Made by a program: the position numbers and the translations under genes. This document shows, piece after piece, positions 1 to 64,000 of a stretch of DNA of 64,000 nt; position 1 is the first letter of the stretch; every line of letters starts with the position of its first letter. The stretch lies in NCBI GenBank assembly GCA_022652945.1, contig JALCRV010000002.1, positions 1 to 64,000 of the forward strand, given 5' to 3'. The notes beneath the pieces are model-generated. The model did no database searches. It saw nothing but the letters and a program-made list of their open reading frames with translations, and was not told where the DNA came from. This DNA is from Bacilli bacterium. Lineage in GTDB: Bacteria > Bacillota_I > Bacilli_A > RFN20 > CAG-288.

Positions 1-71
1 GGAGGCTCCAAAGCATCGCCTCGCTTGTAGGCGATGACCCAGCTGAGCTTCTGATCGAATGTGTACTTCAT
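1..71 (-). CDS. Transposase OrfA-like protein, N-terminal fragment (runs off window)
   Basis: The frame opens at the ATG at 69-71, a few bases after a GAGGAGGGG ribosome binding site, and reads MKYTFDQKLSWVIAYKRGD before leaving the window. That pattern (MKYTx-x-K-x-x-V-x-x-Y-K-x-G) resembles the first helix of the helix-turn-helix domain of IS3-family OrfA transposases. It lies just inside a matching terminal sequence. Only 23 residues are visible, so whether the gene is intact cannot be judged. Confidence 0.5.
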   Translation of the reverse strand, partial: MKYTFDQKLSWVIAYKRGDALEP

Positions 72-127
72 TTAAAAACCCCTCCTCTCGGGCACTTAAC
101 GGTGTCCAGGATTCGGGGTACACATCA
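1..127 (-). mobile_element. End of an IS3-family-like insertion sequence, cut by the window edge
   Basis: Read on the minus strand, the segment starts near position 124-127 with TGTGTACCCCGAATCC followed by TGGACACCGTTAAGTG. This is the style of terminal sequence (TGT...ACCCC...GGACAC) known from IS3-family, IS150-type elements. A strong GAGGAGGGG ribosome binding site and a short open frame running off the window follow inward. The other end and the transposase body lie outside the window, so family assignment rests on the terminus and the first 23 codons only. Confidence 0.6.
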
Positions 128-728
128 TATCTCCCGTTTTTTCTTTTGCATTATTATCTTACTCTTATCTGGGCTTGCTAGATACGCTTACATTTTATAA
201 TAGTTTGTTTTTTAGTGCTTCTGCCAGCATTAAGCATTCCATCATGAAAAAAATATCATTGGTGGTAATGTATTTAATTTCTCGTTTTTCTCAAATCTAA
301 AGCTTTGCAAAATGATTGTGCTGATGAAAAAAACTGAACGCAACCAAAATTGGCCTACTCTTTTTCTCTTATATACCCTGTATTAATAACAACGAGGTTC
401 ACGAGAAAAACGGGAATGGCCAATTCCTTGAAGGCCCTTTGCTTTTAAAAATGGAAGATAAAAGTCCCTATTGGATTACTGGTTACTATAAATGATTTAT
501 CAATTCTAAGGTAAAATTTGCTGCTGATTTCGCCTTGTTTTTACTTTGTGCCTTTATTTTTCTTTCCCTGTGCTTCTCTTTTTTTATAAGTAATTATGAG
601 ACTGGACAAATTAACTTTTGCTTTTTGTATAACAAATGTTTCCTTTATATGTGTTTTTCTTCTTTAATAGTTAGTATTCTTCATGTTTTATTGGTAAAAT
701 GTTGTGTCTGTCGATAAGGAGCAGAAGA
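128..728. other. AT-rich intergenic region without a convincing gene
   Basis: About 600 bases lie between the IS end and the ABC-F gene. It holds a TATAAT at 196-201 with TTGCTA 15 bases upstream (a suboptimal spacing), a short in-frame stretch at about 328-495 that could be a decayed coding remnant, and an inverted repeat TTTGT-ATA-ACAAA at 624-636. A hydrophobic 60-codon frame at 535-717 has no ribosome binding site and is T-rich by composition, so I do not call it. The AAGGAG at 716-721 belongs to the downstream gene. Confidence 0.5.
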
Positions 729-2321
729 ATGTTACAACTAAACAATATTTCGATGCAGTTTGGAGGAAGAATCCTCTTTAAAGATGTCAATATTTCTTTC
801 TCACCTGGGGAATGCTATGGAATTATCGGGGCAAACGGGGCTGGGAAATCCACTTTATTAAGAATTATTTCCGGTGATTTAGAACCTACTTCCGGTTCGG
901 TTACCATCGATCCTAAAGAGAGAATGTCCGTTCTTAAACAGGACCAAAATTTCTACGATAATGTCACCGTCCTTAGAACCGTGCTTTTAGGTCATAAGCA
1001 TCTTGTCGATGTCATGGATGAAAAAGATGCTTTATATGCCAAACCTGATTTTTCTGACGCTGATGGTATTCGGGCTGGAGAACTGGAGACAGAATTCGCA
1101 GAGATGGACGGTTGGAACGCGCAGTCCAGCGCGGAGACTTTATTGATCAGCTTAGGCATTCCCAAAGCTTTCGAAGATAAGAAGATGGGCGAATTGGATG
1201 CCAAGATGAAGGTGAAAGTCCTTCTGGCCCAAGCCTTATTTGGAAATCCTGATATCCTCGTCCTTGATGAGCCTACGAATAATCTTGACGAGAGAGCGGT
1301 CCGCTGGTTAGAAGACTATCTGCTAGATTTTAAGAACACGATCCTAATCGTTTCGCACGATCGTTATTTTTTAAACCGTGTCTGCACTCGAATTCTCGAT
1401 GTCGATTACAACGAAATTAACACTTTCGTCGGTAACTATGATTTCTGGTATGAATCCAGTACATTGATTCAGAATCAGATGAAAGATCAGAACAAGAAAA
1501 AAGAAGAAAGAATTAAAGAACTGGAAGAATTTATCCGTCGTTTCTCGGCTAATCTTTCAAAATCACGGCAAGCGACCAGCCGCCGTAAATCGCTTGAAAA
1601 AATCCAGCTGGATGAGATTAAACCATCTTCCCGTCGCTATCCTTTTATCGACTTCCGCTCTGAATATCAGCTGGGCAATGATGTGCTGACCTTAAATGAG
1701 GTTAGCAAAGAAGGCTTTTTCAAGAATCTTTCTTTTAATCTTCTCAATACTGATAAGGTAGCCTTCTTAGCTGACAATAGTTTGGCAATCACCAAGTTAT
1801 TCGATTGTTTATTCGGCAAGGATCACTTCGATAGCGGCACCTTTAAATTCGGCATCACGATTCATCCGATGTATATCCCTTCTTCATTAACGGAATTTAA
1901 CGATGTCAACGATAGTTTGGTGGAATATTTAAGACCTTACGGGCAAGTGAAGACCGACAGTTATATCCGTTCTTACCTTGGGAGGATGCTGTTCTCCGGG
2001 GAAGAGGGACTTAAGCCGGTTAAAGTTCTTTCCGGCGGCGAAAAAGTCCGCCTGCGTTTCTGCAAGGTTATGTTAGCTCCGGGTAATCTGATTGCTTTAG
2101 ATGATCCGACTAATCACCTTGATATGGAATCGATTCAATCGCTTAACCGCGCGATGAAAGATACGCGTTCAGTGTTGCTTTTCGGCTCTCACGACCGCGA
2201 ATTGATCAACACGATTGCTAACCGTATCATCTACTTAAAAGCGGATGGCACGTATATCGATAAATATATGACTTACGATGAATTCGAAGATTATCTGGAT
2301 ACTTTAAACACGAATAAATAG
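729..2321 (+). CDS. ykpA: ABC-F family ATPase, YkpA/YbiT type, with one degenerate ATP site
   Basis: A cytosolic, ribosome-associated type of ABC ATPase (ABC-F) with two nucleotide-binding domains, a linker rich in K/E/R at about residues 255-300, and no membrane segments. The start is the ATG at 729, seven bases after AAGGAG; an earlier in-frame codon at 699 has no such signal. The first domain has an intact Walker A (GANGAGKST) and Walker B (ILVLDEPTN), but where the family has a TGGEK-type signature it reads ELDAKMKVKV. The second domain has an intact signature (LSGGEKVRL), but its Walker A is replaced by ADNSLAITK and its Walker B is ALDDPTNHLD, with D in place of the catalytic E. Thus one composite site looks intact and the other looks dead. 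Known ABC-F proteins modulate translation; the specific role here is not established. Confidence 0.85.
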   Translation: MLQLNNISMQFGGRILFKDVNISFSPGECYGIIGANGAGKSTLLRIISGDLEPTSGSVTIDPKERMSVLKQDQNFYDNVTVLRTVLLGHKHLVDVMDEKDALYAKPDFSDADGIRAGELETEFAEMDGWNAQSSAETLLISLGIPKAFEDKKMGELDAKMKVKVLLAQALFGNPDILVLDEPTNNLDERAVRWLEDYLLDFKNTILIVSHDRYFLNRVCTRILDVDYNEINTFVGNYDFWYESSTLIQNQMKDQNKKKEERIKELEEFIRRFSANLSKSRQATSRRKSLEKIQLDEIKPSSRRYPFIDFRSEYQLGNDVLTLNEVSKEGFFKNLSFNLLNTDKVAFLADNSLAITKLFDCLFGKDHFDSGTFKFGITIHPMYIPSSLTEFNDVNDSLVEYLRPYGQVKTDSYIRSYLGRMLFSGEEGLKPVKVLSGGEKVRLRFCKVMLAPGNLIALDDPTNHLDMESIQSLNRAMKDTRSVLLFGSHDRELINTIANRIIYLKADGTYIDKYMTYDEFEDYLDTLNTNK

Positions 2322-2328
2322 AAAAGAT

Positions 2329-3753
2329 TTATATCTGATCTTCGATAATATTCCTAGCTACGTAGACTCCGTTAGCCCCAGCCTGAGCTAGGCCTCTAGT
2401 GATTCCGGCACCATCCCCGCCGACATAGAGATTTTTAATCTTGGTCTGGAATCTATTATCGCATTCGATACGGTCGGAATAGAACTTAGCTTCGACACCG
2501 TAAAGCAAGGTGTGATCGTTAGCAATGCCCGGGGTAACGACATCCAAGGCTTTAATCATATCGATAATGGATCTCATCGTTTTATAAGGCAGAATCAAGC
2601 CTAAATCACCAGGGATGGCTTCCTTTAAAGTCGGATGGACAAAGCCTTCTTCGATTCTCTTGTCCGTCGATCTTCTTCCGTTGATCAAATCTCCGAATTT
2701 TTGGACAATGACCGTACCGCCGGAAAGCTTATTTGCTAAAGAAGAGATATCTCGGGCATATTCATTTGAGTCTTTAAAAGGCTCGGAGAACTTATGGGAG
2801 ACCAGAAGAGCAAAATTCGTATTGTCGCTTCCCAGTTTCGGGTCGGTAAATGAATGACCGTTGCAGACGATGACGCCGTTATTATTTTCCACGACCACAT
2901 GGCCGGAAGGATTGGAACAGAAGGTTCTGACTCTGGTTCCTTCCTCCGAATTATAAATGAACTTTCCTTCGTAAAGGTTGGTGTTGATGTCGTCCATGAC
3001 GATGTTATTCGTTTCGACTCTGACGCCGATATCGACGCGGTTATTCGAAACGTTGACTCCATGTTTCTTCATGATGGAAGAAAGCCAATCAGCTCCCGGA
3101 CGCCCGACTGCTAAAAACACCGCCCGGCCATAGATGGTTTCCTTATCTTTACCACCGATGATTCCTTTAATTTCACCGTTTTCCACGATGATATCAGAAA
3201 CATCGAAAGAGAAGCGCATATCGATATGGCCTTTAAGATCTTCATAGATAGATTTAAGAATCTTGAGATTGACTTCCGTCCCCAGGTGACGGACGCGGCT
3301 TCTTAAAAGCTTAAGTCCGGCTGCGATGGCTTTCTTTTCAATCTCTTTTACCGCGGGGGTATAAGGATCGGTGATTTCTTTTGGTGCTCCGTGGGCGAGA
3401 TTGATAGAATCGACGTACTCGATTAGATCCATGACTTCCGCTTCCGAAAGGTATTCAGTCATCCAGCCACCGAATTCGGAAGTGATATTGAATTTACCAT
3501 CTGAATAAGCCCCACAACCTCCAAAGCCTGAGGTCATCGAACAAGCGGGACGGCAGCCGTAATTGCCTTTAAGATCCATCGGGCAGGCTTTGATCTTATT
3601 ATCTAAGACCGGGCAATAACGGGAATAGATATCCAGTCCTCTTTCGACTAATAAGACTTTTTTCTCCGGGGCTTTTTTCATTAATTCATAAGCCGAAAAA
3701 TAACCAGCGGGGCCCGCTCCGACAATAATCGCATCATAAGTTTTGCTATTCAT
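2329..3753 (-). CDS. FAD-dependent dehydrogenase (COG2509-like)
   Basis: A 474-residue soluble flavoprotein. The N-terminus carries the dinucleotide-binding motif VGAGPAG at about residues 11-17 followed by an acidic strand end (LLVERG), typical of a Rossmann FAD site. A second FAD contact, NLYVGGDGAGITRG, lies near residue 445. A Cys-rich patch (CPMDLKGNYGCRPAC) lies at about 57-71. The family of uncharacterised FAD-dependent dehydrogenases is widespread in anaerobic Bacillota; its substrate is unknown. The start ATG at 3753 follows GGAG on the minus strand. It is divergent from the phosphoglucomutase gene and converges with the ABC-F gene, whose stop is seven bases from this stop. Confidence 0.8.
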   Translation of the reverse strand: MNSKTYDAIIVGAGPAGYFSAYELMKKAPEKKVLLVERGLDIYSRYCPVLDNKIKACPMDLKGNYGCRPACSMTSGFGGCGAYSDGKFNITSEFGGWMTEYLSEAEVMDLIEYVDSINLAHGAPKEITDPYTPAVKEIEKKAIAAGLKLLRSRVRHLGTEVNLKILKSIYEDLKGHIDMRFSFDVSDIIVENGEIKGIIGGKDKETIYGRAVFLAVGRPGADWLSSIMKKHGVNVSNNRVDIGVRVETNNIVMDDINTNLYEGKFIYNSEEGTRVRTFCSNPSGHVVVENNNGVIVCNGHSFTDPKLGSDNTNFALLVSHKFSEPFKDSNEYARDISSLANKLSGGTVIVQKFGDLINGRRSTDKRIEEGFVHPTLKEAIPGDLGLILPYKTMRSIIDMIKALDVVTPGIANDHTLLYGVEAKFYSDRIECDNRFQTKIKNLYVGGDGAGITRGLAQAGANGVYVARNIIEDQI

Positions 3754-3948
3754 TTAGGGTTCTCCTTTTTAGAAGTATCCCGACTCACGTAATAGATTCT
3801 AACATATTGGAAAAAAGTAAGGAGGGAAAAAGTCATGTCTTCTGATCTTTTAGAAGATATCAGACAGGTTTTAGCCTTTGAAAAAAGGCAGAAAAGGACC
3901 AATATGACTATAATTAAAGTAAGAGGGGAATCTAAGGAGGGAACTTAC

Positions 3949-4596
3949 ATGCCAGAGAAAAAATATAAAGGCGTCATCTTCGATTTGGATGGTGTCTTGG
4001 TCTTTACTGATCATTATCATTACTTGGCTTGGAAACGTTTAGCGGATGAAGAAGGGATTTACTTCGACGAAACAATCAATGACCGCCTTAGGGGTGTCTC
4101 CAGGATGGACTCTTTAGAAATCATTTTGGAAAAGAGCCGGAGGAGATATTCCTTCGCTGAAAAAGCAGCTCTAGCTGAAAGGAAGAATAATTACTACAAG
4201 GAATATCTGAAAACAATGAGCCCGTCCTCAGTTAGAAAAGAAACCAGGGCTACTTTAGTCGAATTAAGAAAACGCTCTTATCGTTTAGCAATCGGCTCTT
4301 CCTCTAAGAACACTAAGTTTATTCTTAATCAGACTGATCTTGCTTCTTATTTCGATGCTGTTTCGGATGGAACCAATATCACTAAGTCTAAACCGGATCC
4401 CGAAGTCTTTCTTAAAGCCGCCGACTTTATTTCCTTAGAGCCTAAAGACTGCGTGGTCATGGAAGACGCTTTCGCTGGAATCGATGCGGGTTATAACGGT
4501 GGTTTTGATACGATTGCCATCGGCGAAGCCACTAAATACGATAGACCGACTTATAAGGTTATGCAGTTTGAAGATATCTTAGAAATCTTAAAATAA
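3949..4596 (+). CDS. pgmB: Beta-phosphoglucomutase, HAD superfamily
   Basis: Converts beta-glucose 1-phosphate to glucose 6-phosphate in maltose or trehalose catabolism. HAD motifs are visible: FDLDGVL with the nucleophile Asp and acid/base Asp, the cap-domain RGVSRMDSL, IGSSSKN (motif II Ser), KSKPDPEVF (motif III Lys) and VMEDAFAGIDA (metal-binding motif IV). I chose the ATG at 3949, preceded by AAGGAGGG at 3934-3941, because it gives 215 residues, the usual family length. An in-frame ATG at 3835 also has an excellent AAGGAGG and would add 38 charged residues. The gene is divergent from the FAD dehydrogenase and convergent with the DUF3737 gene, three bases away. Confidence 0.85.
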   Translation: MPEKKYKGVIFDLDGVLVFTDHYHYLAWKRLADEEGIYFDETINDRLRGVSRMDSLEIILEKSRRRYSFAEKAALAERKNNYYKEYLKTMSPSSVRKETRATLVELRKRSYRLAIGSSSKNTKFILNQTDLASYFDAVSDGTNITKSKPDPEVFLKAADFISLEPKDCVVMEDAFAGIDAGYNGGFDTIAIGEATKYDRPTYKVMQFEDILEILK

Positions 4597-4599
4597 AAG

Positions 4600-5448
4600 T
4601 TACTTCTGTCGGACGACGACCTTTCCGGTGCATCTTTTAACTGCTTCTTTTTCGATAATTTCTTCGACTCCATCGACGGTTATGGTTCCCGATAAAGGAT
4701 TCTTAATTGACTTAATATTTCCTTTAAGGTCGGCGTTGACCGAAGAGTACTCGAAAGCCAAATCGCAGCCTTCCATGGTGCAGTCGATTAAGGTGAGATT
4801 CTTGGCGTAGCAGAAGGGCTGAGTCCCCGTAATCGTGCAATGTTTTAAAGTGAGGTTTTCTGAGAACCAAGCTAGGTACTCTCCTTTGATAACGCAATTC
4901 TCCACCGTGACGTTTTTTGAATGCCAGAAAGCGTCTTTTGTATCTAGAACAGAATCGGTTATTTTTAAATTCTTGATGTATTGGAAGGAATATTTTCCTT
5001 TCATGTTTAACTTGTTGATTTCGATGTCTTTTGAGTCGAAGAAAAGATATTGGCTTTCAAGGGAAGTGTTCTCCACTTTGATTCTGGAACACTTCCAACC
5101 GAATTCCTCGGAATTGATGGTGCAGTCTTTAACAGAAATATCCCTTGACTCCCTTAAGGCTTTTATGCCATTGATAGTCGTTTTTTCAATCGCTCCTTTT
5201 TTGGCGTACCAGATCGGAGCCCTAGTCTTATCATCCATCTGAGAAGAAATCAACGCAAAATCCTTAGCGTGCCAAAGAGGGTAACGGAGAGAAAAGGAAC
5301 AGCCTTCGACTTTTACATTCCTAGTTTCTTTTAGAACTGATTCTCCGTCTTTAAGGCCCTTGAAGTCACAATTAAGAACGTCAGCATTCTTTAGATTATA
5401 TAAAGATCTTTCTTCATCAAATGTTTGGTTAGCGATAACTTTTCTCAT
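4600..5448 (-). CDS. DUF3737 family protein, right-handed beta-helix type
   Basis: A 282-residue protein starting MRKVIANQTFDEERSLY, which matches the conserved start of the DUF3737 family; an in-frame codon ten residues upstream is rejected on that ground. The body is a series of about 20-residue repeats, such as ISVKDCTINS, VKVEGCSFSL, VTVENCVIKG and LTLIDCTMEG, each with a central Cys or hydrophobic residue. This is the pattern of a parallel beta-helix of the pectate-lyase type. No signal peptide is seen, so it should be cytosolic. The family has no established function. The ribosome binding site is weak (AAAGGCTAGG). Confidence 0.75.
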   Translation of the reverse strand: MRKVIANQTFDEERSLYNLKNADVLNCDFKGLKDGESVLKETRNVKVEGCSFSLRYPLWHAKDFALISSQMDDKTRAPIWYAKKGAIEKTTINGIKALRESRDISVKDCTINSEEFGWKCSRIKVENTSLESQYLFFDSKDIEINKLNMKGKYSFQYIKNLKITDSVLDTKDAFWHSKNVTVENCVIKGEYLAWFSENLTLKHCTITGTQPFCYAKNLTLIDCTMEGCDLAFEYSSVNADLKGNIKSIKNPLSGTITVDGVEEIIEKEAVKRCTGKVVVRQK

Positions 5449-5692
5449 AAAAAAACCTAGCCTTTCTACAACTATCAAAGTATAAGTGGTTAAACCTTGT
5501 TTATGTCAAGGACTCTGCTCAGAAAAAGAGTTTCCGGTGTCTCTTTTTTGAATTGTTCTTTATAGTACACTGAATGTTTTTTTATATGTGGCATTAGTCT
5601 GACACCTTTTCCGCTCTATGATAATTATTCCTTCTGCATTGTTTTTGAGCACATATAATAATTTTAATTTATAATAATTATGGAGAACTAAA

Positions 5693-8536
5693 GTGTCATA
5701 CGATATCTTTGATGCCGATTATCGCAACAAGATACTTGAACTGATTCCTTCAGGCGTCGGGATTTTTGATGTTAAAGACGGTGTCGTTAATATGGTTTTC
5801 ATTAACGATGGCTATTATCAGATGATTAAATCCACCCGTGATAACCGTATTGTTTTCGAGGGTAAGAGCACAATTAATGCCATTCATCCTTCTGATCGAG
5901 CTGGTCTTCTTGAGGAAGAAAAGGCTTCTGTTCTTGAGAAAAGGATGTTCCAATATAAATTCCGCATTATGTGTGGAGACGGTGTTTATCGTTGGATTGC
6001 CATCCGTGCGAACCATTACACTCAAAAAGATCAATCGGAAAGATTCTTCGCTTCTTATTACGACATTGATTCTTTGATCAATACTCAGAAAAAGCTTCAC
6101 GACAGCGAAGTCCTCTTCCATGATTTTCTCTTGCATTCTGATTCGGTGCATTTCGTGTATTACCCGCAGGAAAGACGTTATGAGATATCTATTCTGCCTG
6201 CCAAGATCGCTGACTTTCCTAAAACGATGGATGGTCTGCCTGATTCATTTATCAAATTTGTTTCTTTAAATAAAAAAGCCGCTGCGGATTTAACAAAAGC
6301 TCTTAAGGAAATAGATGAGGGAGCCAAGGAATCCGAGTGCATCATTCAGGCAAAATTCCATGAGAAAACGGTCTGGTGCCACATCATGCTTTTGAATTAT
6401 CTGGATGCGGAAGGCCATTCACTTAAAGCGATAGGCAATGTCGTGAGTGTTGATAAGCTGAAGGAAGCAGAGTCTTCTTTCAATGAAGAAAAATTATTAA
6501 TGAAGTCTCTTAAGGGGGACATCCTTTCAGTCTCTTGCTTTAACGTCACCAAAGATCTTCCTATCGAGCTTGACCAGGGCACTACTCCCCAGCAAATTGA
6601 CCTGGTGAATGATGCAATCTATAAAGAAGCACTCAGCATCAATCCAGATTTAAGCAAGCAAAACCTAACAACTTTTAAGGTTCTTTTATCGAATGCCAAG
6701 CAGATACCAAATGAAAAAGAAAGAACAAAATTCATCGACTCATTTAGCCATCTGGGAATGATGAGAGCTTTCTCATCCGGTCAGAAAGAAGTCTCATTGG
6801 AATATCGCCGTTGGACTGAGAAGGGCTTAATCTGGGTCTGCACCCGCCTCGCCTTAGTCAACGATCCCTTAAGCGGTGATGTCTTGGCCTTCTTTTCGAC
6901 TTCAGATATTAATGATATTGTCATTTTCCGTAAGATCTCTAGTCAGGTCATCGATAAGACCTTCGATACCGTTTCATATTACGATGTAAATACTAAGAAG
7001 GTTTTTGTTAAGTCATTCTCTGATTCCTCTAGTATTTCCTTTAAAGCTTATCCTTATGAAGGTTTATTCGAGAATCTCTTCACTCAATATATCCTTCCAT
7101 CTGAAGCGGAAGAAGTCAGAAGAGATTTCCGGATTGAAGCAGTTATTAAAGGCTTGGAAAACACCAGCACTTATTCCGTCTACTGCACCAGCAAGTTGAA
7201 AGATACCTCCCTTCCGGGTAGTCCTAACCGCCGGCTTGAGAATGATTTCTTCTATCTTGATGAAGAGAAGGACGTAATCGTCATTCTGCAAAAAGACATC
7301 ACGAAATTATTTGAGCAGGAAAGAAAGAACAGGGAAGAAATGGCAAGGACCATGGAGGCTTTAAGAAAAGCCAACACCTCTAAGTCGGAATTTCTTTCCA
7401 GAATCAGCCATGATATTCGCACTCCTATCAGCATCATTTCTTCTTTGACGGATTTTGCTTTATCCGATATCAAGGATCAAGAGAAATTAAAAGATGACCT
7501 TATGAAGATAAAGACAGCGGACTCCTTCCTTTTAAGTCTGATCAACGATGTCTTGGATATTTCCAAGATTGATAGCGGTAAGATCGATTTAGTCCCGGTT
7601 CCTTATGCCTTGAAGGAATATAACGCTTCGATTTCTACTCTTTTGAAAACCTTATGTGAAGAAAAAGGACTCTCTTGTGAACTGACCTATAAAGGCGAAC
7701 AGGACGATGTCGTTCTCTTTGTCGATAATGTTCGCTTAAATCAAATAACCTTGAATCTGCTGTCAAATTCTGTTAAGTATTCGAAAAAGAACGGGAAAGT
7801 ATCATTCTCATCTTTCTGCCAATCCAAAGGGGAAGACTATCTTTTCGGCTTTGAAGTCAGCGATGACGGAATCGGGATGAGCGAAGAATTCCAAAAGAAA
7901 ATGTTTGATCCTTTTACACAGGAATACGATAACCCTCACCGGCCCCAAGGGACGACAGGTACTGGGCTAGGTCTTTCTATCGTCAAGAGAATGGTGGATC
8001 TGATGGGTGGGAAGATTGAAGTAAATAGCCAGCTTGGTAAAGGCACCACCATCCGTTGTACTTTTGAATTGAAAAATGGAAGAACGATCTCTAGATGCAA
8101 AGAAGACCTCGATCAAATCAATAAGGAAAAAGGCGATTTGAAATTGACTGGGCATATTTTGCTCGCGGAAGATAATGAAGTAAACGCTGAAATCGCTACA
8201 AGAATCTTGGAAAGCTTCGGCCTTACTGTAGATTGCGCGGATAACGGTAAAAAGGCCGTCGAGATGTATACTTCCGCTGCTCCTGGCACTTACCAAGCTA
8301 TTTTGATGGATATTCAGATGCCGGTTTTGGATGGGTATGGAGCTACTAGACAAATCCGTGCTTCGAGTATTAAGGATGCTAAGACCATTCCGATTATCGC
8401 CTTAACCGCTGATGCTTTTTCCGATGCGATACTTAAGGGAAAAGAGGCGGGCATGGACGATTATCTGGTTAAGCCTTTAAATCCTCCGCGGATGAGAAGT
8501 CTGCTCTCAGAGGCTATAAATAAGTCTAAAATCTGA
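5693..8536 (+). CDS. Cytosolic hybrid sensor histidine kinase with PAS and receiver domains
   Basis: A 947-residue hybrid kinase without transmembrane segments, so it should sense a cytosolic signal. A PAS fold occupies about residues 8-125, followed by further PAS-like sequence to about 540 and a short coiled coil. The HisKA domain has the phospho-acceptor motif SHDIRTP with His573. The HATPase domain shows an N-box (QITLNLLSNSVKY), G1 (DDGIGMS, about 723) and G2 (GTGLGLS, about 756). A C-terminal receiver starts at about 821 (ILLAEDNEVN), has its phospho-acceptor Asp873 in LMDIQMPVLDG and ends with the conserved VKP Lys. The start is GTG at 5693, seven bases after GGAG; no ATG fits. A TATAAT lies at 5654-5659 without a good -35 box. 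No output-domain regulator is adjacent. Confidence 0.9.
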   Translation: MSYDIFDADYRNKILELIPSGVGIFDVKDGVVNMVFINDGYYQMIKSTRDNRIVFEGKSTINAIHPSDRAGLLEEEKASVLEKRMFQYKFRIMCGDGVYRWIAIRANHYTQKDQSERFFASYYDIDSLINTQKKLHDSEVLFHDFLLHSDSVHFVYYPQERRYEISILPAKIADFPKTMDGLPDSFIKFVSLNKKAAADLTKALKEIDEGAKESECIIQAKFHEKTVWCHIMLLNYLDAEGHSLKAIGNVVSVDKLKEAESSFNEEKLLMKSLKGDILSVSCFNVTKDLPIELDQGTTPQQIDLVNDAIYKEALSINPDLSKQNLTTFKVLLSNAKQIPNEKERTKFIDSFSHLGMMRAFSSGQKEVSLEYRRWTEKGLIWVCTRLALVNDPLSGDVLAFFSTSDINDIVIFRKISSQVIDKTFDTVSYYDVNTKKVFVKSFSDSSSISFKAYPYEGLFENLFTQYILPSEAEEVRRDFRIEAVIKGLENTSTYSVYCTSKLKDTSLPGSPNRRLENDFFYLDEEKDVIVILQKDITKLFEQERKNREEMARTMEALRKANTSKSEFLSRISHDIRTPISIISSLTDFALSDIKDQEKLKDDLMKIKTADSFLLSLINDVLDISKIDSGKIDLVPVPYALKEYNASISTLLKTLCEEKGLSCELTYKGEQDDVVLFVDNVRLNQITLNLLSNSVKYSKKNGKVSFSSFCQSKGEDYLFGFEVSDDGIGMSEEFQKKMFDPFTQEYDNPHRPQGTTGTGLGLSIVKRMVDLMGGKIEVNSQLGKGTTIRCTFELKNGRTISRCKEDLDQINKEKGDLKLTGHILLAEDNEVNAEIATRILESFGLTVDCADNGKKAVEMYTSAAPGTYQAILMDIQMPVLDGYGATRQIRASSIKDAKTIPIIALTADAFSDAILKGKEAGMDDYLVKPLNPPRMRSLLSEAINKSKI

Positions 8537-8630
8537 ACTGAAGTTCTTTAAATCTAAGACGATATAAAAAATAGATAAAATCAAAAAAGATCTTGCTTTT
8601 AGGCTTGTAATAATCGTCTGGATTTTTTTG

Positions 8631-9194
8631 TTATTTATTTCTTGGGTAGAAAGGGCAAGAAGGGCCTAAGCACTGTTTATTTAAAGAAGCAAACTCACAT
8701 TTAGGCTTAGAGACATCCATTTTGATTCCGTATTGTTCTTGGGCGAACTTTACTGCGTAAGTGATAGCTAAAAAAGCATTCCTCTTGCAGCAGCGAGGTC
8801 CGCCGATTCCTGACATGGATTTCAAGACGGAAGAAGTATAAGCCATATTGTCCTTATATCCTTTTTCGTGGCTGAGAGGAGAGATTTTATTGATGATAGA
8901 AAAAGAAGCACCTAAGGAAGCGACAGCTCCGCATACTCCCCAATATCCGCACATCGCTCCTGGCATTAATCTGGCTCTTTTGGCTAATTCATCAAGGGCA
9001 GAAGGCAAGTCAAGTTGGCCTCCGGCGTTTTTATAAGCGGTTAAAAAGGCCGCCCCATCCAGCATATGATGCTCGGGACCATTCACGCTGATAAAGTCCT
9101 TACGCATGATTTCTTCCGCTAATTCGAGAGGGTCTTTTGAAGAAGAAGCTAGGCATAAATTTTTGATTGCAACAAATTTTTCTTCAGTTTCCAT
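8631..9194 (-). CDS. DUF5714 domain protein, cysteine-rich
   Basis: A 187-residue soluble protein that fits the DUF5714 family. It has a GPEHHMLDGAAFLTAY segment, a CGYWGVCGA motif with glycine-rich follow-up, GGPRCCKRNAFLAI, and a terminal C-x11-C-x4-C cluster in KCEFASLNKQCLGPSCPFYP. The eight or so conserved Cys and His residues suggest a metal or Fe-S centre. The family often occurs beside radical SAM or methanogenesis-marker-like genes in anaerobes, but its function is not known. It lies 12 bases from the phosphoesterase gene upstream on the same strand, so the two are probably co-transcribed. Confidence 0.75.
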   Translation of the reverse strand: METEEKFVAIKNLCLASSSKDPLELAEEIMRKDFISVNGPEHHMLDGAAFLTAYKNAGGQLDLPSALDELAKRARLMPGAMCGYWGVCGAVASLGASFSIINKISPLSHEKGYKDNMAYTSSVLKSMSGIGGPRCCKRNAFLAITYAVKFAQEQYGIKMDVSKPKCEFASLNKQCLGPSCPFYPRNK

Positions 9195-9206
9195 CTCCTT
9201 CCTCCT

Positions 9207-10163
9207 TTATTTCATCAATAGCGAATGCATTTGAATGTCTTTTAAACCGAACGAGTTAGAGTCCTCCGGGAGGCTGATAATCTTATAACCGCAGATAGCA
9301 TCATCATGATAATCGAGGTCGTTGGCTTTCAGCCCGTAAGAGAGAATCATTTCTCCCTTATAGTCTATATCAGCGTAATTCAGATGATCGTGACCGGCAA
9401 AGCAGGCTTTAATCCCGATTTTCTTAAATACCTGGTAAGCTCCATTATCGATATAAGGGATACAACAGGTTTCGTTATTCTGCCCCTGTCCTTGATAAAG
9501 GCCAAGTTTATATCCATCCCAAGCGGATTGAAATTGAAAAAGCGGGATGTGGATAAAAACCAAATTCACCGCTGAATCCTTGTTGTTTTCCGCTATTTGC
9601 TCCATGTGTTTTAACTGATCTTCATGGATAACATCATAACCTCCATTAAAGTCAGCATTTGAATCAGTCAGATATAAACGGTAGATGGTCTTTCCCCCGC
9701 TTTTCAGATTGATATAATAATTGGCTTTGCCGTAGATGTTATCTTTGGGATTATCATAATAGACTTTGTTTTTGCACTTAGCGATCTCTTCAGAAATAAA
9801 GTCAGGAGAATCTTGAAAAGTCTCCTGATCATGGTTTCCGAAGGTAAAGGCCCATTTGATTCCGTAAGAATCGATGAAGGAAAAGAACTCGTTGACATGC
9901 GATTTGTTAGCTTGGCGGAATGAATCTCCGGTAATGATGATTAAATCCGGCTGTTCAGCATCTTTGATAATCTTATCAAGATGAGCGAATTCCTCTTGGC
10001 TTTTGGTATCGGCTTCCGGCCCATAATGGATATCAGTCAGCCAGAGGATTTTAAAATTAGGCTTATATTCTAAATCCAGGCTATAAGGATTTCCTCCTCC
10101 TGAGCAGGAGGAAGAAAGCAGAGAAGTGATAATCAAGGGAAACGAAAGCTTCTTTAAATTCAT
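9207..10163 (-). CDS. Calcineurin-type metallophosphoesterase, lipoprotein
   Basis: A 318-residue surface lipoprotein. The signal peptide ends in a lipobox with Cys20 (SLLSSSC followed by SGGG). Metallophosphoesterase motifs are in order: LTDIHYG (D-x-H, about 43-48), ITGDSFRQ (GD), FGNHDQE (GNHD/E), a VFIHIPL His, and CFAGHDH (GHxH-type). Similarity is to Dcr2/PhoD-like purple acid phosphatase relatives that release phosphate from organic substrates outside the cell. The substrate is not deducible. It is followed within 12 bases by the DUF5714 gene. Confidence 0.8.
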   Translation of the reverse strand: MNLKKLSFPLIITSLLSSSCSGGGNPYSLDLEYKPNFKILWLTDIHYGPEADTKSQEEFAHLDKIIKDAEQPDLIIITGDSFRQANKSHVNEFFSFIDSYGIKWAFTFGNHDQETFQDSPDFISEEIAKCKNKVYYDNPKDNIYGKANYYINLKSGGKTIYRLYLTDSNADFNGGYDVIHEDQLKHMEQIAENNKDSAVNLVFIHIPLFQFQSAWDGYKLGLYQGQGQNNETCCIPYIDNGAYQVFKKIGIKACFAGHDHLNYADIDYKGEMILSYGLKANDLDYHDDAICGYKIISLPEDSNSFGLKDIQMHSLLMK

Positions 10164-10243
10164 GGATTACCCTCAGGCTTAAGACTGCTTTTATTATATT
10201 TCTAACCTGGAGTATTTCCAAATGAAAACTGGTAAACAAGCTA

Positions 10244-10750
10244 TTAGTACCTAATATCTTGATGTCTGGTCGGTGCTAAGAAGTTCATAAGGCCCTTATT
10301 GCGTGAGAGGATTAACCAAATAAGGTAAGAGACAATCATTACTGCACCTTCCCCGATTGCCACTAGTCCTACCTGAACCCAGAAGGCTTCGCCTAAGATA
10401 AAATACAGTTCAGCTCCGACCACGAAAGCATTGACAGCTGTCGGATAGATAATGCTGATAAATAAACGCGGGGAAGCATAAGCCACAAGCAGAGCGCTTA
10501 CTAATGTCGCCAAGGTCCCAAATAACATATCCCACGGGCCTAAAGATGAAAGGGTATTAGCTAAAAAGCAACCCAAAGTGACCCCGATGATAAAATCCGG
10601 TCTCCAGAAACATAGCAGGACTAGCAATTCAGCGATTCTAAACTGAATTCCCAAGTAAGAATAAGGCGCTAAAATAATCGTGAGAATAAAATATACCGCC
10701 GCTACTACAGCATTCTGGGCGATATATTTGGTCGTGATCTGTTTGGTCAT
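10244..10750 (-). CDS. queT: QueT family transporter for a queuosine precursor
   Basis: A 168-residue integral membrane protein of the QueT (ECF S-component) family, expected to import preQ0, preQ1 or queuine together with an ECF energising module encoded elsewhere. About five hydrophobic segments are visible, with the family-like GIQFRIAELLVLL and PDFIIGVTLGCFLANTLS regions. The start at 10750 has a perfect AAGGAGGTC; longer in-frame reading upstream would run through the riboswitch. A preQ1-I-like aptamer directly overlaps that ribosome binding site, and a promoter (TTGTTC, 17 bases, TATTAT) lies upstream, which independently supports the assignment. Confidence 0.9.
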   Translation of the reverse strand: MTKQITTKYIAQNAVVAAVYFILTIILAPYSYLGIQFRIAELLVLLCFWRPDFIIGVTLGCFLANTLSSLGPWDMLFGTLATLVSALLVAYASPRLFISIIYPTAVNAFVVGAELYFILGEAFWVQVGLVAIGEGAVMIVSYLIWLILSRNKGLMNFLAPTRHQDIRY

Positions 10751-10758
10751 AATAATGA

Positions 10759-10798
10759 CCTCCTTGTTTTTTATACGTGGTTCAGAGGAGGAACACGT
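10759..10798 (-). promoter_or_regulatory. preQ1-I-like riboswitch overlapping the queT ribosome binding site
   Basis: On the minus strand a five-base-pair stem ACGUG/CACGU (10794-10798 with 10775-10779) encloses a C- and U-rich loop and is followed at once by the A-rich tail UAUAAAAAACAAGGAGG. This is the layout of class I preQ1 aptamers: P1 hairpin, A-rich L3, then a pseudoknot strand. The loop CCUCC can pair with the AGG/GGAGG of the tail, which is also the Shine-Dalgarno sequence. Ligand binding would then block translation of queT. Identification is by eye from the family pattern. Confidence 0.75.
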
Positions 10799-10817
10799 TT
10801 CAGATGACTTTCCAATG

Positions 10818-10846
10818 ATAATACAAAAAAACTTGAAAGTGAACAA
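10818..10846 (-). promoter_or_regulatory. Sigma-A type promoter of queT
   Basis: On the minus strand TTGTTC (10841-10846) is separated by 17 bases from TATTAT (10818-10823). Transcription would start near 10811, about a dozen bases before the preQ1 aptamer, so the leader is just long enough to contain it. Confidence 0.65.
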
Positions 10847-10856
10847 AAACTTTTCA

Positions 10857-10884
10857 GAAAAAAAGACAAGCTCTAAAGAGCTTG
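10857..10884 (-). terminator. Intrinsic terminator after the small membrane protein gene
   Basis: On the minus strand CAAGCTC-TTTA-GAGCTTG (10867-10884) is followed by TCTTTTTTTC. It separates the upstream gene (stop at 10886) from the queT promoter. Confidence 0.75.
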
Positions 10885-10885
10885 A

Positions 10886-11482
10886 TTATTTTAAGCGGCA
10901 CGAAAGAAGTTTTAGATATTCAGCGGCCTTCTGCTGATTCTGTAAAGTGGTGAAGGTAAAAAGATCACCGGCTTCCCAGATAAAAATCCAAGCGAAGATA
11001 TCGATAACTTCTCCCCATAAGGAATCCGGATTGCCGATACGGAAAGCAATATCGACACCGAGGATGATGATACCGATGAAAACAAAGGCTAAGGCGGTTA
11101 GACGATCGCGACGGATATCTTTTCTGGTCTTGTTATATTTTAAGGCGTAATGAGCGCGATAAAGCTTTTGGATTTTTGCTTTTTCTTCCTCTTTCATCCC
11201 TGTTGGGTATTTGACTTCAATCGTCAAATAGTCGCTGCTTTTAGTGAAATCAAAAGTATCTTCGATGAAGTCATAAATATCGTTAGATAATAATGATTTG
11301 CCGGAGTATTCCTTATAAATCGGGTCGGAAGAAAGGTCGACAAAGATGGTGCATTCACCATCCTTGGAAGTGAAATTCCCAAGCTCAGGATCATCGCGGT
11401 AAGCTTGGACGTATTCGTTGATCTTGGAGACTTCCTGTTTGATCTCTTCGCTTCTTTGTTTAATTTCTTGAGTTGTTTTCAT
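10886..11482 (-). CDS. Hypothetical protein with two C-terminal membrane segments
   Basis: I do not recognise this family. From the ATG at 11482 it has 198 residues. The first 40 form a charged, probably coiled helix (EIKQRSEEIKQEVSKINEY), then comes a mixed alpha/beta region, a basic stretch (KYNKTRKDIRRDRL), and two hydrophobic segments at about 130-150 and 160-180. This suggests a small inner-membrane protein with a cytosolic N-terminal part. A TTG at 11497 is closer to a GGAG and could be the real start, overlapping the previous gene. The preceding PPOX-fold gene stops five bases before this ATG, so the two should be co-transcribed. A strong terminator follows. Confidence 0.6.
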   Translation of the reverse strand: MKTTQEIKQRSEEIKQEVSKINEYVQAYRDDPELGNFTSKDGECTIFVDLSSDPIYKEYSGKSLLSNDIYDFIEDTFDFTKSSDYLTIEVKYPTGMKEEEKAKIQKLYRAHYALKYNKTRKDIRRDRLTALAFVFIGIIILGVDIAFRIGNPDSLWGEVIDIFAWIFIWEAGDLFTFTTLQNQQKAAEYLKLLSCRLK

Positions 11483-11486
11483 TGTC

Positions 11487-11888
11487 TTAAAAATCAATTA
11501 TCTCCGGCTTAGCAGTGAAGGAATAAAAAGCCGCCTTGCCGTGTTGAAGAAAGAAGACTTCCGTATTGCCATCTCCAGCCTGGTACATTCTTTTAATGCT
11601 GGGATTAGCATCTAAAAGATGCTGCTGACTTTCGATAGCAGGATCTTCGATAGCTTCGCAGGTGATTCTTAACCATACGCCTTTATCGAAAGCGCAGATC
11701 TCGACTTTAGGATTCTTATGTAATTGTTTAGAGACGTCTTTTTTCTTTCCCGTCTGAATATAGATTCTCCCACCGATCATATCCACGGCTCCGAAGGGTC
11801 TGACATGTGGTTGACCGTTTTCTTCAGTCGCCAAATAGAAAATATGCGCCTGTTTCAGAAATTGATAAGCATCATCAAGTGTTCTCAT
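11487..11888 (-). CDS. Pyridoxamine 5'-phosphate oxidase-fold flavin-binding protein
   Basis: A 133-residue protein of the split-barrel PPOX superfamily. Visible features are the opening YQFLKQAHIFYLATEENGQPHVRPFG, then GGRIYIQTGKKKDVSKQLHKNP and VEICAFDKGVWLRI, which form the FMN-binding strands. Members of this short subgroup bind flavin and are usually annotated as pyridoxamine 5'-phosphate oxidase family proteins, without proof of that activity. It precedes the hypothetical membrane protein with almost no gap. Confidence 0.75.
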   Translation of the reverse strand: MRTLDDAYQFLKQAHIFYLATEENGQPHVRPFGAVDMIGGRIYIQTGKKKDVSKQLHKNPKVEICAFDKGVWLRITCEAIEDPAIESQQHLLDANPSIKRMYQAGDGNTEVFFLQHGKAAFYSFTAKPEIIDF

Positions 11889-11919
11889 AAAATAACCTCC
11901 GAATATATTTTAATTATAT

Positions 11920-12738
11920 CTATATATTTCCCGGAAAGACATAAGCAAGATACTCTTTTGCAATCTCGGTTAGACGAAAAATATCCTTGATGGGAGTAGG
12001 CTTCTTATCGGACATTTTGTACATAGGGAAGAATCTAGTGATGTGAAGGGGAATCTTCTTATCGATAGAAGCAAGGAAGGAAGCGATACCTCTCATTTCT
12101 TCTTCCGAATCATTCTCGCCGGGGATGATCAAGGTTGTGACTTCCACATGAGCTTGGCTTGCGGAAATCTGAATGGCTTTTTTAACCGTGTCTAAATCTC
12201 CGCCGCACATTTGATAGAAGCGGTCAGTAAAGCCTTTTAAATCGATATTCAAAGCATCGATAAAAGGCAGAAGTTCCTTTAAAGGGCCTTCTTCGATGGT
12301 CCCGTTAGTAACAAGGACCGTTTTAAGTCCCTTTTTTTTGGCGAGCGAAGAGGCTTCTTTAACATATTCATAAGAAACTGTCGGTTCATTGTAAGTAAAT
12401 GCCACGCCGATGTTACCTTCGCTTTGGTACTTTATAGCTAAATCGATTAAATCAGCTGGGGATAGATATTCCCATGGAAAGGACTGATCGGCTTGGGATA
12501 TTTCGTAATTTTGACAGAAAGGGCAACGTAAATTGCAGCCGTAACTTCCTACCGAAAGGATTTTGCTCCCTGGATAAAACATTTTAAGGGGCTTTTTCTC
12601 AATCGGATCTAAGGCTAACGAAGTAATCCGGCCATAGTTTTCATCGATAATGTGGCCGTTCTTATTTACTCTGGCATGGCAAAGGCCGTGCTGGCCTTCT
12701 TTTAAATCGCAATGATGAAAACAAAGAGGGCAAATCAT
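11920..12738 (-). CDS. amrS: AmmeMemoRadiSam system radical SAM enzyme
   Basis: A 272-residue radical SAM enzyme. The cluster motif is C68-x3-C72-x2-C75 in YGCNLRCPFCQN, preceded by an N-terminal Cys/His set (MICPLCFHHCDLKEGQHGLC in outline) and followed by FTYNEPTVSYEY and ALNIDLKGF. This matches the COG1180 branch that is paired with Memo and AMMECR1 in the conserved AmmeMemoRadiSam unit. The chemical reaction of the unit is not established. Its ATG overlaps the stop of the upstream fusion gene by four bases (ATGA), consistent with coupled translation. Confidence 0.9.
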   Translation of the reverse strand: MICPLCFHHCDLKEGQHGLCHARVNKNGHIIDENYGRITSLALDPIEKKPLKMFYPGSKILSVGSYGCNLRCPFCQNYEISQADQSFPWEYLSPADLIDLAIKYQSEGNIGVAFTYNEPTVSYEYVKEASSLAKKKGLKTVLVTNGTIEEGPLKELLPFIDALNIDLKGFTDRFYQMCGGDLDTVKKAIQISASQAHVEVTTLIIPGENDSEEEMRGIASFLASIDKKIPLHITRFFPMYKMSDKKPTPIKDIFRLTEIAKEYLAYVFPGNI

Positions 12739-14120
12739 AAGTGTCTAACAGCCTCAAAACGATAAAGGATGACGTTTTCATTCTGCCTGATTCCGGCTTT
12801 CTTTTTTGCAATCTCGATTTGCTCATCCGGAGTATCGACTCCATCTAGATTAGGTAACAAAAGCCCTCTTCGGCTACCATTTTGGACGATTACTCCGTAA
12901 CGTTTAGCATCTAATTGATCAACTGAAGAAATCTTTTCAAATGGGGAAAGGACATCAACTGAGTACTCTAAATCGGGAAGCTCATAAGCTTCAACCGGGT
13001 TAAAGCGGGGATCCTGAGAGCAGGCTTCCACTCCGTTATTAATGACTTCGGTAGCGATATTCTGATAGCAAGGAGAGAAGGTACCAATACACCCTCTAAG
13101 TTGCCCATCCTTATGCAGGGAAACGAAAACTCCGGCTTTCTTCTTCATAATCTCTTCAGGCAAATTGGAAGGAACGGAAATAGTCTTACCGGTGAGGACA
13201 AAGCTCTCGACGCTGAGTCTAGCCAGCTTGACTAACGGATCTTCCTTGGCCTTTCTTTCTTCAATCTTCTTTTGCTTTTCATTCAGGATTTGCTGGTAAA
13301 TATCGTTTTTCTCATCTACACCAATAACCGTGTATCCGGAGACTGCATACCCGACTCCGAAAGGCCCTTGGTAAGATAAGAACTCGCTCTTTACAGCTTT
13401 CTTATCTAAAGTACCAGCCAAAATCTGGAAGGAACCAAGACCGCATTCCTCAGCTTTCTCCAAGAAAGCTGGCTCGAAGGAAAAGAAAGAACGGAAGTCT
13501 CCCTTTTTCATCATTTCGACGATAGCTTGATCAAATTCCGGACCTTCTTTTTTAAATCCGTAAGGCCCATCTTCCTTTAAACAATGGGAAAGGTCACCGG
13601 AGGCAATTAAAACGATATTCCGATTCAATAAATCCGCAGTTTTCTGAATCTCTTGACCCAATTTATAAAAGTCCAAGGCTGGTAAACCAGAAAGCCCGAT
13701 TCGCACTGTCTTGAATCCAAAATAATGCTTATTGAGAAAATATAAAGGAATCATGGTCCCGTGATCCAGATGCTTGTCTTTTTCTCCTTCTTCGCCAGCG
13801 GAAAGATTATCCTTCAAGCAATTTTCTGAAAGAACTGCAGCGAATTCTTGATCATAAGTAGTCTTTAAAGCGACTTCTGGAGCACCGAAGCGACCGAAAT
13901 CTCCCTCGGCTTCTTTGCCCGGGGAAATGTGAAAGTAATCGAAATAGCAGACCGAGTGAGGGGAAGTAATAATGACTGTCTCCGGATGGAGATTGCTTAT
14001 TTCCTCCATGACTTTCTCATAGGCTTCTGTCGTCTGACTTATTTTCTTTTCTTCCCCACGTCCGATTTCGGGAAGAATGATAGGGGGATGAGGTACGATA
14101 AAGGCACCAAGTATTGCCAT
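12735..14120 (-). CDS. Memo-AMMECR1 fusion protein of the AmmeMemoRadiSam system
   Basis: A 461-residue two-domain protein. Residues 1-265 are a Memo-like domain of the class III extradiol dioxygenase (LigB) fold: FIVPHPPIILPEIG, VIITSPHS, DHGTMIPLYFL and IASGDLSH are the expected metal-site segments. Residues about 290-455 are an AMMECR1 domain with the diagnostic LRGCIGTF and a PRFNPVEAYELPDLEYSVDVLSP-type region. The two functions are separate genes in many bacteria. The radical SAM partner follows with a four-base overlap, so all three modules are made from one short operon. The substrate is unknown. Confidence 0.9.
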   Translation of the reverse strand: MAILGAFIVPHPPIILPEIGRGEEKKISQTTEAYEKVMEEISNLHPETVIITSPHSVCYFDYFHISPGKEAEGDFGRFGAPEVALKTTYDQEFAAVLSENCLKDNLSAGEEGEKDKHLDHGTMIPLYFLNKHYFGFKTVRIGLSGLPALDFYKLGQEIQKTADLLNRNIVLIASGDLSHCLKEDGPYGFKKEGPEFDQAIVEMMKKGDFRSFFSFEPAFLEKAEECGLGSFQILAGTLDKKAVKSEFLSYQGPFGVGYAVSGYTVIGVDEKNDIYQQILNEKQKKIEERKAKEDPLVKLARLSVESFVLTGKTISVPSNLPEEIMKKKAGVFVSLHKDGQLRGCIGTFSPCYQNIATEVINNGVEACSQDPRFNPVEAYELPDLEYSVDVLSPFEKISSVDQLDAKRYGVIVQNGSRRGLLLPNLDGVDTPDEQIEIAKKKAGIRQNENVILYRFEAVRHL

Positions 14121-14214
14121 TTTTTAAGCCCTCCTTCCTTTGTTAATATTATACATTGCTTCTTATAAGACAATGCAAAAACCCATGTTGAAAAGACTTG
14201 TTCTTAAACGAATA

Positions 14215-16155
14215 TTAATGCTTATTGTTAAGGTCGGCTAGGTAATCTTGGTAGACGGAACCATAGATCATCTTTCTTCCTTCTGTAGTTAAGAAAGTCA
14301 GACTATCTTGAAGATCCGTATCTTCGTTAATCATCTTGACGATCTTAGGGTTATATCTGGTTCCCGCCTGAGCATTCAGTTCTTCAAGTATCGTTTTAAA
14401 GGTCTTACCCGCTGAGTAACTTCTTCCGAGGTAATCAGTTCCGGCATCGATCGTATCGGCAACGGAGACGATATCGACATAAATTTTATACTGGGAAGAA
14501 AGATTATCCGCCTCTTCTGGATATCCTTTGGTCCCGTCGTACCATTTATGATGAAGACGTGCAACATCAGCGTATTTTGCCAATGATTTATTAGAGGAAA
14601 GGATTTCATATCCAATTGCAGAATGCATCTTTATTGCAGAAAATTCCCCTGCGGTTATCTTTCTTCTTTGTAGATTTATGATATCCCAGAAAGGAGCTTT
14701 CCCGATATCGTGAAGCAAGCTGGCTTTAGAAATAAAAGCCAGGATATCTTTCTTACTCTTAACGACCGTTCCTTTGTCTTTATACTTGTCATCAAGGAAA
14801 TCCTCAGAATGTATTTCAATCATTTTCCTGCCAAGACAAAGCGAAATAGCCTCGACCATTCTCGTATGGATTAAGGTTGAAGTCTGCTGGAAGAAAAACA
14901 GGGAAGCGATATCTTCAGCTAGGTTTCCATCATCGGGGATGATCGGCATGATGTCGATTAAGTAATCTGTGGTGACTTTCATTAATGAAGAATTATAGAA
15001 AGCCTGAGGGATGGATTTAAGGTAACTTAAAGTCTCGCGGAAGGCGGCGAGGATTTCTTTCTGACCTTGTTCTTTCTTGATGTCTGGATTAGAGAAGATG
15101 GCGTAGGAAAGATCGACAGATACGACAACCTTGTAAAAGAACTGGTCTGAACTATATAAGTCCTTCTTGCTGTCTTCGTTATTTCTCCAGCTGTACATTT
15201 CCTCCAGGGAAGAAGTGTACTCACTTATATCGATTAGACCCGTTTTAAAGCGACAATAAAGCAAATGAGAATACTCATTAAGCATCTTTTCTTTGCCGTT
15301 AGCCTCGATGACCGGGGTCAGGTAAGCACAGACTCTTTTAGCTAAGGCATCCTCAATCTTTTCTTCCTCTTTAGAAAGCGGGATAAAAGTTTTATCCCAT
15401 AGCATATGTTTCTCAAAAGCCATGAAGACATCGATTATTGTCTCATAAGCAACCTCGATTCGAATGTCGACCGAGGGTTTTTCCTTTTCGCTTAAATACG
15501 GTTTAAGTCCTTCGTAGCGAGTCAATAATAACTCAAATGATTTGTTCAGTTCGACATAATCATGCTTATTAGCTTGATGTTGATATTCAGCTTCGAAATA
15601 AAAAGCATTGAAAATGGATGCGATGATGAAACTTCTCATCTCATCTTTCTTTGCATATTTATCAAGCCCATCTTTAAATAGAGGGTAATAAGCAGCTAAC
15701 TTATCGGAGTAAAAGGCAGCCTCTTTGGTCTTTTCTGCATCCAGGTAACGGCTTAAAGCAATCTGGAGGAGTCTAAGGGTCAGGAAAATACCATCTAAAG
15801 GCATCTGATGCTGGTATTGATAATCGAGGAGGACTTTAGTCAAATCGTCATCGAGCAAGAAATCGATAACTTGTCCTTTAAAGGCTAAGTCCGCGTTGCC
15901 TTTTAAGAAAGCCTCGACTTCTTCTTCATTTAATAAAGAAGGGGATTTAATAAAAGGGTAAACAAATTTATCAAGCTGTTCTTCAGAAGTAACAAAAAGG
16001 GAGCGAAAGAGATTTGCCTTTTCCTTCAAGAAATCAATCCAAACTGTTTGATTCTTTTGAGGCGCATGAAGTTCGTTTTCGATGGTGGGTATCTGTTTTA
16101 CCCCAGCGGTATAGTCCTGATAGAACTTCTCAATTTCTTCTTTTGTGAATGCCAT
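14215..16155 (-). CDS. HD-GYP-like domain protein with large helical N-terminal region
   Basis: A 646-residue soluble protein. The N-terminal 450 residues are mostly helical and not recognisable. The C-terminal part is an HD phosphohydrolase domain of HD-GYP type: LLHDIGKAPF with the HD pair near residue 482, IKMHSAIGYEIL, and ARLHHKWYDGTKGYP, which is close to the HHExxDGxGYP signature of cyclic-di-GMP phosphodiesterases. The start at 16155 is chosen because it opens with a normal soluble sequence (MAFTKEEIEKFY); longer reading upstream is low-complexity. The ribosome binding site is weak. No GGDEF protein is present in the window, so c-di-GMP as substrate is inference. Confidence 0.75.
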   Translation of the reverse strand: MAFTKEEIEKFYQDYTAGVKQIPTIENELHAPQKNQTVWIDFLKEKANLFRSLFVTSEEQLDKFVYPFIKSPSLLNEEEVEAFLKGNADLAFKGQVIDFLLDDDLTKVLLDYQYQHQMPLDGIFLTLRLLQIALSRYLDAEKTKEAAFYSDKLAAYYPLFKDGLDKYAKKDEMRSFIIASIFNAFYFEAEYQHQANKHDYVELNKSFELLLTRYEGLKPYLSEKEKPSVDIRIEVAYETIIDVFMAFEKHMLWDKTFIPLSKEEEKIEDALAKRVCAYLTPVIEANGKEKMLNEYSHLLYCRFKTGLIDISEYTSSLEEMYSWRNNEDSKKDLYSSDQFFYKVVVSVDLSYAIFSNPDIKKEQGQKEILAAFRETLSYLKSIPQAFYNSSLMKVTTDYLIDIMPIIPDDGNLAEDIASLFFFQQTSTLIHTRMVEAISLCLGRKMIEIHSEDFLDDKYKDKGTVVKSKKDILAFISKASLLHDIGKAPFWDIINLQRRKITAGEFSAIKMHSAIGYEILSSNKSLAKYADVARLHHKWYDGTKGYPEEADNLSSQYKIYVDIVSVADTIDAGTDYLGRSYSAGKTFKTILEELNAQAGTRYNPKIVKMINEDTDLQDSLTFLTTEGRKMIYGSVYQDYLADLNNKH

Positions 16156-16316
16156 TTTTTGAAATCCTATATTAATTATACATTTTTTGCTTGAACTAGA
16201 CTTGCTTTTCAAGAGACAAAAAGGGATGAAAAAGTAAAAGAACTCTGTTTCAGTGATACGATAGTAATAACTAAGCACCACATATTGGAAAATACCGCAA
16301 TACTTTAATTTTTTTA

Positions 16317-16344
16317 TTGACTAAAGTGGGCAATGATTTACACT
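16317..16344 (+). promoter_or_regulatory. Promoter of the ATPase-FtsX pair
   Basis: TTGACT at 16317-16322 and TACACT at 16339-16344, separated by 16 bases, lie 30 bases upstream of the ATG at 16374. A TTG at 16317 that looks like an in-frame start codon is better explained as this -35 box. Confidence 0.6.
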
Positions 16345-16373
16345 TATATCATAGGCTTTTGGGGGATTGTGAA

Positions 16374-18713
16374 ATGGAAATTAAGTTAGTAGATGTAACT
16401 AAGTATTATTACGACGAAGGGAAATCCACCAAAGGGATTGAAGGTGTAAATCTTACCTTGAATACTGATGGCTCATTTGTGGTCATCACCGGTGAGTCTG
16501 GCGCTGGCAAATCAACACTGATTAGAATCTTAACAGGCATTGAAGATTTCGATGAAGGGGAAATTTATTTTGACGGTAAACCTCTTTCCGGCCTTTCTGA
16601 TAATCAAAGGCAAAAACTGTACGCTGAAAACATCTCCTTTGTTTTTCAAGATTACAATTTGGTAGAGTCAGTCACGGCCGTTCAGAATATCTCTCTTGCT
16701 TTAATCAAACAAGGATACAATCCTTCAGAAGCTGAGAAAGTTGCTTTAGATAGTTTGAAACAGGTCGGACTGGAAAAACAAGCAAAAATGAGAGCATCAA
16801 AACTCTCTGGCGGAGAAAGGCAGAGAGTGGCTATCGCTCGCTCTTTGGCTCTTAATACCCAGGTCATTATTTTCGATGAGCCGACCGGTAACCTTGATCA
16901 GGCTACCTCGAAAGAAATCATTGACTTAATTGAAAAACTTAAGAAGAATCGTTTGGTTGTTTATGTCACTCACGAATACGCTCAGGTGAAAGACTATGTC
17001 ACTAGACATATTACTTTGGCGGACGGAAAGATCTCGAAGGATGAGATTATCAAAAATCCTTCTTCCGATGCTGGAGCAGTTGAGGTGAAACCTAGGACAG
17101 GAAAGTTCTCCTTCCTTAATTATTTATATGCTACTAAGTTATTCTGCTTTAGCAGACTTGGAAGATTTTTCTGCACCTTACTGGTTCTTTTGATCTCTAC
17201 TTTCAGCATCTGTGCTTCAGCTATTGGCTATACCGCAATTCTGCAGGCAGCCTTAAGTGATAACAGCATATCTATTACTGGGACGAGCACTACTGCCAAG
17301 ACTCCTTCTACTCTTCGGACAATGTTTGGAAATAAGATTATCGTTAAGAAGACCTCATATGATCAGACTGATTTCCAACCGGATGGTGATTTTTATAAAG
17401 ATGATGGGGCTTTATTGGAAAGCAATAGTTTCATTCTTTCTCTTACTTCTCAGATGGAAGATTTTATAAATGGAACAGTTTCTTATCTTGATAATATGAT
17501 TAATGGTCAGTTCACTGCTTACTGTCCGGTTTCGACAAACACTTATCTCGATAAAGGTCAGTCTTCAGATGCTTCGCTCCCAGAAGTTTGGGCTCTTCTT
17601 TATGATAACGGCAATCTTAATTACTCTTATGCCTTTACTATTTTGAAGACTTACATCGGAAATAGTATTACTGTCAGTTCTTCTTTCAGTAACTATGGCA
17701 ATCCTCCTCTCAACACTGATATTGAACTCTTGAAGCAGATGCCCAAATGCTACTTAAGAGGCATCTATCTGACAAAAGATGAATCCTTCAATTCATCCGG
17801 AATTGCTTTTATCGCTCCCATTCCTTTCCTAGATAGCCTTCGCTCCACGGTGAAGACTGTGCTTTCTTATAGCTTGAAGCAAGAGACGATGGCTTATGTT
17901 TTCTCCGCCTCTTCTTCCTTTAGCCAGATTGGGGAAGATGGCAATTACTTGAGTGTCAAATTTACCACCGATGGCGGGGAGAGCCTTAACTACAGCAGCG
18001 ATGTGGTAGGTGACACTTATCGTTCCTTCGCTTCCAAGCTTTGCCTGCCTAATTCGTTAAAGGGTAAAATCAAGGCTTCTTTCTTGGGCGTTGAACTACC
18101 TTTAACACTCTTCGGCGATATTTATTATTTCGATGCTGTTCCTGATAAAGGCGTTTACGACAATGAATATTACGTTGACCAATCAATCATTGTCTCCGCT
18201 TTGATTGATTCTAAAATTGAAACTTCTTACCGCTTCAAAGATGTCGGGCAAGCGAGAAACGCCTTAAGCAAGGCGAAAAGCTCTTCTTACCAGGCGATTT
18301 ATTATCAGCCTTGGGTAACCTCTGAAAACAAACTTATGAATTTGGCTGATCTTAATATGTTTGTTAAAATTTCATTGCTGTGGGGATTATTAGGGATTAT
18401 CGCTTCTGCCTTATTAGTAATGTTAGTCATCAAAGCCATCCTTAATAAATTCTATTATCGAAAAGACTACGATCAGATGGTTCTTTCATATATCGGCTAT
18501 TCCAAGATGGACAATCTAAAGATCAACCTGCTGCAATTCATGACGATGTCAGTCGTAAGCATCGTTGTTCTTTATCCGCTGGCGATTACTTTTATCCCCG
18601 GCGCTAAATTGGCCTTCAGTCTCATCCCAGCACTTATCATCCTTTCCATCTTCGTTAATTTACTCTTTGCTTTTGTTATAGCCTTGCCCAGCCGTCGGAA
18701 AGGAGGCAAATAA
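16374..18713 (+). CDS. ABC transporter, fused ATPase and FtsX/MacB-type permease (first of pair)
   Basis: A 779-residue protein. Residues 1-220 form a LolD/MacB-type ATPase with Walker A GESGAGKST, Q-loop VFQDYN, signature LSGGERQRVAIARSL, Walker B VIIFDEPTGNLD and the switch His (YVTHEY). One membrane helix follows at about 265-290, then about 370 residues of extracellular sequence rich in S, T and Y, and three C-terminal helices as in the FtsX domain. Such Gram-positive proteins act in peptide resistance, efflux or envelope signalling; the substrate cannot be told. It starts after GGGGGA and is followed after three bases by a second protein of the same build. Confidence 0.85.
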   Translation: MEIKLVDVTKYYYDEGKSTKGIEGVNLTLNTDGSFVVITGESGAGKSTLIRILTGIEDFDEGEIYFDGKPLSGLSDNQRQKLYAENISFVFQDYNLVESVTAVQNISLALIKQGYNPSEAEKVALDSLKQVGLEKQAKMRASKLSGGERQRVAIARSLALNTQVIIFDEPTGNLDQATSKEIIDLIEKLKKNRLVVYVTHEYAQVKDYVTRHITLADGKISKDEIIKNPSSDAGAVEVKPRTGKFSFLNYLYATKLFCFSRLGRFFCTLLVLLISTFSICASAIGYTAILQAALSDNSISITGTSTTAKTPSTLRTMFGNKIIVKKTSYDQTDFQPDGDFYKDDGALLESNSFILSLTSQMEDFINGTVSYLDNMINGQFTAYCPVSTNTYLDKGQSSDASLPEVWALLYDNGNLNYSYAFTILKTYIGNSITVSSSFSNYGNPPLNTDIELLKQMPKCYLRGIYLTKDESFNSSGIAFIAPIPFLDSLRSTVKTVLSYSLKQETMAYVFSASSSFSQIGEDGNYLSVKFTTDGGESLNYSSDVVGDTYRSFASKLCLPNSLKGKIKASFLGVELPLTLFGDIYYFDAVPDKGVYDNEYYVDQSIIVSALIDSKIETSYRFKDVGQARNALSKAKSSSYQAIYYQPWVTSENKLMNLADLNMFVKISLLWGLLGIIASALLVMLVIKAILNKFYYRKDYDQMVLSYIGYSKMDNLKINLLQFMTMSVVSIVVLYPLAITFIPGAKLAFSLIPALIILSIFVNLLFAFVIALPSRRKGGK

Positions 18714-18716
18714 AGT

Positions 18717-21647
18717 ATGATTGAAATCGAAAAAGTCTCCAAGACTTATAATCCTAATTCACGTAAAGCCAACACAGTTCTTAATGAAGCTTCCTTGTCT
18801 TTACCTGATAAAGGCTTTATTTTCATCATTGGTAAATCCGGCATCGGTAAATCGACTATCTTGAATGCGGTCGGTGGCTTGATGTCTTATGAAGGAGAAA
18901 TTCTTTACGATGGCAAGAAAGTCGATATCGAACAATACCGGAAAAGAAATATCGGATATGTCTTCCAAGACTTTTTGCTTTTTGATGAACTCTCCGTCCG
19001 TGATAACATCAAAATCGCCTTGAACTTGGCTGGTGTTTATGATGAAGAGGAAATCTCTAGAAGAGTAGCCCTGCTTCTTAAGGCTGTCGGTTTAAATATC
19101 AACTCTAAACGCCGGGCTTCTGCCTTGTCTTTAGGTCAAAGACAAAGAGTCGCAATCGCCCGTGCTTTAGCTTCCTCGCCTAAGATCATTCTCGCTGATG
19201 AGCCGACCGGAAACTTGGATGCTAAAAACTCGCTTAATGTCATGGATATCCTTAAGGGTCTTTCACAGACTAAGTTAGTCGTCTGCGTCACTCATAATAT
19301 CAACTTAGTCAAGATGTACGCCGACCAGGCTTACGCTATCATCGATAAGACATTCCAGCCTGTTAATCCAGCTTCCTTAAGCGATGATGGAACTTATGCC
19401 AAACAGGAAATCGATATCGGCTCGATGAGTGAAAAAGACTTCCAAGAAGGGAACATCCTGCTTCGTCTTTTTGTTAAAGACGGAGAAGAGAAGAAAGAAA
19501 TCAGCATCATTTCCCAGAACGGAAAAGTCTTAGTAGTCGGCGATAATATTTCTTTAGCTACCCCCGAGCAAGTTGAGCTAGCTAAAAAATCCAGCGAGAA
19601 GAAAGAAGATGAAAAGCCTGCATATTTAGCTTATTCCACCCAACTTGTCTTCGAAGAAAGAGAAGAGAAACGTAACTGGAAAGATAATCCGTTTATCTTG
19701 GTGTTGAAGAATCGCTTATTTGGGGCTCGAAACAAACGCAGATTCGGTGCTGGTTTTGTTAGACTTATCGAGATTGTAATCCCGCTTATTATCTTTATCT
19801 TACTCGATGCGATGTTCGTGACATTAGGGGAAGTAAATAAGCTTTCCGATCGGGTGTCCCATCAGGATGAGCAGATTTATCTTGTGCCTAAGGAAGAAGG
19901 CGCTCCGTCTTCTTTATCGGAAGAACAGATTTATAAGATCGTCTCCGATCCGAAGAGCGGCATCGCTGATCTTCCTTCCGGTAATTTCTTCTATAACGCC
20001 TCACAAATTAAAGTTCAGATGAATTTCTGCTCCCTAGGTGATTTCTCCGCTTCCGATAAACTCCTTGATAGAGGAGATTATGGCTTTACTTACTTCCAAG
20101 CTGAGGATATCGAGGTCTATAAGAAATTCCCGTCTCTTTCTTCAACTTTAGGTAGCTATAATCTGAAAGATGACGAAATCGTTATGGATAGTTCAATCTT
20201 TAGCGATGTTATTTCGCGCTTGAACAGCTACGAAGGGAATTTCCTTGATTCTTTGCCCAATACTTACTTGGACCTCCCTGTTAAGAGCTTATCGGCTACT
20301 CCCGTTTATCAAAGATACAAAATCGTCGGTGTAGTTTCCACCTCCAATCGGGCCATCTACGCCAACAAAGCTACAACCGCGCAGTACCGTAAGATGTTCT
20401 ATAATGCCGCCACTTACACTTCCGGTTTTAGCGCTAATTCCTTTACGCTTCCAGATTACTCTGACTTCTTAATTACCGATTATGATTCCATCGCTTCTTC
20501 CGCTGATTACACAATAACTAGACAGGATCCTACGATTTCCGATAATGTAGCGATCCTTTCCGCCTATAAAGCCTCGAAAGCGCCTTTAAGCTATCTTTCG
20601 GATACTGCTCGTCCTTATTTAAGGACTGAAGGAGTCAACAGCCCAACCAGTTGGTCCTTATTCCTTCAGTATGATTCCAATGTCCATATCACTTATAATC
20701 CTGATCCGAGCAAGAAAGTCATCGCTTTAGTCAATTATACCTACGAGAGCAATAAAGTTGATTCAACTAAGACTTTCGCCTTAGAGATGCTTTTTTCCTC
20801 ACTCCGTTTCCATTCCAGTTCTTCTCTTCCAGAAGGAGTGACAATCAACGGTGAAAAGCCGGATGAGGGGTATGGTATCGTCGTTCCTTCCATCTTAACA
20901 AAGTTCTTCAAAGATCTTTCGGAGATGAACGGAGATAAAGGGCTGGCGACTTATGAAGATAGGGCGGCCACGTTTGCAAGCGGTTTAAAAGTAGTCGGGA
21001 CTTATGATTCTTCTTCCTGGGTCGGGGATATTTATACTAGCGGTTTGCTTCAGTCGAATTTAGAAGGCAACACGTATCCCTTCCTTCTCCCGGAATACTA
21101 TACCTCTTATAATACTTCACCATTAGTCGCTGCTTTATCTAGCGGTAAAGCGTTGCTCACCAGTTACGATGTAGAAAAGACAAAGCAGTACTTTAAAGAC
21201 AATTATTCTACTTATAAAGTCAACGCGTATACCTACGCTGAGGCTTACTATGCCGCTGTCGGAGTCGCCTTAATGCAGTCTTCACGAGGCTTCTTAATTG
21301 CCATGGGAGTCTTGACCCTGATGATGATTTTGATCATCGTCTTGGATAACACCTCGAGAATCAATAAGAATAAGTATCATTACGGTGTCTTACGCTGCTT
21401 AGGCATGTCGAAGAGCCAGATTGTCCTCGATGATGTCGCCACCGCCTTAGTAGATTCCATCTTCGCCTGTGTGGTGCCGACTTTCATCGCCTTGATCTTG
21501 CTTTCCATCTTTGGCTTATTCGCCATGTCGTGGTGGTATATAGTCTTCTTAATCGGTTACTTCATCGTGGTCTTATTAGCATCCGAACTGCCTCTGATTA
21601 TAACCATCTCTAAAAAGCCGATCGATATCATTCATACGTTATCTTAA
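18717..21647 (+). CDS. ABC transporter, fused ATPase and FtsX/MacB-type permease (second of pair)
   Basis: A 976-residue partner of the preceding gene. The ATPase (residues 1-215) has Walker A GKSGIGKST, Walker B IILADEPTGNLD and a slightly altered signature, LSLGQRQRVAIARAL, with L in place of the second signature residue. A linker with charged sequence runs to about 330, then one membrane helix (IVIPLIIFILLDAMFV), about 490 residues of extracellular domain, and three C-terminal helices. The immediate coupling to the first protein suggests a heterodimer. A bidirectional terminator follows the stop. Confidence 0.85.
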   Translation: MIEIEKVSKTYNPNSRKANTVLNEASLSLPDKGFIFIIGKSGIGKSTILNAVGGLMSYEGEILYDGKKVDIEQYRKRNIGYVFQDFLLFDELSVRDNIKIALNLAGVYDEEEISRRVALLLKAVGLNINSKRRASALSLGQRQRVAIARALASSPKIILADEPTGNLDAKNSLNVMDILKGLSQTKLVVCVTHNINLVKMYADQAYAIIDKTFQPVNPASLSDDGTYAKQEIDIGSMSEKDFQEGNILLRLFVKDGEEKKEISIISQNGKVLVVGDNISLATPEQVELAKKSSEKKEDEKPAYLAYSTQLVFEEREEKRNWKDNPFILVLKNRLFGARNKRRFGAGFVRLIEIVIPLIIFILLDAMFVTLGEVNKLSDRVSHQDEQIYLVPKEEGAPSSLSEEQIYKIVSDPKSGIADLPSGNFFYNASQIKVQMNFCSLGDFSASDKLLDRGDYGFTYFQAEDIEVYKKFPSLSSTLGSYNLKDDEIVMDSSIFSDVISRLNSYEGNFLDSLPNTYLDLPVKSLSATPVYQRYKIVGVVSTSNRAIYANKATTAQYRKMFYNAATYTSGFSANSFTLPDYSDFLITDYDSIASSADYTITRQDPTISDNVAILSAYKASKAPLSYLSDTARPYLRTEGVNSPTSWSLFLQYDSNVHITYNPDPSKKVIALVNYTYESNKVDSTKTFALEMLFSSLRFHSSSSLPEGVTINGEKPDEGYGIVVPSILTKFFKDLSEMNGDKGLATYEDRAATFASGLKVVGTYDSSSWVGDIYTSGLLQSNLEGNTYPFLLPEYYTSYNTSPLVAALSSGKALLTSYDVEKTKQYFKDNYSTYKVNAYTYAEAYYAAVGVALMQSSRGFLIAMGVLTLMMILIIVLDNTSRINKNKYHYGVLRCLGMSKSQIVLDDVATALVDSIFACVVPTFIALILLSIFGLFAMSWWYIVFLIGYFIVVLLASELPLIITISKKPIDIIHTLS

Positions 21648-21665
21648 CAAGGACGAAAGTATGAA

Positions 21666-21695
21666 AAGGCTCGGCGAAATGCCGAGCCTTTTCAT
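21666..21695. terminator. Bidirectional intrinsic terminator
   Basis: A ten-base-pair perfect stem AAGGCTCGGC-GAAAT-GCCGAGCCTT with T-rich flanks on both strands lies between the convergent ABC and aldehyde dehydrogenase genes. Confidence 0.9.
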
Positions 21696-21710
21696 TATCT
21701 AATAACTCCT

Positions 21711-23084
21711 TTATTGTCCTTTTTTGATGTGGGAGACAATCTTAAGCATGTTCAGATTGAAGTTAGAATACGGCGGGAACTTCAACGGGAGTTCCGCGTG
21801 ACCTTTAACCAAGACAGCTTTTTGATGGGAGAAGGTCTCGAAAGTCTTCTTGCCGTGATAAGAACCCATGCCCGAACGTCCGACTCCACCGAAAGGTGTC
21901 GTATCGGAAGTCATATGCATGATCGTATCGTTGATACAGCCACCGCCATATGGCATCCTCGCCATCACTCTTTTGGCTTTAGCGCCATCTTTGCTGAAGT
22001 AATAGAACGCCAGCGGTTTAGGTCTTCTTAATTGCTCCTCTAGAAGCTTATCTAAATCGTTGAACTTGATGATCGGCAGAACCGGCCCGAAGATTTCTTC
22101 TTGCATTGCAGGATCATCGAAGGTGGAATTAGTCATGATTGTCGGCTCTAAGGCTCTTCCTTCGCATTTACCGCCCCAGACGAGCTTTTCTTTTTGAATC
22201 AAGCCGGTCAGACGAACTACATGCTTATCGTTGATGACATGGCAGAAAGTTGGGGAGAGCTTACCATCGACATAGTAGAATTTCTTAACCCACTTGATCA
22301 GATCCTCGACAAACTCATCGTAGACTTTTTCATGGACGATGAAGTGATCAGGAGCGACACAGGTTTGCCCAGCGTTGAGGAATTTACCCCAGGCCAGACG
22401 TTTAGCGGCATCATCGATATTGGCATCTTCATCGACAATCGCCGGGGATTTGCCGCCTAATTCCAAAGAAATAGGAGTCAGATGAGCCGCGGCCTTTTCC
22501 ATCAGCAGGGTTCCGACGACATATCCGCCGGTGAAGAAGATATAATCGAAAGTCTGCTCAAATAACTGCTGGTTCTGCTCTCTCCCACCCAAGACAAAGG
22601 AAATGTATTCTTGAGGGAAGACAGAGAACATCTTGGCCATACAGCTGGCGACATTAGGAGAATAATTGGAAGGCTTGACGACGACCGTATTGCCGGCCCC
22701 GATAGCTCCGATCATCGGAGATAAGGTGAGCTGGAGAGGATAGTTCCAAGGCGAGACAATCAGAACGACGCCATAAGGCTCTTGGAAAAGCATTCCGTGA
22801 GCCGGGAAATTCATTATGGAAGTATGGACTCTTTTAGGTCTGGCCATTCTCTTAAGGTGCTTAAGCATATAGTCGATTTCAGAAATGACCATATAGAATT
22901 CGGTGGCGATGACATCGAATTCGCCTTTGTTATAATCCTTCATGAAGGCTTCATTGAGTTCTTGGCGGGATGCGAAGAGAATCTCTCTGATTTTCTTCAG
23001 GGTTTTAATTCTCTCTTTGACCGGGAAAGTCTTGCCAGAATAAAAATATTGACGCTGAGCCTCGACGAGTTCGTTAATCTCCAT
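21711..23084 (-). CDS. Aldehyde dehydrogenase (NAD(P)+), class 3 type
   Basis: A 457-residue NAD(P)-dependent aldehyde dehydrogenase of the short class 3/YwdH-type group. Visible motifs are SPWNYPLQL (cofactor cradle), KPSNYSP, FFTGGYVVG, SLELGGKSP with the general-base Glu, and NAGQTCVAPD with the catalytic Cys242, followed by EEIFGPVLP. It probably oxidises medium-chain or aromatic aldehydes; some relatives lack the C-terminal hydrophobic tail, as here. It has a strong AGGAGG before the ATG and lies 94 bases after the M20 hydrolase gene on the same strand. Confidence 0.9.
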   Translation of the reverse strand: MEINELVEAQRQYFYSGKTFPVKERIKTLKKIREILFASRQELNEAFMKDYNKGEFDVIATEFYMVISEIDYMLKHLKRMARPKRVHTSIMNFPAHGMLFQEPYGVVLIVSPWNYPLQLTLSPMIGAIGAGNTVVVKPSNYSPNVASCMAKMFSVFPQEYISFVLGGREQNQQLFEQTFDYIFFTGGYVVGTLLMEKAAAHLTPISLELGGKSPAIVDEDANIDDAAKRLAWGKFLNAGQTCVAPDHFIVHEKVYDEFVEDLIKWVKKFYYVDGKLSPTFCHVINDKHVVRLTGLIQKEKLVWGGKCEGRALEPTIMTNSTFDDPAMQEEIFGPVLPIIKFNDLDKLLEEQLRRPKPLAFYYFSKDGAKAKRVMARMPYGGGCINDTIMHMTSDTTPFGGVGRSGMGSYHGKKTFETFSHQKAVLVKGHAELPLKFPPYSNFNLNMLKIVSHIKKGQ

Positions 23085-23178
23085 TTGAGTTTCCTCCTAA
23101 TATGACTATACAATTTGTAAGCCCTTTCATCAAGAAAAAAGCACATGAAAAGATTGGCGAAGCGATGATCCTTTTGCT

Positions 23179-24315
23179 TTAGAAAGCTAAGGCAATCTTT
23201 AAATCGATCAAAGAACCGTACTCTAAAGCGTCCTCGTCTAATAAGAACCGTGGCGAATGAAGGTCGTAGAAATCCTGATCCTTGCCTCTTACTCCTAACC
23301 AAGTTAAGCAAATCGGAGCAATCCTTCGATAATAAGCAAAATCTTCGCCGATCATCTCCGGCTTATCAAGAAAACGGAAACCTTGGCCTAAGACTTTCTT
23401 TTCAGCTTTGGAGGCTAATAAATAAGCTTGTTCATCGTTAATAAGGGGATCGTAAGCATAATGGAAAATGAAATCCGCTTTCGCTCCGAATTCCTCCGCT
23501 GTCTTCTTAGCGATTTCTGTTAAGTTCTTATTTAAGTAGTCCCGTCTTTCCTGGCTGAAAGAACGGGCTGTGCCTTTAATGAAGGCGTCATCGCAGATAA
23601 CATTCATCGAAACTCCTGATTGGATATAGGCAGTGGTAATGACCGTATTAGGATCTTCTTTTTTGACTTTGTCCCCCAAGGCTAAAAAGCGTTGGATGAT
23701 GTAGGTCGCAGGAATGATCGGATTAATACCGTTTTGTGGAGCGGAAGCATGGCAGCCCTTGCCGTGGATTACTCCTTCCCAAAGATCGGGAGCTGCGCAG
23801 GCGGGGCCTTTTTTGATCCCGCATTCGCCGGTCCTTAACTTATTTGTGACATGGAAGGCGAAAAACATCGAGACTTTATCTAATAAGCCAGTCTCGATAA
23901 TTTTAATCGCTCCGCCCGGGAGAGGCATTTCCTCGGCGGGTTGGAAGATCAGGATGATATTTACGTTAAGTTCATTCTTATGTTCTTGGAATAACTTGGC
24001 GGCTCCTAGTAACATCGACATATGCCCATCGTGTCCGCAGGCGTGCATGTTCCCGTTCTCTGATTTAAAAGGCAGGGAAGTAAGTTCCTTAAGCGGCAGA
24101 GCATCCATATCCGAGCGGAAAGCGATGGTCTTTTCCTTTCCTAAATCCAGGTAAGCTAAAAGACCTGCACCATCCAAAACGGGCTGAATCCGATAACCAA
24201 GTTTTTCTAGGATGCCTTTAATATATAAGGCTGTCTTAAAGGTTCCGAATCCGATTTCCGGATTCGCATGGATATGTCTTCTGATCGGAACAATGAAATC
24301 TTTTAACTCGCTCAA
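23179..24315 (-). CDS. M20 family amidohydrolase (hippurate hydrolase / N-acyl amino acid deacylase type)
   Basis: A 378-residue zinc-dependent M20D peptidase. Conserved segments are IRRHIHANPEIGF, ACGHDGHMSMLLGAA (metal ligands), IFQPAEEMPLPGG (catalytic and bridging Glu), KGPACAAPD, and GEDFAYY near the C-terminus. Relatives include hippurate hydrolase, IAA-amino acid hydrolase and N-acetyldiaminopimelate deacetylase. It sits directly downstream of metQ, so it is probably read with the methionine importer and may deacylate an imported N-acyl sulfur amino acid. That substrate is inference from position only. Confidence 0.85.
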   Translation of the reverse strand: MSELKDFIVPIRRHIHANPEIGFGTFKTALYIKGILEKLGYRIQPVLDGAGLLAYLDLGKEKTIAFRSDMDALPLKELTSLPFKSENGNMHACGHDGHMSMLLGAAKLFQEHKNELNVNIILIFQPAEEMPLPGGAIKIIETGLLDKVSMFFAFHVTNKLRTGECGIKKGPACAAPDLWEGVIHGKGCHASAPQNGINPIIPATYIIQRFLALGDKVKKEDPNTVITTAYIQSGVSMNVICDDAFIKGTARSFSQERRDYLNKNLTEIAKKTAEEFGAKADFIFHYAYDPLINDEQAYLLASKAEKKVLGQGFRFLDKPEMIGEDFAYYRRIAPICLTWLGVRGKDQDFYDLHSPRFLLDEDALEYGSLIDLKIALAF

Positions 24316-24340
24316 GGCCTTTTCCTCCTATAGGCAGATA

Positions 24341-25186
24341 TCAGACATTAACGAAATCAACAAAATAAGGGGTGACAACTCCTTTGAATGTTGAATTGAT
24401 GAAGGATTTAGTATCATCCGACTCTAAGACGGATATTAAATCTTTAATCCATTGGGAGGATTTATCTCCTTTGCGGCAAGCGACGATGTTCGCGTTAACG
24501 TGTTCTGGATCCTTTTCTTGGCAAAGGAGCTGGGTAGAAGTAAGACCGGCTGCGATCGCGAAAGTCGCATTAACTAAGCCTAAGGCGACATCCTCATCGT
24601 CCAAAGAAGCAGCGATTAAATCGGTGGACATCGGAGAGATGATAAACTTATGGGTGTTAGTCTTAATATAAGAATCGATATCGGAAGGATTTACCGTCGC
24701 TGGTAATTCATTTAATTCCAACAGGGAACTAGCAGCTAAAATGTTTAAGCAGCGTTTCATGTTCGAAGAATCCGAGGCGATTGTGATCTTGGAGCCATCG
24801 GGGATCTTCTCTAAGGAATCGTATTTCTTCGAATAACCGCCGTAAACGCAATCGTACAATTTTCCGGCGCAGAATAAATCCGTATTGTTTTTCTGATTAT
24901 AAGTATTTAAATACGGCTCATGCTGGAAAAGGTTTGCATCGATGGAACCATCGCTCAAAGCGAAATTAGGAGTGGTGAAATCGGTGAAGAGCTGAATCGA
25001 TAAAGTATAATCACCTTTTTTCTCATAGGCTTCCTTGACGTGCTGGAGAATCGGGTCGCCCGGTTGAGCCATGGTGCCGATGATCACGTCTTTACGGGCG
25101 GTTGAAGAAGTCGTCTGATTGCCGCAGCCTGCAAGCAGGATAGCCAACGGGAGAATAGCCAGAAGAGTCTTTTTAAAGTTTGACAT
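24341..25186 (-). CDS. metQ: Methionine ABC transporter, substrate-binding lipoprotein
   Basis: A 281-residue lipoprotein with a signal peptide ending in LLAGC (Cys21). The NlpA/MetQ family features are clear: VIIGTMAQPGDPILQHV, DANLFQHEPYLNTYN, a late LVNATFAIAAGL and the ACRKGDKSSQWIKDLI segment. It binds methionine outside the cell for MetNI. It is the third gene of metN-metI-metQ, 18 bases after metI. Confidence 0.92.
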   Translation of the reverse strand: MSNFKKTLLAILPLAILLAGCGNQTTSSTARKDVIIGTMAQPGDPILQHVKEAYEKKGDYTLSIQLFTDFTTPNFALSDGSIDANLFQHEPYLNTYNQKNNTDLFCAGKLYDCVYGGYSKKYDSLEKIPDGSKITIASDSSNMKRCLNILAASSLLELNELPATVNPSDIDSYIKTNTHKFIISPMSTDLIAASLDDEDVALGLVNATFAIAAGLTSTQLLCQEKDPEHVNANIVACRKGDKSSQWIKDLISVLESDDTKSFINSTFKGVVTPYFVDFVNV

Positions 25187-25204
25187 ATGTGAAATTTCCT
25201 TTCT

Positions 25205-25876
25205 TTATTTTGTTTTTTTATAGATGAAATTACCGAGGAACTGAACGATGAAGACCAGAATCATAATCGTAAAGACCGCATATAGCATCGCATTCGTATC
25301 GTAATTCTGCATACCGTTAGTATAAGCGAAGGAACCGATGCCTCCTCCGGAGACAATCGAGGCCATCGCGGTATAACCGATGAGAGTGATCATTCCTAAA
25401 GTAATTCCGGAAATCAACGATGGCAGAGCTTCGCGTAAGACGACTTTAACGATAATCTGCCATTGGCTAAGCCCCAATGATTTCGCCGCTTCAATCACGT
25501 TATCTTTGACTTCGATCAATGAGTTCTCGAAGATTTTCCCAAAGAAGGGGGTAGCGGCTATTACCAAGGGGACGATGAAGGCGTCCGAGGAAGCAAAGGA
25601 AGCCTTGCCAGTGAAGATTTTCATCATAATCCTCGTGAAGGGAATTACGAAGAAGACCAGAATATAAAACGGGAAAGAACGGAGCGTATTGACTAGGAAA
25701 TCCAGAATCTTATATGCGATCTTTCCGCCTCTGGAACGGCTCTTTCTAGTTAAGAAGAGCACGATTCCGACAATTAAACCAAGCACGGTAGCGATCGCGG
25801 CTGAGACTAACCACATCTTCAAAGTCTCGGAGAGAATCTTACCTAAGTATTTAGTAAAGTAATCGCTGATACTCAT
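25205..25876 (-). CDS. metI: Methionine ABC transporter, permease
   Basis: A 223-residue integral membrane protein with five hydrophobic segments and the ABC importer EAA loop (AAKSLGLSQWQIIVKVVLREALP). Its ATG overlaps the stop of metN (ATGA), which indicates translational coupling. With MetN and MetQ it forms the high-affinity methionine uptake system. Confidence 0.92.
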   Translation of the reverse strand: MSISDYFTKYLGKILSETLKMWLVSAAIATVLGLIVGIVLFLTRKSRSRGGKIAYKILDFLVNTLRSFPFYILVFFVIPFTRIMMKIFTGKASFASSDAFIVPLVIAATPFFGKIFENSLIEVKDNVIEAAKSLGLSQWQIIVKVVLREALPSLISGITLGMITLIGYTAMASIVSGGGIGSFAYTNGMQNYDTNAMLYAVFTIMILVFIVQFLGNFIYKKTK

Positions 25877-26835
25877 TTTTCTATCACCTCGTATCCTAAC
25901 TTAGCTTGTTGTAAGTATGCTAAGACTTTCCGGTAGTTTTCTTGGGAGACGTTGATAATCAATTCTCCTAAGACATCATCTCTGAATCTTTCTAACTGTC
26001 CCCAGGCGATGGAAAAATCGATATCGAGTTCCCTCGCCATATGGGTGATGAAATCCTGAGTTGAGAAGGACTTCGGGAAGAATAGTTTGATATTGATCCC
26101 GGTGGTCGGAAGGAGAGTCTCATTAGGGACCAAAGCGGATAAGGAAGAATACGGAGCGAGGAAGACTTCATCGGTCTTCCCGACTTGAACTAATTTTCCG
26201 TCGATCAGGACTCCGACTCGATCGCAGATGGCTTTTACGACTTCCATCTGGTGGGTGACCATGACAATCGTCAGCCCTAGAGTCTTATTGATTTCTCTTA
26301 ATAAGGCTAGAATCGACTGAGTGGTTTTCGGATCCAAAGCCGAAGTAGCTTCATCGGAAAGGAGGACTTTCGGATTTAAGGCTAGAGCTCTGGCGATTGC
26401 GACCCTTTGTTTCTGCCCGCCGGAGAGTTCGCGGGGTTTCGCTTTGAGCTTATCTTGGATTTGCACCATCTGGGCGAGTTTTTGGACTCGCGCTTCGATT
26501 TCCTTATTTGGAAGGTGAGCGCATTCAAGAGGCAAAGCGATATTCTTATAAATGCTAAGGGTATCCATCAAAGCGAAATCTTGGAAAATCATCGCTGTTT
26601 TCTGCCTGTATTGCCTTAGTTCGATCCCTTTAAGCTTGCTGACGTCTTTCCCATCGGAGATAATCTTGCCTTTATTGATCGGCTCCAGACCGTTGATGGT
26701 CCTAAGCAAGGTGGACTTTCCAGCTCCGGATTGTCCGATAATGCCGAAAATCTCTCCGTCATTGATTTTTAGGCTGACATCGGAAAGCACGTGCAAGGAA
26801 CCGAAGTCTTTGCTGACGTGGATGAATTCGATCAT
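25873..26835 (-). CDS. metN: Methionine ABC transporter, ATPase
   Basis: A 320-residue ATPase with Walker A GQSGAGKST, Q-loop IFQDF, signature LSGGQKQRVAIARAL, Walker B VLLSDEATSALD and the switch His in MVTHQM. The C-terminal 75 residues carry the ACT-like regulatory domain typical of MetN (FITHMARELDIDFSIAWGQ in outline), by which methionine inhibits transport. The ATG at 26835 follows AAGGAGG. A T-box leader with an AUG specifier lies just upstream. Confidence 0.92.
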   Translation of the reverse strand: MIEFIHVSKDFGSLHVLSDVSLKINDGEIFGIIGQSGAGKSTLLRTINGLEPINKGKIISDGKDVSKLKGIELRQYRQKTAMIFQDFALMDTLSIYKNIALPLECAHLPNKEIEARVQKLAQMVQIQDKLKAKPRELSGGQKQRVAIARALALNPKVLLSDEATSALDPKTTQSILALLREINKTLGLTIVMVTHQMEVVKAICDRVGVLIDGKLVQVGKTDEVFLAPYSSLSALVPNETLLPTTGINIKLFFPKSFSTQDFITHMARELDIDFSIAWGQLERFRDDVLGELIINVSQENYRKVLAYLQQAKLGYEVIEK

Positions 26836-26861
26836 TTAGCCTCCTTCCTAAGGAAGGGAAG

Positions 26862-26901
26862 AAAAAAGCCCCGTCCTTAAATTTCTCTAAAGGACGGGGC
26901 T
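26862..26901 (-). terminator. T-box-controlled terminator before metN
   Basis: On the minus strand a 12-base-pair stem AGCCCCGTCCTT/AAGGACGGGGCT with a loop of about ten bases is followed by a run of T. Its 5' half can pair alternatively with the T-box sequence to form the antiterminator. Confidence 0.9.
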
Positions 26902-27122
26902 AGATAACCCGTGTTACCACCTTTATTTGCCTAAATATCGCTATTTAAGCCTCAGCGAGTGCAAATGCTACACTCTGCAGCGATGACGGGCGCACCCGGT
27001 TCAAGTTACATATCGCCTGAACAGCTCCGAGGCCATGTTCATCTTTTCTTTCCCATCCCTGTTCCATCACATCCAGGGACTCTCTATAGGTCAAAAGCAG
27101 ATTACTCTTCCTCTTCTCAGCT
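26862..27122 (-). ncRNA. T-box leader, tRNA-Met specific (specifier AUG)
   Basis: The minus-strand leader has the parts of a T-box: stem I base AGCTGAG/CTC-GG-AGCT, the AGAGTA S-turn element, a specifier loop reading GAAC-AUG-GCCTC with the AUG at 27034-27036, and the T-box bulge GGTGGTAACACGGG at about 26908-26921. A terminator follows. An AUG specifier means uncharged tRNA-Met would stabilise the antiterminator and switch on metNIQ when methionine is short. This agrees with the genes behind it. Confidence 0.92.
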
Positions 27123-27132
27123 TTATGGGACT

Positions 27133-27160
27133 ATTATAAACCCTTTTTTCTGGTTGTAAA
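27133..27160 (-). promoter_or_regulatory. Promoter of the T-box leader and metNIQ
   Basis: On the minus strand TTTACA (27155-27160) and a perfect TATAAT (27133-27138) are separated by 16 bases, placing the transcript start about ten bases before stem I of the T-box. Confidence 0.75.
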
Positions 27161-27180
27161 GAACTATTTGATCTTTCGTC

Positions 27181-28659
27181 TCAGGCTTTGTCTTGGATTT
27201 GTTTTCCATCCCATTCCGCTCCGGTGACCTGGTCCATATTCATGCCTTTGGTCTCTCCGACCTTGAAGCAGAGAATCAAAAGACCGATAACCATAGCGGG
27301 AGTGGAGACGCCTAAGCACCAATAATCCAGATTGATTTTGGGGAAGATATAGAGAATCCCCATAGTGATGACCATGATTGAACCCATGCCGATTCCTGCC
27401 ATCACGGTCTCCGCGGAGAGCATCGAAGCTCTTAGATTAGTCGGGCAGGATTCGGTGGACATAATGCCTAAGGTATCGCTGACCGCCCAGAAGGCACCGA
27501 CGAAAAGGCCGATAAATGTCCCGACAATGTAAGGACTCCAAAGGAATTTGGCGCTTATTATAAAGAGGATAAAACAGATGGTCGCTACTCCGCTAAGACA
27601 GACCGAAACAGTCTTGCGGCCGAGTTTATCCGAAAAGAACCCGTATATCAAAGTGACAAAGGCAACTCCGAAAGGATACATCAGCAAAGCGGAATTTACT
27701 TCCTCGGTTGTCATAGTCGCTGCTTTCATGATCGATTCGTAATCCTGTGTGGAGATAGCCCCGACTAAAAAGATAGCAACAGCGATAAAAAGCCATTTCA
27801 ATTGCTTATGGGAAAAGGCGAACTTTAAAGCGTGGCCTAACCCACCTTGGGCATTTTTATCAGCTTCGGTTTTGTTCTTTTTTTCTTCTTCTCTTTGTTC
27901 AGGAGTCTTTTTCAGATAATCGATTCTTCTTCTTAAGAAGACATCGGTTTCTCCGGCGAAGAGGAGGGCGAAGAAACAAGCTACGAAACCCACGATGGCG
28001 GGGACTAAGAAGACTTTTCGCCACTTAGTAGCATCCGCCCCCATGAAGACCATACGCATTAAAGGGATTAAGGAGATACCTAAGGATGCGATGCCTTTAA
28101 TGAGGGAATAGATGGTTCCTCTTTTTTTCTCCGGGGCGGTCTCAAGGATATAGACGACCTGCATATCGTTAGGAATGAAGAAGGTGATGATTAAAGTGCC
28201 GGTCAGAAAAATGAAGAGGTTCTGCTGTAAAAAACAGACCAGCATACCTAAAGCCATTCCGAAAGTATTGATGACAAGGAAAGGCTTGCGGCCGAACTTA
28301 TCCGCCAGGGTTTTATAGAAGAAAGAAAAGACGACCGTGGCCTGGAAGAGCATCGTATAGAAAGAGAATTGGGCTAAGCCTTTGTTATAAGCTTCATCGA
28401 AAGCGGCGGTTTGGGGGATGAGATTTGGATCCACGAAGAACTCGGTGACGATGGAGGATTGTAAAGCGTTAGTGATATTGGAACTTACTTCATCGGTGAT
28501 GTAGACCAAAGTGATGATCATCATCAGATAGATGATATAAAGCTTGGGGCGTTTTCTTTCGTATTGGGCTTCGCGACGGACTAATTCTTTCGCTTCTTTA
28601 ACGGCTAGCTTTTGAGCTCGAGCGACCTTTTTCTCTTCCAAAGTTACATTTTGTGGCAT
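27181..28659 (-). CDS. MFS transporter
   Basis: A 492-residue major facilitator with about 12 membrane helices and two copies of the loop 2-3 motif, DKFGRKPFL and DKLGRKTVS. The N-terminal 45 residues are a charged cytosolic extension, and the central loop (residues about 245-275) is rich in E and K. It resembles the sugar/metabolite MHS branch rather than drug exporters, but the substrate cannot be named. The start follows AGGAGGG. It is divergent from the MBL hydrolase gene, with an inverted repeat in the shared upstream region. Confidence 0.8.
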   Translation of the reverse strand: MPQNVTLEEKKVARAQKLAVKEAKELVRREAQYERKRPKLYIIYLMMIITLVYITDEVSSNITNALQSSIVTEFFVDPNLIPQTAAFDEAYNKGLAQFSFYTMLFQATVVFSFFYKTLADKFGRKPFLVINTFGMALGMLVCFLQQNLFIFLTGTLIITFFIPNDMQVVYILETAPEKKRGTIYSLIKGIASLGISLIPLMRMVFMGADATKWRKVFLVPAIVGFVACFFALLFAGETDVFLRRRIDYLKKTPEQREEEKKNKTEADKNAQGGLGHALKFAFSHKQLKWLFIAVAIFLVGAISTQDYESIMKAATMTTEEVNSALLMYPFGVAFVTLIYGFFSDKLGRKTVSVCLSGVATICFILFIISAKFLWSPYIVGTFIGLFVGAFWAVSDTLGIMSTESCPTNLRASMLSAETVMAGIGMGSIMVITMGILYIFPKINLDYWCLGVSTPAMVIGLLILCFKVGETKGMNMDQVTGAEWDGKQIQDKA

Positions 28660-28733
28660 AGGCCCTCCTAAATTAAAGATAAGCTGCCAACTGATTTATC
28701 TTTATTATATGTTCTAGAGCTTTCTTTTATCTT

Positions 28734-28753
28734 CATTCATTCCTCGATGAATG
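28734..28753. promoter_or_regulatory. Inverted repeat in a divergent promoter region
   Basis: CATTCAT-TCCTCG-ATGAATG is a seven-base inverted repeat lying between the divergent MFS and MBL genes. A TATAAT for the plus-strand gene follows at 28774-28779. It could be an operator for either gene; no regulator is adjacent. Confidence 0.35.
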
Positions 28754-28806
28754 TCTTAATTTTCATTTAGGTTTATAATTAAAGAAAAATTAGGGGGAGA
28801 GGTAAA

Positions 28807-29403
28807 ATGGCAAAATTGCTTTATCAGGGTCATGGTTCCTATCGTTTTATCACGAATGAAGGCAAAGTGATCTATGTCGATCCCTACGCTGGGACTGGTT
28901 ATAACCTGATCCCGGATTTAGTCTTAATCACTCATGAGCATTTCGATCACAATCATCTGGAATTGCTGTCTTTAGGGAAAAGCACGAAAGTCATCCGCTC
29001 CAGGGATGCTCATCCCGGTGATGATTATTTATCTTTTGATTACGGCTGGTGCAAAGTCCAAGCTACCCCAGCCATGAACGTCAATCACGATCCGAAAGTC
29101 TGCGTTGGTTTCCTTCTGGAATTCGATGGAATTAAGATTTATTGCGCCGGTGATACTTCCCAAACGGCCTTTATGTCTAATACCTTACCTTCTTTGCATC
29201 TCGATTATGCCTTCTTGCCGACCGATGGTATTTATAATATGTCAGCGGAGCAGGCAGCTAGATGCGCAAATCTGATAAAAGCTAAGCATTCTATCCCTGT
29301 CCATACCGATCCTCATTCTTTGTTTTCTATGGATATCGCTGAGCGTTTTTTACCTAAGGAAGGACGTCTGATTTTAACTCCCGGAGAAAGTATTGATCTA
29401 TAA
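28807..29403 (+). CDS. MBL-fold metal-dependent hydrolase, UlaG-like
   Basis: A 198-residue metallo-beta-lactamase-fold protein of the small UlaG/YtkL-like group. Metal ligands are visible in ITHEHFDHNH (HxHxDH), CAGDTSQTAF, and the late PVHTDPHS His residues. Related proteins hydrolyse phosphodiester or lactone bonds; the true substrate is unknown. The ATG follows GGGGGAGAGG, and a strong terminator follows the gene, so it is a single-gene unit. Confidence 0.85.
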   Translation: MAKLLYQGHGSYRFITNEGKVIYVDPYAGTGYNLIPDLVLITHEHFDHNHLELLSLGKSTKVIRSRDAHPGDDYLSFDYGWCKVQATPAMNVNHDPKVCVGFLLEFDGIKIYCAGDTSQTAFMSNTLPSLHLDYAFLPTDGIYNMSAEQAARCANLIKAKHSIPVHTDPHSLFSMDIAERFLPKEGRLILTPGESIDL

Positions 29404-29450
29404 GCCTTTTCAGCAGAGTTCAAGACTTTCTATGATAGATTTCTTAGTCT

Positions 29451-29477
29451 AAAAATGCCCTTAAAGGGCATTTTTTA
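29451..29477 (+). terminator. Intrinsic terminator after the MBL hydrolase gene
   Basis: An AAAAATGCCCTT / AAGGGCATTTTTT hairpin with a very short loop is followed by T residues. Confidence 0.85.
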
Positions 29478-29519
29478 GTTAATCAGAAGAAAAAAGTAAA
29501 CGGTTTCATATCATCGGAA

Positions 29520-29549
29520 TGGCAATATATTTTCTCCCGGTGCTACAAT
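29520..29549 (+). promoter_or_regulatory. Extended -10 promoter of the feo operon
   Basis: TGCTACAAT at 29541-29549 is an extended -10 element (TGnTACAAT) with TGGCAA 18 bases upstream, 46 bases before the feoA start. I did not find a convincing Fur or DtxR operator by eye. Confidence 0.5.
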
Positions 29550-29594
29550 GACAATGCCAAGCGGTTTAAGTCAGCCTGGCAGGAGGTTGATCAC

Positions 29595-29882
29595 ATGGGT
29601 GAGAACACCAACAGACGCATTAAAAGAAGAAGACTTAAGGTCGGAGAGGAAGGTCACCTCTCAGATCTTCGCCCGGGCCAAGAATGCGTGGTCCTGGCTT
29701 TCCACAATGACAATGCCGCTCTGAGAAGAAGACTGCTCGATATGGGGATTACTAAAGGGGTTGAAGTCAGGGTCAAGAAGATTGCTCCCTTAGGTGATCC
29801 GATCGATATCGAACTGCGCGGGTACGAGCTCTGCTTGAGAAGAGAAGATATGCAGGGCATCGACATCAGGTGCTCGAAATGA
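29595..29882 (+). CDS. feoA: Ferrous iron transport protein A
   Basis: A 95-residue FeoA with the SH3-like core (LRPGQECVVLAF, RRRLLDMGITKGVEVRV, PLGDPIDIELRGYELCLRRED). FeoA is a small cytosolic partner needed for FeoB-driven Fe2+ uptake. Before the core there is a basic extension of about 20 residues (NRRIKRRRLKVGEEG) that is longer than in minimal FeoA. Its TGA overlaps the feoB ATG (ATGA). Confidence 0.92.
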   Translation: MGENTNRRIKRRRLKVGEEGHLSDLRPGQECVVLAFHNDNAALRRRLLDMGITKGVEVRVKKIAPLGDPIDIELRGYELCLRREDMQGIDIRCSK

Positions 29883-31912
29883 AATGCGCATTAGTCGGGA
29901 ACCAGAACTCTGGTAAAACGACGATGTTCAATCTCTTGACCGGATTGAACCAGACCGTCGGAAACTGGCCCGGAGTCACGATTGAAAGAAAAGAGGGGAC
30001 GATCAAAGGCAGCGATATTACCTTGGTCGATCTCCCGGGGATTTATTCCCTTTCGCCATATACCGCTGAAGAAGAAGTCTCCAGAAAGTTCGTCTTGGAA
30101 GAGAAGCCGGACTTAATCATAAATATCATCGATGCTACTTCCATCGAACGTTCTTTGTATTTGACGACCCAGCTTTTGGAATTGAACGCTAAAGTCGTCA
30201 TCGCTTTGAATATGGCTGATATTATGCAGGCCAGAGGTGTTTTTATCGATGTCGATAAGCTTTCTAAGCTTCTGCATACGACGGTCGTGAAAGTCTCGGC
30301 TTTGAAAAAGACCGGGATCGATGCTTTGATTAAGACGATTGAAAGCGGGGAGGTGATGGAAAATAACCATCAACCTATCTATCCACTTTCCATCGAGGAG
30401 TGCCTTTCTTCAATCGGTGAACATTATGCCGATCATAGCCTTTCGCGCTTTGAACTGGTGAAAATCTTCGAGCGCGATGAAGCCTTTAGGATTATGGATG
30501 ATGATTTCGTTGAGAAGAGAATCGCAGAAAAAGAAGCGGAATTCGGGATGGACGCTGAACAACTGATTGCCTCCTTACGTTACGACTTCATCGCGGAGAT
30601 CAAAAAGGGAGCGGTGGAAGTAAAAAAGCCTAAGGTTACCTTGACTGATAAAATCGATGGGGTGGTTTTGAATCGCTTCTTGGCAATTCCGATTTTCATC
30701 CTTATTATGGGTCTGGTTTACTTCCTTTCTGTCGGTGTAATCGGGCAACTTACTTCCGATTTGCTCGATGGGTTCTTTAACGGAATGGAGGAGTTTACGA
30801 TATTCGGTAAGGCGTATCCTTTGAGCTTTATCGGGGTCGGTCCGTATTTCGCTTCTTTGATTCTTAATTCCGGTGGTTCTTCTTGGGCGGCCTCTTTAGT
30901 AAAAGACGGTGTGGTGAGCGGGGTCGGCGCTGTAATCAATTTTGTCCCGCAGCTTTTCGTGATGTTTATCTGCTTATCCTTATTGGAAACGAGCGGTTAT
31001 ATGTCGAGAATCGCTTTCTTCTTAGATCGAGTCTTTAAGAAATTTGGGCTTTCCGGGAAATCCTTGATTCCTTTTATCGTCGGCTCGGGTTGTTCGGTCC
31101 CGGGTATCATGACCGCTAGAACTGTGGAAAACGAGGACGAAAGAAAGATGACTATCTTACTTACGCCTTTTATTCCTTGCTCAGCTAAGTTACCGATCAT
31201 CGCTTTATTCGCCGGATCCTTTTTCGGGCAGTATGCCTGGCTGGTCACTTTGTCTTTATATCTGCTCGCGGTCTTGGTGATTCTCTTTTCTGCGGTCCTG
31301 ATCAAGAAAGTGAGAAAAAGCAGCTCGGATTCATCTTTTATTTCGGAGTTGCCGGAATACCACGCTCCGTCTTTTAGATATGTGAGCCGGGATGTCTGGG
31401 ATCGTACTTCCGCTTTCTTAAAAAGAGCGGGGACGGAAATCCTGATCGCTTCCGTTATCGTTTGGATGCTGACTTCTTTCACCTGGGATTGGAAATATAT
31501 CGATGGAAGCAATCTGACAGTTGAATCTTCTTTGATTGCCGGAATAGGCAACGCCTTCAGCTGGGCCTTTTATCCGATGCTGGGTGGGCATTTCTCCTGG
31601 GCCGCCGCGGTCTCGGCTCTTCAAGGTCTGATCGCTAAGGAACAAGTTATTTCTTCAATGGATGTCATCGCGGGGATTTCGGGAGGAGGGAAGGATATCT
31701 TTGCTTCACCGATTTTCAGTTTCTTCGATGGCTGGTCCGCTTATGCATATATGGTCTTTAATCTTTTTTCCGCTCCTTGCGTGGCGGCTATCGGAGCGAT
31801 GCGAGCGGAATTCGGCTCAAGGAAGATGACATTAAAGGCTATCTTATATCAGATTAGTTTTGCTTGGGTCTTATCTACGTTAATAGGTCTTATCGGTTGG
31901 GGGGTTAGATAA
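29879..31912 (+). CDS. feoB: Ferrous iron transport protein B
   Basis: A 677-residue Fe2+ transporter. The N-terminal G domain has G1 GNQNSGKTT, G3 DLPGIYS and G4 NMAD; a helical GDI-like region follows to about residue 260. The membrane part carries paired Gate motifs (SGYMSRIAF, IPFIVGSGCSVPG with a conserved Cys, and PFIPCSAKLPI). I choose the ATG at 29879, which overlaps the feoA stop, over a GTG at 29870. The third operon gene follows after one base. Confidence 0.95.
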   Translation: MKCALVGNQNSGKTTMFNLLTGLNQTVGNWPGVTIERKEGTIKGSDITLVDLPGIYSLSPYTAEEEVSRKFVLEEKPDLIINIIDATSIERSLYLTTQLLELNAKVVIALNMADIMQARGVFIDVDKLSKLLHTTVVKVSALKKTGIDALIKTIESGEVMENNHQPIYPLSIEECLSSIGEHYADHSLSRFELVKIFERDEAFRIMDDDFVEKRIAEKEAEFGMDAEQLIASLRYDFIAEIKKGAVEVKKPKVTLTDKIDGVVLNRFLAIPIFILIMGLVYFLSVGVIGQLTSDLLDGFFNGMEEFTIFGKAYPLSFIGVGPYFASLILNSGGSSWAASLVKDGVVSGVGAVINFVPQLFVMFICLSLLETSGYMSRIAFFLDRVFKKFGLSGKSLIPFIVGSGCSVPGIMTARTVENEDERKMTILLTPFIPCSAKLPIIALFAGSFFGQYAWLVTLSLYLLAVLVILFSAVLIKKVRKSSSDSSFISELPEYHAPSFRYVSRDVWDRTSAFLKRAGTEILIASVIVWMLTSFTWDWKYIDGSNLTVESSLIAGIGNAFSWAFYPMLGGHFSWAAAVSALQGLIAKEQVISSMDVIAGISGGGKDIFASPIFSFFDGWSAYAYMVFNLFSAPCVAAIGAMRAEFGSRKMTLKAILYQISFAWVLSTLIGLIGWGVR

Positions 31913-31913
31913 A

Positions 31914-32132
31914 ATGAACTGGATAGATTTTCTAGTGGTATTTGCTGTTATAGTTCTCGTTGCCTTAGCTTTCTTTTTCGGCCCTTTTCTTCCTTATCTT
32001 AAAGCCAGAAATAAAGGGATGAATCCTTCCTGCTCTTCTTGCCCGGTCGGGAATCAGAAGAAGGCCAAAAGATTAATTAACGATTTCCATAAAGAGGAAG
32101 CGAAGAGAAAAAAGGCGGAAGAAGTTAAGTAA
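31914..32132 (+). CDS. FeoB-associated Cys-rich small membrane protein
   Basis: A 72-residue protein with one N-terminal membrane helix (about residues 5-27) followed by a short CSSC motif and a Lys/Glu-rich tail. This is the layout of the FeoB-associated Cys-rich (FeoC-replacing) proteins that end many Bacillota feo operons. The start lies one base after the feoB stop. It may help deliver or gate iron; this is inference. Confidence 0.8.
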   Translation: MNWIDFLVVFAVIVLVALAFFFGPFLPYLKARNKGMNPSCSSCPVGNQKKAKRLINDFHKEEAKRKKAEEVK

Positions 32133-32206
32133 TATTTGCTTGCCGGAGTCTTTCTTATTACAATATTAATGTCAGTTTCAGCCTGCTTTTAAAAGGAGGG
32201 TGAACT

Positions 32207-32386
32207 ATGCAAGAACCCGATAAGAAAAAAGAAAACCCGAAACCTAATAAGCAAAAAGAGGAAGAGACGATTCCTTTTACTTCCGAGGATATTCCCTCTG
32301 AAGATATCGAGATGATCAGGGAAAAGAACAACCCTTTCGCCTCTCGTTCTTACGATGATGATAATTCCTATTCGGATGATAGATAG
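32207..32386 (+). CDS. Small acidic hydrophilic protein of unknown function (59 residues)
   Basis: I do not recognise this protein. It starts MQEPDKKKENPKPNKQKEEE, continues with an acidic stretch (SEDIPSEDIEM), and ends RSYDDDNSYSDDR. It has no hydrophobic segment and looks disordered. The case for a real gene is the strong AAAAGGAGGG eight bases before the ATG, and that its TAG stop (32384-32386) is immediately followed by the msrA ATG at 32387 with no spare base, so msrA has no other close ribosome binding site and probably depends on re-initiation. Confidence 0.75.
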   Translation: MQEPDKKKENPKPNKQKEEETIPFTSEDIPSEDIEMIREKNNPFASRSYDDDNSYSDDR

Positions 32387-32884
32387 ATGAAAACTATTTA
32401 CTTAGCTGGTGGTTGCTTTTGGGGAAGCGAGAAGTATTTCGAGTCTTTAAAGGGTGTGATTTCGACCGAGGTCGGATACGCTAACGGCAACACTGCTAAC
32501 CCGGCCTATCACGATTTAAAAGAAGGTAAGGCGACTCACGCGGAGAGTGTTAAGGTTGTCTACGATGAGAATGTTATCAGTTTGAATAAATTGATTGAGC
32601 ATCTGTTCCGCTTTATCGATCCTTTTGCAATCGATCATCAAGGCGAGGATTATGGCCATCAATACCGGACCGGGATCTTTTATGAAGATGAAGAAAGCGG
32701 AAGAATCGCTGAAACCTTTGTCAAAGCGAAAGAAAAAGAAGCGGGACGAAAGCTTTCTTTGAAGGTGGAGCCTCTTAAGAACTATTATCCGGCGGAGGAC
32801 TATCATCAAAAGTATCTAGATAAGAATCCGACTGGGTACTGCCATGTGAATCTTCATCTGATTAAACCCGAGGAAAAGAAATGA
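32387..32884 (+). CDS. msrA: Peptide methionine (S)-S-oxide reductase
   Basis: A 165-residue MsrA that repairs oxidised methionine. The active-site motif GGCFWG with Cys10 is at the N-terminus, followed by VGYANGNTANPAYHDLKEG and the HYQYRTGIF-type segment (GHQYRTGIF). No MsrB domain is fused. It is the middle gene of a tightly packed set: it begins directly after the 59-residue gene and its stop overlaps the next ATG by four bases. Confidence 0.95.
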   Translation: MKTIYLAGGCFWGSEKYFESLKGVISTEVGYANGNTANPAYHDLKEGKATHAESVKVVYDENVISLNKLIEHLFRFIDPFAIDHQGEDYGHQYRTGIFYEDEESGRIAETFVKAKEKEAGRKLSLKVEPLKNYYPAEDYHQKYLDKNPTGYCHVNLHLIKPEEKK

Positions 32885-33333
32885 GAATTCTTGTCTGCTC
32901 TGATTCCCATGGGGATTTAGTGGCCTTAAGGCAGATCTATCTGGCTAATCCAGGCTTGGACTTATATCTTCATTGCGGGGATATCTGCTTACCGGATTAC
33001 GCAGTCAGGGAATTTACGATTGTCAAAGGCAACTGTGATTATTTTTCTTTTCCTTTAAAAAGAGATATCCCGACTAAATGGGGAAATATCCATATGGAGC
33101 ATGGGAATTCTTACCAGGCCAGAAAAAAGGAATATATTGAATCTCTGCATTGTTTTATCTATCTTTTCGGACATACCCATGTTAAAGAACACGGTTACGA
33201 TGGTAAGACTTGGGTCTTTAATCCGGGGAGTCTTACTGAACCTGAGGATTCTGCAGAAGGCTCTTATCTTTTGATCGATATCGATGAGGAAAGCGGGAAA
33301 CTTACTTATCGATATGTGGATTTCCCTCTCTAG
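32881..33333 (+). CDS. YfcE-type metallophosphodiesterase
   Basis: A 150-residue calcineurin-like phosphoesterase of the compact YfcE/MJ0936 group. Motifs are CSDSHGD (D-x-H), HCGDICL (GD), VKGNCD (GNC-D), HGN, and FGHTHVKEH, followed by FNPGSLTEP. It is expected to hydrolyse phosphodiesters using Mn2+ or a similar metal. The ATG overlaps the msrA stop (ATGA). Confidence 0.88.
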   Translation: MRILVCSDSHGDLVALRQIYLANPGLDLYLHCGDICLPDYAVREFTIVKGNCDYFSFPLKRDIPTKWGNIHMEHGNSYQARKKEYIESLHCFIYLFGHTHVKEHGYDGKTWVFNPGSLTEPEDSAEGSYLLIDIDEESGKLTYRYVDFPL

Positions 33334-33505
33334 TTAGGCTTTTAGCACATCTAAGATAAGAAATCCTTAGATATAATTATTTTTAATAGCGCTTATCAGT
33401 TTTAAAGACGGAAGATAAAAGACCTATAATTATAAGAAAGATGAAAAGCCTTATACTTCTTACTTAAAGACTTTATGAGAAAAAGAAAGGAAAGGGGAGA
33501 GGAAG

Positions 33506-34921
33506 ATGAAAAAAGAATTCATGGGGGAAGACTTCCTGCTGGAGGACGAGATCAGCAAGAAACTTTACTTTGAACACGCTCAGAAGATGCCGATTTTTGA
33601 TTATCATTGTCATCTTTCACCTAAAGAGATTGCCGAGGATCATCGTTTCAGTTCAATTACTGAAGCGTGGCTTGGCCAAAACGGGGCGGGTGATCATTAT
33701 AAGTGGAGACTATTAAGGGAATTAGGTATCGAGGAAGAATATATTACCGGTGATAAATCACCGAAAGAAAAATTCGACCGCTTCTGTCTGGTGATGCCTT
33801 ATCTAGTCGGGAATCCGGTCTATCAGTGGACGCATTTGGAATTGAAGAGATACTTCGGGATTGAGAAGACTCTCTGCCCGGAAAACGCTGAATATATCTG
33901 GAATGAGACTAATAAGCAACTGAAGGATCTGACCGCGCGAAAAATACTTCAAAAGATGCACGTCGATTCTTTGTTCACGACCGATGATCCAGTCGATGAT
34001 CTTCATTATCATGAACTGATGGGAAAAGATACGAGCCTGAAGACGAAAGTCTTACCCGCGTTCCGTCCGGATAAGGCTTTGAATATCGAAAGAGATACCT
34101 TCCGCCCATGGATTAAGGCCTTAGAGAAGACCTGCTCTCGCTCTGTTACTTCTTTAAATGATTTACTTCAGGCTTTGGATGAAAGGCTGGCTTTCTTCGT
34201 CGAGCATGGCTGTCTGGCTTCCGATCATGCCTTGGATTCGGTCCATTATAAGAAAGGGACCACTTATGAAGAAGCTGAAAAGGTCTTCTTAAAAGGTCTT
34301 AAAGGTGAGGAGATTTCCTCTGTTGAGCAGGATGCTTATAAAGGCTTCCTTTTAGTCCATCTAGGTAAGGAATACCATAAGTACGGAATGGTTCAGCAGT
34401 ATCACATCGGAGCTTTAAGGAATAACTCGACCAGGATGTATTCTTTATTGGGCGCTGATAGCGGTTTTGATGCGGTCGGTGATCAGCCTTATGCTGAAAA
34501 GCTTTCAGGTTTGCTCGATGAATTAGATAAATCTGATGAACTTCCGAAGACGATTCTTTATACCTTGAATGATGCTGACTATCCAGTCTTGGTCACTTTG
34601 ATGAACTGTTACCAGAAAGGCGGAATCAAAGGGAAAATTCAACTTGGGACGGCGTGGTGGTTCCAGGATCATTTTGATGGGATGAATAAGCAACTTTCGT
34701 ATTTAGCTTCCGATGGGTTATTGAGTTGCTTTGTCGGGATGCTTACCGATTCCCGTTCCTTCCTTTCTTATCCGCGTCACGAATATTTTAGAAGAATCTT
34801 CTGCGCTTATTTAGGAAAGCTCGTCATGGAAGGGAAGTATCCGGAGGATATGAAGACTCTCGGTCAGATCGTTGAGGATGTGTCCTTCAATAACGCTAAG
34901 AAATATTTCTCCCGTTCCTAA
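33506..34921 (+). CDS. uxaC: Glucuronate isomerase
   Basis: A 471-residue uronate isomerase converting glucuronate to fructuronate (and galacturonate to tagaturonate). The amidohydrolase-fold signature IFDYHCHLSPKEIAED is near residue 30, and later blocks TTDDPVDDL, QYHIGALRNNSTRM and GTAWWFQDH are as in the family, at full length. The start follows AAGGGGAGAGG. A terminator follows, so it is separate from, but functionally joined to, the eda-kdgK genes downstream. Confidence 0.95.
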   Translation: MKKEFMGEDFLLEDEISKKLYFEHAQKMPIFDYHCHLSPKEIAEDHRFSSITEAWLGQNGAGDHYKWRLLRELGIEEEYITGDKSPKEKFDRFCLVMPYLVGNPVYQWTHLELKRYFGIEKTLCPENAEYIWNETNKQLKDLTARKILQKMHVDSLFTTDDPVDDLHYHELMGKDTSLKTKVLPAFRPDKALNIERDTFRPWIKALEKTCSRSVTSLNDLLQALDERLAFFVEHGCLASDHALDSVHYKKGTTYEEAEKVFLKGLKGEEISSVEQDAYKGFLLVHLGKEYHKYGMVQQYHIGALRNNSTRMYSLLGADSGFDAVGDQPYAEKLSGLLDELDKSDELPKTILYTLNDADYPVLVTLMNCYQKGGIKGKIQLGTAWWFQDHFDGMNKQLSYLASDGLLSCFVGMLTDSRSFLSYPRHEYFRRIFCAYLGKLVMEGKYPEDMKTLGQIVEDVSFNNAKKYFSRS

Positions 34922-34944
34922 GTCAAATCAGATTTAAATCTAAG

Positions 34945-34972
34945 CTGCCGGGATGACTCCCGGCAGTTTTTA
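34945..34972 (+). terminator. Intrinsic terminator after uxaC
   Basis: A nine-base-pair stem CTGCCGGGA-TGAC-TCCCGGCAG is followed by TTTTTATTTTTT. Confidence 0.92.
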
Positions 34973-34991
34973 TTTTTTATGCTTTATTATC

Positions 34992-35037
34992 TTGTATACA
35001 AATAAAAATTGCTTTCCTTATTTTGAACTAATATTAT
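34992..35037 (+). promoter_or_regulatory. Operator-promoter module 1 upstream of the hexuronate genes
   Basis: A perfect palindrome TTGTATACAA (34992-35001) is followed after seven bases by TTGCTT (35009-35014), a 17-base spacer and TATTAT (35032-35037). The palindrome fits the FadR-type GntR operator pattern TnGT...ACnA. A GntR/FCD regulator is encoded 2.6 kb downstream. The centre of the palindrome is about 48 bases before the expected transcript start, a position more usual for activation than for simple blocking. Confidence 0.65.
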
Positions 35038-35092
35038 AAAAGCACTAGTAGTATAGGACTTTTTTTACTTATTAAACAAAACTTAATAACTC

Positions 35093-35138
35093 TTGTATAC
35101 AAATTATGCTTGAAAAATATAAACGGCTGCTATATATT
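35093..35138 (+). promoter_or_regulatory. Operator-promoter module 2 upstream of the hexuronate genes
   Basis: A second perfect TTGTATACAA (35093-35102) is again followed after seven bases by a promoter: TTGAAA (35110-35115), 17 bases, TATATT (35133-35138). The two palindrome centres are 101 bases apart. The transcript would start near 35145, about 105 bases before the regulator ATG at 35250. Confidence 0.65.
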
Positions 35139-35249
35139 AATCACGTAATAAGAATAACTGGCTGTCTTTCGCTTCAATTTGTTTATCCTTTAAGGGGAAA
35201 TACGTAAGCATCTATAAATCTTTCTTACTTATTGATTGGAGCTGGACTT

Positions 35250-35834
35250 ATGCCTAAACAAGAAAAAACTATCGTTTCTTACATATATATCAAAGGCTCG
35301 AAAAGCATCGATAAAGCCCTGCTAAAAAAGGCCATCAGCCATATGGCGGGGAAGGCTAAGTTTGAATTGGGCGAAGAAGAAGGGGCCTACTCTTTGACTC
35401 TGGAGTCAGAAATCAAAGGGCTGGGGATTATCCAGAATTCTCTATCCACGGAAAATGAACGTCTCGGCTTATCCTTTAAATGTCTGATCGTGCCCTTCTT
35501 TAATGAAAGGTTCATCCATTATCTGGATTTTGTTGATGATAATTCCGCTAAGTACCTTTTTGAACTTGGTCAGGCTCATCCAGAACTTTATTATGAAAAC
35601 CTTGATGTCTTGGAAGATGTGGACGTCGAAACTTTAAACACTATAAAGACTTATATCGAAGCCGGCAATTCACCTTCTTCGACCGCTCTTAAACTTTATA
35701 TCCACCGGAATACGGTGACCTATCGTGTCAATCGCTTTTATCGGACGACCGGTTTGAATCTTAAGTCTTTTCCGAATGCCGTCTTCATTTATTTTTTGAT
35801 TTCCAGCCGGCTGAAAATGTTGGGTCGCAAGTAG
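35250..35834 (+). CDS. PucR/CdaR-type transcription regulator, short form
   Basis: A 194-residue protein. The last 60 residues hold the PucR-family C-terminal helix-turn-helix (YIEAGNSPSSTALKLYIHRN, then TVTYRVNRF), which in the family follows a long sensory region; here only about 130 residues of unrecognised sequence precede it. It probably controls the neighbouring hexuronate genes. The ATG at 35250 follows GGAG after eight bases; a TTG at 35232 is rejected. It lies first behind the duplicated operator-promoter modules and 54 bases before eda. Confidence 0.75.
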   Translation: MPKQEKTIVSYIYIKGSKSIDKALLKKAISHMAGKAKFELGEEEGAYSLTLESEIKGLGIIQNSLSTENERLGLSFKCLIVPFFNERFIHYLDFVDDNSAKYLFELGQAHPELYYENLDVLEDVDVETLNTIKTYIEAGNSPSSTALKLYIHRNTVTYRVNRFYRTTGLNLKSFPNAVFIYFLISSRLKMLGRK

Positions 35835-35888
35835 TTTGTTGCTTTAGGTATTTACGCTGCTTCAAGCAGCTGAAAGGAGTTTACTTTT

Positions 35889-36536
35889 ATGAGAGGTGAC
35901 ATCGTCAGGGATTTACTTAAATGCGGAGTTATCGCCGTCATCAGAGCTAACAGTTATGAAGAAGCTGAAAAGCTGGCTGAATGCTGCGTTAAAGGGGGTA
36001 TCGTTGGCTTAGAAATAACTTTCACGGTTCCCGGAGCGGAGGAAGTTATCAATAAGCTTTCGCTGAAAAAGGATGCGGGCTACATCGTTGGGGCGGGAAC
36101 AGTTTTAGATGCGACCACCGCGAGAATTGCTATTCTTAAAGGCGCTAAGTTCATCGTCTCCCCGGCTTTCGATAAGGAAGTAGCGGAACTTTGTAACTTA
36201 TATCAGATTCCTTATATGCCCGGTTGCTTTACGATCACCGAGATGATCGCCGCATTAAAAGCCGGAGCGGATATTATCAAAGTCTTCCCGGGGGAGAAAG
36301 CTGAACCTTCATATTTTAAAGCGGTCCATGGACCGCTTCCTCAGGCTAACTTGATGCCGACGGGAGGAGTTTCTTTAGATAACTGTGCAGAATGGATAAA
36401 GGCTGGTGCCGTCGCTGTCGGAACCGGCGGTTCTTTGACCGCTCCGGCTAAGACTGGAGATTATCAAGGGGTCATCGATAATGCGAAGGCCTTTGTGGAA
36501 AAGGTGGCAGAAGCCAGAAAGGCCTTAAGTAAATAA
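35889..36536 (+). CDS. eda: 2-keto-3-deoxy-6-phosphogluconate / 4-hydroxy-2-oxoglutarate aldolase
   Basis: A 215-residue class I aldolase that splits KDPG into pyruvate and glyceraldehyde 3-phosphate. Visible are VIAVIRANS, LEITFTVPGAEEVI with the catalytic Glu, GAGTVLDA, SPAFDKEV, MPGCFTITEM and ADIIKVFPGE with the Schiff-base Lys, then MPTGGVSLDN. It follows AAAGGAG and precedes kdgK by three bases. Confidence 0.93.
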   Translation: MRGDIVRDLLKCGVIAVIRANSYEEAEKLAECCVKGGIVGLEITFTVPGAEEVINKLSLKKDAGYIVGAGTVLDATTARIAILKGAKFIVSPAFDKEVAELCNLYQIPYMPGCFTITEMIAALKAGADIIKVFPGEKAEPSYFKAVHGPLPQANLMPTGGVSLDNCAEWIKAGAVAVGTGGSLTAPAKTGDYQGVIDNAKAFVEKVAEARKALSK

Positions 36537-36539
36537 CTT

Positions 36540-37562
36540 ATGAAAATCGTTACTTTAGGCGAAATCATGCTGCGCCTATCTACTCCTAGTCAGGAGAGAT
36601 TTGTCCAAGCTCAGCAGTTTGATATCAATTACGGCGGTGGGGAAGCTAACGTCGCAGTCAGCTTAGCGAACTTTGGTGACGAATCTTACTTTGTGAGTAA
36701 GGTCCCTTCATCGGAAATTGGCCAATGCGCGATCGATGAATTGAGAAAATACGGTGTCGATACCCGTTTTGTCGTGCGCGGTGGAGAAAGACTCGGGATT
36801 TACTTTTTAGAGACCGGAGCTTCCATGCGCGCATCAAAAGTCATCTACGACAGAGCTCATTCTTCGATTTCTGAAGCGGAAGTCAGCGATTTTGATTTCG
36901 ACAGTATTTTTAAAGATGTCTCTTGGTTTCACTTCACCGGGATTACTCCGGCTTTAGGTAAAAAGGCTCAGGATTTAGTCCTGGCTAGCTTAAAAGCCGC
37001 GAAAGCCCATCATGTCACCGTTTCCTGCGATTTGAATTTTAGAGCCAAACTTTGGACTAGCGAGGAAGCAAGGCTTTATATGAATTCCTATATGCCTTAT
37101 GTCGATTATGTGATTGGGAACGAAGAAGATGCTGATAAATGCCTCGGCTTCAAGCCGGAAGGCAGCGATGTCGAAAAGGGCAAGCTTTCTATCGAAGGCT
37201 ATAAGCGGATGTTTGAAGCCATGATTGAAAAGTATCACTTTAAAGGTGCGGCTTGTTCTTTAAGAGAGTCTTTCTCTGCGACCCATAACGGCTGGTCAGG
37301 TTTGCTTTATAAAGACGGGGAATTCTTCCAGTCTAAGCATTACGACATCGACCCGATTATCGATCGTGTCGGTGGCGGAGATGCTTTTGCATCAGGCTTA
37401 ATCTACGGCTTGCTTCATTTATCAAATGGGCAGGAAGCTATTGATTTCGCGGTCGCTTCTTCAGCCTTAAAACATACGATTCCGGGTGACTTTTCCCATT
37501 TCTCCGCCCAGGAAGTCTCCGCTTTGATGAACGGGGATGCTTCGGGAAGAGTGAAAAGATAA
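36540..37562 (+). CDS. kdgK: 2-keto-3-deoxygluconate kinase (PfkB family)
   Basis: A 340-residue sugar kinase. PfkB signatures are NYGGGEANVAVSLANFG near residue 30 and DRVGGGDAFASGLIYG near residue 280 with the catalytic Asp. The assignment to KDG as substrate rests on the family branch and on its place three bases after eda and near uxaC. Together they give the end of the hexuronate route. The mannonate/altronate dehydratases and fructuronate reductase are not in this window. Confidence 0.85.
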   Translation: MKIVTLGEIMLRLSTPSQERFVQAQQFDINYGGGEANVAVSLANFGDESYFVSKVPSSEIGQCAIDELRKYGVDTRFVVRGGERLGIYFLETGASMRASKVIYDRAHSSISEAEVSDFDFDSIFKDVSWFHFTGITPALGKKAQDLVLASLKAAKAHHVTVSCDLNFRAKLWTSEEARLYMNSYMPYVDYVIGNEEDADKCLGFKPEGSDVEKGKLSIEGYKRMFEAMIEKYHFKGAACSLRESFSATHNGWSGLLYKDGEFFQSKHYDIDPIIDRVGGGDAFASGLIYGLLHLSNGQEAIDFAVASSALKHTIPGDFSHFSAQEVSALMNGDASGRVKR

Positions 37563-37617
37563 ACTTCAGAAGAAAACCGATATTATTGTCCTATTAAATT
37601 GAAAGTGAGATGGCTTT

Positions 37618-38292
37618 ATGACTAAAGACAGCGAGCAAATCTATCAGACCTTATTAAGAGAAATCGTGACGATGGATCTAAAACCCGGCACGATGCTGCG
37701 GGAAATTGAAATCTCGGAGCGTTTTAAAGTCTCTCGTACTCCGATTAGAGATGTCTTTAAGAAATTGGAGTACGATGGTCTTTTAGTCATCCAATCTCAA
37801 AAGGGGTCTTACGTTTCTAAAATCGATCTGAACGGCATCACCGACATTATGCTTATCCGCGAGGATGTCGAATTATCGGTTCTCTCTGAACTGATTGATT
37901 CCGAGACCTCGGAGGATCTCGATTCCTTAAAGGAAATCGTCGATAAACAAAATAAACTGCTTCTGCAAAACGATGCTTTCATCGAAGAGAAGGCGGCTCA
38001 GTTCTTCGATTTGGATAACCTTTTCCATCAGCAAATCTACGCTAAAGTAAAAAAAGATGGAGTCTTGAAGATTCTGAATTCTTCCTGGCCTTCTTTCTCC
38101 CGCTTCCGCTATCTGACTTTCCTTAGGGATTACCGTTCCATTGAGAGACTCTGCTTGATTCACGAAAAAATCCTTAAGGCTCTTGAGGAGCACGATAAAA
38201 GCACGCTCCCTGAAATCGTCAAAGAACATAACTTCTCCGGTCTAGACGGTATCGACGGAATTAGATTGAAACATCCTGAATACTTTAAATAA
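37618..38292 (+). CDS. GntR family regulator, FadR (FCD) subfamily
   Basis: A 224-residue regulator. The N-terminal winged helix-turn-helix includes SERFKVSRTPIRDVFKKLEYDGLL at about residues 32-55, followed by the VIQSQKGSYVSKI wing. The C-terminal 150 residues are an all-helical FCD ligand domain with metal-ligand candidates D and H (DLDNLFHQQI, and later HEKIL and KEHN). Such regulators often sense uronates or related acids. It is the last gene of the eda-kdgK unit and the obvious candidate to bind the two TTGTATACAA sites upstream. Confidence 0.85.
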   Translation: MTKDSEQIYQTLLREIVTMDLKPGTMLREIEISERFKVSRTPIRDVFKKLEYDGLLVIQSQKGSYVSKIDLNGITDIMLIREDVELSVLSELIDSETSEDLDSLKEIVDKQNKLLLQNDAFIEEKAAQFFDLDNLFHQQIYAKVKKDGVLKILNSSWPSFSRFRYLTFLRDYRSIERLCLIHEKILKALEEHDKSTLPEIVKEHNFSGLDGIDGIRLKHPEYFK

Positions 38293-38309
38293 GATAAGGA
38301 AGACTTTAA

Positions 38310-38336
38310 AAGGCGCTTTCGATCAGCGCCTTTTCT
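38310..38336 (+). terminator. Intrinsic terminator after the GntR regulator gene
   Basis: An AAGGCGCT-TTCGATC-AGCGCCTT hairpin is followed by a T-rich tail, between convergent genes. Confidence 0.85.
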
Positions 38337-38338
38337 TA

Positions 38339-38602
38339 TCAGATAATGATTTGAACTTTTTCTCCACTTGCTTCTTGGACGTCGACGAGGACTAACTTTC
38401 CATGTTCTTTTTTGTATTTTCTTAAAGCTTTTTTCATCTGACGAAATAACGCGGGCGTAAAAAAGGGCATCTCCTTATCAAATTCTTTCATTTCATCCTT
38501 GCTCTCAAGTTTGATCATCGACTTAATAAATCGCGGGGAAAGAATAAATAAAGGGACGTGGATCTTAAATGAATGGCCTTCGGCTTTAACTTTGATCAGC
38601 AT
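38339..38602 (-). CDS. Small protein resembling the C-terminal domain of its XRE neighbour
   Basis: An 87-residue protein with no family I can name with certainty. It has the pattern LIKVKAEGHSFKIHVPL, a helical middle, a basic helix (FRQMKKALRKYKKEHGK), and ends VDVQEASGEKVQIII. The same order of elements (I-x-V...DG...V-x-V-x-x-P, helix, then DVQ-x-x-x-G-x-x-VQI at the end) occurs in residues 80-163 of the XRE protein encoded just upstream. It looks like the SHOCT-like/YvlB-type domain that reads out as DG-x-K-V-x-I. It lies five bases after the XRE gene, so the two are co-transcribed. Confidence 0.6.
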   Translation of the reverse strand: MLIKVKAEGHSFKIHVPLFILSPRFIKSMIKLESKDEMKEFDKEMPFFTPALFRQMKKALRKYKKEHGKLVLVDVQEASGEKVQIII

Positions 38603-38607
38603 GCTTT

Positions 38608-39099
38608 TTATTCGACGGAAATCTGGACGATATCCCCATCTTCCGACTGGACATCGATCAGATTGCCGATTGCACCTTTTTTGACCATTTCAATCAGCTG
38701 CCGGAAATCGATGTTTTTCAGATAACTGGCTCCTTCCAAATCGATGGTCCCGCCGGCTTTTAACATCATTTCCAATAAAGAGACAGGGAAGTTGACTCTG
38801 ACCCGATCGCCGTCAGCGGAAATTACGCGGATCTTCAATAGCTTATTTAAATAATCACTCGGGGAAGAAGGCGGAACAAAAGCAGCGGGCTTTGTTTTTT
38901 CCTTGCCGAGCAGTTCATCGATGGAGACATCCAGAATATCGGAAATTGCGCTTAACAAAGTAATATCAGGTAACGAGGCATCAGTCTCCCATTTGCTGAC
39001 CGCTTGAGAAGAGACGTGCAATTGATCAGCGATGTTCTCCTGTGTCAATCCTTTTTCTTTACGAAGTCTTTGGAATCTTTGGCCGAATGTTTCATCCAT
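38608..39099 (-). CDS. XRE-family regulator with C-terminal beta-rich domain
   Basis: A 163-residue protein. Residues 1-65 are a typical HTH_3 domain (LRKEKGLTQENIADQLHVSS, QAVSKWETDASLPD, SIDELLG). After a Pro/Ser linker comes a domain of about 85 residues (LKIRVISADGDRVRVNFPVSL ... NLIDVQSEDGDIVQISVE) similar to SHOCT-like/YvlB-type domains of envelope-stress proteins. The target genes are unknown; self-regulation with the small downstream gene is plausible. The ribosome binding site GGAGGG is strong. Confidence 0.8.
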   Translation of the reverse strand: MDETFGQRFQRLRKEKGLTQENIADQLHVSSQAVSKWETDASLPDITLLSAISDILDVSIDELLGKEKTKPAAFVPPSSPSDYLNKLLKIRVISADGDRVRVNFPVSLLEMMLKAGGTIDLEGASYLKNIDFRQLIEMVKKGAIGNLIDVQSEDGDIVQISVE

Positions 39100-39218
39100 A
39101 ATCTGGCCCTCCTTACATTTTGATTTAAACGTTTTTCTTTCTAAGTGACAATGGAGGCAAAGTTGAATTAAGGCAACTGCAAGTTTAAAATCCTAACAAC
39201 CCTTAGTTGGAAACAAAT

Positions 39219-39242
39219 AAAAGGCCCAGCAGAAAGGCCTGT
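39219..39242 (-). terminator. Probable intrinsic terminator after rarA
   Basis: On the minus strand CAGGCC-TTTCTGCTG-GGCCTTTTAT forms a short GC hairpin followed by T residues, 16 bases after the rarA stop. Confidence 0.5.
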
Positions 39243-39257
39243 TCTTTCTTCTGGCTT

Positions 39258-40529
39258 TTATTTTCTTCCTCGTTCTTTTAAAAGCCTTAAGGATGCTGAA
39301 CGGACCGTCTTTTCAAGCCGCTGATAATTGAGATATAACGACTTTTCATAGTTTCCGCTGAGGTTAGGTTTATAAAATCTTTGCTTTTCTAAGCCTTCAG
39401 GCAGATATTCGATAAGCTCCCAAAGGTCAGGTCGGTCATAAGGATATTTATCTTCTTCTTTCGCATTGACCGGAGTGAGTTTAAGGTAATCTCTGACTTG
39501 GCTAGGATGCTTACTGATCTCATCCATCGCTTCTTCAATTGCTAAGGCCGCTGACTTTGATTTTGGTGAAAGAGCCAGATCGCAAACGGTGAAGGCTAAA
39601 GGGATGATGGCTTCAGGGAAGCCGACTTCTCTAGCTACTTCACAAGCATGATAGCAGCGATCGACGGCCTGCGGATTAGCGAGTCCGACATCTTCATAAG
39701 CGGTGACCATCAATCTTCTGATTAGTCCTTCTAGATCTCCTGATTGGCAAAGCTTTGCTAAATAGTAGATGGCAGCATCCACTTCCGAACCACGGATAGA
39801 TTTTTGGAAGGCTGAAACGGAATCGTAATGTTCATTGCCGTCTTTATCCCCGAAGTAATTAGGGATCGCAGCGACGTTTTTTATATCCTCAAGAGTGATT
39901 TCATGTTCTCTGGAATAAGTTAAAGCTGCTGCCTCAAGGATATTGTAGGCGTAGCGGAGATCCCCGCCGGAAGCTTTAGCGATGGAGTCGAGCGCCTCTT
40001 CTTGGAAAACACGGGTATCATTTAAACCATCGGGCGAACTGATAGCTCTTTTAAGTCCTTCTTTAACTTCCTTAGGAGTTAAAGGCTTTACTTCCAGAAG
40101 CTGAGTCCTGGAACGGATGGCGGCATTAATGGTTAATAAAGGATTCTCTGTGGTGGCTCCGATCAGGTAAATGGAGCCATCTTCCAGACGGGGAAGAAGA
40201 ATATCCTGCTTATCTTTGTTCATCCGGTGGATTTCATCCATGATGATAATCGTATCGTGATACATCTCGGCTTCTTTAAAGGCATCTAAAAGATCCTGCT
40301 TTGTCGAGACTGTCGCATTGAGATTAATATGATGGACGTTAAGAGAATTAGCGAAGGCTTCAGCAATCGTGGTCTTCCCAGTACCGGGAGGGCCGAAAAG
40401 AATCGAGGAGATAATCACTTGATTCTTCAGGCAATTAGAAAGAAAGCCGCCGTTTCCGACAAGGCGGGTTTGTCCGATGACTTGGTCGAGAGTTTTCGGC
40501 CGCATCCGATAAGCTAAAGGTTTATTCAT
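39258..40529 (-). CDS. rarA: Replication-associated recombination ATPase RarA/MgsA
   Basis: A 423-residue AAA+ ATPase acting at stalled replication forks. It starts MNKPLAYRMRPKTLDQVIGQ, with Walker A FGPPGTGKTT, Walker B IIIMDEIHRMNK, sensor 1 (LIGATTENP) and arginine-finger region (AIRSRTQLLEV). The C-terminal helical domain with SAFQKSIRGSEVDAAIYYLA and AYEDVGLANPQA is diagnostic for RarA. It is a single-gene unit divergent from the nucleoside importer leader. Confidence 0.95.
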   Translation of the reverse strand: MNKPLAYRMRPKTLDQVIGQTRLVGNGGFLSNCLKNQVIISSILFGPPGTGKTTIAEAFANSLNVHHINLNATVSTKQDLLDAFKEAEMYHDTIIIMDEIHRMNKDKQDILLPRLEDGSIYLIGATTENPLLTINAAIRSRTQLLEVKPLTPKEVKEGLKRAISSPDGLNDTRVFQEEALDSIAKASGGDLRYAYNILEAAALTYSREHEITLEDIKNVAAIPNYFGDKDGNEHYDSVSAFQKSIRGSEVDAAIYYLAKLCQSGDLEGLIRRLMVTAYEDVGLANPQAVDRCYHACEVAREVGFPEAIIPLAFTVCDLALSPKSKSAALAIEEAMDEISKHPSQVRDYLKLTPVNAKEEDKYPYDRPDLWELIEYLPEGLEKQRFYKPNLSGNYEKSLYLNYQRLEKTVRSASLRLLKERGRK

Positions 40530-40739
40530 TCTTTCAGTCCTGGCTTCCTTTCCTATTATAAACTATCGAAGGTTATTTTTACTTAAAAAGCGAAAGTGTC
40601 AAAAAATGCCAACCTTAAAATCTATGGCCTTTTGCCGATATATTAGCCTTTGCACCGGAAAACATCGGTTCTATTGCAAAAGTGAAGGTTGCAAATAGCC
40701 TGCTTTCAGGATAGACTCATTGCGTAGATGCGTTTAGCG
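40530..40739 (+). other. Upstream leader region with stem-forming repeats
   Basis: No gene is seen. The stretch contains TTTGCA ... TGCAAA around CCGGAAAACATCGG (about 40649-40680), able to fold as a stem with an inner CCG/CGG pair, a further TTGCAAA copy at about 40689, and a first copy of CGTTTAGCG at 40731-40739 immediately before the riboswitch aptamer. It is either the 5' part of the bmpA leader or the promoter region; I could not place a convincing promoter. Confidence 0.4.
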
Positions 40740-40802
40740 CGTGTATAAATGATCGAGACGGCTGATCACCTATCTAGCCCTGGCCTTACAAGGGACTACA
40801 CG
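40740..40802 (+). promoter_or_regulatory. Purine-type riboswitch aptamer (variant) upstream of bmpA
   Basis: The segment follows the purine riboswitch plan: P1 CGTG/CACG (40740-40743 with 40799-40802), J1/2 TATAA, P2 TGATC/GATCA with loop AGACGGC, J2/3 CTATCTA, P3 CCCT/AGGG with loop CCTTACA, and J3/1 ACTA in GGGACTACACG. Loop GG and CC can form the usual kissing pairs. The base equivalent to position 74 is C, as in guanine-type rather than adenine-type aptamers. Deviations from the consensus are A in J2/3 (CTATCTA for GTTTCTA), a bulged P3 and a short P1. A nucleoside transporter follows, in keeping with a guanine, guanosine or deoxyguanosine ligand. Confidence 0.75.
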
Positions 40803-40873
40803 ACAAAGTCGGAGATGCTTCTTGGGCTTATTGGAAATCCATAAAGGATTCTAGAGGCTTATTGGTAAGCAGA

Positions 40874-40903
40874 CGTTTAGCGAAACTTTATATGCGCTAG
40901 ACG
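40874..40903 (+). promoter_or_regulatory. Hairpin before bmpA, possible expression platform
   Basis: CGTTTAGCG (40874-40882) can pair with CGCTAGACG (40895-40903) through nine base pairs including one G-U. An identical CGTTTAGCG lies at 40731-40739, just before the aptamer, so the 3' strand could switch partners. A preceding GCTTA-TTGG-TAAGC hairpin ends next to it. There is no T run after the hairpin, so translational control or processing is more likely than termination. Confidence 0.5.
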
Positions 40904-40935
40904 GCATTTACAAGAAAGGATTTTTCATACCAATT

Positions 40936-42144
40936 ATGAAAAAAAGTCTGCTTGTTGCTTCGTTCGCTTTAGTTTTAACTGGTCTGGTCTCTTGCGGTAC
41001 TCCTACTACTTCTTCTTCGGCTGCTGCTACTTCCTCTTCGGCTGCTGCGGCTGGCGGTGCTGAAATCGCCCTTGTTACCGATGTCGGAAACATCGATGAC
41101 CATTCCTTCAACGAAGCTTGCTGGAAAGGCTGCCAAGATTATTCCACCGCTTCTGGTGTAAGCACCAAATACTATCGTCCGACTGAAGACTCCACTACCG
41201 CTCGTGTCTCTATGATCGATACTGCTGTCGCCAATGGTGCTAAGGTTGTCGTTATGCCTGGCTTCCTGTTCAATTCCTCCATTAAGATTGTTCAGGATAA
41301 GTATCCGGCTGTTCGCTTCCTCGGCGTCGATTGCGATCCTTCCGATGCTGATAATGGTTATGCTGCTTATGATTTCAAGACCAACGTCACTTCCATTAAA
41401 TACAATGAAAACGAAGCTGGCTTCTTCGCTGGCTACGCTATCGTCAAGGAAGGGTATACCAACCTTGGCTTCTGCGGTGGCATCGCTGTTCCGGCCGTTG
41501 TCAACTATGGACAAGGCTATCTCTGGGGCGCTGATTATGCTGCTAAAGAGATGAATTTAGCTGATAAATCCATCAAGTGCAATTATTGGTATGCTGGAAC
41601 CTTCGCTCCGTCGGGTGATATTGTCACCAAGATGGCTGGCTGGTATGAAGGCGGGACTAAAGTCATCTTCTCTTGCGGCGGTGGCATCTACGCTTCCGTT
41701 GATAAGGCTGCTGCAGACACCAATACCTCCAACGGCAACGAAGCTTGCCAGGTTATCGGCGTCGATGTCGATCAGTCCTCTCTTTCTCCTCGTATCATCA
41801 CTTCCTCGATGAAGAATCTGCAGAAGACCGTCACTGTCTACCTTGATGCTCTTTATAAGAACAATATGGCTTGGGGCACGATCCAAGGACAGGAGACCGC
41901 TGGTAAGTCTATCTATAAAGGCGTTACCGATGATGCGGTTGGTCTGCCGACCGATGCTTATTCCTATAAGGATATTAACAATGTGACTGTCAATGTCGAT
42001 CCTTGGAGATTTAAGAATTTCACCAAGGAAGAGTATCAGGCTATCTACGCCAAGGTCAAAGATGGAACCATCAAAGTTCCGCACACTGACACTGGCAAGG
42101 ATATCTTCCCGGTCACCAAAGTCGATACTACTTACGTTGAATAG
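40936..42144 (+). CDS. bmpA: BMP family nucleoside-binding lipoprotein
   Basis: A 402-residue solute-binding lipoprotein with lipobox LVSC (Cys20) and a Ser/Ala/Thr-rich linker. The BMP-family opening IALVTDVGNIDDHSFNEACWKG and the NENEAGFFAGYAIV-type segment are clear, as is CGGGIYASVDKAA. Relatives (PnrA, BmpA, NupN) bind purine nucleosides. It uses a biased set of C- and T-ending codons, suggesting high expression. A terminator after the gene would leave the binding protein in excess over the membrane parts. Confidence 0.92.
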   Translation: MKKSLLVASFALVLTGLVSCGTPTTSSSAAATSSSAAAAGGAEIALVTDVGNIDDHSFNEACWKGCQDYSTASGVSTKYYRPTEDSTTARVSMIDTAVANGAKVVVMPGFLFNSSIKIVQDKYPAVRFLGVDCDPSDADNGYAAYDFKTNVTSIKYNENEAGFFAGYAIVKEGYTNLGFCGGIAVPAVVNYGQGYLWGADYAAKEMNLADKSIKCNYWYAGTFAPSGDIVTKMAGWYEGGTKVIFSCGGGIYASVDKAAADTNTSNGNEACQVIGVDVDQSSLSPRIITSSMKNLQKTVTVYLDALYKNNMAWGTIQGQETAGKSIYKGVTDDAVGLPTDAYSYKDINNVTVNVDPWRFKNFTKEEYQAIYAKVKDGTIKVPHTDTGKDIFPVTKVDTTYVE

Positions 42145-42163
42145 TCTTTAACTGATTTAAAAA

Positions 42164-42206
42164 GAGCTGGCCGCCACTTTCAAAGTGGCGACCGCTCTGT
42201 TTTTTA
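42164..42206 (+). terminator. Intrinsic terminator between bmpA and the importer ATPase gene
   Basis: CGCCACTTT/AAAGTGGCG forms a nine-base-pair stem flanked by an outer AGAGC/GCTCT pair and followed by GTTTTTT. Partial read-through would give differential expression within the operon. Confidence 0.9.
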
Positions 42207-42269
42207 AAATAGCCCCGTTCTTTTATATCCTATCCAACGGCGGCTCGAATTTATAGAAAGGGTAATCCC

Positions 42270-44519
42270 ATGCCAATAAATGGTGCTCCTGACAATTTGA
42301 ATACGCTTTCGGGGGAAAACGATGTTGTCGTGATGCAGAACATCACGAAGACTTTCCCCGGGATAAGAGCTAACGATAATATTACAATCCGCCTCAGAAA
42401 AGGCGAGATTCATGCTTTACTAGGAGAAAACGGCGCTGGGAAATCGACTTTGATGTCGATTCTTTTTGGCATTTACACCGCGGACTCCGGTTCGATTTTT
42501 ATCAATGGCAAAGAAGTAAGAATCAAAGACCCTAACGATGCCAACCGTTACGGAATCGGCATGGTCCATCAGCATTTTATGCTCATCGATTGTTTCACCG
42601 GCTTGCAGAACATCATCCTCGGAGCGGAACCGGCTGATCATTTAGGTATTCTTCATCCGAAAAAAGTCCGCAAGGAGATTGAAGCTCTCTGCGATAAGTA
42701 TAATTTCCATGTCGATTTGGATGTTAAAGTCCAAGATATGCCAGTCGGGATGCAACAGAAAGTCGAAATCCTCAAGATGCTTTACCGCAAGAACAGCATC
42801 CTCATTTTCGATGAGCCGACCGCTGTTTTGACTCCCCAGGAAATCGATGAACTGATCGCTTCGATGAAGGGCTTGGTGAAAGAAGGAAAATCAATTCTCT
42901 TCATTTCGCATAAGCTGAATGAAATCATGGATGCGGCCGATCGGGTCAGCGTCCTCCGCAAGGGTAAATATATCGGAACTGTCGATGTTAAAAACACTAA
43001 TATCCAAGAGCTTTCTAATATGATGGTCGGCCGTCCAGTCCAACTGGTAGTCCAAAAAGGACCGGCCAAAGTCGGAAAGCCGATTCTCTGCGTAAGAAAT
43101 CTTACCGTTTATTCCCATGCGCGACATAAGGAAATGGTGAAGAAGGTTTCCTTTGATGTCCGCCAAGGTGAAATCACCTGTATCGCTGGTATCGAAGGAA
43201 ATGGTCAGTCTGAATTGATTTATGGCATCACCGGTCTGATGCCGGTTAAATCCGGGCATGTTTATTTAGCTAATGTCGATTTCGGAAAGAAGAAAAAAGT
43301 CGCACAAAGTGAAGTAGTTAACTTCATGAAAATTGAAGAACTCTCCATCAGAAAGCGCAATAACCTCGGTGTCTCCCATATTCCTGAAGACCGCCATCGC
43401 TATGGCTTGGTTTTGGATTTTCCTTTGAAATATAACATGGTTATCGAAAAATATTTCACCCCGTCATTTTCCCATCACGGGTGGATGGATTATCCTTCAA
43501 TTCAACGCTATTCTGACTCGGTTATCGCTAAATACGATGTCCGCTCAGGGGAAGGTAGCGACTCTTTGACCCGCTCGATGTCGGGTGGCAATCAACAGAA
43601 AGCCATCGTCGGACGTGAACTAGATCGAAATACTCCTCTTCTGATTGCTTGCCAGCCTACAAGAGGGTTGGATGTAGGGGCTATCGAATTCATCCATGCG
43701 GAAATCGTTAAGCACCGCGATGGAGGCGAAGCGATCCTTTTGATGTCTCTGGAACTGGAAGAAGTCTTTAACCTCGCCGATAGGATCTTGGTCATGCACG
43801 AAGGAAAAATCGTGGCAGAACTCGATCCGAAAAAGACGACCATGGAAGAAATCGGCTTATATATGTCCGGCGCTAAGAAGATGGATTTACCTCCGATGGA
43901 GGATTTGAAGTCTTCTGATTATCAAGAGGCTCCTGTCGGCCTCGTCACTTTAGAACCTTCAGAAGATAAAAAAGCCACGGCTCAAGAAGAAGAGAGTCAG
44001 AAAGAAACTCCTCTTGAAAAGACCGAGCCAATCGATGAAAAACCTGATCAAGTCAAACCGCAAGAGGAGAAGGCTGAAGAGAGCAAAAAAGCTCTTGAAG
44101 AAAAAGAGCCTCTAGCTGAACCTGTTAAAGAAGATTTAAATAAAGAAGATAAAGAAGAAGTTGAAAAAGAGACTCCAGCTATCCCCCCTGTTTCTGAAGT
44201 AAAAGAAGAAATAAAGCCTGAACCTCTTATGGAAGCGAAAGCGGAAGAACAAGCCGTTCCTTCTGAAGAACAAAAGCCTGCCCCGGAAAAGGTGGAGGAA
44301 GTTTCAGTTAAGGAAAATAGCAACCCAGAAGAAGAGGAAAAAGATAATAAGCCTATAAGAATCAACGGGCGTTTTGCTAAGTCTTCTAGTAAACCTCAGA
44401 CTTCCTTGAAGAAAGAAGAGCCGAAGAAGGAAAAGAAAGATCTCGATGCTATCAGATTGAAAAATCTTGTGCAATTCCGCGACAAGAAAAAGAATACGGG
44501 CGAGAAGGGAGATAAATAA
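42270..44519 (+). CDS. Nucleoside ABC importer ATPase (double NBD) with long charged C-terminal tail
   Basis: A 749-residue protein. Residues about 20-515 are two tandem ABC domains of RbsA/NupO type: the first with GENGAGKST, VGMQQKVEILKML and ILIFDEPTAVL; the second with GIEGNGQSE, MSGGNQQKAIVGREL and LLIACQPTRGLD, so the second Walker A lacks the GKS/T and the Walker B lacks the acidic DE pair, as is usual for this family. Residues about 530-749 are an extra tail rich in E, K and P that is not part of the family (normal length about 510). The tail ends basic (LKNLVQFRDKKKNTGEKGDK in outline). It precedes the permeases by a few bases. Confidence 0.9.
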   Translation: MPINGAPDNLNTLSGENDVVVMQNITKTFPGIRANDNITIRLRKGEIHALLGENGAGKSTLMSILFGIYTADSGSIFINGKEVRIKDPNDANRYGIGMVHQHFMLIDCFTGLQNIILGAEPADHLGILHPKKVRKEIEALCDKYNFHVDLDVKVQDMPVGMQQKVEILKMLYRKNSILIFDEPTAVLTPQEIDELIASMKGLVKEGKSILFISHKLNEIMDAADRVSVLRKGKYIGTVDVKNTNIQELSNMMVGRPVQLVVQKGPAKVGKPILCVRNLTVYSHARHKEMVKKVSFDVRQGEITCIAGIEGNGQSELIYGITGLMPVKSGHVYLANVDFGKKKKVAQSEVVNFMKIEELSIRKRNNLGVSHIPEDRHRYGLVLDFPLKYNMVIEKYFTPSFSHHGWMDYPSIQRYSDSVIAKYDVRSGEGSDSLTRSMSGGNQQKAIVGRELDRNTPLLIACQPTRGLDVGAIEFIHAEIVKHRDGGEAILLMSLELEEVFNLADRILVMHEGKIVAELDPKKTTMEEIGLYMSGAKKMDLPPMEDLKSSDYQEAPVGLVTLEPSEDKKATAQEEESQKETPLEKTEPIDEKPDQVKPQEEKAEESKKALEEKEPLAEPVKEDLNKEDKEEVEKETPAIPPVSEVKEEIKPEPLMEAKAEEQAVPSEEQKPAPEKVEEVSVKENSNPEEEEKDNKPIRINGRFAKSSSKPQTSLKKEEPKKEKKDLDAIRLKNLVQFRDKKKNTGEKGDK

Positions 44520-44524
44520 TAATT

Positions 44525-46159
44525 ATGGAACAAGAAAAAGTTATTCCTCCTAAAAAACCTGTCGTGAAGAATAAGAAAGTAACCTTCTTTAAGAGGCCGG
44601 TGGTTATTTCGATCTTCTCTTCATTGATTTCTATTCTCATCGGCTTGCTGATCGGCTTTTTTATCCTGATCTTCGTCCATCCTAGTCAGGCCATGGAAGC
44701 CTTTGGTAAGCTTATTGTTTCCGGCTTTTCTTCCCAGGATAATATCGCTCACTTTTTCTATCTATCCGCCCCGATTATGCTTACAGGGCTAGCCGTGGCT
44801 TTCACCTTTAAGGCCGGCTCTTTCAATATCGGTGGCCCGGGACAATATATCGCTGGAGGTTTCTTTGCCTTATACGGTGCTTTGGTCTTAAATCTGCCTT
44901 GGTATGTTTGCTTGCTTCTGTCTTTAATCGGCGGTGGAATCTGGGGCTTTATCCCGGGTATTTTAAAAGCTGCCTTCAATGTCAATGAAGTCCTCTCCGC
45001 TATCATGCTTAACTGGATCGGTTTGATTTCTGCCTTCTTGGCTATTAAGAATATCCCGGGGATGATCGATTCCCATTATTCTTCTCGTACGGCTATCGTC
45101 TCGAATGTTAACCCCGGAGCCGTTTTGCCTTCCTGGGGCTTAGAAGCGATGGGCAGCGGCATGACAATCGCTTTCTTTATCGGAGCGATTTTCGCAGTAA
45201 TCTGCTGGGTTATTTTGAATAAGACGACCTTAGGCTTTGAGATTAAGGCTTGCGGATTTAATAAGGATGCGGCTAATTACGCTGGCATCCCTGCGAAAAA
45301 GAATATCGTTTTAGCTTTCATCATCTCCGGTGCTTTAGCTGGCTTGGGCGGAGGGATTTATTATCTGTCTCCGACTTCGACCGCTGGATTTGTGATGACT
45401 ACTTCCTCTTTGCCTTCAGCGGGCTTTGATGGTATTTCGGTAGCTTTGCTGGCTGCTAATAATCCGTTAGGTTGTATTATTTCCGCTTTGTTTGTCGCTT
45501 ATTTAACTGTTTCCGGCTCCACCTTACAGGCTTACGATTACGCTCCAGAAGTCATCACGGTTGTGGTTGGTGTCATCGTTTATTTCGCCTCCTTTGTCGC
45601 CTTCTTCCAAGGTTGGCTTTTAAGGGGCGGAAATATTAAGAAGACTGTAAATAAGTTATTTAAAAAACCGGAAGGGAAACCTATCTCCGCTCCGGCTGCT
45701 CATGTCGAGACAATTCAACCTGCTCCGGAGGCTCCGAAAGCTGAAATTGCTAAGGAGAAGAAAGAAACCGTAAAGACGGAAGAAGGCTTGAATAATTATC
45801 AAGAGCCTCAAGGCGTTTCTCCTTCCTTAAAAGATGATAACGAAATCGACGATGCTTTTATCGCTTCCTTAGCAGCTTCGAAAGTCACCTCTGAAAAGTC
45901 AGCTCCCAAGACGGAAAAGAAGGAAGAAAAGAAACCGTCGGAGACTAGCAAGAATACTAACGAGCCGAAGGCGGAAGATAAAGATAAAATCCATATCACG
46001 GAATCTCCTTTTGGCAGAAGCCAAGATATGGAAGGTTATTTAAAAGATAACCCCATCAACGATGATGTGGCTCCTTTGGAACGTGTAAAAGATGATAAGG
46101 CACCTCAAGAAAAACCTGATAAACCGGAAGAGAAGAAAGAGGAAGGGGAGGATAAATAA
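44525..46159 (+). CDS. Nucleoside ABC importer permease 1 with charged C-terminal tail
   Basis: A 544-residue BPD_transp_2-type permease. After a short basic N-terminus, about ten membrane helices occupy residues 25-370, with the family motif FNIGGPGQYIAGG and the GFNKDAANYAGI cytosolic loop. Residues about 375-544 form a hydrophilic tail rich in E, K, P and D, which normal members (about 350-370 residues) lack. The start lies five bases after the ATPase stop and the second permease follows after two bases. Confidence 0.9.
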   Translation: MEQEKVIPPKKPVVKNKKVTFFKRPVVISIFSSLISILIGLLIGFFILIFVHPSQAMEAFGKLIVSGFSSQDNIAHFFYLSAPIMLTGLAVAFTFKAGSFNIGGPGQYIAGGFFALYGALVLNLPWYVCLLLSLIGGGIWGFIPGILKAAFNVNEVLSAIMLNWIGLISAFLAIKNIPGMIDSHYSSRTAIVSNVNPGAVLPSWGLEAMGSGMTIAFFIGAIFAVICWVILNKTTLGFEIKACGFNKDAANYAGIPAKKNIVLAFIISGALAGLGGGIYYLSPTSTAGFVMTTSSLPSAGFDGISVALLAANNPLGCIISALFVAYLTVSGSTLQAYDYAPEVITVVVGVIVYFASFVAFFQGWLLRGGNIKKTVNKLFKKPEGKPISAPAAHVETIQPAPEAPKAEIAKEKKETVKTEEGLNNYQEPQGVSPSLKDDNEIDDAFIASLAASKVTSEKSAPKTEKKEEKKPSETSKNTNEPKAEDKDKIHITESPFGRSQDMEGYLKDNPINDDVAPLERVKDDKAPQEKPDKPEEKKEEGEDK

Positions 46160-46161
46160 CA

Positions 46162-47208
46162 ATGGAACTGCTTAATTTATTCGAAATCTTGGTCCTCGAT
46201 GACCAAGCCATCTCCGCCGCTGGGACTTTCACTTCTTATTTTATCGCCTTAGCTATCCCGCTGATCTTCGTCGCTATGGGCGGTATGTTTTCTGAGCATT
46301 CCGGTATCGTCAACATCGCCTTAGAAGGCATCATGGTCTTCGCCGCGATGGTGGGCTGCATTTTGATGAAGAATTTCGATTTAGCTGTCAGCAAAGGCTT
46401 CCCGGCTCAGTTGGCGATGTTTATCTCCGTTTTCGGTGCTGGGGCAGCTGGGGCTCTGTTTGCTAGTTTGCTCTCCTTGGCGGCTAACCGCTTTAGAGCT
46501 GATCAGACCATTGCGGGCACAGCCTTAAATATCATCGCTCCGGCTTTATACATCATCGTAGTCTGGGCTATCAATAAAGGGCAGACTCAGTTGGAATTCC
46601 CGTCCTGGTATAAGATGACGATGACCGATTTCGGTATTACCGATGCTAGTCTGGTCCCTCTGTTCTGGCGCAAGCTTTTCTTCAATAAGCTTTCGATTAT
46701 CACGACTTTCTACGCCTTAGTCTTGTTCCCGTTAGCGGCTTTCGTCCTTTATCGGACGAAATTCGGTCTCCGTTTAAGATCCTGCGGTGAACATCCTGAG
46801 GCTTCCGCTTCCTTAGGCATCAATGTCTACGCAATCCGTTATGCGGGTGTAGCCATCTCCGGCTTCTTAGGTGGAATCGGGGCGATGTCATATGTCTTGG
46901 TTGTCGCTTCCTCCTTTGATGGTCAGGTCGCTGGGTATGGCTTTTTAGCTCTCGCAGTCATGATCTTCGGGAACTGGAAACCGGGCGCGATCATCTTAGC
47001 GGGTCTTTTCTTCTCTTTGTTTAGAACGATGTCTTCGATGAATTCTTTGATTTCCTGGCTTCCGACTTTCTCAAATATCAAAGGCGGCAGCACTTTATAT
47101 TTGCTTCTGCCTTATGTGGTGACTTTGATCGTCTTGATTTTCGCTTCTAAGCATTCGCAGGCTCCGAAAGCTGAAGGTACACCCTTCGACGTGGAAAAAC
47201 GTTCGTAA
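46162..47208 (+). CDS. Nucleoside ABC importer permease 2
   Basis: A 348-residue permease of the same family, normal in length. It shows GMFSEHSGIVNIALEGIMVF, ADQTIAGTALNIIAPAL and the loop LRSCGEHPEASASLGI. With permease 1 it forms the channel of a purine-nucleoside type importer. No charged tail is present here, in contrast to its two upstream partners. A terminator follows. Confidence 0.92.
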   Translation: MELLNLFEILVLDDQAISAAGTFTSYFIALAIPLIFVAMGGMFSEHSGIVNIALEGIMVFAAMVGCILMKNFDLAVSKGFPAQLAMFISVFGAGAAGALFASLLSLAANRFRADQTIAGTALNIIAPALYIIVVWAINKGQTQLEFPSWYKMTMTDFGITDASLVPLFWRKLFFNKLSIITTFYALVLFPLAAFVLYRTKFGLRLRSCGEHPEASASLGINVYAIRYAGVAISGFLGGIGAMSYVLVVASSFDGQVAGYGFLALAVMIFGNWKPGAIILAGLFFSLFRTMSSMNSLISWLPTFSNIKGGSTLYLLLPYVVTLIVLIFASKHSQAPKAEGTPFDVEKRS

Positions 47209-47230
47209 AAATATTTTCAGCCCGCTAGGA

Positions 47231-47260
47231 AGGCCCCGATTCATTTCGGGGTCTTTTTTT
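47231..47260 (+). terminator. Intrinsic terminator after the nucleoside importer operon
   Basis: A GCCCCGA-TTCATT-TCGGGGTC hairpin is followed by a run of seven T. Confidence 0.92.
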
Positions 47261-47332
47261 CTTCGTATCTTTCCTTTTCCTTTCTTCTTTCCATGGTAGA
47301 ATATAGGCGTGCGTTTTAAGAGGTAAAAGATT

Positions 47333-47791
47333 ATGAGAGTGCTCATCCAATGTGTGAAAAATGCTTCCGTCAGTGTGAACGGGGAAAAAGTGTCGGCGAT
47401 CGGTAAGGGTGAGTTGCTTTTTGTCGGCTTTAAAACCGGGGATTCTAAAGAAGTTGTCGAGAAGATGATTCAAAAAATCATGAAATTAAGGATCTTCGCT
47501 GATGAGAATGGCATGACTAATCTATCTTTAAATCAAATCGGCGGGGAGATGCTGGCGGTCAGCCAGTTCACCCTTTACGCTGATGTGAAAGACGGTAACC
47601 GTCCTTCTTTTGTCAATGCGATGAAACCCGATGAAGCCCGTGGGCTTTTTAGTTATTTCCAAGATAAATTAAAGGAAAGTTTTCCTTCGGTCCAATTCGG
47701 TATTTTCCAAGCGATGATGGATGTTGAGTTACTTAACGATGGGCCTTTTACAATCTGGCTCGACTCGGAGGAACTAGGTTATGGGAAGTAA
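47333..47791 (+). CDS. dtd: D-aminoacyl-tRNA deacylase
   Basis: A 152-residue DTD that removes D-amino acids from tRNA. The MRVLIQCVKNASVSVNGE start, SQFTLYADVKDGNRPSF (catalytic SQFTL) and the NDGPFTIWLDS end (NxGP motif) are as in the family. Its end overlaps the mnmA start by 11 bases, so the two are translated together. Confidence 0.95.
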   Translation: MRVLIQCVKNASVSVNGEKVSAIGKGELLFVGFKTGDSKEVVEKMIQKIMKLRIFADENGMTNLSLNQIGGEMLAVSQFTLYADVKDGNRPSFVNAMKPDEARGLFSYFQDKLKESFPSVQFGIFQAMMDVELLNDGPFTIWLDSEELGYGK

Positions 47792-48917
47792 AGTTCTCCT
47801 CGGGCTTTCTGGCGGAGTCGATTCCGCCGTAGCCGCTTATTTTCTGAAAAGAGATGGCTACGAGGTCACCGGATGTTTTATGCGTAACTGGGATTCGATC
47901 GCCAATAATGACATTAAAGGCAATCCGACTTTAAGCGGTTCGAAATGTTCTCAGGAGTTGGATTACGATGATGCTAAAAAGACAGCTGAGGAACTAGGTA
48001 TTCCACTTTTAAGGGAAGACTTTGTTAAGGAATACTGGGACGATGTTTTTTCCTACTTCCTTTCGGAATATAAAGAAGGAAGGACTCCTAATCCGGACGT
48101 CTTCTGCAATAAGTACATTAAGTTTGAAGCCTTCAGGAAATTCGCCCACGCTAACGGGTTTCCTCTTATCGCCATGGGACATTATGCTAAAAGAGTCGAT
48201 CAGGATGGCTATGCGATGCTTTATAAAGCCTTCGATAAGAATAAGGATCAGTCGTATTTCTTAGCGGAAATCAATGAAGAGCAACTGAAAGAATCTTTGT
48301 TCCCCTTAAGCGATATCACCAAGCCCGAAGTCAGAAAGATCGCTAAAGGCTTAGGTCTTAGTGTCGCTAGTAAACGCGATTCGACCGGTGTCTGTTTCAT
48401 CGGGGAAAGAAGATTCAAGCCCTTCTTAGAGAACTATCTGCCCGCTCATCAGGGGGATGTTGTCGATATCGTCACAGGGAAAAAGATCGCTAAGCATGAT
48501 GGGGTGCTATTCTATACCGTCGGACAGCATCGGGGCTTAAATATCGGTGGGATTAAAGGGTATAAAGATGAACCGTGGTTCGTGGTCGGTAAAGATGTTA
48601 AACAGAATATCCTATATGTCGGCCAGGAAGATAACCCCTTTATGTATTCTTATAAATGCCGTCTTTGTAAGGTCAATCTGTTGCTTAAAGACATCCCGAC
48701 TCAGCCCTTAGATATCTGTGCTAAGTTCCGCTACCGCGGGAGAGACATGAAAGTTAAATTCACTTACATCAGCCCCGAAGAAGCTTATTTAGAATATCCG
48801 GGCTATAAATATATCGCCAAAGGACAAATCGCTGTCTTATATGAAGGAGAAAGATGTCTGGGTGGAGGGATTATTAAGGAGACTTATGATAAAAACGGAA
48901 AAACCATTGCCTATTGA
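47781..48917 (+). CDS. mnmA: tRNA-specific 2-thiouridylase
   Basis: A 378-residue enzyme that thiolates U34 of tRNA Lys, Glu and Gln. The PP-loop LSGGVDSAVAAYFL is at the N-terminus, the two catalytic Cys are in NPDVFCNKYIKF and DSTGVCFIGERRF, and the AMGHYAKR block follows the first. Full length. It overlaps dtd by 11 bases and the NUDIX gene by 32 bases. Confidence 0.95.
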   Translation: MGSKVLLGLSGGVDSAVAAYFLKRDGYEVTGCFMRNWDSIANNDIKGNPTLSGSKCSQELDYDDAKKTAEELGIPLLREDFVKEYWDDVFSYFLSEYKEGRTPNPDVFCNKYIKFEAFRKFAHANGFPLIAMGHYAKRVDQDGYAMLYKAFDKNKDQSYFLAEINEEQLKESLFPLSDITKPEVRKIAKGLGLSVASKRDSTGVCFIGERRFKPFLENYLPAHQGDVVDIVTGKKIAKHDGVLFYTVGQHRGLNIGGIKGYKDEPWFVVGKDVKQNILYVGQEDNPFMYSYKCRLCKVNLLLKDIPTQPLDICAKFRYRGRDMKVKFTYISPEEAYLEYPGYKYIAKGQIAVLYEGERCLGGGIIKETYDKNGKTIAY

Positions 48918-49452
48918 TCTTAAAGATAAAAAGCTCAATCTCTTTTTAGAGGATTTAAGCTGGCCGAAAGCTTCATCCTATCAGGACCGCTTGATTGCGA
49001 GAGCTGTCGTTTTCGATGGCTATGATTTATTCTTCGCTCATGTCCACCGGGATGATATCTTCGGCAAGATGGATTTTCTGGAGACTTCCGGCGGGGGAGT
49101 TAAAGAAGGAGAAAGCTTGATTCAAGGCTTAAAAAGAGAATTAAGAGAAGAGCTGGGCTTCGAAGTGGAAGTAGTCGCTGAATTAGGGCAAGTAACTGAT
49201 TTTTACAATCTGATCGGAAGAAGAAATCTAAATCATTACTTCCTGGCGAGAAAGATTAAAGAAGTCCCTCCTTCCTTGATGGAAGATGAGAAGAATCAGT
49301 TCCATCTGACGTTAGCGAAAGTCAGCTATGAGGAAGCCTTAGAAGTCTATAAGAAGAATAAAGATGAGAAACTCGGTCGCTTGCTTTATAACCGGGAAGT
49401 CCCCGTCATTGAATTAGCGGAAGCTGTTATTAAGTCTTACGGTCTGATGTAG
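48886..49452 (+). CDS. NUDIX hydrolase
   Basis: A 188-residue protein whose NUDIX box is complete: GGGVKEGESLIQGLKRELRE followed by ELGF (G-x5-E-x7-REUxEExGU). It should hydrolyse a nucleoside diphosphate derivative; the substrate is unknown. The ATG at 48886 follows AAGGAG and lies inside the mnmA end. An in-frame ATG at 48841 has a poor signal and would add 15 residues out of character. Confidence 0.85.
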   Translation: MIKTEKPLPIDLKDKKLNLFLEDLSWPKASSYQDRLIARAVVFDGYDLFFAHVHRDDIFGKMDFLETSGGGVKEGESLIQGLKRELREELGFEVEVVAELGQVTDFYNLIGRRNLNHYFLARKIKEVPPSLMEDEKNQFHLTLAKVSYEEALEVYKKNKDEKLGRLLYNREVPVIELAEAVIKSYGLM

Positions 49453-49492
49453 ATTTCTTCATCTTGAGTTTTTATGGCTAGGAGGCCTTTTT

Positions 49493-50197
49493 ATGAATAG
49501 GATTATCGTAATAACGGGCGGGACGAGCGGACTGGGGTATCAGTTGGCCAAGAAGTTCCATTCTGAAGGCGACTTCGTGGTTGTGGTCGGCAGGGTTCTT
49601 GGTGATGTGGAAAAGACCGAGGAAGCCTTAGGCGTCGATGGTCTGAAAGCGGATGTGACCAAAGATAACGATTGGACCAGACTTCATAAGTACATCATGG
49701 AACAGTACGGGAAAATCGATATTCTGATCAATAATGCCGGAGGCGGGATTGTCTATAAGCCTTTTTTGGAGCAGACTTTGGAACAGATCCGCTCGACTTT
49801 GGAATTGAACTTGGCTGGAGCTATTTTGGGCTGTAAGCATTTTGCTCCGGAGATGGTGAAAGCTGGGCATGGGACCATTATCAATATCGGTGCGGCCGGA
49901 GAGGAAAAAGATAATCCGGGCTTAGCTGTTTATCTGGCTTCCAAGGCCGGTTTAAGATCTTTCTCGAAAGCCTTATACGGGGAATTAAGAGAGAAGGGTG
50001 TGAAGGTTACCACCGTTTTAACAGGAGCGATGGATACTGGCTTTGCTGCCTCCTGCGGCAAAGAAGCCCATAAAGAAAAGATTATGAAGCCGGAGGATGC
50101 CGCTGAAGCGATTAAAGCCCTCTGCGCAATCGGGAAAGATGTGGAAATCTCCGAGTTGGTCCTTTCGAGTGACAGTTTGCCTTTCGGCACTCTTTAA
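49493..50197 (+). CDS. Short-chain dehydrogenase/reductase
   Basis: A 234-residue SDR with the NAD(P)-binding motif TGGTSGLGYQLAKKF, the NNAG motif (ILINNAGGG, about residue 80), and the catalytic YxxxK in VYLASKAGLRSF (Tyr near 147). In place of the usual catalytic Ser region it reads IINIGAAGEEK, lacking an obvious Ser two to four residues before, which is worth noting. The substrate is unknown. The start follows AGGAGG. Confidence 0.85.
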   Translation: MNRIIVITGGTSGLGYQLAKKFHSEGDFVVVVGRVLGDVEKTEEALGVDGLKADVTKDNDWTRLHKYIMEQYGKIDILINNAGGGIVYKPFLEQTLEQIRSTLELNLAGAILGCKHFAPEMVKAGHGTIINIGAAGEEKDNPGLAVYLASKAGLRSFSKALYGELREKGVKVTTVLTGAMDTGFAASCGKEAHKEKIMKPEDAAEAIKALCAIGKDVEISELVLSSDSLPFGTL

Positions 50198-50272
50198 CGT
50201 TGTTCTTCTTTGACCTATCGCTTATAATCATCTGCGGGCTTAATCACCCGGAAAGAGAAGTCTTAAAAATAT

Positions 50273-51568
50273 ATGAAAGCAGGTTTGATCAGTTTAGGAT
50301 GTGCAAAAAACCGCGTCGACAGCGAAGAGGTGCTTTCGTATCTCTCCCGCAACGGTTTTATCATCGTTAGCGATCCGAAACAAGCGGATCTTATTATCAT
50401 CAATACCTGCGGCTTTATCGAAGTGGCGAAAAAGGAAGCAATCGATACGATTTTCGACACTTTGAAATATAAGAAAATCACGATTGTCATCGGTTGTCTG
50501 GTCGAAAGATATTACGATGAATTGAAAAAGGAAATCCCGGAAGTTGATTTGTTCGTGCCGATCCGCGATTATCCGCATTTTGGTGAATTGCTCGGTGATT
50601 TGCTGAAGAAAAAAGATCTCCAAGGCCAACTCGATAGGGAGCAAAGAATCTATTCAACCCCTTCTTATCAGGCCTACCTGCAGATTTCTGATGGCTGCGA
50701 TAATTTCTGCGCTTTCTGCGCAATCCCTTTAATCAGAGGTCGGTTCCACTCCTTTGATTTTGATTCCTTAAAAAGACAGATTGCTAACCTTGCTAAGGCT
50801 GGGGTTAAAGAGCTGATTGTTATTTCTCAAGATACTTCCGCTTACGGGAAAGACCTGAAAGGGCAGAACTTAACTATCTGCTCCGTCTTAAAGGAGATCC
50901 TGAAGTATCCTTCCTTCTTATTTATCCGTCTTTTATATCTATATCCTGATGAAATCAGTGATGAGTTCATTGATCTTTATAAAAAGAATCCTCGTCTGGT
51001 GCCTTATTTTGATGTACCGATTCAGCATTCGGAAGATCATCTTTTAAAAGCCATGCACCGACACGGAGATAAAGCTTTGATTAAGGATCTTTTCAGCAAG
51101 ATCAGAAAAGAGATTCCTTCCGCTATCTTAAGAACGACTTTGATTGTCGGGTTCCCAGGAGAAACAGAAGAAGATATTCGGGAATTGCTGGCTTTTATCA
51201 AAGAAGAGAAGTTCGACCACCTTGGAGTTTTCACTTATTCACCTGAGGAAGGCACTTTAGGTTATACCATGAAAGACCAGATTCCGGAGAAGACTAAAAA
51301 GGCTCGTTATAATCAGGTCATGAAAGCCCAAGCCGCCATCTCTTTTGAAAAGAACCAGGAACATCTAAATGAAATCGTCAAAGTCCTGATTACCGGTTAC
51401 GATGAAAAGAACTACTGTTATTCAGGTATTTGTTATCTTTTCGCTCCCGATGATATCGATGGACAGATTTATGTCTATTCTTCAAAGGAACTAAAAGAAG
51501 GGGACGTAGTCGAGGCGAAGATTGTGAATGCCGGTGTCTATGATCTAGATGCCCAGGTTATCGATTGA
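50273..51568 (+). CDS. rimO: Ribosomal protein S12 methylthiotransferase
   Basis: A 431-residue radical SAM enzyme that methylthiolates Asp of ribosomal protein S12. The N-terminal UPF0004 domain has SLGCAKNRVDSE, NTCGFIE and IGCL Cys residues; the radical SAM cluster is C142-x3-C146-x2-C149 in CDNFCAFCAIP, followed by RGRFHS. The C-terminal TRAM domain is present. GCAKNRVDSE and PLIRGR point to RimO rather than MiaB. It ends in TGA. Confidence 0.93.
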   Translation: MKAGLISLGCAKNRVDSEEVLSYLSRNGFIIVSDPKQADLIIINTCGFIEVAKKEAIDTIFDTLKYKKITIVIGCLVERYYDELKKEIPEVDLFVPIRDYPHFGELLGDLLKKKDLQGQLDREQRIYSTPSYQAYLQISDGCDNFCAFCAIPLIRGRFHSFDFDSLKRQIANLAKAGVKELIVISQDTSAYGKDLKGQNLTICSVLKEILKYPSFLFIRLLYLYPDEISDEFIDLYKKNPRLVPYFDVPIQHSEDHLLKAMHRHGDKALIKDLFSKIRKEIPSAILRTTLIVGFPGETEEDIRELLAFIKEEKFDHLGVFTYSPEEGTLGYTMKDQIPEKTKKARYNQVMKAQAAISFEKNQEHLNEIVKVLITGYDEKNYCYSGICYLFAPDDIDGQIYVYSSKELKEGDVVEAKIVNAGVYDLDAQVID

Positions 51569-51620
51569 TTTTCATTTCTGTACGCCTCGTCTTTCACGAG
51601 GAAGAAAGCGATAATACACC

Positions 51621-52556
51621 TTGTCAAAGGATTTAAAGAACGCAAAGCTAGGGATTATCTTGGCTTTATCAGCCGCCCTCTTAACAGCTTTTTATACTCC
51701 GCTATCTAAGACTCTTTCCGCCTATCTTCCAGCGATCCTTTTAGGTGGGATTGCTTATCTGGGAGCAGGGGGTGGGTCAGGAGTGATTTTCCTTTTCCGT
51801 CGTTTCGTCTTTAAAGTTAAAGGGATGGAGCCTTTAAAAGAGAAAAAAGATTGGCTTTATATGGGCTTAGTAATGCTCCTAGACTGCTTTGCGGTGATTT
51901 CTTTCTCCTTCGGCTTAGAAGGCACTTCCGGACAGGTTTCTTCCTTATTAGCCGCCACTGAATTGATTCTTACCGCTCTTATTGCTTTCATTTTCTTCCA
52001 TGAAAAACTACGTTGGCCGATCTGGGTCGGAGCCGCTTTAGTGAGCGGGAGTATCATCTGTCTGGCTTTAGGGGGTAAAGGAGCGACAAGCTCTCCTTAC
52101 CGTTGGCTTTTGATTCTCTTATCTTATCTTTTATGGTCGATTGAAAATAACCTGACGACTCAGCTTTCTATGAAAGATCCTTTCGAGATTACTTTCTTTA
52201 AATGCATGACTTCCGGCTTAGTGACGGTGATTTTCGGACTTTGCATCGGAGAAAGAAGCGCGGCGTGGGGATATATCAGTCTCGATTTCCTTTTGGGCTT
52301 AATTGCGGTTGGCTTCTCCATCGCTATCCTGGTCGTAGCGGAAAAGAACCTCGGGGCGGGACGTTCGACCGCCATCTATTCTTCAAACCCTTTAATCGGA
52401 GTCGGATTATCGATGCTGATCTTTAAAGAAGCGCCTAATTACACTTTCTATCTAGCCTTGGGTTTGATGGGCTTAGGCTTAATAATCTCGGTAATCGAGA
52501 TGTTGAGGGAAGATAAAGAGCAGAAGAAAAAGGCATCCGTTGATAGCAAAGACTGA
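51621..52556 (+). CDS. EamA/DMT-superfamily transporter
   Basis: A 311-residue membrane protein with ten predicted helices arranged as two EamA repeats; FFHEKLRWPIWVGAALVSGS and FKEAPNYTFYLALGLMGLGL are the corresponding ends of the repeats. Such proteins export amino acids or other metabolites; the substrate is not known. The start is called at a TTG (51621) with a weak, distant GAGGAAG; no better start is close, so the N-terminus is uncertain. Confidence 0.8.
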   Translation: MSKDLKNAKLGIILALSAALLTAFYTPLSKTLSAYLPAILLGGIAYLGAGGGSGVIFLFRRFVFKVKGMEPLKEKKDWLYMGLVMLLDCFAVISFSFGLEGTSGQVSSLLAATELILTALIAFIFFHEKLRWPIWVGAALVSGSIICLALGGKGATSSPYRWLLILLSYLLWSIENNLTTQLSMKDPFEITFFKCMTSGLVTVIFGLCIGERSAAWGYISLDFLLGLIAVGFSIAILVVAEKNLGAGRSTAIYSSNPLIGVGLSMLIFKEAPNYTFYLALGLMGLGLIISVIEMLREDKEQKKKASVDSKD

Positions 52557-52670
52557 TTTAGTAAGTGCTTTCTATGGTTTTTTAGAAATTATCCTATTTA
52601 AACAATATTTATTCATATATAATGTATCTTATGCCGGATAAAAAAACTAAACGGCGTTCAAAGGGGTTAT

Positions 52671-54494
52671 ATGCTTTTCGGTAAATACGTAAATAAGTTC
52701 TATTTAAAATATTGGTACAACTTCCTTCTGGGGATTTTCTTTTTAATCGTGGTCGATGTCGCTCAGCTTTATATCCCTCAGTATATCGGTAACATTGTCT
52801 CCATCTTCTCCGATGCGGATAAAGCCACTTTAAAAGATAACTTCTTTAAAGCTCCTCTTACCGATCAAAACGGGTTTTTATTCTTCGTGGTGGCCTTAGC
52901 GGTTATCGGAGTGGTAATGATGATCGGCCGAGCCGGCTGGCGATTAGCTATCAACGGCCTCGGGGTCAAGGTCGATTACGATCTGCGTGACCAGATGTTC
53001 TCCCACGCCGAAAAGCTTTCGGTCTCGTATTACAAGACTCAAAAGACCGGCACTTTGATGGCGATTTTCAATTCTGATCTGGAAGCTGTCCGCGGTGCCT
53101 TTACCGATGGCGTCATCTGTTTAATCGACTTTTTATGCTTAGGTGGGATTTCCATGTACCGTCTTTTCTCCCTCGACTGGGTGATGGCCTTGGCCTGCGT
53201 CGTTCCTTTGGCTTTGATGGCCTCCGCGGGCGGTATCATCGGGAAAGCTATCACTAAAAGATACGATGCTCAGCTTAGTTCCTTTGAGGAACTGACCGAT
53301 TTCGCTCAGGAAGACTTCTCCGGTATCGCTGTCATTAAAGCCTTCGTTAGAGAAGGGCATCAGATGCTTTCCTTCGCTCATCATAACAGTGACTACAAGG
53401 CGAAGAATATCCGTTATATCCGTTTCTCAATCGCTCTGGATTCTGTCATTACTTTGCTGATTAATTCTGTCTTTGTCATCTCGATTTTCTTAGGTGGTTA
53501 TATCGTTGTTACCAATCCTTCTTTCGATGTCGGTAAACTTACTCAGTTTGTCGGCTATCTGGATGCTTTGATTTGGCCGATGTTCGCTATCGCTCAACTG
53601 ATCAACATCATCTCTAAGTCTTATGCTTCCTTAAAGAAGGTCTCCGAATTTCTCGATACTCCGATTGAGCTTAAAGATGTGAAGGATAATAAAGAAGGCG
53701 TGCTTCCGCCTTTTACAGGAGATATCGTCTTTAAGGATTTGGATTTCTCGTATCCTGATAATGCTTCCGCTTTGGTCTTAAAGAAAATCGATTTGCATAT
53801 TAAGCCTGGCGATAATATTGGGATTGTCGGTCGGACTGGCTCGGGCAAGTCAACCTTAGTCAAGATTCTTTTGAAGATCTATAACATCCCGGAAGGGAAG
53901 TTATACTTTGATGGGGTCGATATCAACGACTGGCCGGCGAAGACGGTCAGAAGAAATATCGGATATGTAGCGCAAAACGCCTTCCTTTTCTCAGACCTAA
54001 TCAAGAACAATATCGCTTTCGGCGATGAATCGATGAAGGAAGATGAAGTCATCAAAGCAGCGGATTTCGCCTGCATCGATAAATCTATCGAGGAGTTTAA
54101 AGAAGGCTATAACACCATCATCGGTGAAAAAGGAACGACTTTATCGGGTGGACAGAAGCAGAGGATTGCGATGGCTAGAGCCATAGTCAATAATCCTCCG
54201 GTCCTGATCCTCGATGATTCCGTGTCCGCCGTCGATTCCGATACGGAAAAAAAGATTCTGCAGAACATCAATACTTTGCGTAAAGGGAAGACGACCTTCA
54301 TCGTCTCTTCGCGTATTTCGTCAGTGGAAAATATGGATAACATTATCGTCATGGACCAAGGCCAGATTGTCGGGTTTGGCACCCATGAAGAACTGCTAAA
54401 GACCTGCCCGCTTTATGAAGAAACGGTCAGGCTCCAGGAATTGGAGAAGGAGGAAAAGCCCGATGGACGATTATCAGGAACCGGAGCAAACTAA
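52671..54494 (+). CDS. Heterodimeric ABC exporter subunit with degenerate Walker B
   Basis: A 607-residue half-transporter: six helices (about residues 15-320) and an ATPase domain with Walker A GRTGSGKST, a normal signature LSGGQKQRIAMARA, and Walker B VLILDDSVSAVD, in which the catalytic Glu is Asp. This is the usual mark of the degenerate-site subunit in LmrCD/BmrCD/TM287-288-type heterodimers. The partner gene overlaps its end by 32 bases. Substrate unknown; multidrug or peptide export is typical of relatives. Confidence 0.9.
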   Translation: MLFGKYVNKFYLKYWYNFLLGIFFLIVVDVAQLYIPQYIGNIVSIFSDADKATLKDNFFKAPLTDQNGFLFFVVALAVIGVVMMIGRAGWRLAINGLGVKVDYDLRDQMFSHAEKLSVSYYKTQKTGTLMAIFNSDLEAVRGAFTDGVICLIDFLCLGGISMYRLFSLDWVMALACVVPLALMASAGGIIGKAITKRYDAQLSSFEELTDFAQEDFSGIAVIKAFVREGHQMLSFAHHNSDYKAKNIRYIRFSIALDSVITLLINSVFVISIFLGGYIVVTNPSFDVGKLTQFVGYLDALIWPMFAIAQLINIISKSYASLKKVSEFLDTPIELKDVKDNKEGVLPPFTGDIVFKDLDFSYPDNASALVLKKIDLHIKPGDNIGIVGRTGSGKSTLVKILLKIYNIPEGKLYFDGVDINDWPAKTVRRNIGYVAQNAFLFSDLIKNNIAFGDESMKEDEVIKAADFACIDKSIEEFKEGYNTIIGEKGTTLSGGQKQRIAMARAIVNNPPVLILDDSVSAVDSDTEKKILQNINTLRKGKTTFIVSSRISSVENMDNIIVMDQGQIVGFGTHEELLKTCPLYEETVRLQELEKEEKPDGRLSGTGAN

Positions 54495-56268
54495 GCTCAC
54501 TTTAAAAACCTCCTATATCTTGAAGAGGATTCTTCGCTATCTTAAGCCTCATGCGGGGCTGTTCATTTTAGGTATTTTGATGTATCTGGTGACTTCCTTG
54601 CTTTCCGCTTTGGAGCCGACTTTGATCGGCTGGGTGGTCGATGAATTGAATAAGGCGAATGTCGCTTATACGGAAATCGCTTTATACGGCGGGTATTATG
54701 CTGCCTGCATCACTACTAATCTTATTCTCACTTATTTTGCTGGTCTTTGCGTCCAGGTTCTGGCCCAGGATATCATCCTCGATTTAAGGCAGGATGTCTT
54801 TAACCATATCCAGACTTTATCGATCGACCAGCTCCACCGTGTCCCGGTCGGCAAATGGGTCACCAGAGCGACTAACGATGTGAACTCCATCATGAGTTTC
54901 TTCTCCGATGTTTTGATTTCTATCATCTCGAATATGATGTTCCTCCTCTGCATCGTTATCGTGATTTTCGTTAAATCACCTTTGCTAGCCTTGGTCGATT
55001 TGGCTTTCCTCCCGGTAATCGGTGTGGTTTCCGCTATTTTCGCTTCGACTTCCCGTAAGCATTACCGTCAGGTCCGTTCCTCGATTTCTTCTTTGAACGC
55101 TTTCCTTTCGGAGAATTTGACTGGTATGGAGACGATTCAGGTCTTTAATCAGGAAGAGAGGAAAAAGGAAGAATTCAACGATATTTCTTTGAAGCTTAAG
55201 AAGAACGATTATTCTGCTATGACAGTCTTCGCTGTCTTCCGCCCGCTGATTTACTTTATCTATACGGGAGCTATTATCGCTGTTTTCTCTTACGGCTTGA
55301 ATCTTGTCGCGGCGGGAGTGATGACGATCGGTACTTTGTATTCTTTCTATATGTACACCGAATATCTCTTCTATCCGATTCAGAATATCGCAAATCAGTT
55401 CAATTCCGTCCAGTCCGCCTTAGCGGGGGCGGAGAGGGTCATTATCGTCCTTGATACTCCTTCCGCTATCGTCGATGATCCGGATGCTAAGGATATCGAT
55501 AAACTTTATGGCAAGATTGAATTCCGCCATGTCTGGTTTGCTTATAAGGGCGATGATTGGATCTTAAAGGATGTCTCTTTCTTGATTAATCCTGGTGATA
55601 CGGTCGCTTTCGTCGGGGAGACGGGAGCGGGGAAATCCACCATCATTAACCTGATGGTCAGAAACTTTGATATCCAGAAAGGTGAGATTCTGATCGATGA
55701 TATCCCCATTAAGAAAATCACGATTTCGTCCTTAAGGAAGAATATCGGTGAGATGCTTCAGGATGTCTTCCTTTTCTCCGGGACTATCAAGTCTAATATC
55801 TCCCTTGATGAAGAAACGATTTCTCAAGAAGAGATCGAAAAGGCCGCTAAGTATGTCGGAGCGGATTCTTTCATCGAGAAACTGCCCAATAAATACGATG
55901 AAAAAGTGCTGGAGAACGGCAATAACTTCTCCCAAGGACAAAGACAATTGATTTCTTTCGCCCGCGTTGTGACTTATAAGCCGAAAGTTATCATCCTCGA
56001 TGAGGCGACCGCCAATATCGATACGGAGACGGAAGTCATCATCCAGGAGTCTTTAGAGAAAATTAAATCGATCGGCACGATGGTTATGGTCGCTCACCGT
56101 CTTTCGACTATCCGCCATGCTTCGATGATTTACGTGGTCGATCACGGGGTTATCACCGAACAGGGCAACCATCAGGATTTGCTTAAAAAGCGGGGCATAT
56201 ATTATAATTTGTATAAGCTGCAGTCGATGGAGAAAACGATGGTTTCTTCTCCGGAGAAAAAAGCTTAA
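54463..56268 (+). CDS. Heterodimeric ABC exporter subunit with catalytic Walker B
   Basis: A 601-residue partner of the preceding gene: six helices, Walker A GETGAGKST, Walker B VIILDEATANID with the catalytic Glu, and a degenerate signature NFSQGQRQLISFARV in place of LSGGQ. Its altered signature and the partner's Walker B Asp fall in the same composite site, so one site is catalytic and one is degenerate, as in known heterodimers. The ATG at 54463 follows AAGGAGG and lies inside the preceding gene. Confidence 0.9.
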   Translation: MDDYQEPEQTKLTLKTSYILKRILRYLKPHAGLFILGILMYLVTSLLSALEPTLIGWVVDELNKANVAYTEIALYGGYYAACITTNLILTYFAGLCVQVLAQDIILDLRQDVFNHIQTLSIDQLHRVPVGKWVTRATNDVNSIMSFFSDVLISIISNMMFLLCIVIVIFVKSPLLALVDLAFLPVIGVVSAIFASTSRKHYRQVRSSISSLNAFLSENLTGMETIQVFNQEERKKEEFNDISLKLKKNDYSAMTVFAVFRPLIYFIYTGAIIAVFSYGLNLVAAGVMTIGTLYSFYMYTEYLFYPIQNIANQFNSVQSALAGAERVIIVLDTPSAIVDDPDAKDIDKLYGKIEFRHVWFAYKGDDWILKDVSFLINPGDTVAFVGETGAGKSTIINLMVRNFDIQKGEILIDDIPIKKITISSLRKNIGEMLQDVFLFSGTIKSNISLDEETISQEEIEKAAKYVGADSFIEKLPNKYDEKVLENGNNFSQGQRQLISFARVVTYKPKVIILDEATANIDTETEVIIQESLEKIKSIGTMVMVAHRLSTIRHASMIYVVDHGVITEQGNHQDLLKKRGIYYNLYKLQSMEKTMVSSPEKKA

Positions 56269-56290
56269 CTAGTTAGAAAGAAGGCTTCTT

Positions 56291-57643
56291 ATGCCAGGTA
56301 AAATCAGACTGTACGATACCTATCAAGCAAAAGTGGTGGATTTTGTCCCCATTGTTGCAGGCGAGGTCTCGATTTATTACTGCGGGCCGACTGTTTATAA
56401 TTACGCCCATCTAGGCAATATCCGCCCGGTCCTCGTTTTTGACTTGCTCGGGAGAGTTTTACGTGAACTTGGTTATAAAGTCCACATGATCTCTAACTAT
56501 ACCGATATCGATGATAAGATCATCAATAAGGCTTTAGAAGAGAAAAAGAGTGAAAAGGAAGTCTCCGATTTCTATATCGCCGCTTATGAGAAAGTCTTAA
56601 GCCAACTGAATATCATCCCTTTGGAATATCATCCTAGGGTTTCAAATTATATTCCTCAGATTGTCGATTTCATCTCGGCGATTGTGGATAAGGGCTTAGC
56701 TTATAAGACCGCCTCCGGAGATGTGTATTTCTCCGTCAAGGATGATCCTTTCTACGGCTCTTTATCGAAAACGAAGATCGATGATCTGATCTCCGGCTCC
56801 CGTGTGGAGATTGGAGAAGAGAAGAAATCTCCTTTGGATTTCGCTTTGTGGAAGAATACTTCCGATCAGGGCATCAAGTTTGATTCCTCCCTCGGTAAAG
56901 GCCGTCCGGGTTGGCATACTGAATGCGTCGTGATGATCAATTCCTACTTTAAGAAGCCTTTGATCGATATCCACGGGGGCGGCTTTGATTTGAAGTTCCC
57001 TCATCATGAAAACGAAATGGCTCAGTCCTGGGCTTACGATGGGACCAGGCTAGCTAACACTTGGATGCACGTGGGCTTTTTAAATATGAACGGGGAAAAG
57101 ATGTCTAAATCCCTCGGGAATATCGTGATGGCTCAGGAAGCTATCGATAAGTTTGGTGGCAATGTCATCCGTGACTTTTATTTAACTACTTACTATCGTT
57201 CTCCGGTGAATTTCACCCAAGAGGCAATTGAGACAGCGACTTCTGAGGTCGATAAATACGAAAGATTAATGAAGAAATTCGAAGCTAAGGAAGGACTGGA
57301 AGGCATTGTCTTTACTTCTGCCTTCGATCAGGAGAGCTTCGATAAGTTCCTTTCGTTCCTCGCTGATGACCTTAATGTCGCTAACGCCTTAACGGTTTTA
57401 GCGGAGGTGATGAAGAATGCGAATAATCTGCTTCGTAATCCACGTTCCAGCCTCGATGATCTATCTAAAGCCTTTAATACATATAAGAAGATGTTGGAGG
57501 TCTTAGGCTTTAAGTTTGAGCCGCTTTTGATATCTTCTCAGGATAAAGAGACCTACGCTTCCTATCTTCAAGCTAGAGCGGATAAGGACTTTAAACGCTC
57601 TGACGAGTTAAGGCAGCTTTTGATCGCTAAGGGCTTAATGTAA
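56291..57643 (+). CDS. cysS: Cysteinyl-tRNA synthetase
   Basis: A 450-residue class I synthetase. HIGH-type motif AHLGNIRP follows [10 protein letters not shown] with a zinc-binding Cys; the other zinc ligands are in HTECVVM and [19 protein letters not shown] is the KMSKS loop. The C-terminal anticodon-binding region is present. It opens a block matching the cysS-rlmB-sigH region of Bacillus. Confidence 0.95.
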
Positions 57644-57656
57644 AAAGGAGCATATT

Positions 57657-58355
57657 ATGGATCAAGGAATTCTTTCGATTTTGGGCGATGGGACCGACAG
57701 CGGCAAAAGGGCGTTGTACGCTCTGGTCGTACTGCTGATTTCTTTTGTCCTCGGTGGCATCATCGGGACGGAACGTGAATTCAACGGACACGCCGCTGGC
57801 TTAAGGACACACATCATTATTTCGGTCTCCGCAACTATGGTCGGAATCATCGGGATTGCGGAAACAACTTGGGCTCCTTTCTTATTCGGAGCGGTCATTA
57901 TTTCTTTAGGCTTCCTTTCCGCAGGCTCAATCATTCAGACCGGCAAGGATGTTAAAGGCATCACCACTTCCTCTACCGTCTGGGTCACCGGTATTATCGG
58001 CTTAGCGGTCGGCTTAAGTTACGTCTTGGAAGCGATTATCGTCACTTTGCTTTCCTTAGGGGTCTTGATCATCCTTTCTTATGTTGAACTGAAGACCTCG
58101 AAAAGAAATCCGACGGTCACTTTATTCGTCGATTCCCAGACTGACATCGGTGAGAAGATTGTCAAAACTGCTTCGACTTACGGCTTAAAAGTGAAGAATA
58201 TTTCCTCAAAGATCTCAAAGTTCAAGAATGAAGATGCGCTGAAAATAATTGTGACTTTCGATCGGGCTCCTGGTGAGACTGTCAAAGCTTTCGCCGAAGA
58301 ACTAAGCAATTCTGTTTCACCTCTTGATTTGACGGTCAGGGTTCCCCGCGTCTAG
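57657..58355 (+). CDS. MgtC/SapB family membrane protein
   Basis: A 232-residue protein with four to five N-terminal membrane helices and the family signature [19 protein letters not shown], followed by [20 protein letters not shown]. The C-terminal 80 residues are a soluble ACT-like domain. MgtC relatives act in Mg2+ homeostasis or modulate membrane energy functions. It stands 13 bases after cysS, in the position where Bacillus has the mini-RNase III gene. Confidence 0.88.
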
Positions 58356-58362
58356 GTTTCTT

Positions 58363-58388
58363 CGATTATTCTTGAATCGATTTTAAAA
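58363..58388 (+). terminator. Possible weak terminator after the mgtC-like gene
   Basis: TCGATT-ATTCTTG-AATCGA is followed by TTTT. The stem is short and AT-rich. Confidence 0.35.
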
Positions 58389-58482
58389 AAGCCTTTATTT
58401 GTCTTACAAGAGATATTTAAGGCTTGTTCAGCCTCTTAAAAAAACATTTTTTCTTATTTAGAATGGAAAGCGAGGAAAGGAA

Positions 58483-59214
58483 ATGTCCGATTTGATTTAC
58501 GGCCGCAACCCAGCGATCAATGCCTTACAAGGAAGAAGATTGCCTACTAAGGTGCTGATTTCTGAGACGATGGGTGATAAGAAGATCATGGCCTTAGCTG
58601 CTGAAAAGGGCGTGCCGTGTAAACTTGTTTCTTCTCATCTGCTTGATCAGATTGCTGAGGGACGTAATCACCAGGGTGTGATCTGCTATCTTCCTTCCTT
58701 CCGTTATACCCCTTTCGAGGAAATGTTTTCCTCTTTGGCGCATAAGGAAGAAGCCTTGCTTTTGATTCTGGATGGTATTGAAGATCCGGTCAATTTCGGC
58801 TCTTTGATCAGGACTGCCGCCTGCTTTGGAGTTGACGGCATCGTCATCGGGAAAAATCGTCAGGTCCAGGTGACTCCCGTCGTCAGCAAAGTTGCCACGG
58901 GAGCGGAAGAATCCGTGGAAATCGCCCAGGTTGTCAACATCTCTCAGTCCCTGGCTCTTTTGAAGAAAGCCGGGTTCTGGATTGTCGCAGCCGATGGCAA
59001 AGGTGACCGCTTGTTCGATGAAGTGGATTATTCTGGTAAAATCGCTCTGATAATCGGAAGCGAAGGTAGAGGAATAAGCCAGCTGGTCTTAAGGAATTCA
59101 GACTTCATTGCTCGGATTCCGATCAGCGGTCCTATCACTTCGCTTAACGCCGCAATCTCGGGTGCCATCTTCCTTTCTATGATCGCCTCTAAAAGAAGCC
59201 ACAGTAAGAAATAA
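58483..59214 (+). CDS. rlmB: 23S rRNA (guanosine-2'-O-)-methyltransferase
   Basis: A 243-residue SPOUT (TrmH-like) methyltransferase. The N-terminal substrate-binding part starts YGRNPAINALQGRRLP. The knot motifs are VNFGSLIRTAACFGVDG (motif 1 Arg), IIGSEGRGIS (motif 2) and PISGPITSLNAAISGAIFL (motif 3). RlmB methylates G2251 of 23S rRNA in E. coli numbering. The start follows GAGGAAAGG. Confidence 0.92.
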   Translation: MSDLIYGRNPAINALQGRRLPTKVLISETMGDKKIMALAAEKGVPCKLVSSHLLDQIAEGRNHQGVICYLPSFRYTPFEEMFSSLAHKEEALLLILDGIEDPVNFGSLIRTAACFGVDGIVIGKNRQVQVTPVVSKVATGAEESVEIAQVVNISQSLALLKKAGFWIVAADGKGDRLFDEVDYSGKIALIIGSEGRGISQLVLRNSDFIARIPISGPITSLNAAISGAIFLSMIASKRSHSKK

Positions 59215-59285
59215 AGATTCCCCAAAGGCTCTTTTCTTCCGGCTTATAGCCGTCATTTGAAGCCTTCCTAGTTAAGGAGGCCAAG

Positions 59286-59975
59286 ATGGAAGAGGAGAAC
59301 CTTTTTTCGTGCGAAGAAAGTCTTAGTTATCTAGATTCCGCCTATGTCGATCCCGCTTTTAAAGATAAGACCATCCAAGAACTAGTGATGATGATTAAAG
59401 AGAAAAACGAGCTAGCTAAAGAAGAATTCTATATGCGGATGGAAAAGGAACTAACTCGTCAGGCTTTATGCTTAGCGAAGAAATTTAATTACCTGGAAGA
59501 TGATGAAGGGGCTTATTTTGAGATGATTTATCAGGCGACTGAAAGAGCCATCCGTTCTTTCGATCCTGAAAAAGGTGTCTTCTTCCATTTCTGGCGCAGC
59601 GTCGTCAGAAGAGAAAGGATTCATCTGATTTCTTCTTTATCCCAGGTCGGGAAGAAACCTAATAAAGGGAATATGGTTTTCTTTGAGGTCCAGGAGAATC
59701 CGGATTTTCTTGATTCTTTATTTCTTGATTCTTATAACGAAGATCATTACTTACAGCAGCAGGAAGAATACTATAAAGAGCAGGCGGAAGCCTGCATGAA
59801 TTTTATCTGTAACCATTACAGTAAAAAGGATGTGAAAATGATCTCGATGTGGATGGAGTCTTATTCTTTGAAAGAAATCGCCAAGGCCTTGGATTTACCG
59901 GTAAAAAGAATCTACTCTAGACTTTATACCATCCTGAATTCCTTAAAAGAAAACATGGAAAAAGAGATGGACTGA
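59286..59975 (+). CDS. Sigma-70-like factor in the sigH position
   Basis: A 229-residue protein with a sigma-factor pattern. LAKKFNYLEDDEGAYFEMIYQATERAIRSFDPEKGVFFHFWRSVVR covers region 2 (residues about 75-120), and a C-terminal helix-turn-helix (MWMESYSLKEIAKALDLP, VKRIYSRLYTILNSL) is region 4. It is divergent from SigH proper, and RNA-polymerase binding residues in 2.1-2.2 are only partly conserved by eye. It lies after cysS and rlmB, where Bacillus has sigH, which supports an orthologue. The start follows AAGGAGG. Confidence 0.75.
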   Translation: MEEENLFSCEESLSYLDSAYVDPAFKDKTIQELVMMIKEKNELAKEEFYMRMEKELTRQALCLAKKFNYLEDDEGAYFEMIYQATERAIRSFDPEKGVFFHFWRSVVRRERIHLISSLSQVGKKPNKGNMVFFEVQENPDFLDSLFLDSYNEDHYLQQQEEYYKEQAEACMNFICNHYSKKDVKMISMWMESYSLKEIAKALDLPVKRIYSRLYTILNSLKENMEKEMD

Positions 59976-59977
59976 AA

Positions 59978-60007
59978 AAGCGGTCTGAATTGATTTCAGG
60001 CCGCCTT
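59978..60007. terminator. Intrinsic terminator between convergent genes
   Basis: GCGGTCTGAA-TTGAT-TTCAGGCCGC pairs (one G-T). On the minus strand it is followed by TTTTTC, so it mainly ends the oligoendopeptidase transcript. Confidence 0.8.
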
Positions 60008-60014
60008 AATAAGA

Positions 60015-61721
60015 CTACATTTTCTTATCGTCGAAGCTCGCTAAGTATTTCCGTAAATCGGGGATTAAAGAAGGAATAGTCGAAGGCTCCATCGGATTAG
60101 CGATGCCAGCTTTCTTCAATAAGGCCTTATAAGGAAGAGTCCCACCTAAACGATCGAAGGCCAGATACTTATCGAAAGCTTTCTTGAAATCCTTAGTCGA
60201 CTCCAGGAAGAACTCGAAGGCAGCAACCTGGGCGATCGTATAGTCGATATAGTAAAGCGGATCGACGAAGATATGCAGCTGTCTCATCCACCAACCGCCG
60301 CTCTCCAAGAAAGGATTATCTTCCTTGAAGGAGAGGTGAGGACGATATTTCTTCTCAATCGCACGCCAAGCGGCTTTTCTTTCTTCGTGAGTCGCTTCCG
60401 GATGGGTGTAAACAAAAGTCTGGAATTCATCGACTGAGACACCGTAAGGAATGAATTCGATATCTTCGACTAAGTGAGTATAACGATACTTGGCTTCCTG
60501 ATCACCGAAGAAATTCTTCATCCACGGATAAGCGAAGAATTCCATCGACATCGAATGCATTTCATCGCATTCGTACCCCGGAGCCCTTAAGGAAGGCTCT
60601 TTAATATCCCCCGCCAAGAAACCTTGGAGAGAATGGCCAAACTCGTGAGTCAAGACATCCACATCACCCGAGGAACCGTTGAAGTTAGAGAAAATGAAGG
60701 AAGAATGGATCGCGGGCAGATATTCCATATAACCACCGGGGATCTTACCATCTTTAGAGACCAGATCCATCATATGGTGGCTGACCATAAAGTCGAAATA
60801 CTTCGAGGCGACCGGGCTCATCTCTTTATACATCTTGGAGGCAGCCTGGACTAATTCCTCAGGGGTGCCTTTAGGAGTCGGGTTGCCATTGAGGAACTGG
60901 AGCTTATAATCGTAGAACTTCATGTCCTTATAGCCAAGACGGTCAGCTTGTTCTTTATATAAATCCTGGGCGACCGGGACAATCTGTTTTAAGACCTGTT
61001 CGCGGTATTTAGTGACATCCTCCGGACCCCAGTCAGCGCGGCCCAGACGATAATAACCCAAGGGTAAAAAGTTAGGGAAGCCGAGTTTCTTGGCAATTCT
61101 CGTTCTGACTTTTACCATCTTATCGTAAATATCCGCTAATTCGGCTTCGTGGGTAGCAAAGAAAGCCCAGTAACCTTCCGAAGCATCCTTACGGACTGCC
61201 CGGTCAGTGGAAGCCATCAATGGATCAAACTTAGTAATCGGCAGCATCTCTCCCCGGAAGTTTCCTTTGGCGGAGCCCATCAGATTGTTATAACGGCTGC
61301 CCAGAGCATTTTCTTCCTGAAGATCAGGGATGATCTCCGGGGAGAAAGTCTTCAAACTGATATCGATCTTCTCGAAGAAATAAGACCCGAAGATTTTCTC
61401 TAAGTCTTTTCTTAAAGGAGTGGTGGCGCAGGTCTTGTCGAATTCGTTTTCGTACTGTTCCATCAACGGACCCATCTGATCGTAATAATCGACTAGATCG
61501 GCATAATACTTATCGCGGATATCGATCGTATGACGAATCTGAGCGATTTCCGCTTGGGTGGTTACTTCGTCGCTGAGTTCGAATTCCTTATATAAGATCT
61601 TAGCGGCCTCTTTGGCATCCTTGGCTTCTTTCAAGGCTTTAGTCAAAGCCTCAAATTGGTCTTGGATCTTCTGCAGATCCGGTTTCAGGCATTTGACGTC
61701 TTCGAATTTCTCAAAATCCAT
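60015..61721 (-). CDS. Oligoendopeptidase, M3 family (PepF-like)
   Basis: A 568-residue zinc metallopeptidase. The HExxH motif is in LTHEFGHSLQGF (near residue 360) with the third ligand in ECDEMHSMSMEFF. It is a cytosolic enzyme cutting short peptides. The start at 61721 is the ATG after GGAG; an upstream TTG adds three residues only. It lies 18 bases after the M32 peptidase gene on the same strand, so both are probably one operon for peptide use. Confidence 0.9.
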   Translation of the reverse strand: MDFEKFEDVKCLKPDLQKIQDQFEALTKALKEAKDAKEAAKILYKEFELSDEVTTQAEIAQIRHTIDIRDKYYADLVDYYDQMGPLMEQYENEFDKTCATTPLRKDLEKIFGSYFFEKIDISLKTFSPEIIPDLQEENALGSRYNNLMGSAKGNFRGEMLPITKFDPLMASTDRAVRKDASEGYWAFFATHEAELADIYDKMVKVRTRIAKKLGFPNFLPLGYYRLGRADWGPEDVTKYREQVLKQIVPVAQDLYKEQADRLGYKDMKFYDYKLQFLNGNPTPKGTPEELVQAASKMYKEMSPVASKYFDFMVSHHMMDLVSKDGKIPGGYMEYLPAIHSSFIFSNFNGSSGDVDVLTHEFGHSLQGFLAGDIKEPSLRAPGYECDEMHSMSMEFFAYPWMKNFFGDQEAKYRYTHLVEDIEFIPYGVSVDEFQTFVYTHPEATHEERKAAWRAIEKKYRPHLSFKEDNPFLESGGWWMRQLHIFVDPLYYIDYTIAQVAAFEFFLESTKDFKKAFDKYLAFDRLGGTLPYKALLKKAGIANPMEPSTIPSLIPDLRKYLASFDDKKM

Positions 61722-61739
61722 AATGAACAATCTCCATTT

Positions 61740-63248
61740 CTATTTTAGATTATAAAGAGCGGAATATTTATCGACTAAGTAGGTCAAGAAGTCATCGGGC
61801 GTGAACTCTCTACCGGTGATGCCTTTGATCCATTCCTTAGGAGGCAGACGGTTAGCGGTGGCGAAGACATGTTCCTTCATCCAGCTGTCGATCGGGGCGA
61901 AGTTACCAATGGAGAGCAGCTTTTCCACATCCAGCTCTTCTTTCATCTTGTTAAGATACATCGCATTGTAGGCATTGCCGATCGCATAGGTGGTGAAATA
62001 ACCGAAGCCGGAAGACCAGTGGACATCCTGCAGGATTCCTTCCTTAGCGGTTTTCGGCTTGATTCCGAGGTATTCTTCATATTTCTGATTCCAAAGCTTG
62101 GGCAGCTTATTGATGGGGGCCTTCTCGTTGATGATGAGCTTTTCCATCTCGTAACGGATGATGATGTGGAAAGTATAAGTCAGTTCATCAGCTTCCGTTC
62201 TGATCAAAGAAGGCTCGACCGCATTGATGCCTTCGTACATCTCTTCCTCGGAGACATCAGCAAAGATGTCACCGAAGAATTCTTGGATCTTCGGATAAAG
62301 GAACGAGATGAAGGAACGGGAACGAGCGAGGCGATTCTCATAGAAACGGGAGATCGATTCGTGCATGCCGTAGCTGATATTGTCGTGGATGAAATGGTCG
62401 TAATCCTCACCGGGTTGATTCTGCTCGAATAAGGCGTGTCCGCCTTCATGGATTACGGTGAAGAGGTTAGAGATGAAATTGTTTTCGTAATAATGGGTGG
62501 TGACTCTAGCATCGTTACGGCCTAAGCCATCGGTGAAGGGATGCTCGGTGGTGGTGATAGCTCCCCTGGTGAAATCAAAGCCGATCAGTTTTAAAAGATA
62601 ATCAGAGAAAGCCTTCTGGCGTTCCAAAGGGACTTTTCTAGATAAGAAATCGGTTCTGATCTTCTTATCAGAAGCGGTGATTTTCTTTAAAAGAGGAATC
62701 AGGGTTTCTTTGCAGGCGTTAAAGAATTTATCCAGATCAGCGCAAGTCATTCCTCTTTCGTATTCATCGACCAAAGCATCGTAAGGCAGAGCGTATTTCT
62801 GGTCGCGGAGAGAAATGATCTTCAAATCGACATCTCTGACCTTCTTCAAAGAAGGGGCGAAAAGAGAATAATCTGAGGCCTGCTTGGCATTGACCCAGTC
62901 GACGAAAGATTTATTGAAAATCAAAGAGATTTTCTTATTGAAAGCCGGGGTAATATTCTTGGAACGCAGATAATCGCGGTGGAGGGCTTGAGCCATCAAC
63001 TGATCCAAAGGCTCCAGTTCATTGCGGTGCTCATAAAGGTATTCTTCTTCTTTAATGAAACGACTTGACTTCACGATCTTAAAGGCCTGATTAGAAAGGA
63101 AGGCATTTACCTCTCCTTGTTCTTCCATTCCTTTAGGCGGGCAGATAGTTTCCAGATCGTAATTTAAGACGTGGCAAGCGTGCTGATATTGCTCAGCTTC
63201 CTGTAAAGAATTACGAACGAAAGCTAAGGCTTTTTGGGTTTCTATCAT
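61740..63248 (-). CDS. Carboxypeptidase, M32 family (thermostable carboxypeptidase Taq type)
   Basis: A 502-residue M32 metallocarboxypeptidase with the HExxH motif in FTVIHEGGHALFEQNQP (near residue 265), the family DxRxTTHY segment in ARVTTHYYENNF, HESISRFYENRL, and a later GxWxxxGFGYFPTY-like block (WSSGFGYFTTYAIG). It removes C-terminal residues from peptides. The order M32-M3 on one transcript suggests joint peptide degradation. Confidence 0.92.
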   Translation of the reverse strand: MIETQKALAFVRNSLQEAEQYQHACHVLNYDLETICPPKGMEEQGEVNAFLSNQAFKIVKSSRFIKEEEYLYEHRNELEPLDQLMAQALHRDYLRSKNITPAFNKKISLIFNKSFVDWVNAKQASDYSLFAPSLKKVRDVDLKIISLRDQKYALPYDALVDEYERGMTCADLDKFFNACKETLIPLLKKITASDKKIRTDFLSRKVPLERQKAFSDYLLKLIGFDFTRGAITTTEHPFTDGLGRNDARVTTHYYENNFISNLFTVIHEGGHALFEQNQPGEDYDHFIHDNISYGMHESISRFYENRLARSRSFISFLYPKIQEFFGDIFADVSEEEMYEGINAVEPSLIRTEADELTYTFHIIIRYEMEKLIINEKAPINKLPKLWNQKYEEYLGIKPKTAKEGILQDVHWSSGFGYFTTYAIGNAYNAMYLNKMKEELDVEKLLSIGNFAPIDSWMKEHVFATANRLPPKEWIKGITGREFTPDDFLTYLVDKYSALYNLK

Positions 63249-63322
63249 GTTTATTTAGTTTCTCCCCCTTATTACTGCTAATAATATAGCATAAACTAAA
63301 ATCCCTTCAGCAATGTTTCTTC

Positions 63323-63351
63323 TTGCTTTTATGTCCCCGTTGGTATATTTT
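63323..63351 (+). promoter_or_regulatory. Promoter of greA
   Basis: TTGCTT (63323-63328), a 17-base spacer and TATTTT (63346-63351) lie 58 bases before the greA ATG. An overlapping TATAAA a few bases on is an alternative -10. Confidence 0.45.
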
Positions 63352-63408
63352 ATAAAAGTCAATTAAAAGGGGTCTAAGAAGGATTATCTTTAGGCCAAGG
63401 AGAAAAAA

Positions 63409-63867
63409 ATGCAAATCACTAAGGAAAGCTTCGAAGTCTTAAAAAAGAAACTCGCCGAAGCTATGGAAGCCAATAAGGAAATCGTCGTTGAAATCGAAGA
63501 AGCCAGAAAGCAGGGAGATCTTTCCGAAAATGCCGACTATTCTGCGGCTATGGATAAGAAGAGATCTAACGATGCTCTGATCGCTGATCTTCGTGGGCAG
63601 ATCGATCAGGCTGAAGTCGTCGGCGATCCGACTGATACTTCCAAAGTCGCCATCAACTCGATTGTCACTTTGCTCAAGGTCAAGGAGAATGTTACTAAGG
63701 TCTATCAGATCGGCGATTCTATTTCCACCGATCCGGATAAAGGAATCATCTCCGAGAAATCTCCGATTGGCAAAGCCATCGCTGGTCATAAAGTCGGCGA
63801 TATCGTGACCGTAGAAGTCTCCCATCCGTTCCAGGTCAAGATCATCAAAATCGGAGCTGTTAAGTAA
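63409..63867 (+). CDS. greA: Transcription elongation factor GreA
   Basis: A 152-residue GreA. The N-terminal coiled coil carries EARKQGDLSENADYSAA with the catalytic acidic tip (D and E in DLSENADY), and the C-terminal FKBP-like domain ends KSPIGKAIAGHKVGDIVTV. GreA stimulates RNA cleavage in backtracked polymerase. It follows AAGGAG and is ended by a terminator. Confidence 0.96.
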   Translation: MQITKESFEVLKKKLAEAMEANKEIVVEIEEARKQGDLSENADYSAAMDKKRSNDALIADLRGQIDQAEVVGDPTDTSKVAINSIVTLLKVKENVTKVYQIGDSISTDPDKGIISEKSPIGKAIAGHKVGDIVTVEVSHPFQVKIIKIGAVK

Positions 63868-63886
63868 GGTCTGTCTTTGAGTTTAT

Positions 63887-63915
63887 AAGCGCCTTAGCTA
63901 GGCGCTTTTTTTATA
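63887..63915 (+). terminator. Intrinsic terminator after greA
   Basis: AAGCGCC-TTAGCTA-GGCGCTT is followed by a T run (TTTTTTT). Confidence 0.92.
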
Positions 63916-63977
63916 TCTTTTTTTCCTTTTCCTAAAACCTCCTCAAGCTTATCCGATAAATAGTAGGAGGCACTGTT

Positions 63978-64000
63978 ATGCTGAAAATCATTATTGCGGC
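63978..64000 (+). CDS. Start of an unidentified gene (runs off window)
   Basis: An ATG at 63978 follows TAGGAGG after seven bases and opens MLKIIIAA before the window ends. The hydrophobic start could be a strand of a Rossmann-type protein or a signal sequence. Too little is visible to name it. Confidence 0.5.

Follow-up and report, generated by a model that had tools for sequence, protein, structure and literature searches.

The hallmark bases of guanine aptamers are U22, U51, and C74 (PMC9295807; junction and helix positions are given here in xpt numbering), and one such aptamer, yxjA of B. subtilis, is an OFF switch on a nucleoside transporter (PMC9756952). Position 51 is U in the guanine and adenine classes and C in 2'-dG-I and 2'-dG-II, and U51C by itself shifts a guanine aptamer towards 2'-dG (PMC8872408). 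Two further classes have been described on this scaffold: 2'-dG-III, which deviates in all three junctions and is found with a nucleoside hydrolase gene, and Guanine-II, a predicted ON switch that precedes phosphoribosyltransferase genes and has one extra nucleotide inserted in J2-3 (PMC9295807). In open-access papers, we found no published report of purine riboswitches linked to BMP-family genes in the bacterial group studied here.

The window, a stretch of 64,000 nucleotides from a Bacilli bacterium of the order RFN20 (contig JALCRV010000002.1), very probably carries at 40740–40802 a guanine-class aptamer of the guanine-I type, situated in the leader of a BMP/PnrA nucleoside importer and likely acting as an OFF switch; both ligand and direction are what we infer from comparison. 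The initial annotation had recognized a purine riboswitch plan in this interval, and the plan holds: the aptamer is a three-way junction, the interval runs exactly from P1 to P1', C occupies the position-74 equivalent, and L2 and L3 contain the GG and CC expected of the loop contacts (Table 1). The P3 helix, which had been read as bulged, is instead short, with 4 bp followed by a possible G-A mismatch. The GGC of L2 and the GCC of L3 could form a 3-bp kiss, and the combination of GG in L2 with CC in L3 recurs in 80 of 82 homologs.

Table 1. Features of the bmp leader and of the downstream importer genes, in window coordinates.
Feature	Position	Strand	Basis or remark
Possible promoter, TTGCAA-17-TAGACT	40689..40717	+	Inference; aligned counterpart in congener G004 is TTGAAA-17-TAGAAT; 8/12 matches, under scan threshold
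Long-range helix, 5' strand (5' flank and P1 5' strand)	40724..40745	+	22 bp with 40889-40911
P1 5' strand CGUGUA, including U20 and A21	40740..40745	+	Sequence, covariation
J1/2 UAAA, U22 at 40746	40746..40749	+	U22 and A23 invariant in 82 homologs
P2 UGAUC/GAUCA (40750-40754/40764-40768) and L2 GAGACGGCU, GGC at 40760-40762	40750..40768	+	5/5 P2 pairs covary
J2/3 C45 C46 U47 A48 U49 C50 U51 A52 G53; U51 at 40775, variable position 48 at 40772	40769..40777	+	Alignment with homologs
P3 CCCU/AGGG, 4 bp (40778-40781/40791-40794) and L3 GGCCUUACA, GCC at 40783-40785	40778..40794	+	4/4 P3 pairs covary
J3/1 and P1 3' strand (P1' 40797-40802); C74, predicted ligand-pairing base, at 40796	40795..40802	+	C74 invariant in 82 homologs
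Long-range helix, 3' strand, bulged G40904	40889..40911	+	Ends just before Shine-Dalgarno-like AGAAAGGA at 40913-40920
BMP/PnrA-type nucleoside-binding lipoprotein, controlled gene	40936..42144	+	PF02608, E 3.6e-29; solved BMP/PnrA-type relatives
Importer ABC transporter ATPase	42270..44519	+	PF00005
Permease subunit	44525..46159	+	PF02653
Permease subunit	46162..47208	+	PF02653

On comparative sequence evidence, the element is a real purine riboswitch whose divergence puts it beyond the reach of the standard Rfam model. In the covariance-model search proposed in the initial annotation, RF00167 left the element unmatched both at the gathering score and at E ≤ 10; a model built from relatives (R2, below) matched it clearly. 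Genome-wide, RF00167 matched a single, different locus, L001, which lies on contig C13 and scores 56.9 bits. This second purine riboswitch of the genome (L001:1501-1598; G000:C13:52169-52266) lies before a second BMP-family lipoprotein gene. A DNA search in relatives yielded one useful homolog, in congener G004, with 84% identity over 61 nt spanning exactly the aptamer stretch, again upstream of bmp and amid diverged flanks, and a descriptor scan found the same core in the bmp-ortholog leaders of further genomes. Two position-orthologous elements upstream of bmp (L018 and L027) themselves exceed the Rfam cut-off, at 52.9 and 40.8 bits.

Pairing is conserved in these homologous leaders. Across 12 elements (11 bmp leaders, the window's among them, and L001), two-sided compensatory changes occurred in 14 of the 16 base pairs of three common helices, and 95.8% of alignment cells were paired, compared with 33 to 43% when the structure was slid; 51 sequences that excluded the window's genus were 96.4% paired. 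Model R2, built from those 51 sequences, matched the held-out window element with a score of 47.4 bits, for which E was 2.2e-8 over 76 kb and 5.9e-7 over the whole genome, and its whole-genome search returned only the window element and L001. Since R2 also recovered all 31 of the Rfam-detected purine loci tried, it and the Rfam purine model describe one family. Of 279 genomes from the order, 90 contained matches to model R1; the model's weak match at window positions 12271-12321 was set aside as chance, the invariant core being missing.

Folded alone, the window aptamer has ordinary stability (z 0.11), so the proof of the aptamer is comparative and not energetic. The whole leader, by contrast, folds as a long rod (z −5.3) and lies beside rarA, and another structured RNA with an accidental purine motif, for instance a 6S-like rod at 40724-40911, would fit these features. 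The probability of this reading is nevertheless negligible, because it is contradicted by the covariation and by the genus-excluded R2 match. Furthermore, 6S RNA was ruled out for this leader: it has no match to the Rfam 6S model (RF00013), the orthologous leaders share the purine aptamer, and the 6S candidate of this genome lies elsewhere, on contig C9 (L002:1501-1655; G000:C9:24702-24856, minus strand), where it scores 45.9 bits, just under the Rfam cut-off of 46.4. Elsewhere in the window, a T-box leader (112.8 bits) occupies positions 26887-27127 on the minus strand.

The feature that first drew attention to the aptamer was its J2/3 strand, which was said to depart from a near-invariant sequence. 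It does read C-UAUCUA, as reported; the change, however, is U48A alone, and position 48 is far from invariant. In a model-based alignment of 82 homologs, which replaced a noisy regex tally of Rfam loci, 51 had C at position 48, 25 had U, and 6 had A; among the 31 Rfam-detected loci, U stood there in 20, C in 10, and A in 1. L001, which is the Rfam-positive element of this genome, likewise reads UAUCUA, and the J2/3 anomaly is therefore ordinary. In the adenine member of the family, residue 48 is described as alternating between a solvent-exposed and a latch position (PMC9588036, PMC11477058). Twelve positions never change across the 82 homologs (U20, A21, U22, A23, U47, U49, C50, U51, A52, C74, U75, and A76), and the window carries the complete guanine pocket of U22, U47, U51, and C74. 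A less common trait adjoins this pocket: C46-G53 replaces the usual G46-C53, with C46 found in 3 of the 82 homologs, all three of which have G53. The swap may cause a modest shift in affinity or specificity.

Several solved BMP/PnrA-type lipoproteins bind purine nucleosides, and the genes downstream of the aptamer do constitute a nucleoside importer, with a BMP/PnrA lipoprotein, an ABC ATPase, and two permeases, as the initial annotation had it. A variant that binds guanosine or 2'-deoxyguanosine, in the manner of 2'-dG-I, -II, or -III, would then sense the compounds that the downstream importer takes up, and the C46-G53 exchange and the A in place of U at position 48 could be cited in its favor, as known classes on the purine scaffold switch ligand through junction mutations (PMC9295807). 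We consider this unlikely, given that the bases which set those classes apart point the other way. The window shares with 2'-dG-I and 2'-dG-II the scaffold and the C at the position-74 equivalent, but it has U51 where both have C51 (PMC8872408), and it retains the U22 that is C in 2'-dG-I. Its J1/2 and J3/1 are guanine-like, unlike the three deviating junctions of 2'-dG-III (PMC9295807; this class was compared by its description), and its gene encodes an importer and not a hydrolase. The same invariant core also stands before purE-purK and a PbuG-like permease in homologs. With U51, U22, and C74 identical in all 82 homologs, the proposed change of ligand to guanosine or 2'-deoxyguanosine finds no support. 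Nor does a nucleoside transporter downstream imply a nucleoside ligand, because yxjA is a guanine switch on just such a transporter.

Guanine is predicted as the ligand on the grounds of the retained U22, U51, and C74, the yxjA precedent, and the gene contexts of homologs. Across the order, the genes that follow homologs with the same core encode two BMP-family lipoproteins, a PbuG-like permease, and PurE-PurK (the last two named from sequence), and these contexts would fit guanine. Beyond the order the arrangement is rare: in other named genomes, a purine switch preceded bmp at only 1 of 80 BMP loci, which makes the association a trait of the order and not of BMP genes in general. In the window operon, the ABC ATPase (42270-44519) and the first permease (44525-46159) have long, charged C-terminal tails past their conserved domains, of about 200 and 180 residues, respectively, that are rich in E, K, and P.

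Measured against guanine-I (RF00167; B. subtilis xpt and yxjA), the window aptamer has the same three-way junction, GG/CC loop kiss, U22/U47/U51/C74 pocket, and A21-U75 and U20-A76 pairs topping P1, and it shares with yxjA a nucleoside transporter as the regulated gene (PMC9756952). It differs in scoring below Rfam detection, in its 4-bp P3 with the possible G-A mismatch, in a kiss of 3 bp (GGC/GCC), in C46-G53, and in an alternative helix that overlaps the 5' strand of P1 rather than the 3' strand. Guanine-II also retains U22, U51, and C74 (PMC9295807), but the window J2/3 has no insertion relative to Rfam-positive relatives. Purine cores with a P3 of about 2 to 3 bp were seen before bmp at three loci of the order (L013:2655-2717 in G047, L014:2689-2750 in G044, and L222:1756-1817); these lack the GG/CC kissing loops, have an intact U22/U51/C74 core, and are followed by a terminator. 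Only 2 of 279 genomes of the order fit the strict form of this pattern.

In leaders from g2, a genus of the window's family, the 3' strand of P1 runs on into CCATTTAATCC. This sequence could pair with GGATTAAATGG, which forms the 5' arm of a terminator with a T tail; by its sequence, this is a textbook antiterminator/terminator OFF platform. The leader of congener G004 also contains a terminator. The window leader had no predicted intrinsic terminator and no difference in Shine-Dalgarno accessibility between its two predicted states, hence no predicted sequestration dependent on the aptamer state, and for these reasons the OFF direction is taken from the relatives. What the window leader does contain is a 22-bp helix (40724-40745/40889-40911) of about −31 kcal/mol, a stability equaled by none of 1000 mononucleotide or dinucleotide shuffles. 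Its outer 16 bp are compatible with the aptamer, and its inner 6 bp compete for the P1 5' strand. The sequence CGUUUAGCG occurs twice in the window, just before P1 (40731-40739) and before CGCUAGACG (40874-40882), so that the distal strand could pair with either copy.

The strength of the competing helix raises the question of whether a real aptamer has ceased to switch, with the leader either held under the long helix or constitutive. The predicted leader reaches −75.8 kcal/mol with that helix and −64.8 kcal/mol with the aptamer enforced, and the short P3 and the missing terminator would also be in keeping with decay. Set against this, all core bases are kept, and 84% identity over the aptamer amid diverged flanks in the congener indicates selection on the aptamer itself; decay is accordingly very unlikely in our judgment.

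For a functional guanine riboswitch, recurrent helices in nine leaders of another family, f5, suggest, with weak support, switching through the P1 5' strand. There, the 5' flank and the P1 5' strand can form a comparable helix with a segment that precedes the Shine-Dalgarno sequence; the outer part lies in the same alignment columns in eight of the nine, and the single-leader shuffle p values range from 0.001 to 0.03. Covariation in this helix is limited to two pairs with two-sided changes, a score that 12 of 500 shuffles reached, and the sequences are related. In several f5 leaders, the distal segment holds an anti-Shine-Dalgarno sequence that could form a local hairpin with the Shine-Dalgarno sequence. 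In congener G004, the long-range helix was not significant against shuffles (p 0.16).

Free guanine is predicted to pair with C74 and to be held by U22, U47, and U51, stabilizing P1; hypoxanthine is probably bound too, more weakly. Binding would most likely reduce importer expression, as end-product feedback in which cleavage of imported purine nucleosides releases bases and the base turns import off. In the window, ligand binding would probably draw the P1 5' strand out of the 22-bp helix that closes the leader beside the Shine-Dalgarno region. It is possible, although we regard it as rather doubtful, that such guanine riboswitches are read out through the P1 5' strand: in the unliganded state, this strand and its upstream flank would hold a distal leader segment (one that, in several related genomes, contains an anti-Shine-Dalgarno sequence), and ligand would close P1, free the segment, and repress translation, with the helix 40724-40745/40889-40911 playing this part in the window. 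If true, this would be, to our knowledge, an uncommon way of linking a purine aptamer to gene expression.

In sum, the window element appears to be a divergent guanine riboswitch with an ordinary pocket and guanine as its predicted ligand. Purine riboswitches in this little-studied order reach well below the Rfam detection limit, and neither a change at position 48 nor a downstream nucleoside transporter is, alone, evidence of a new ligand.
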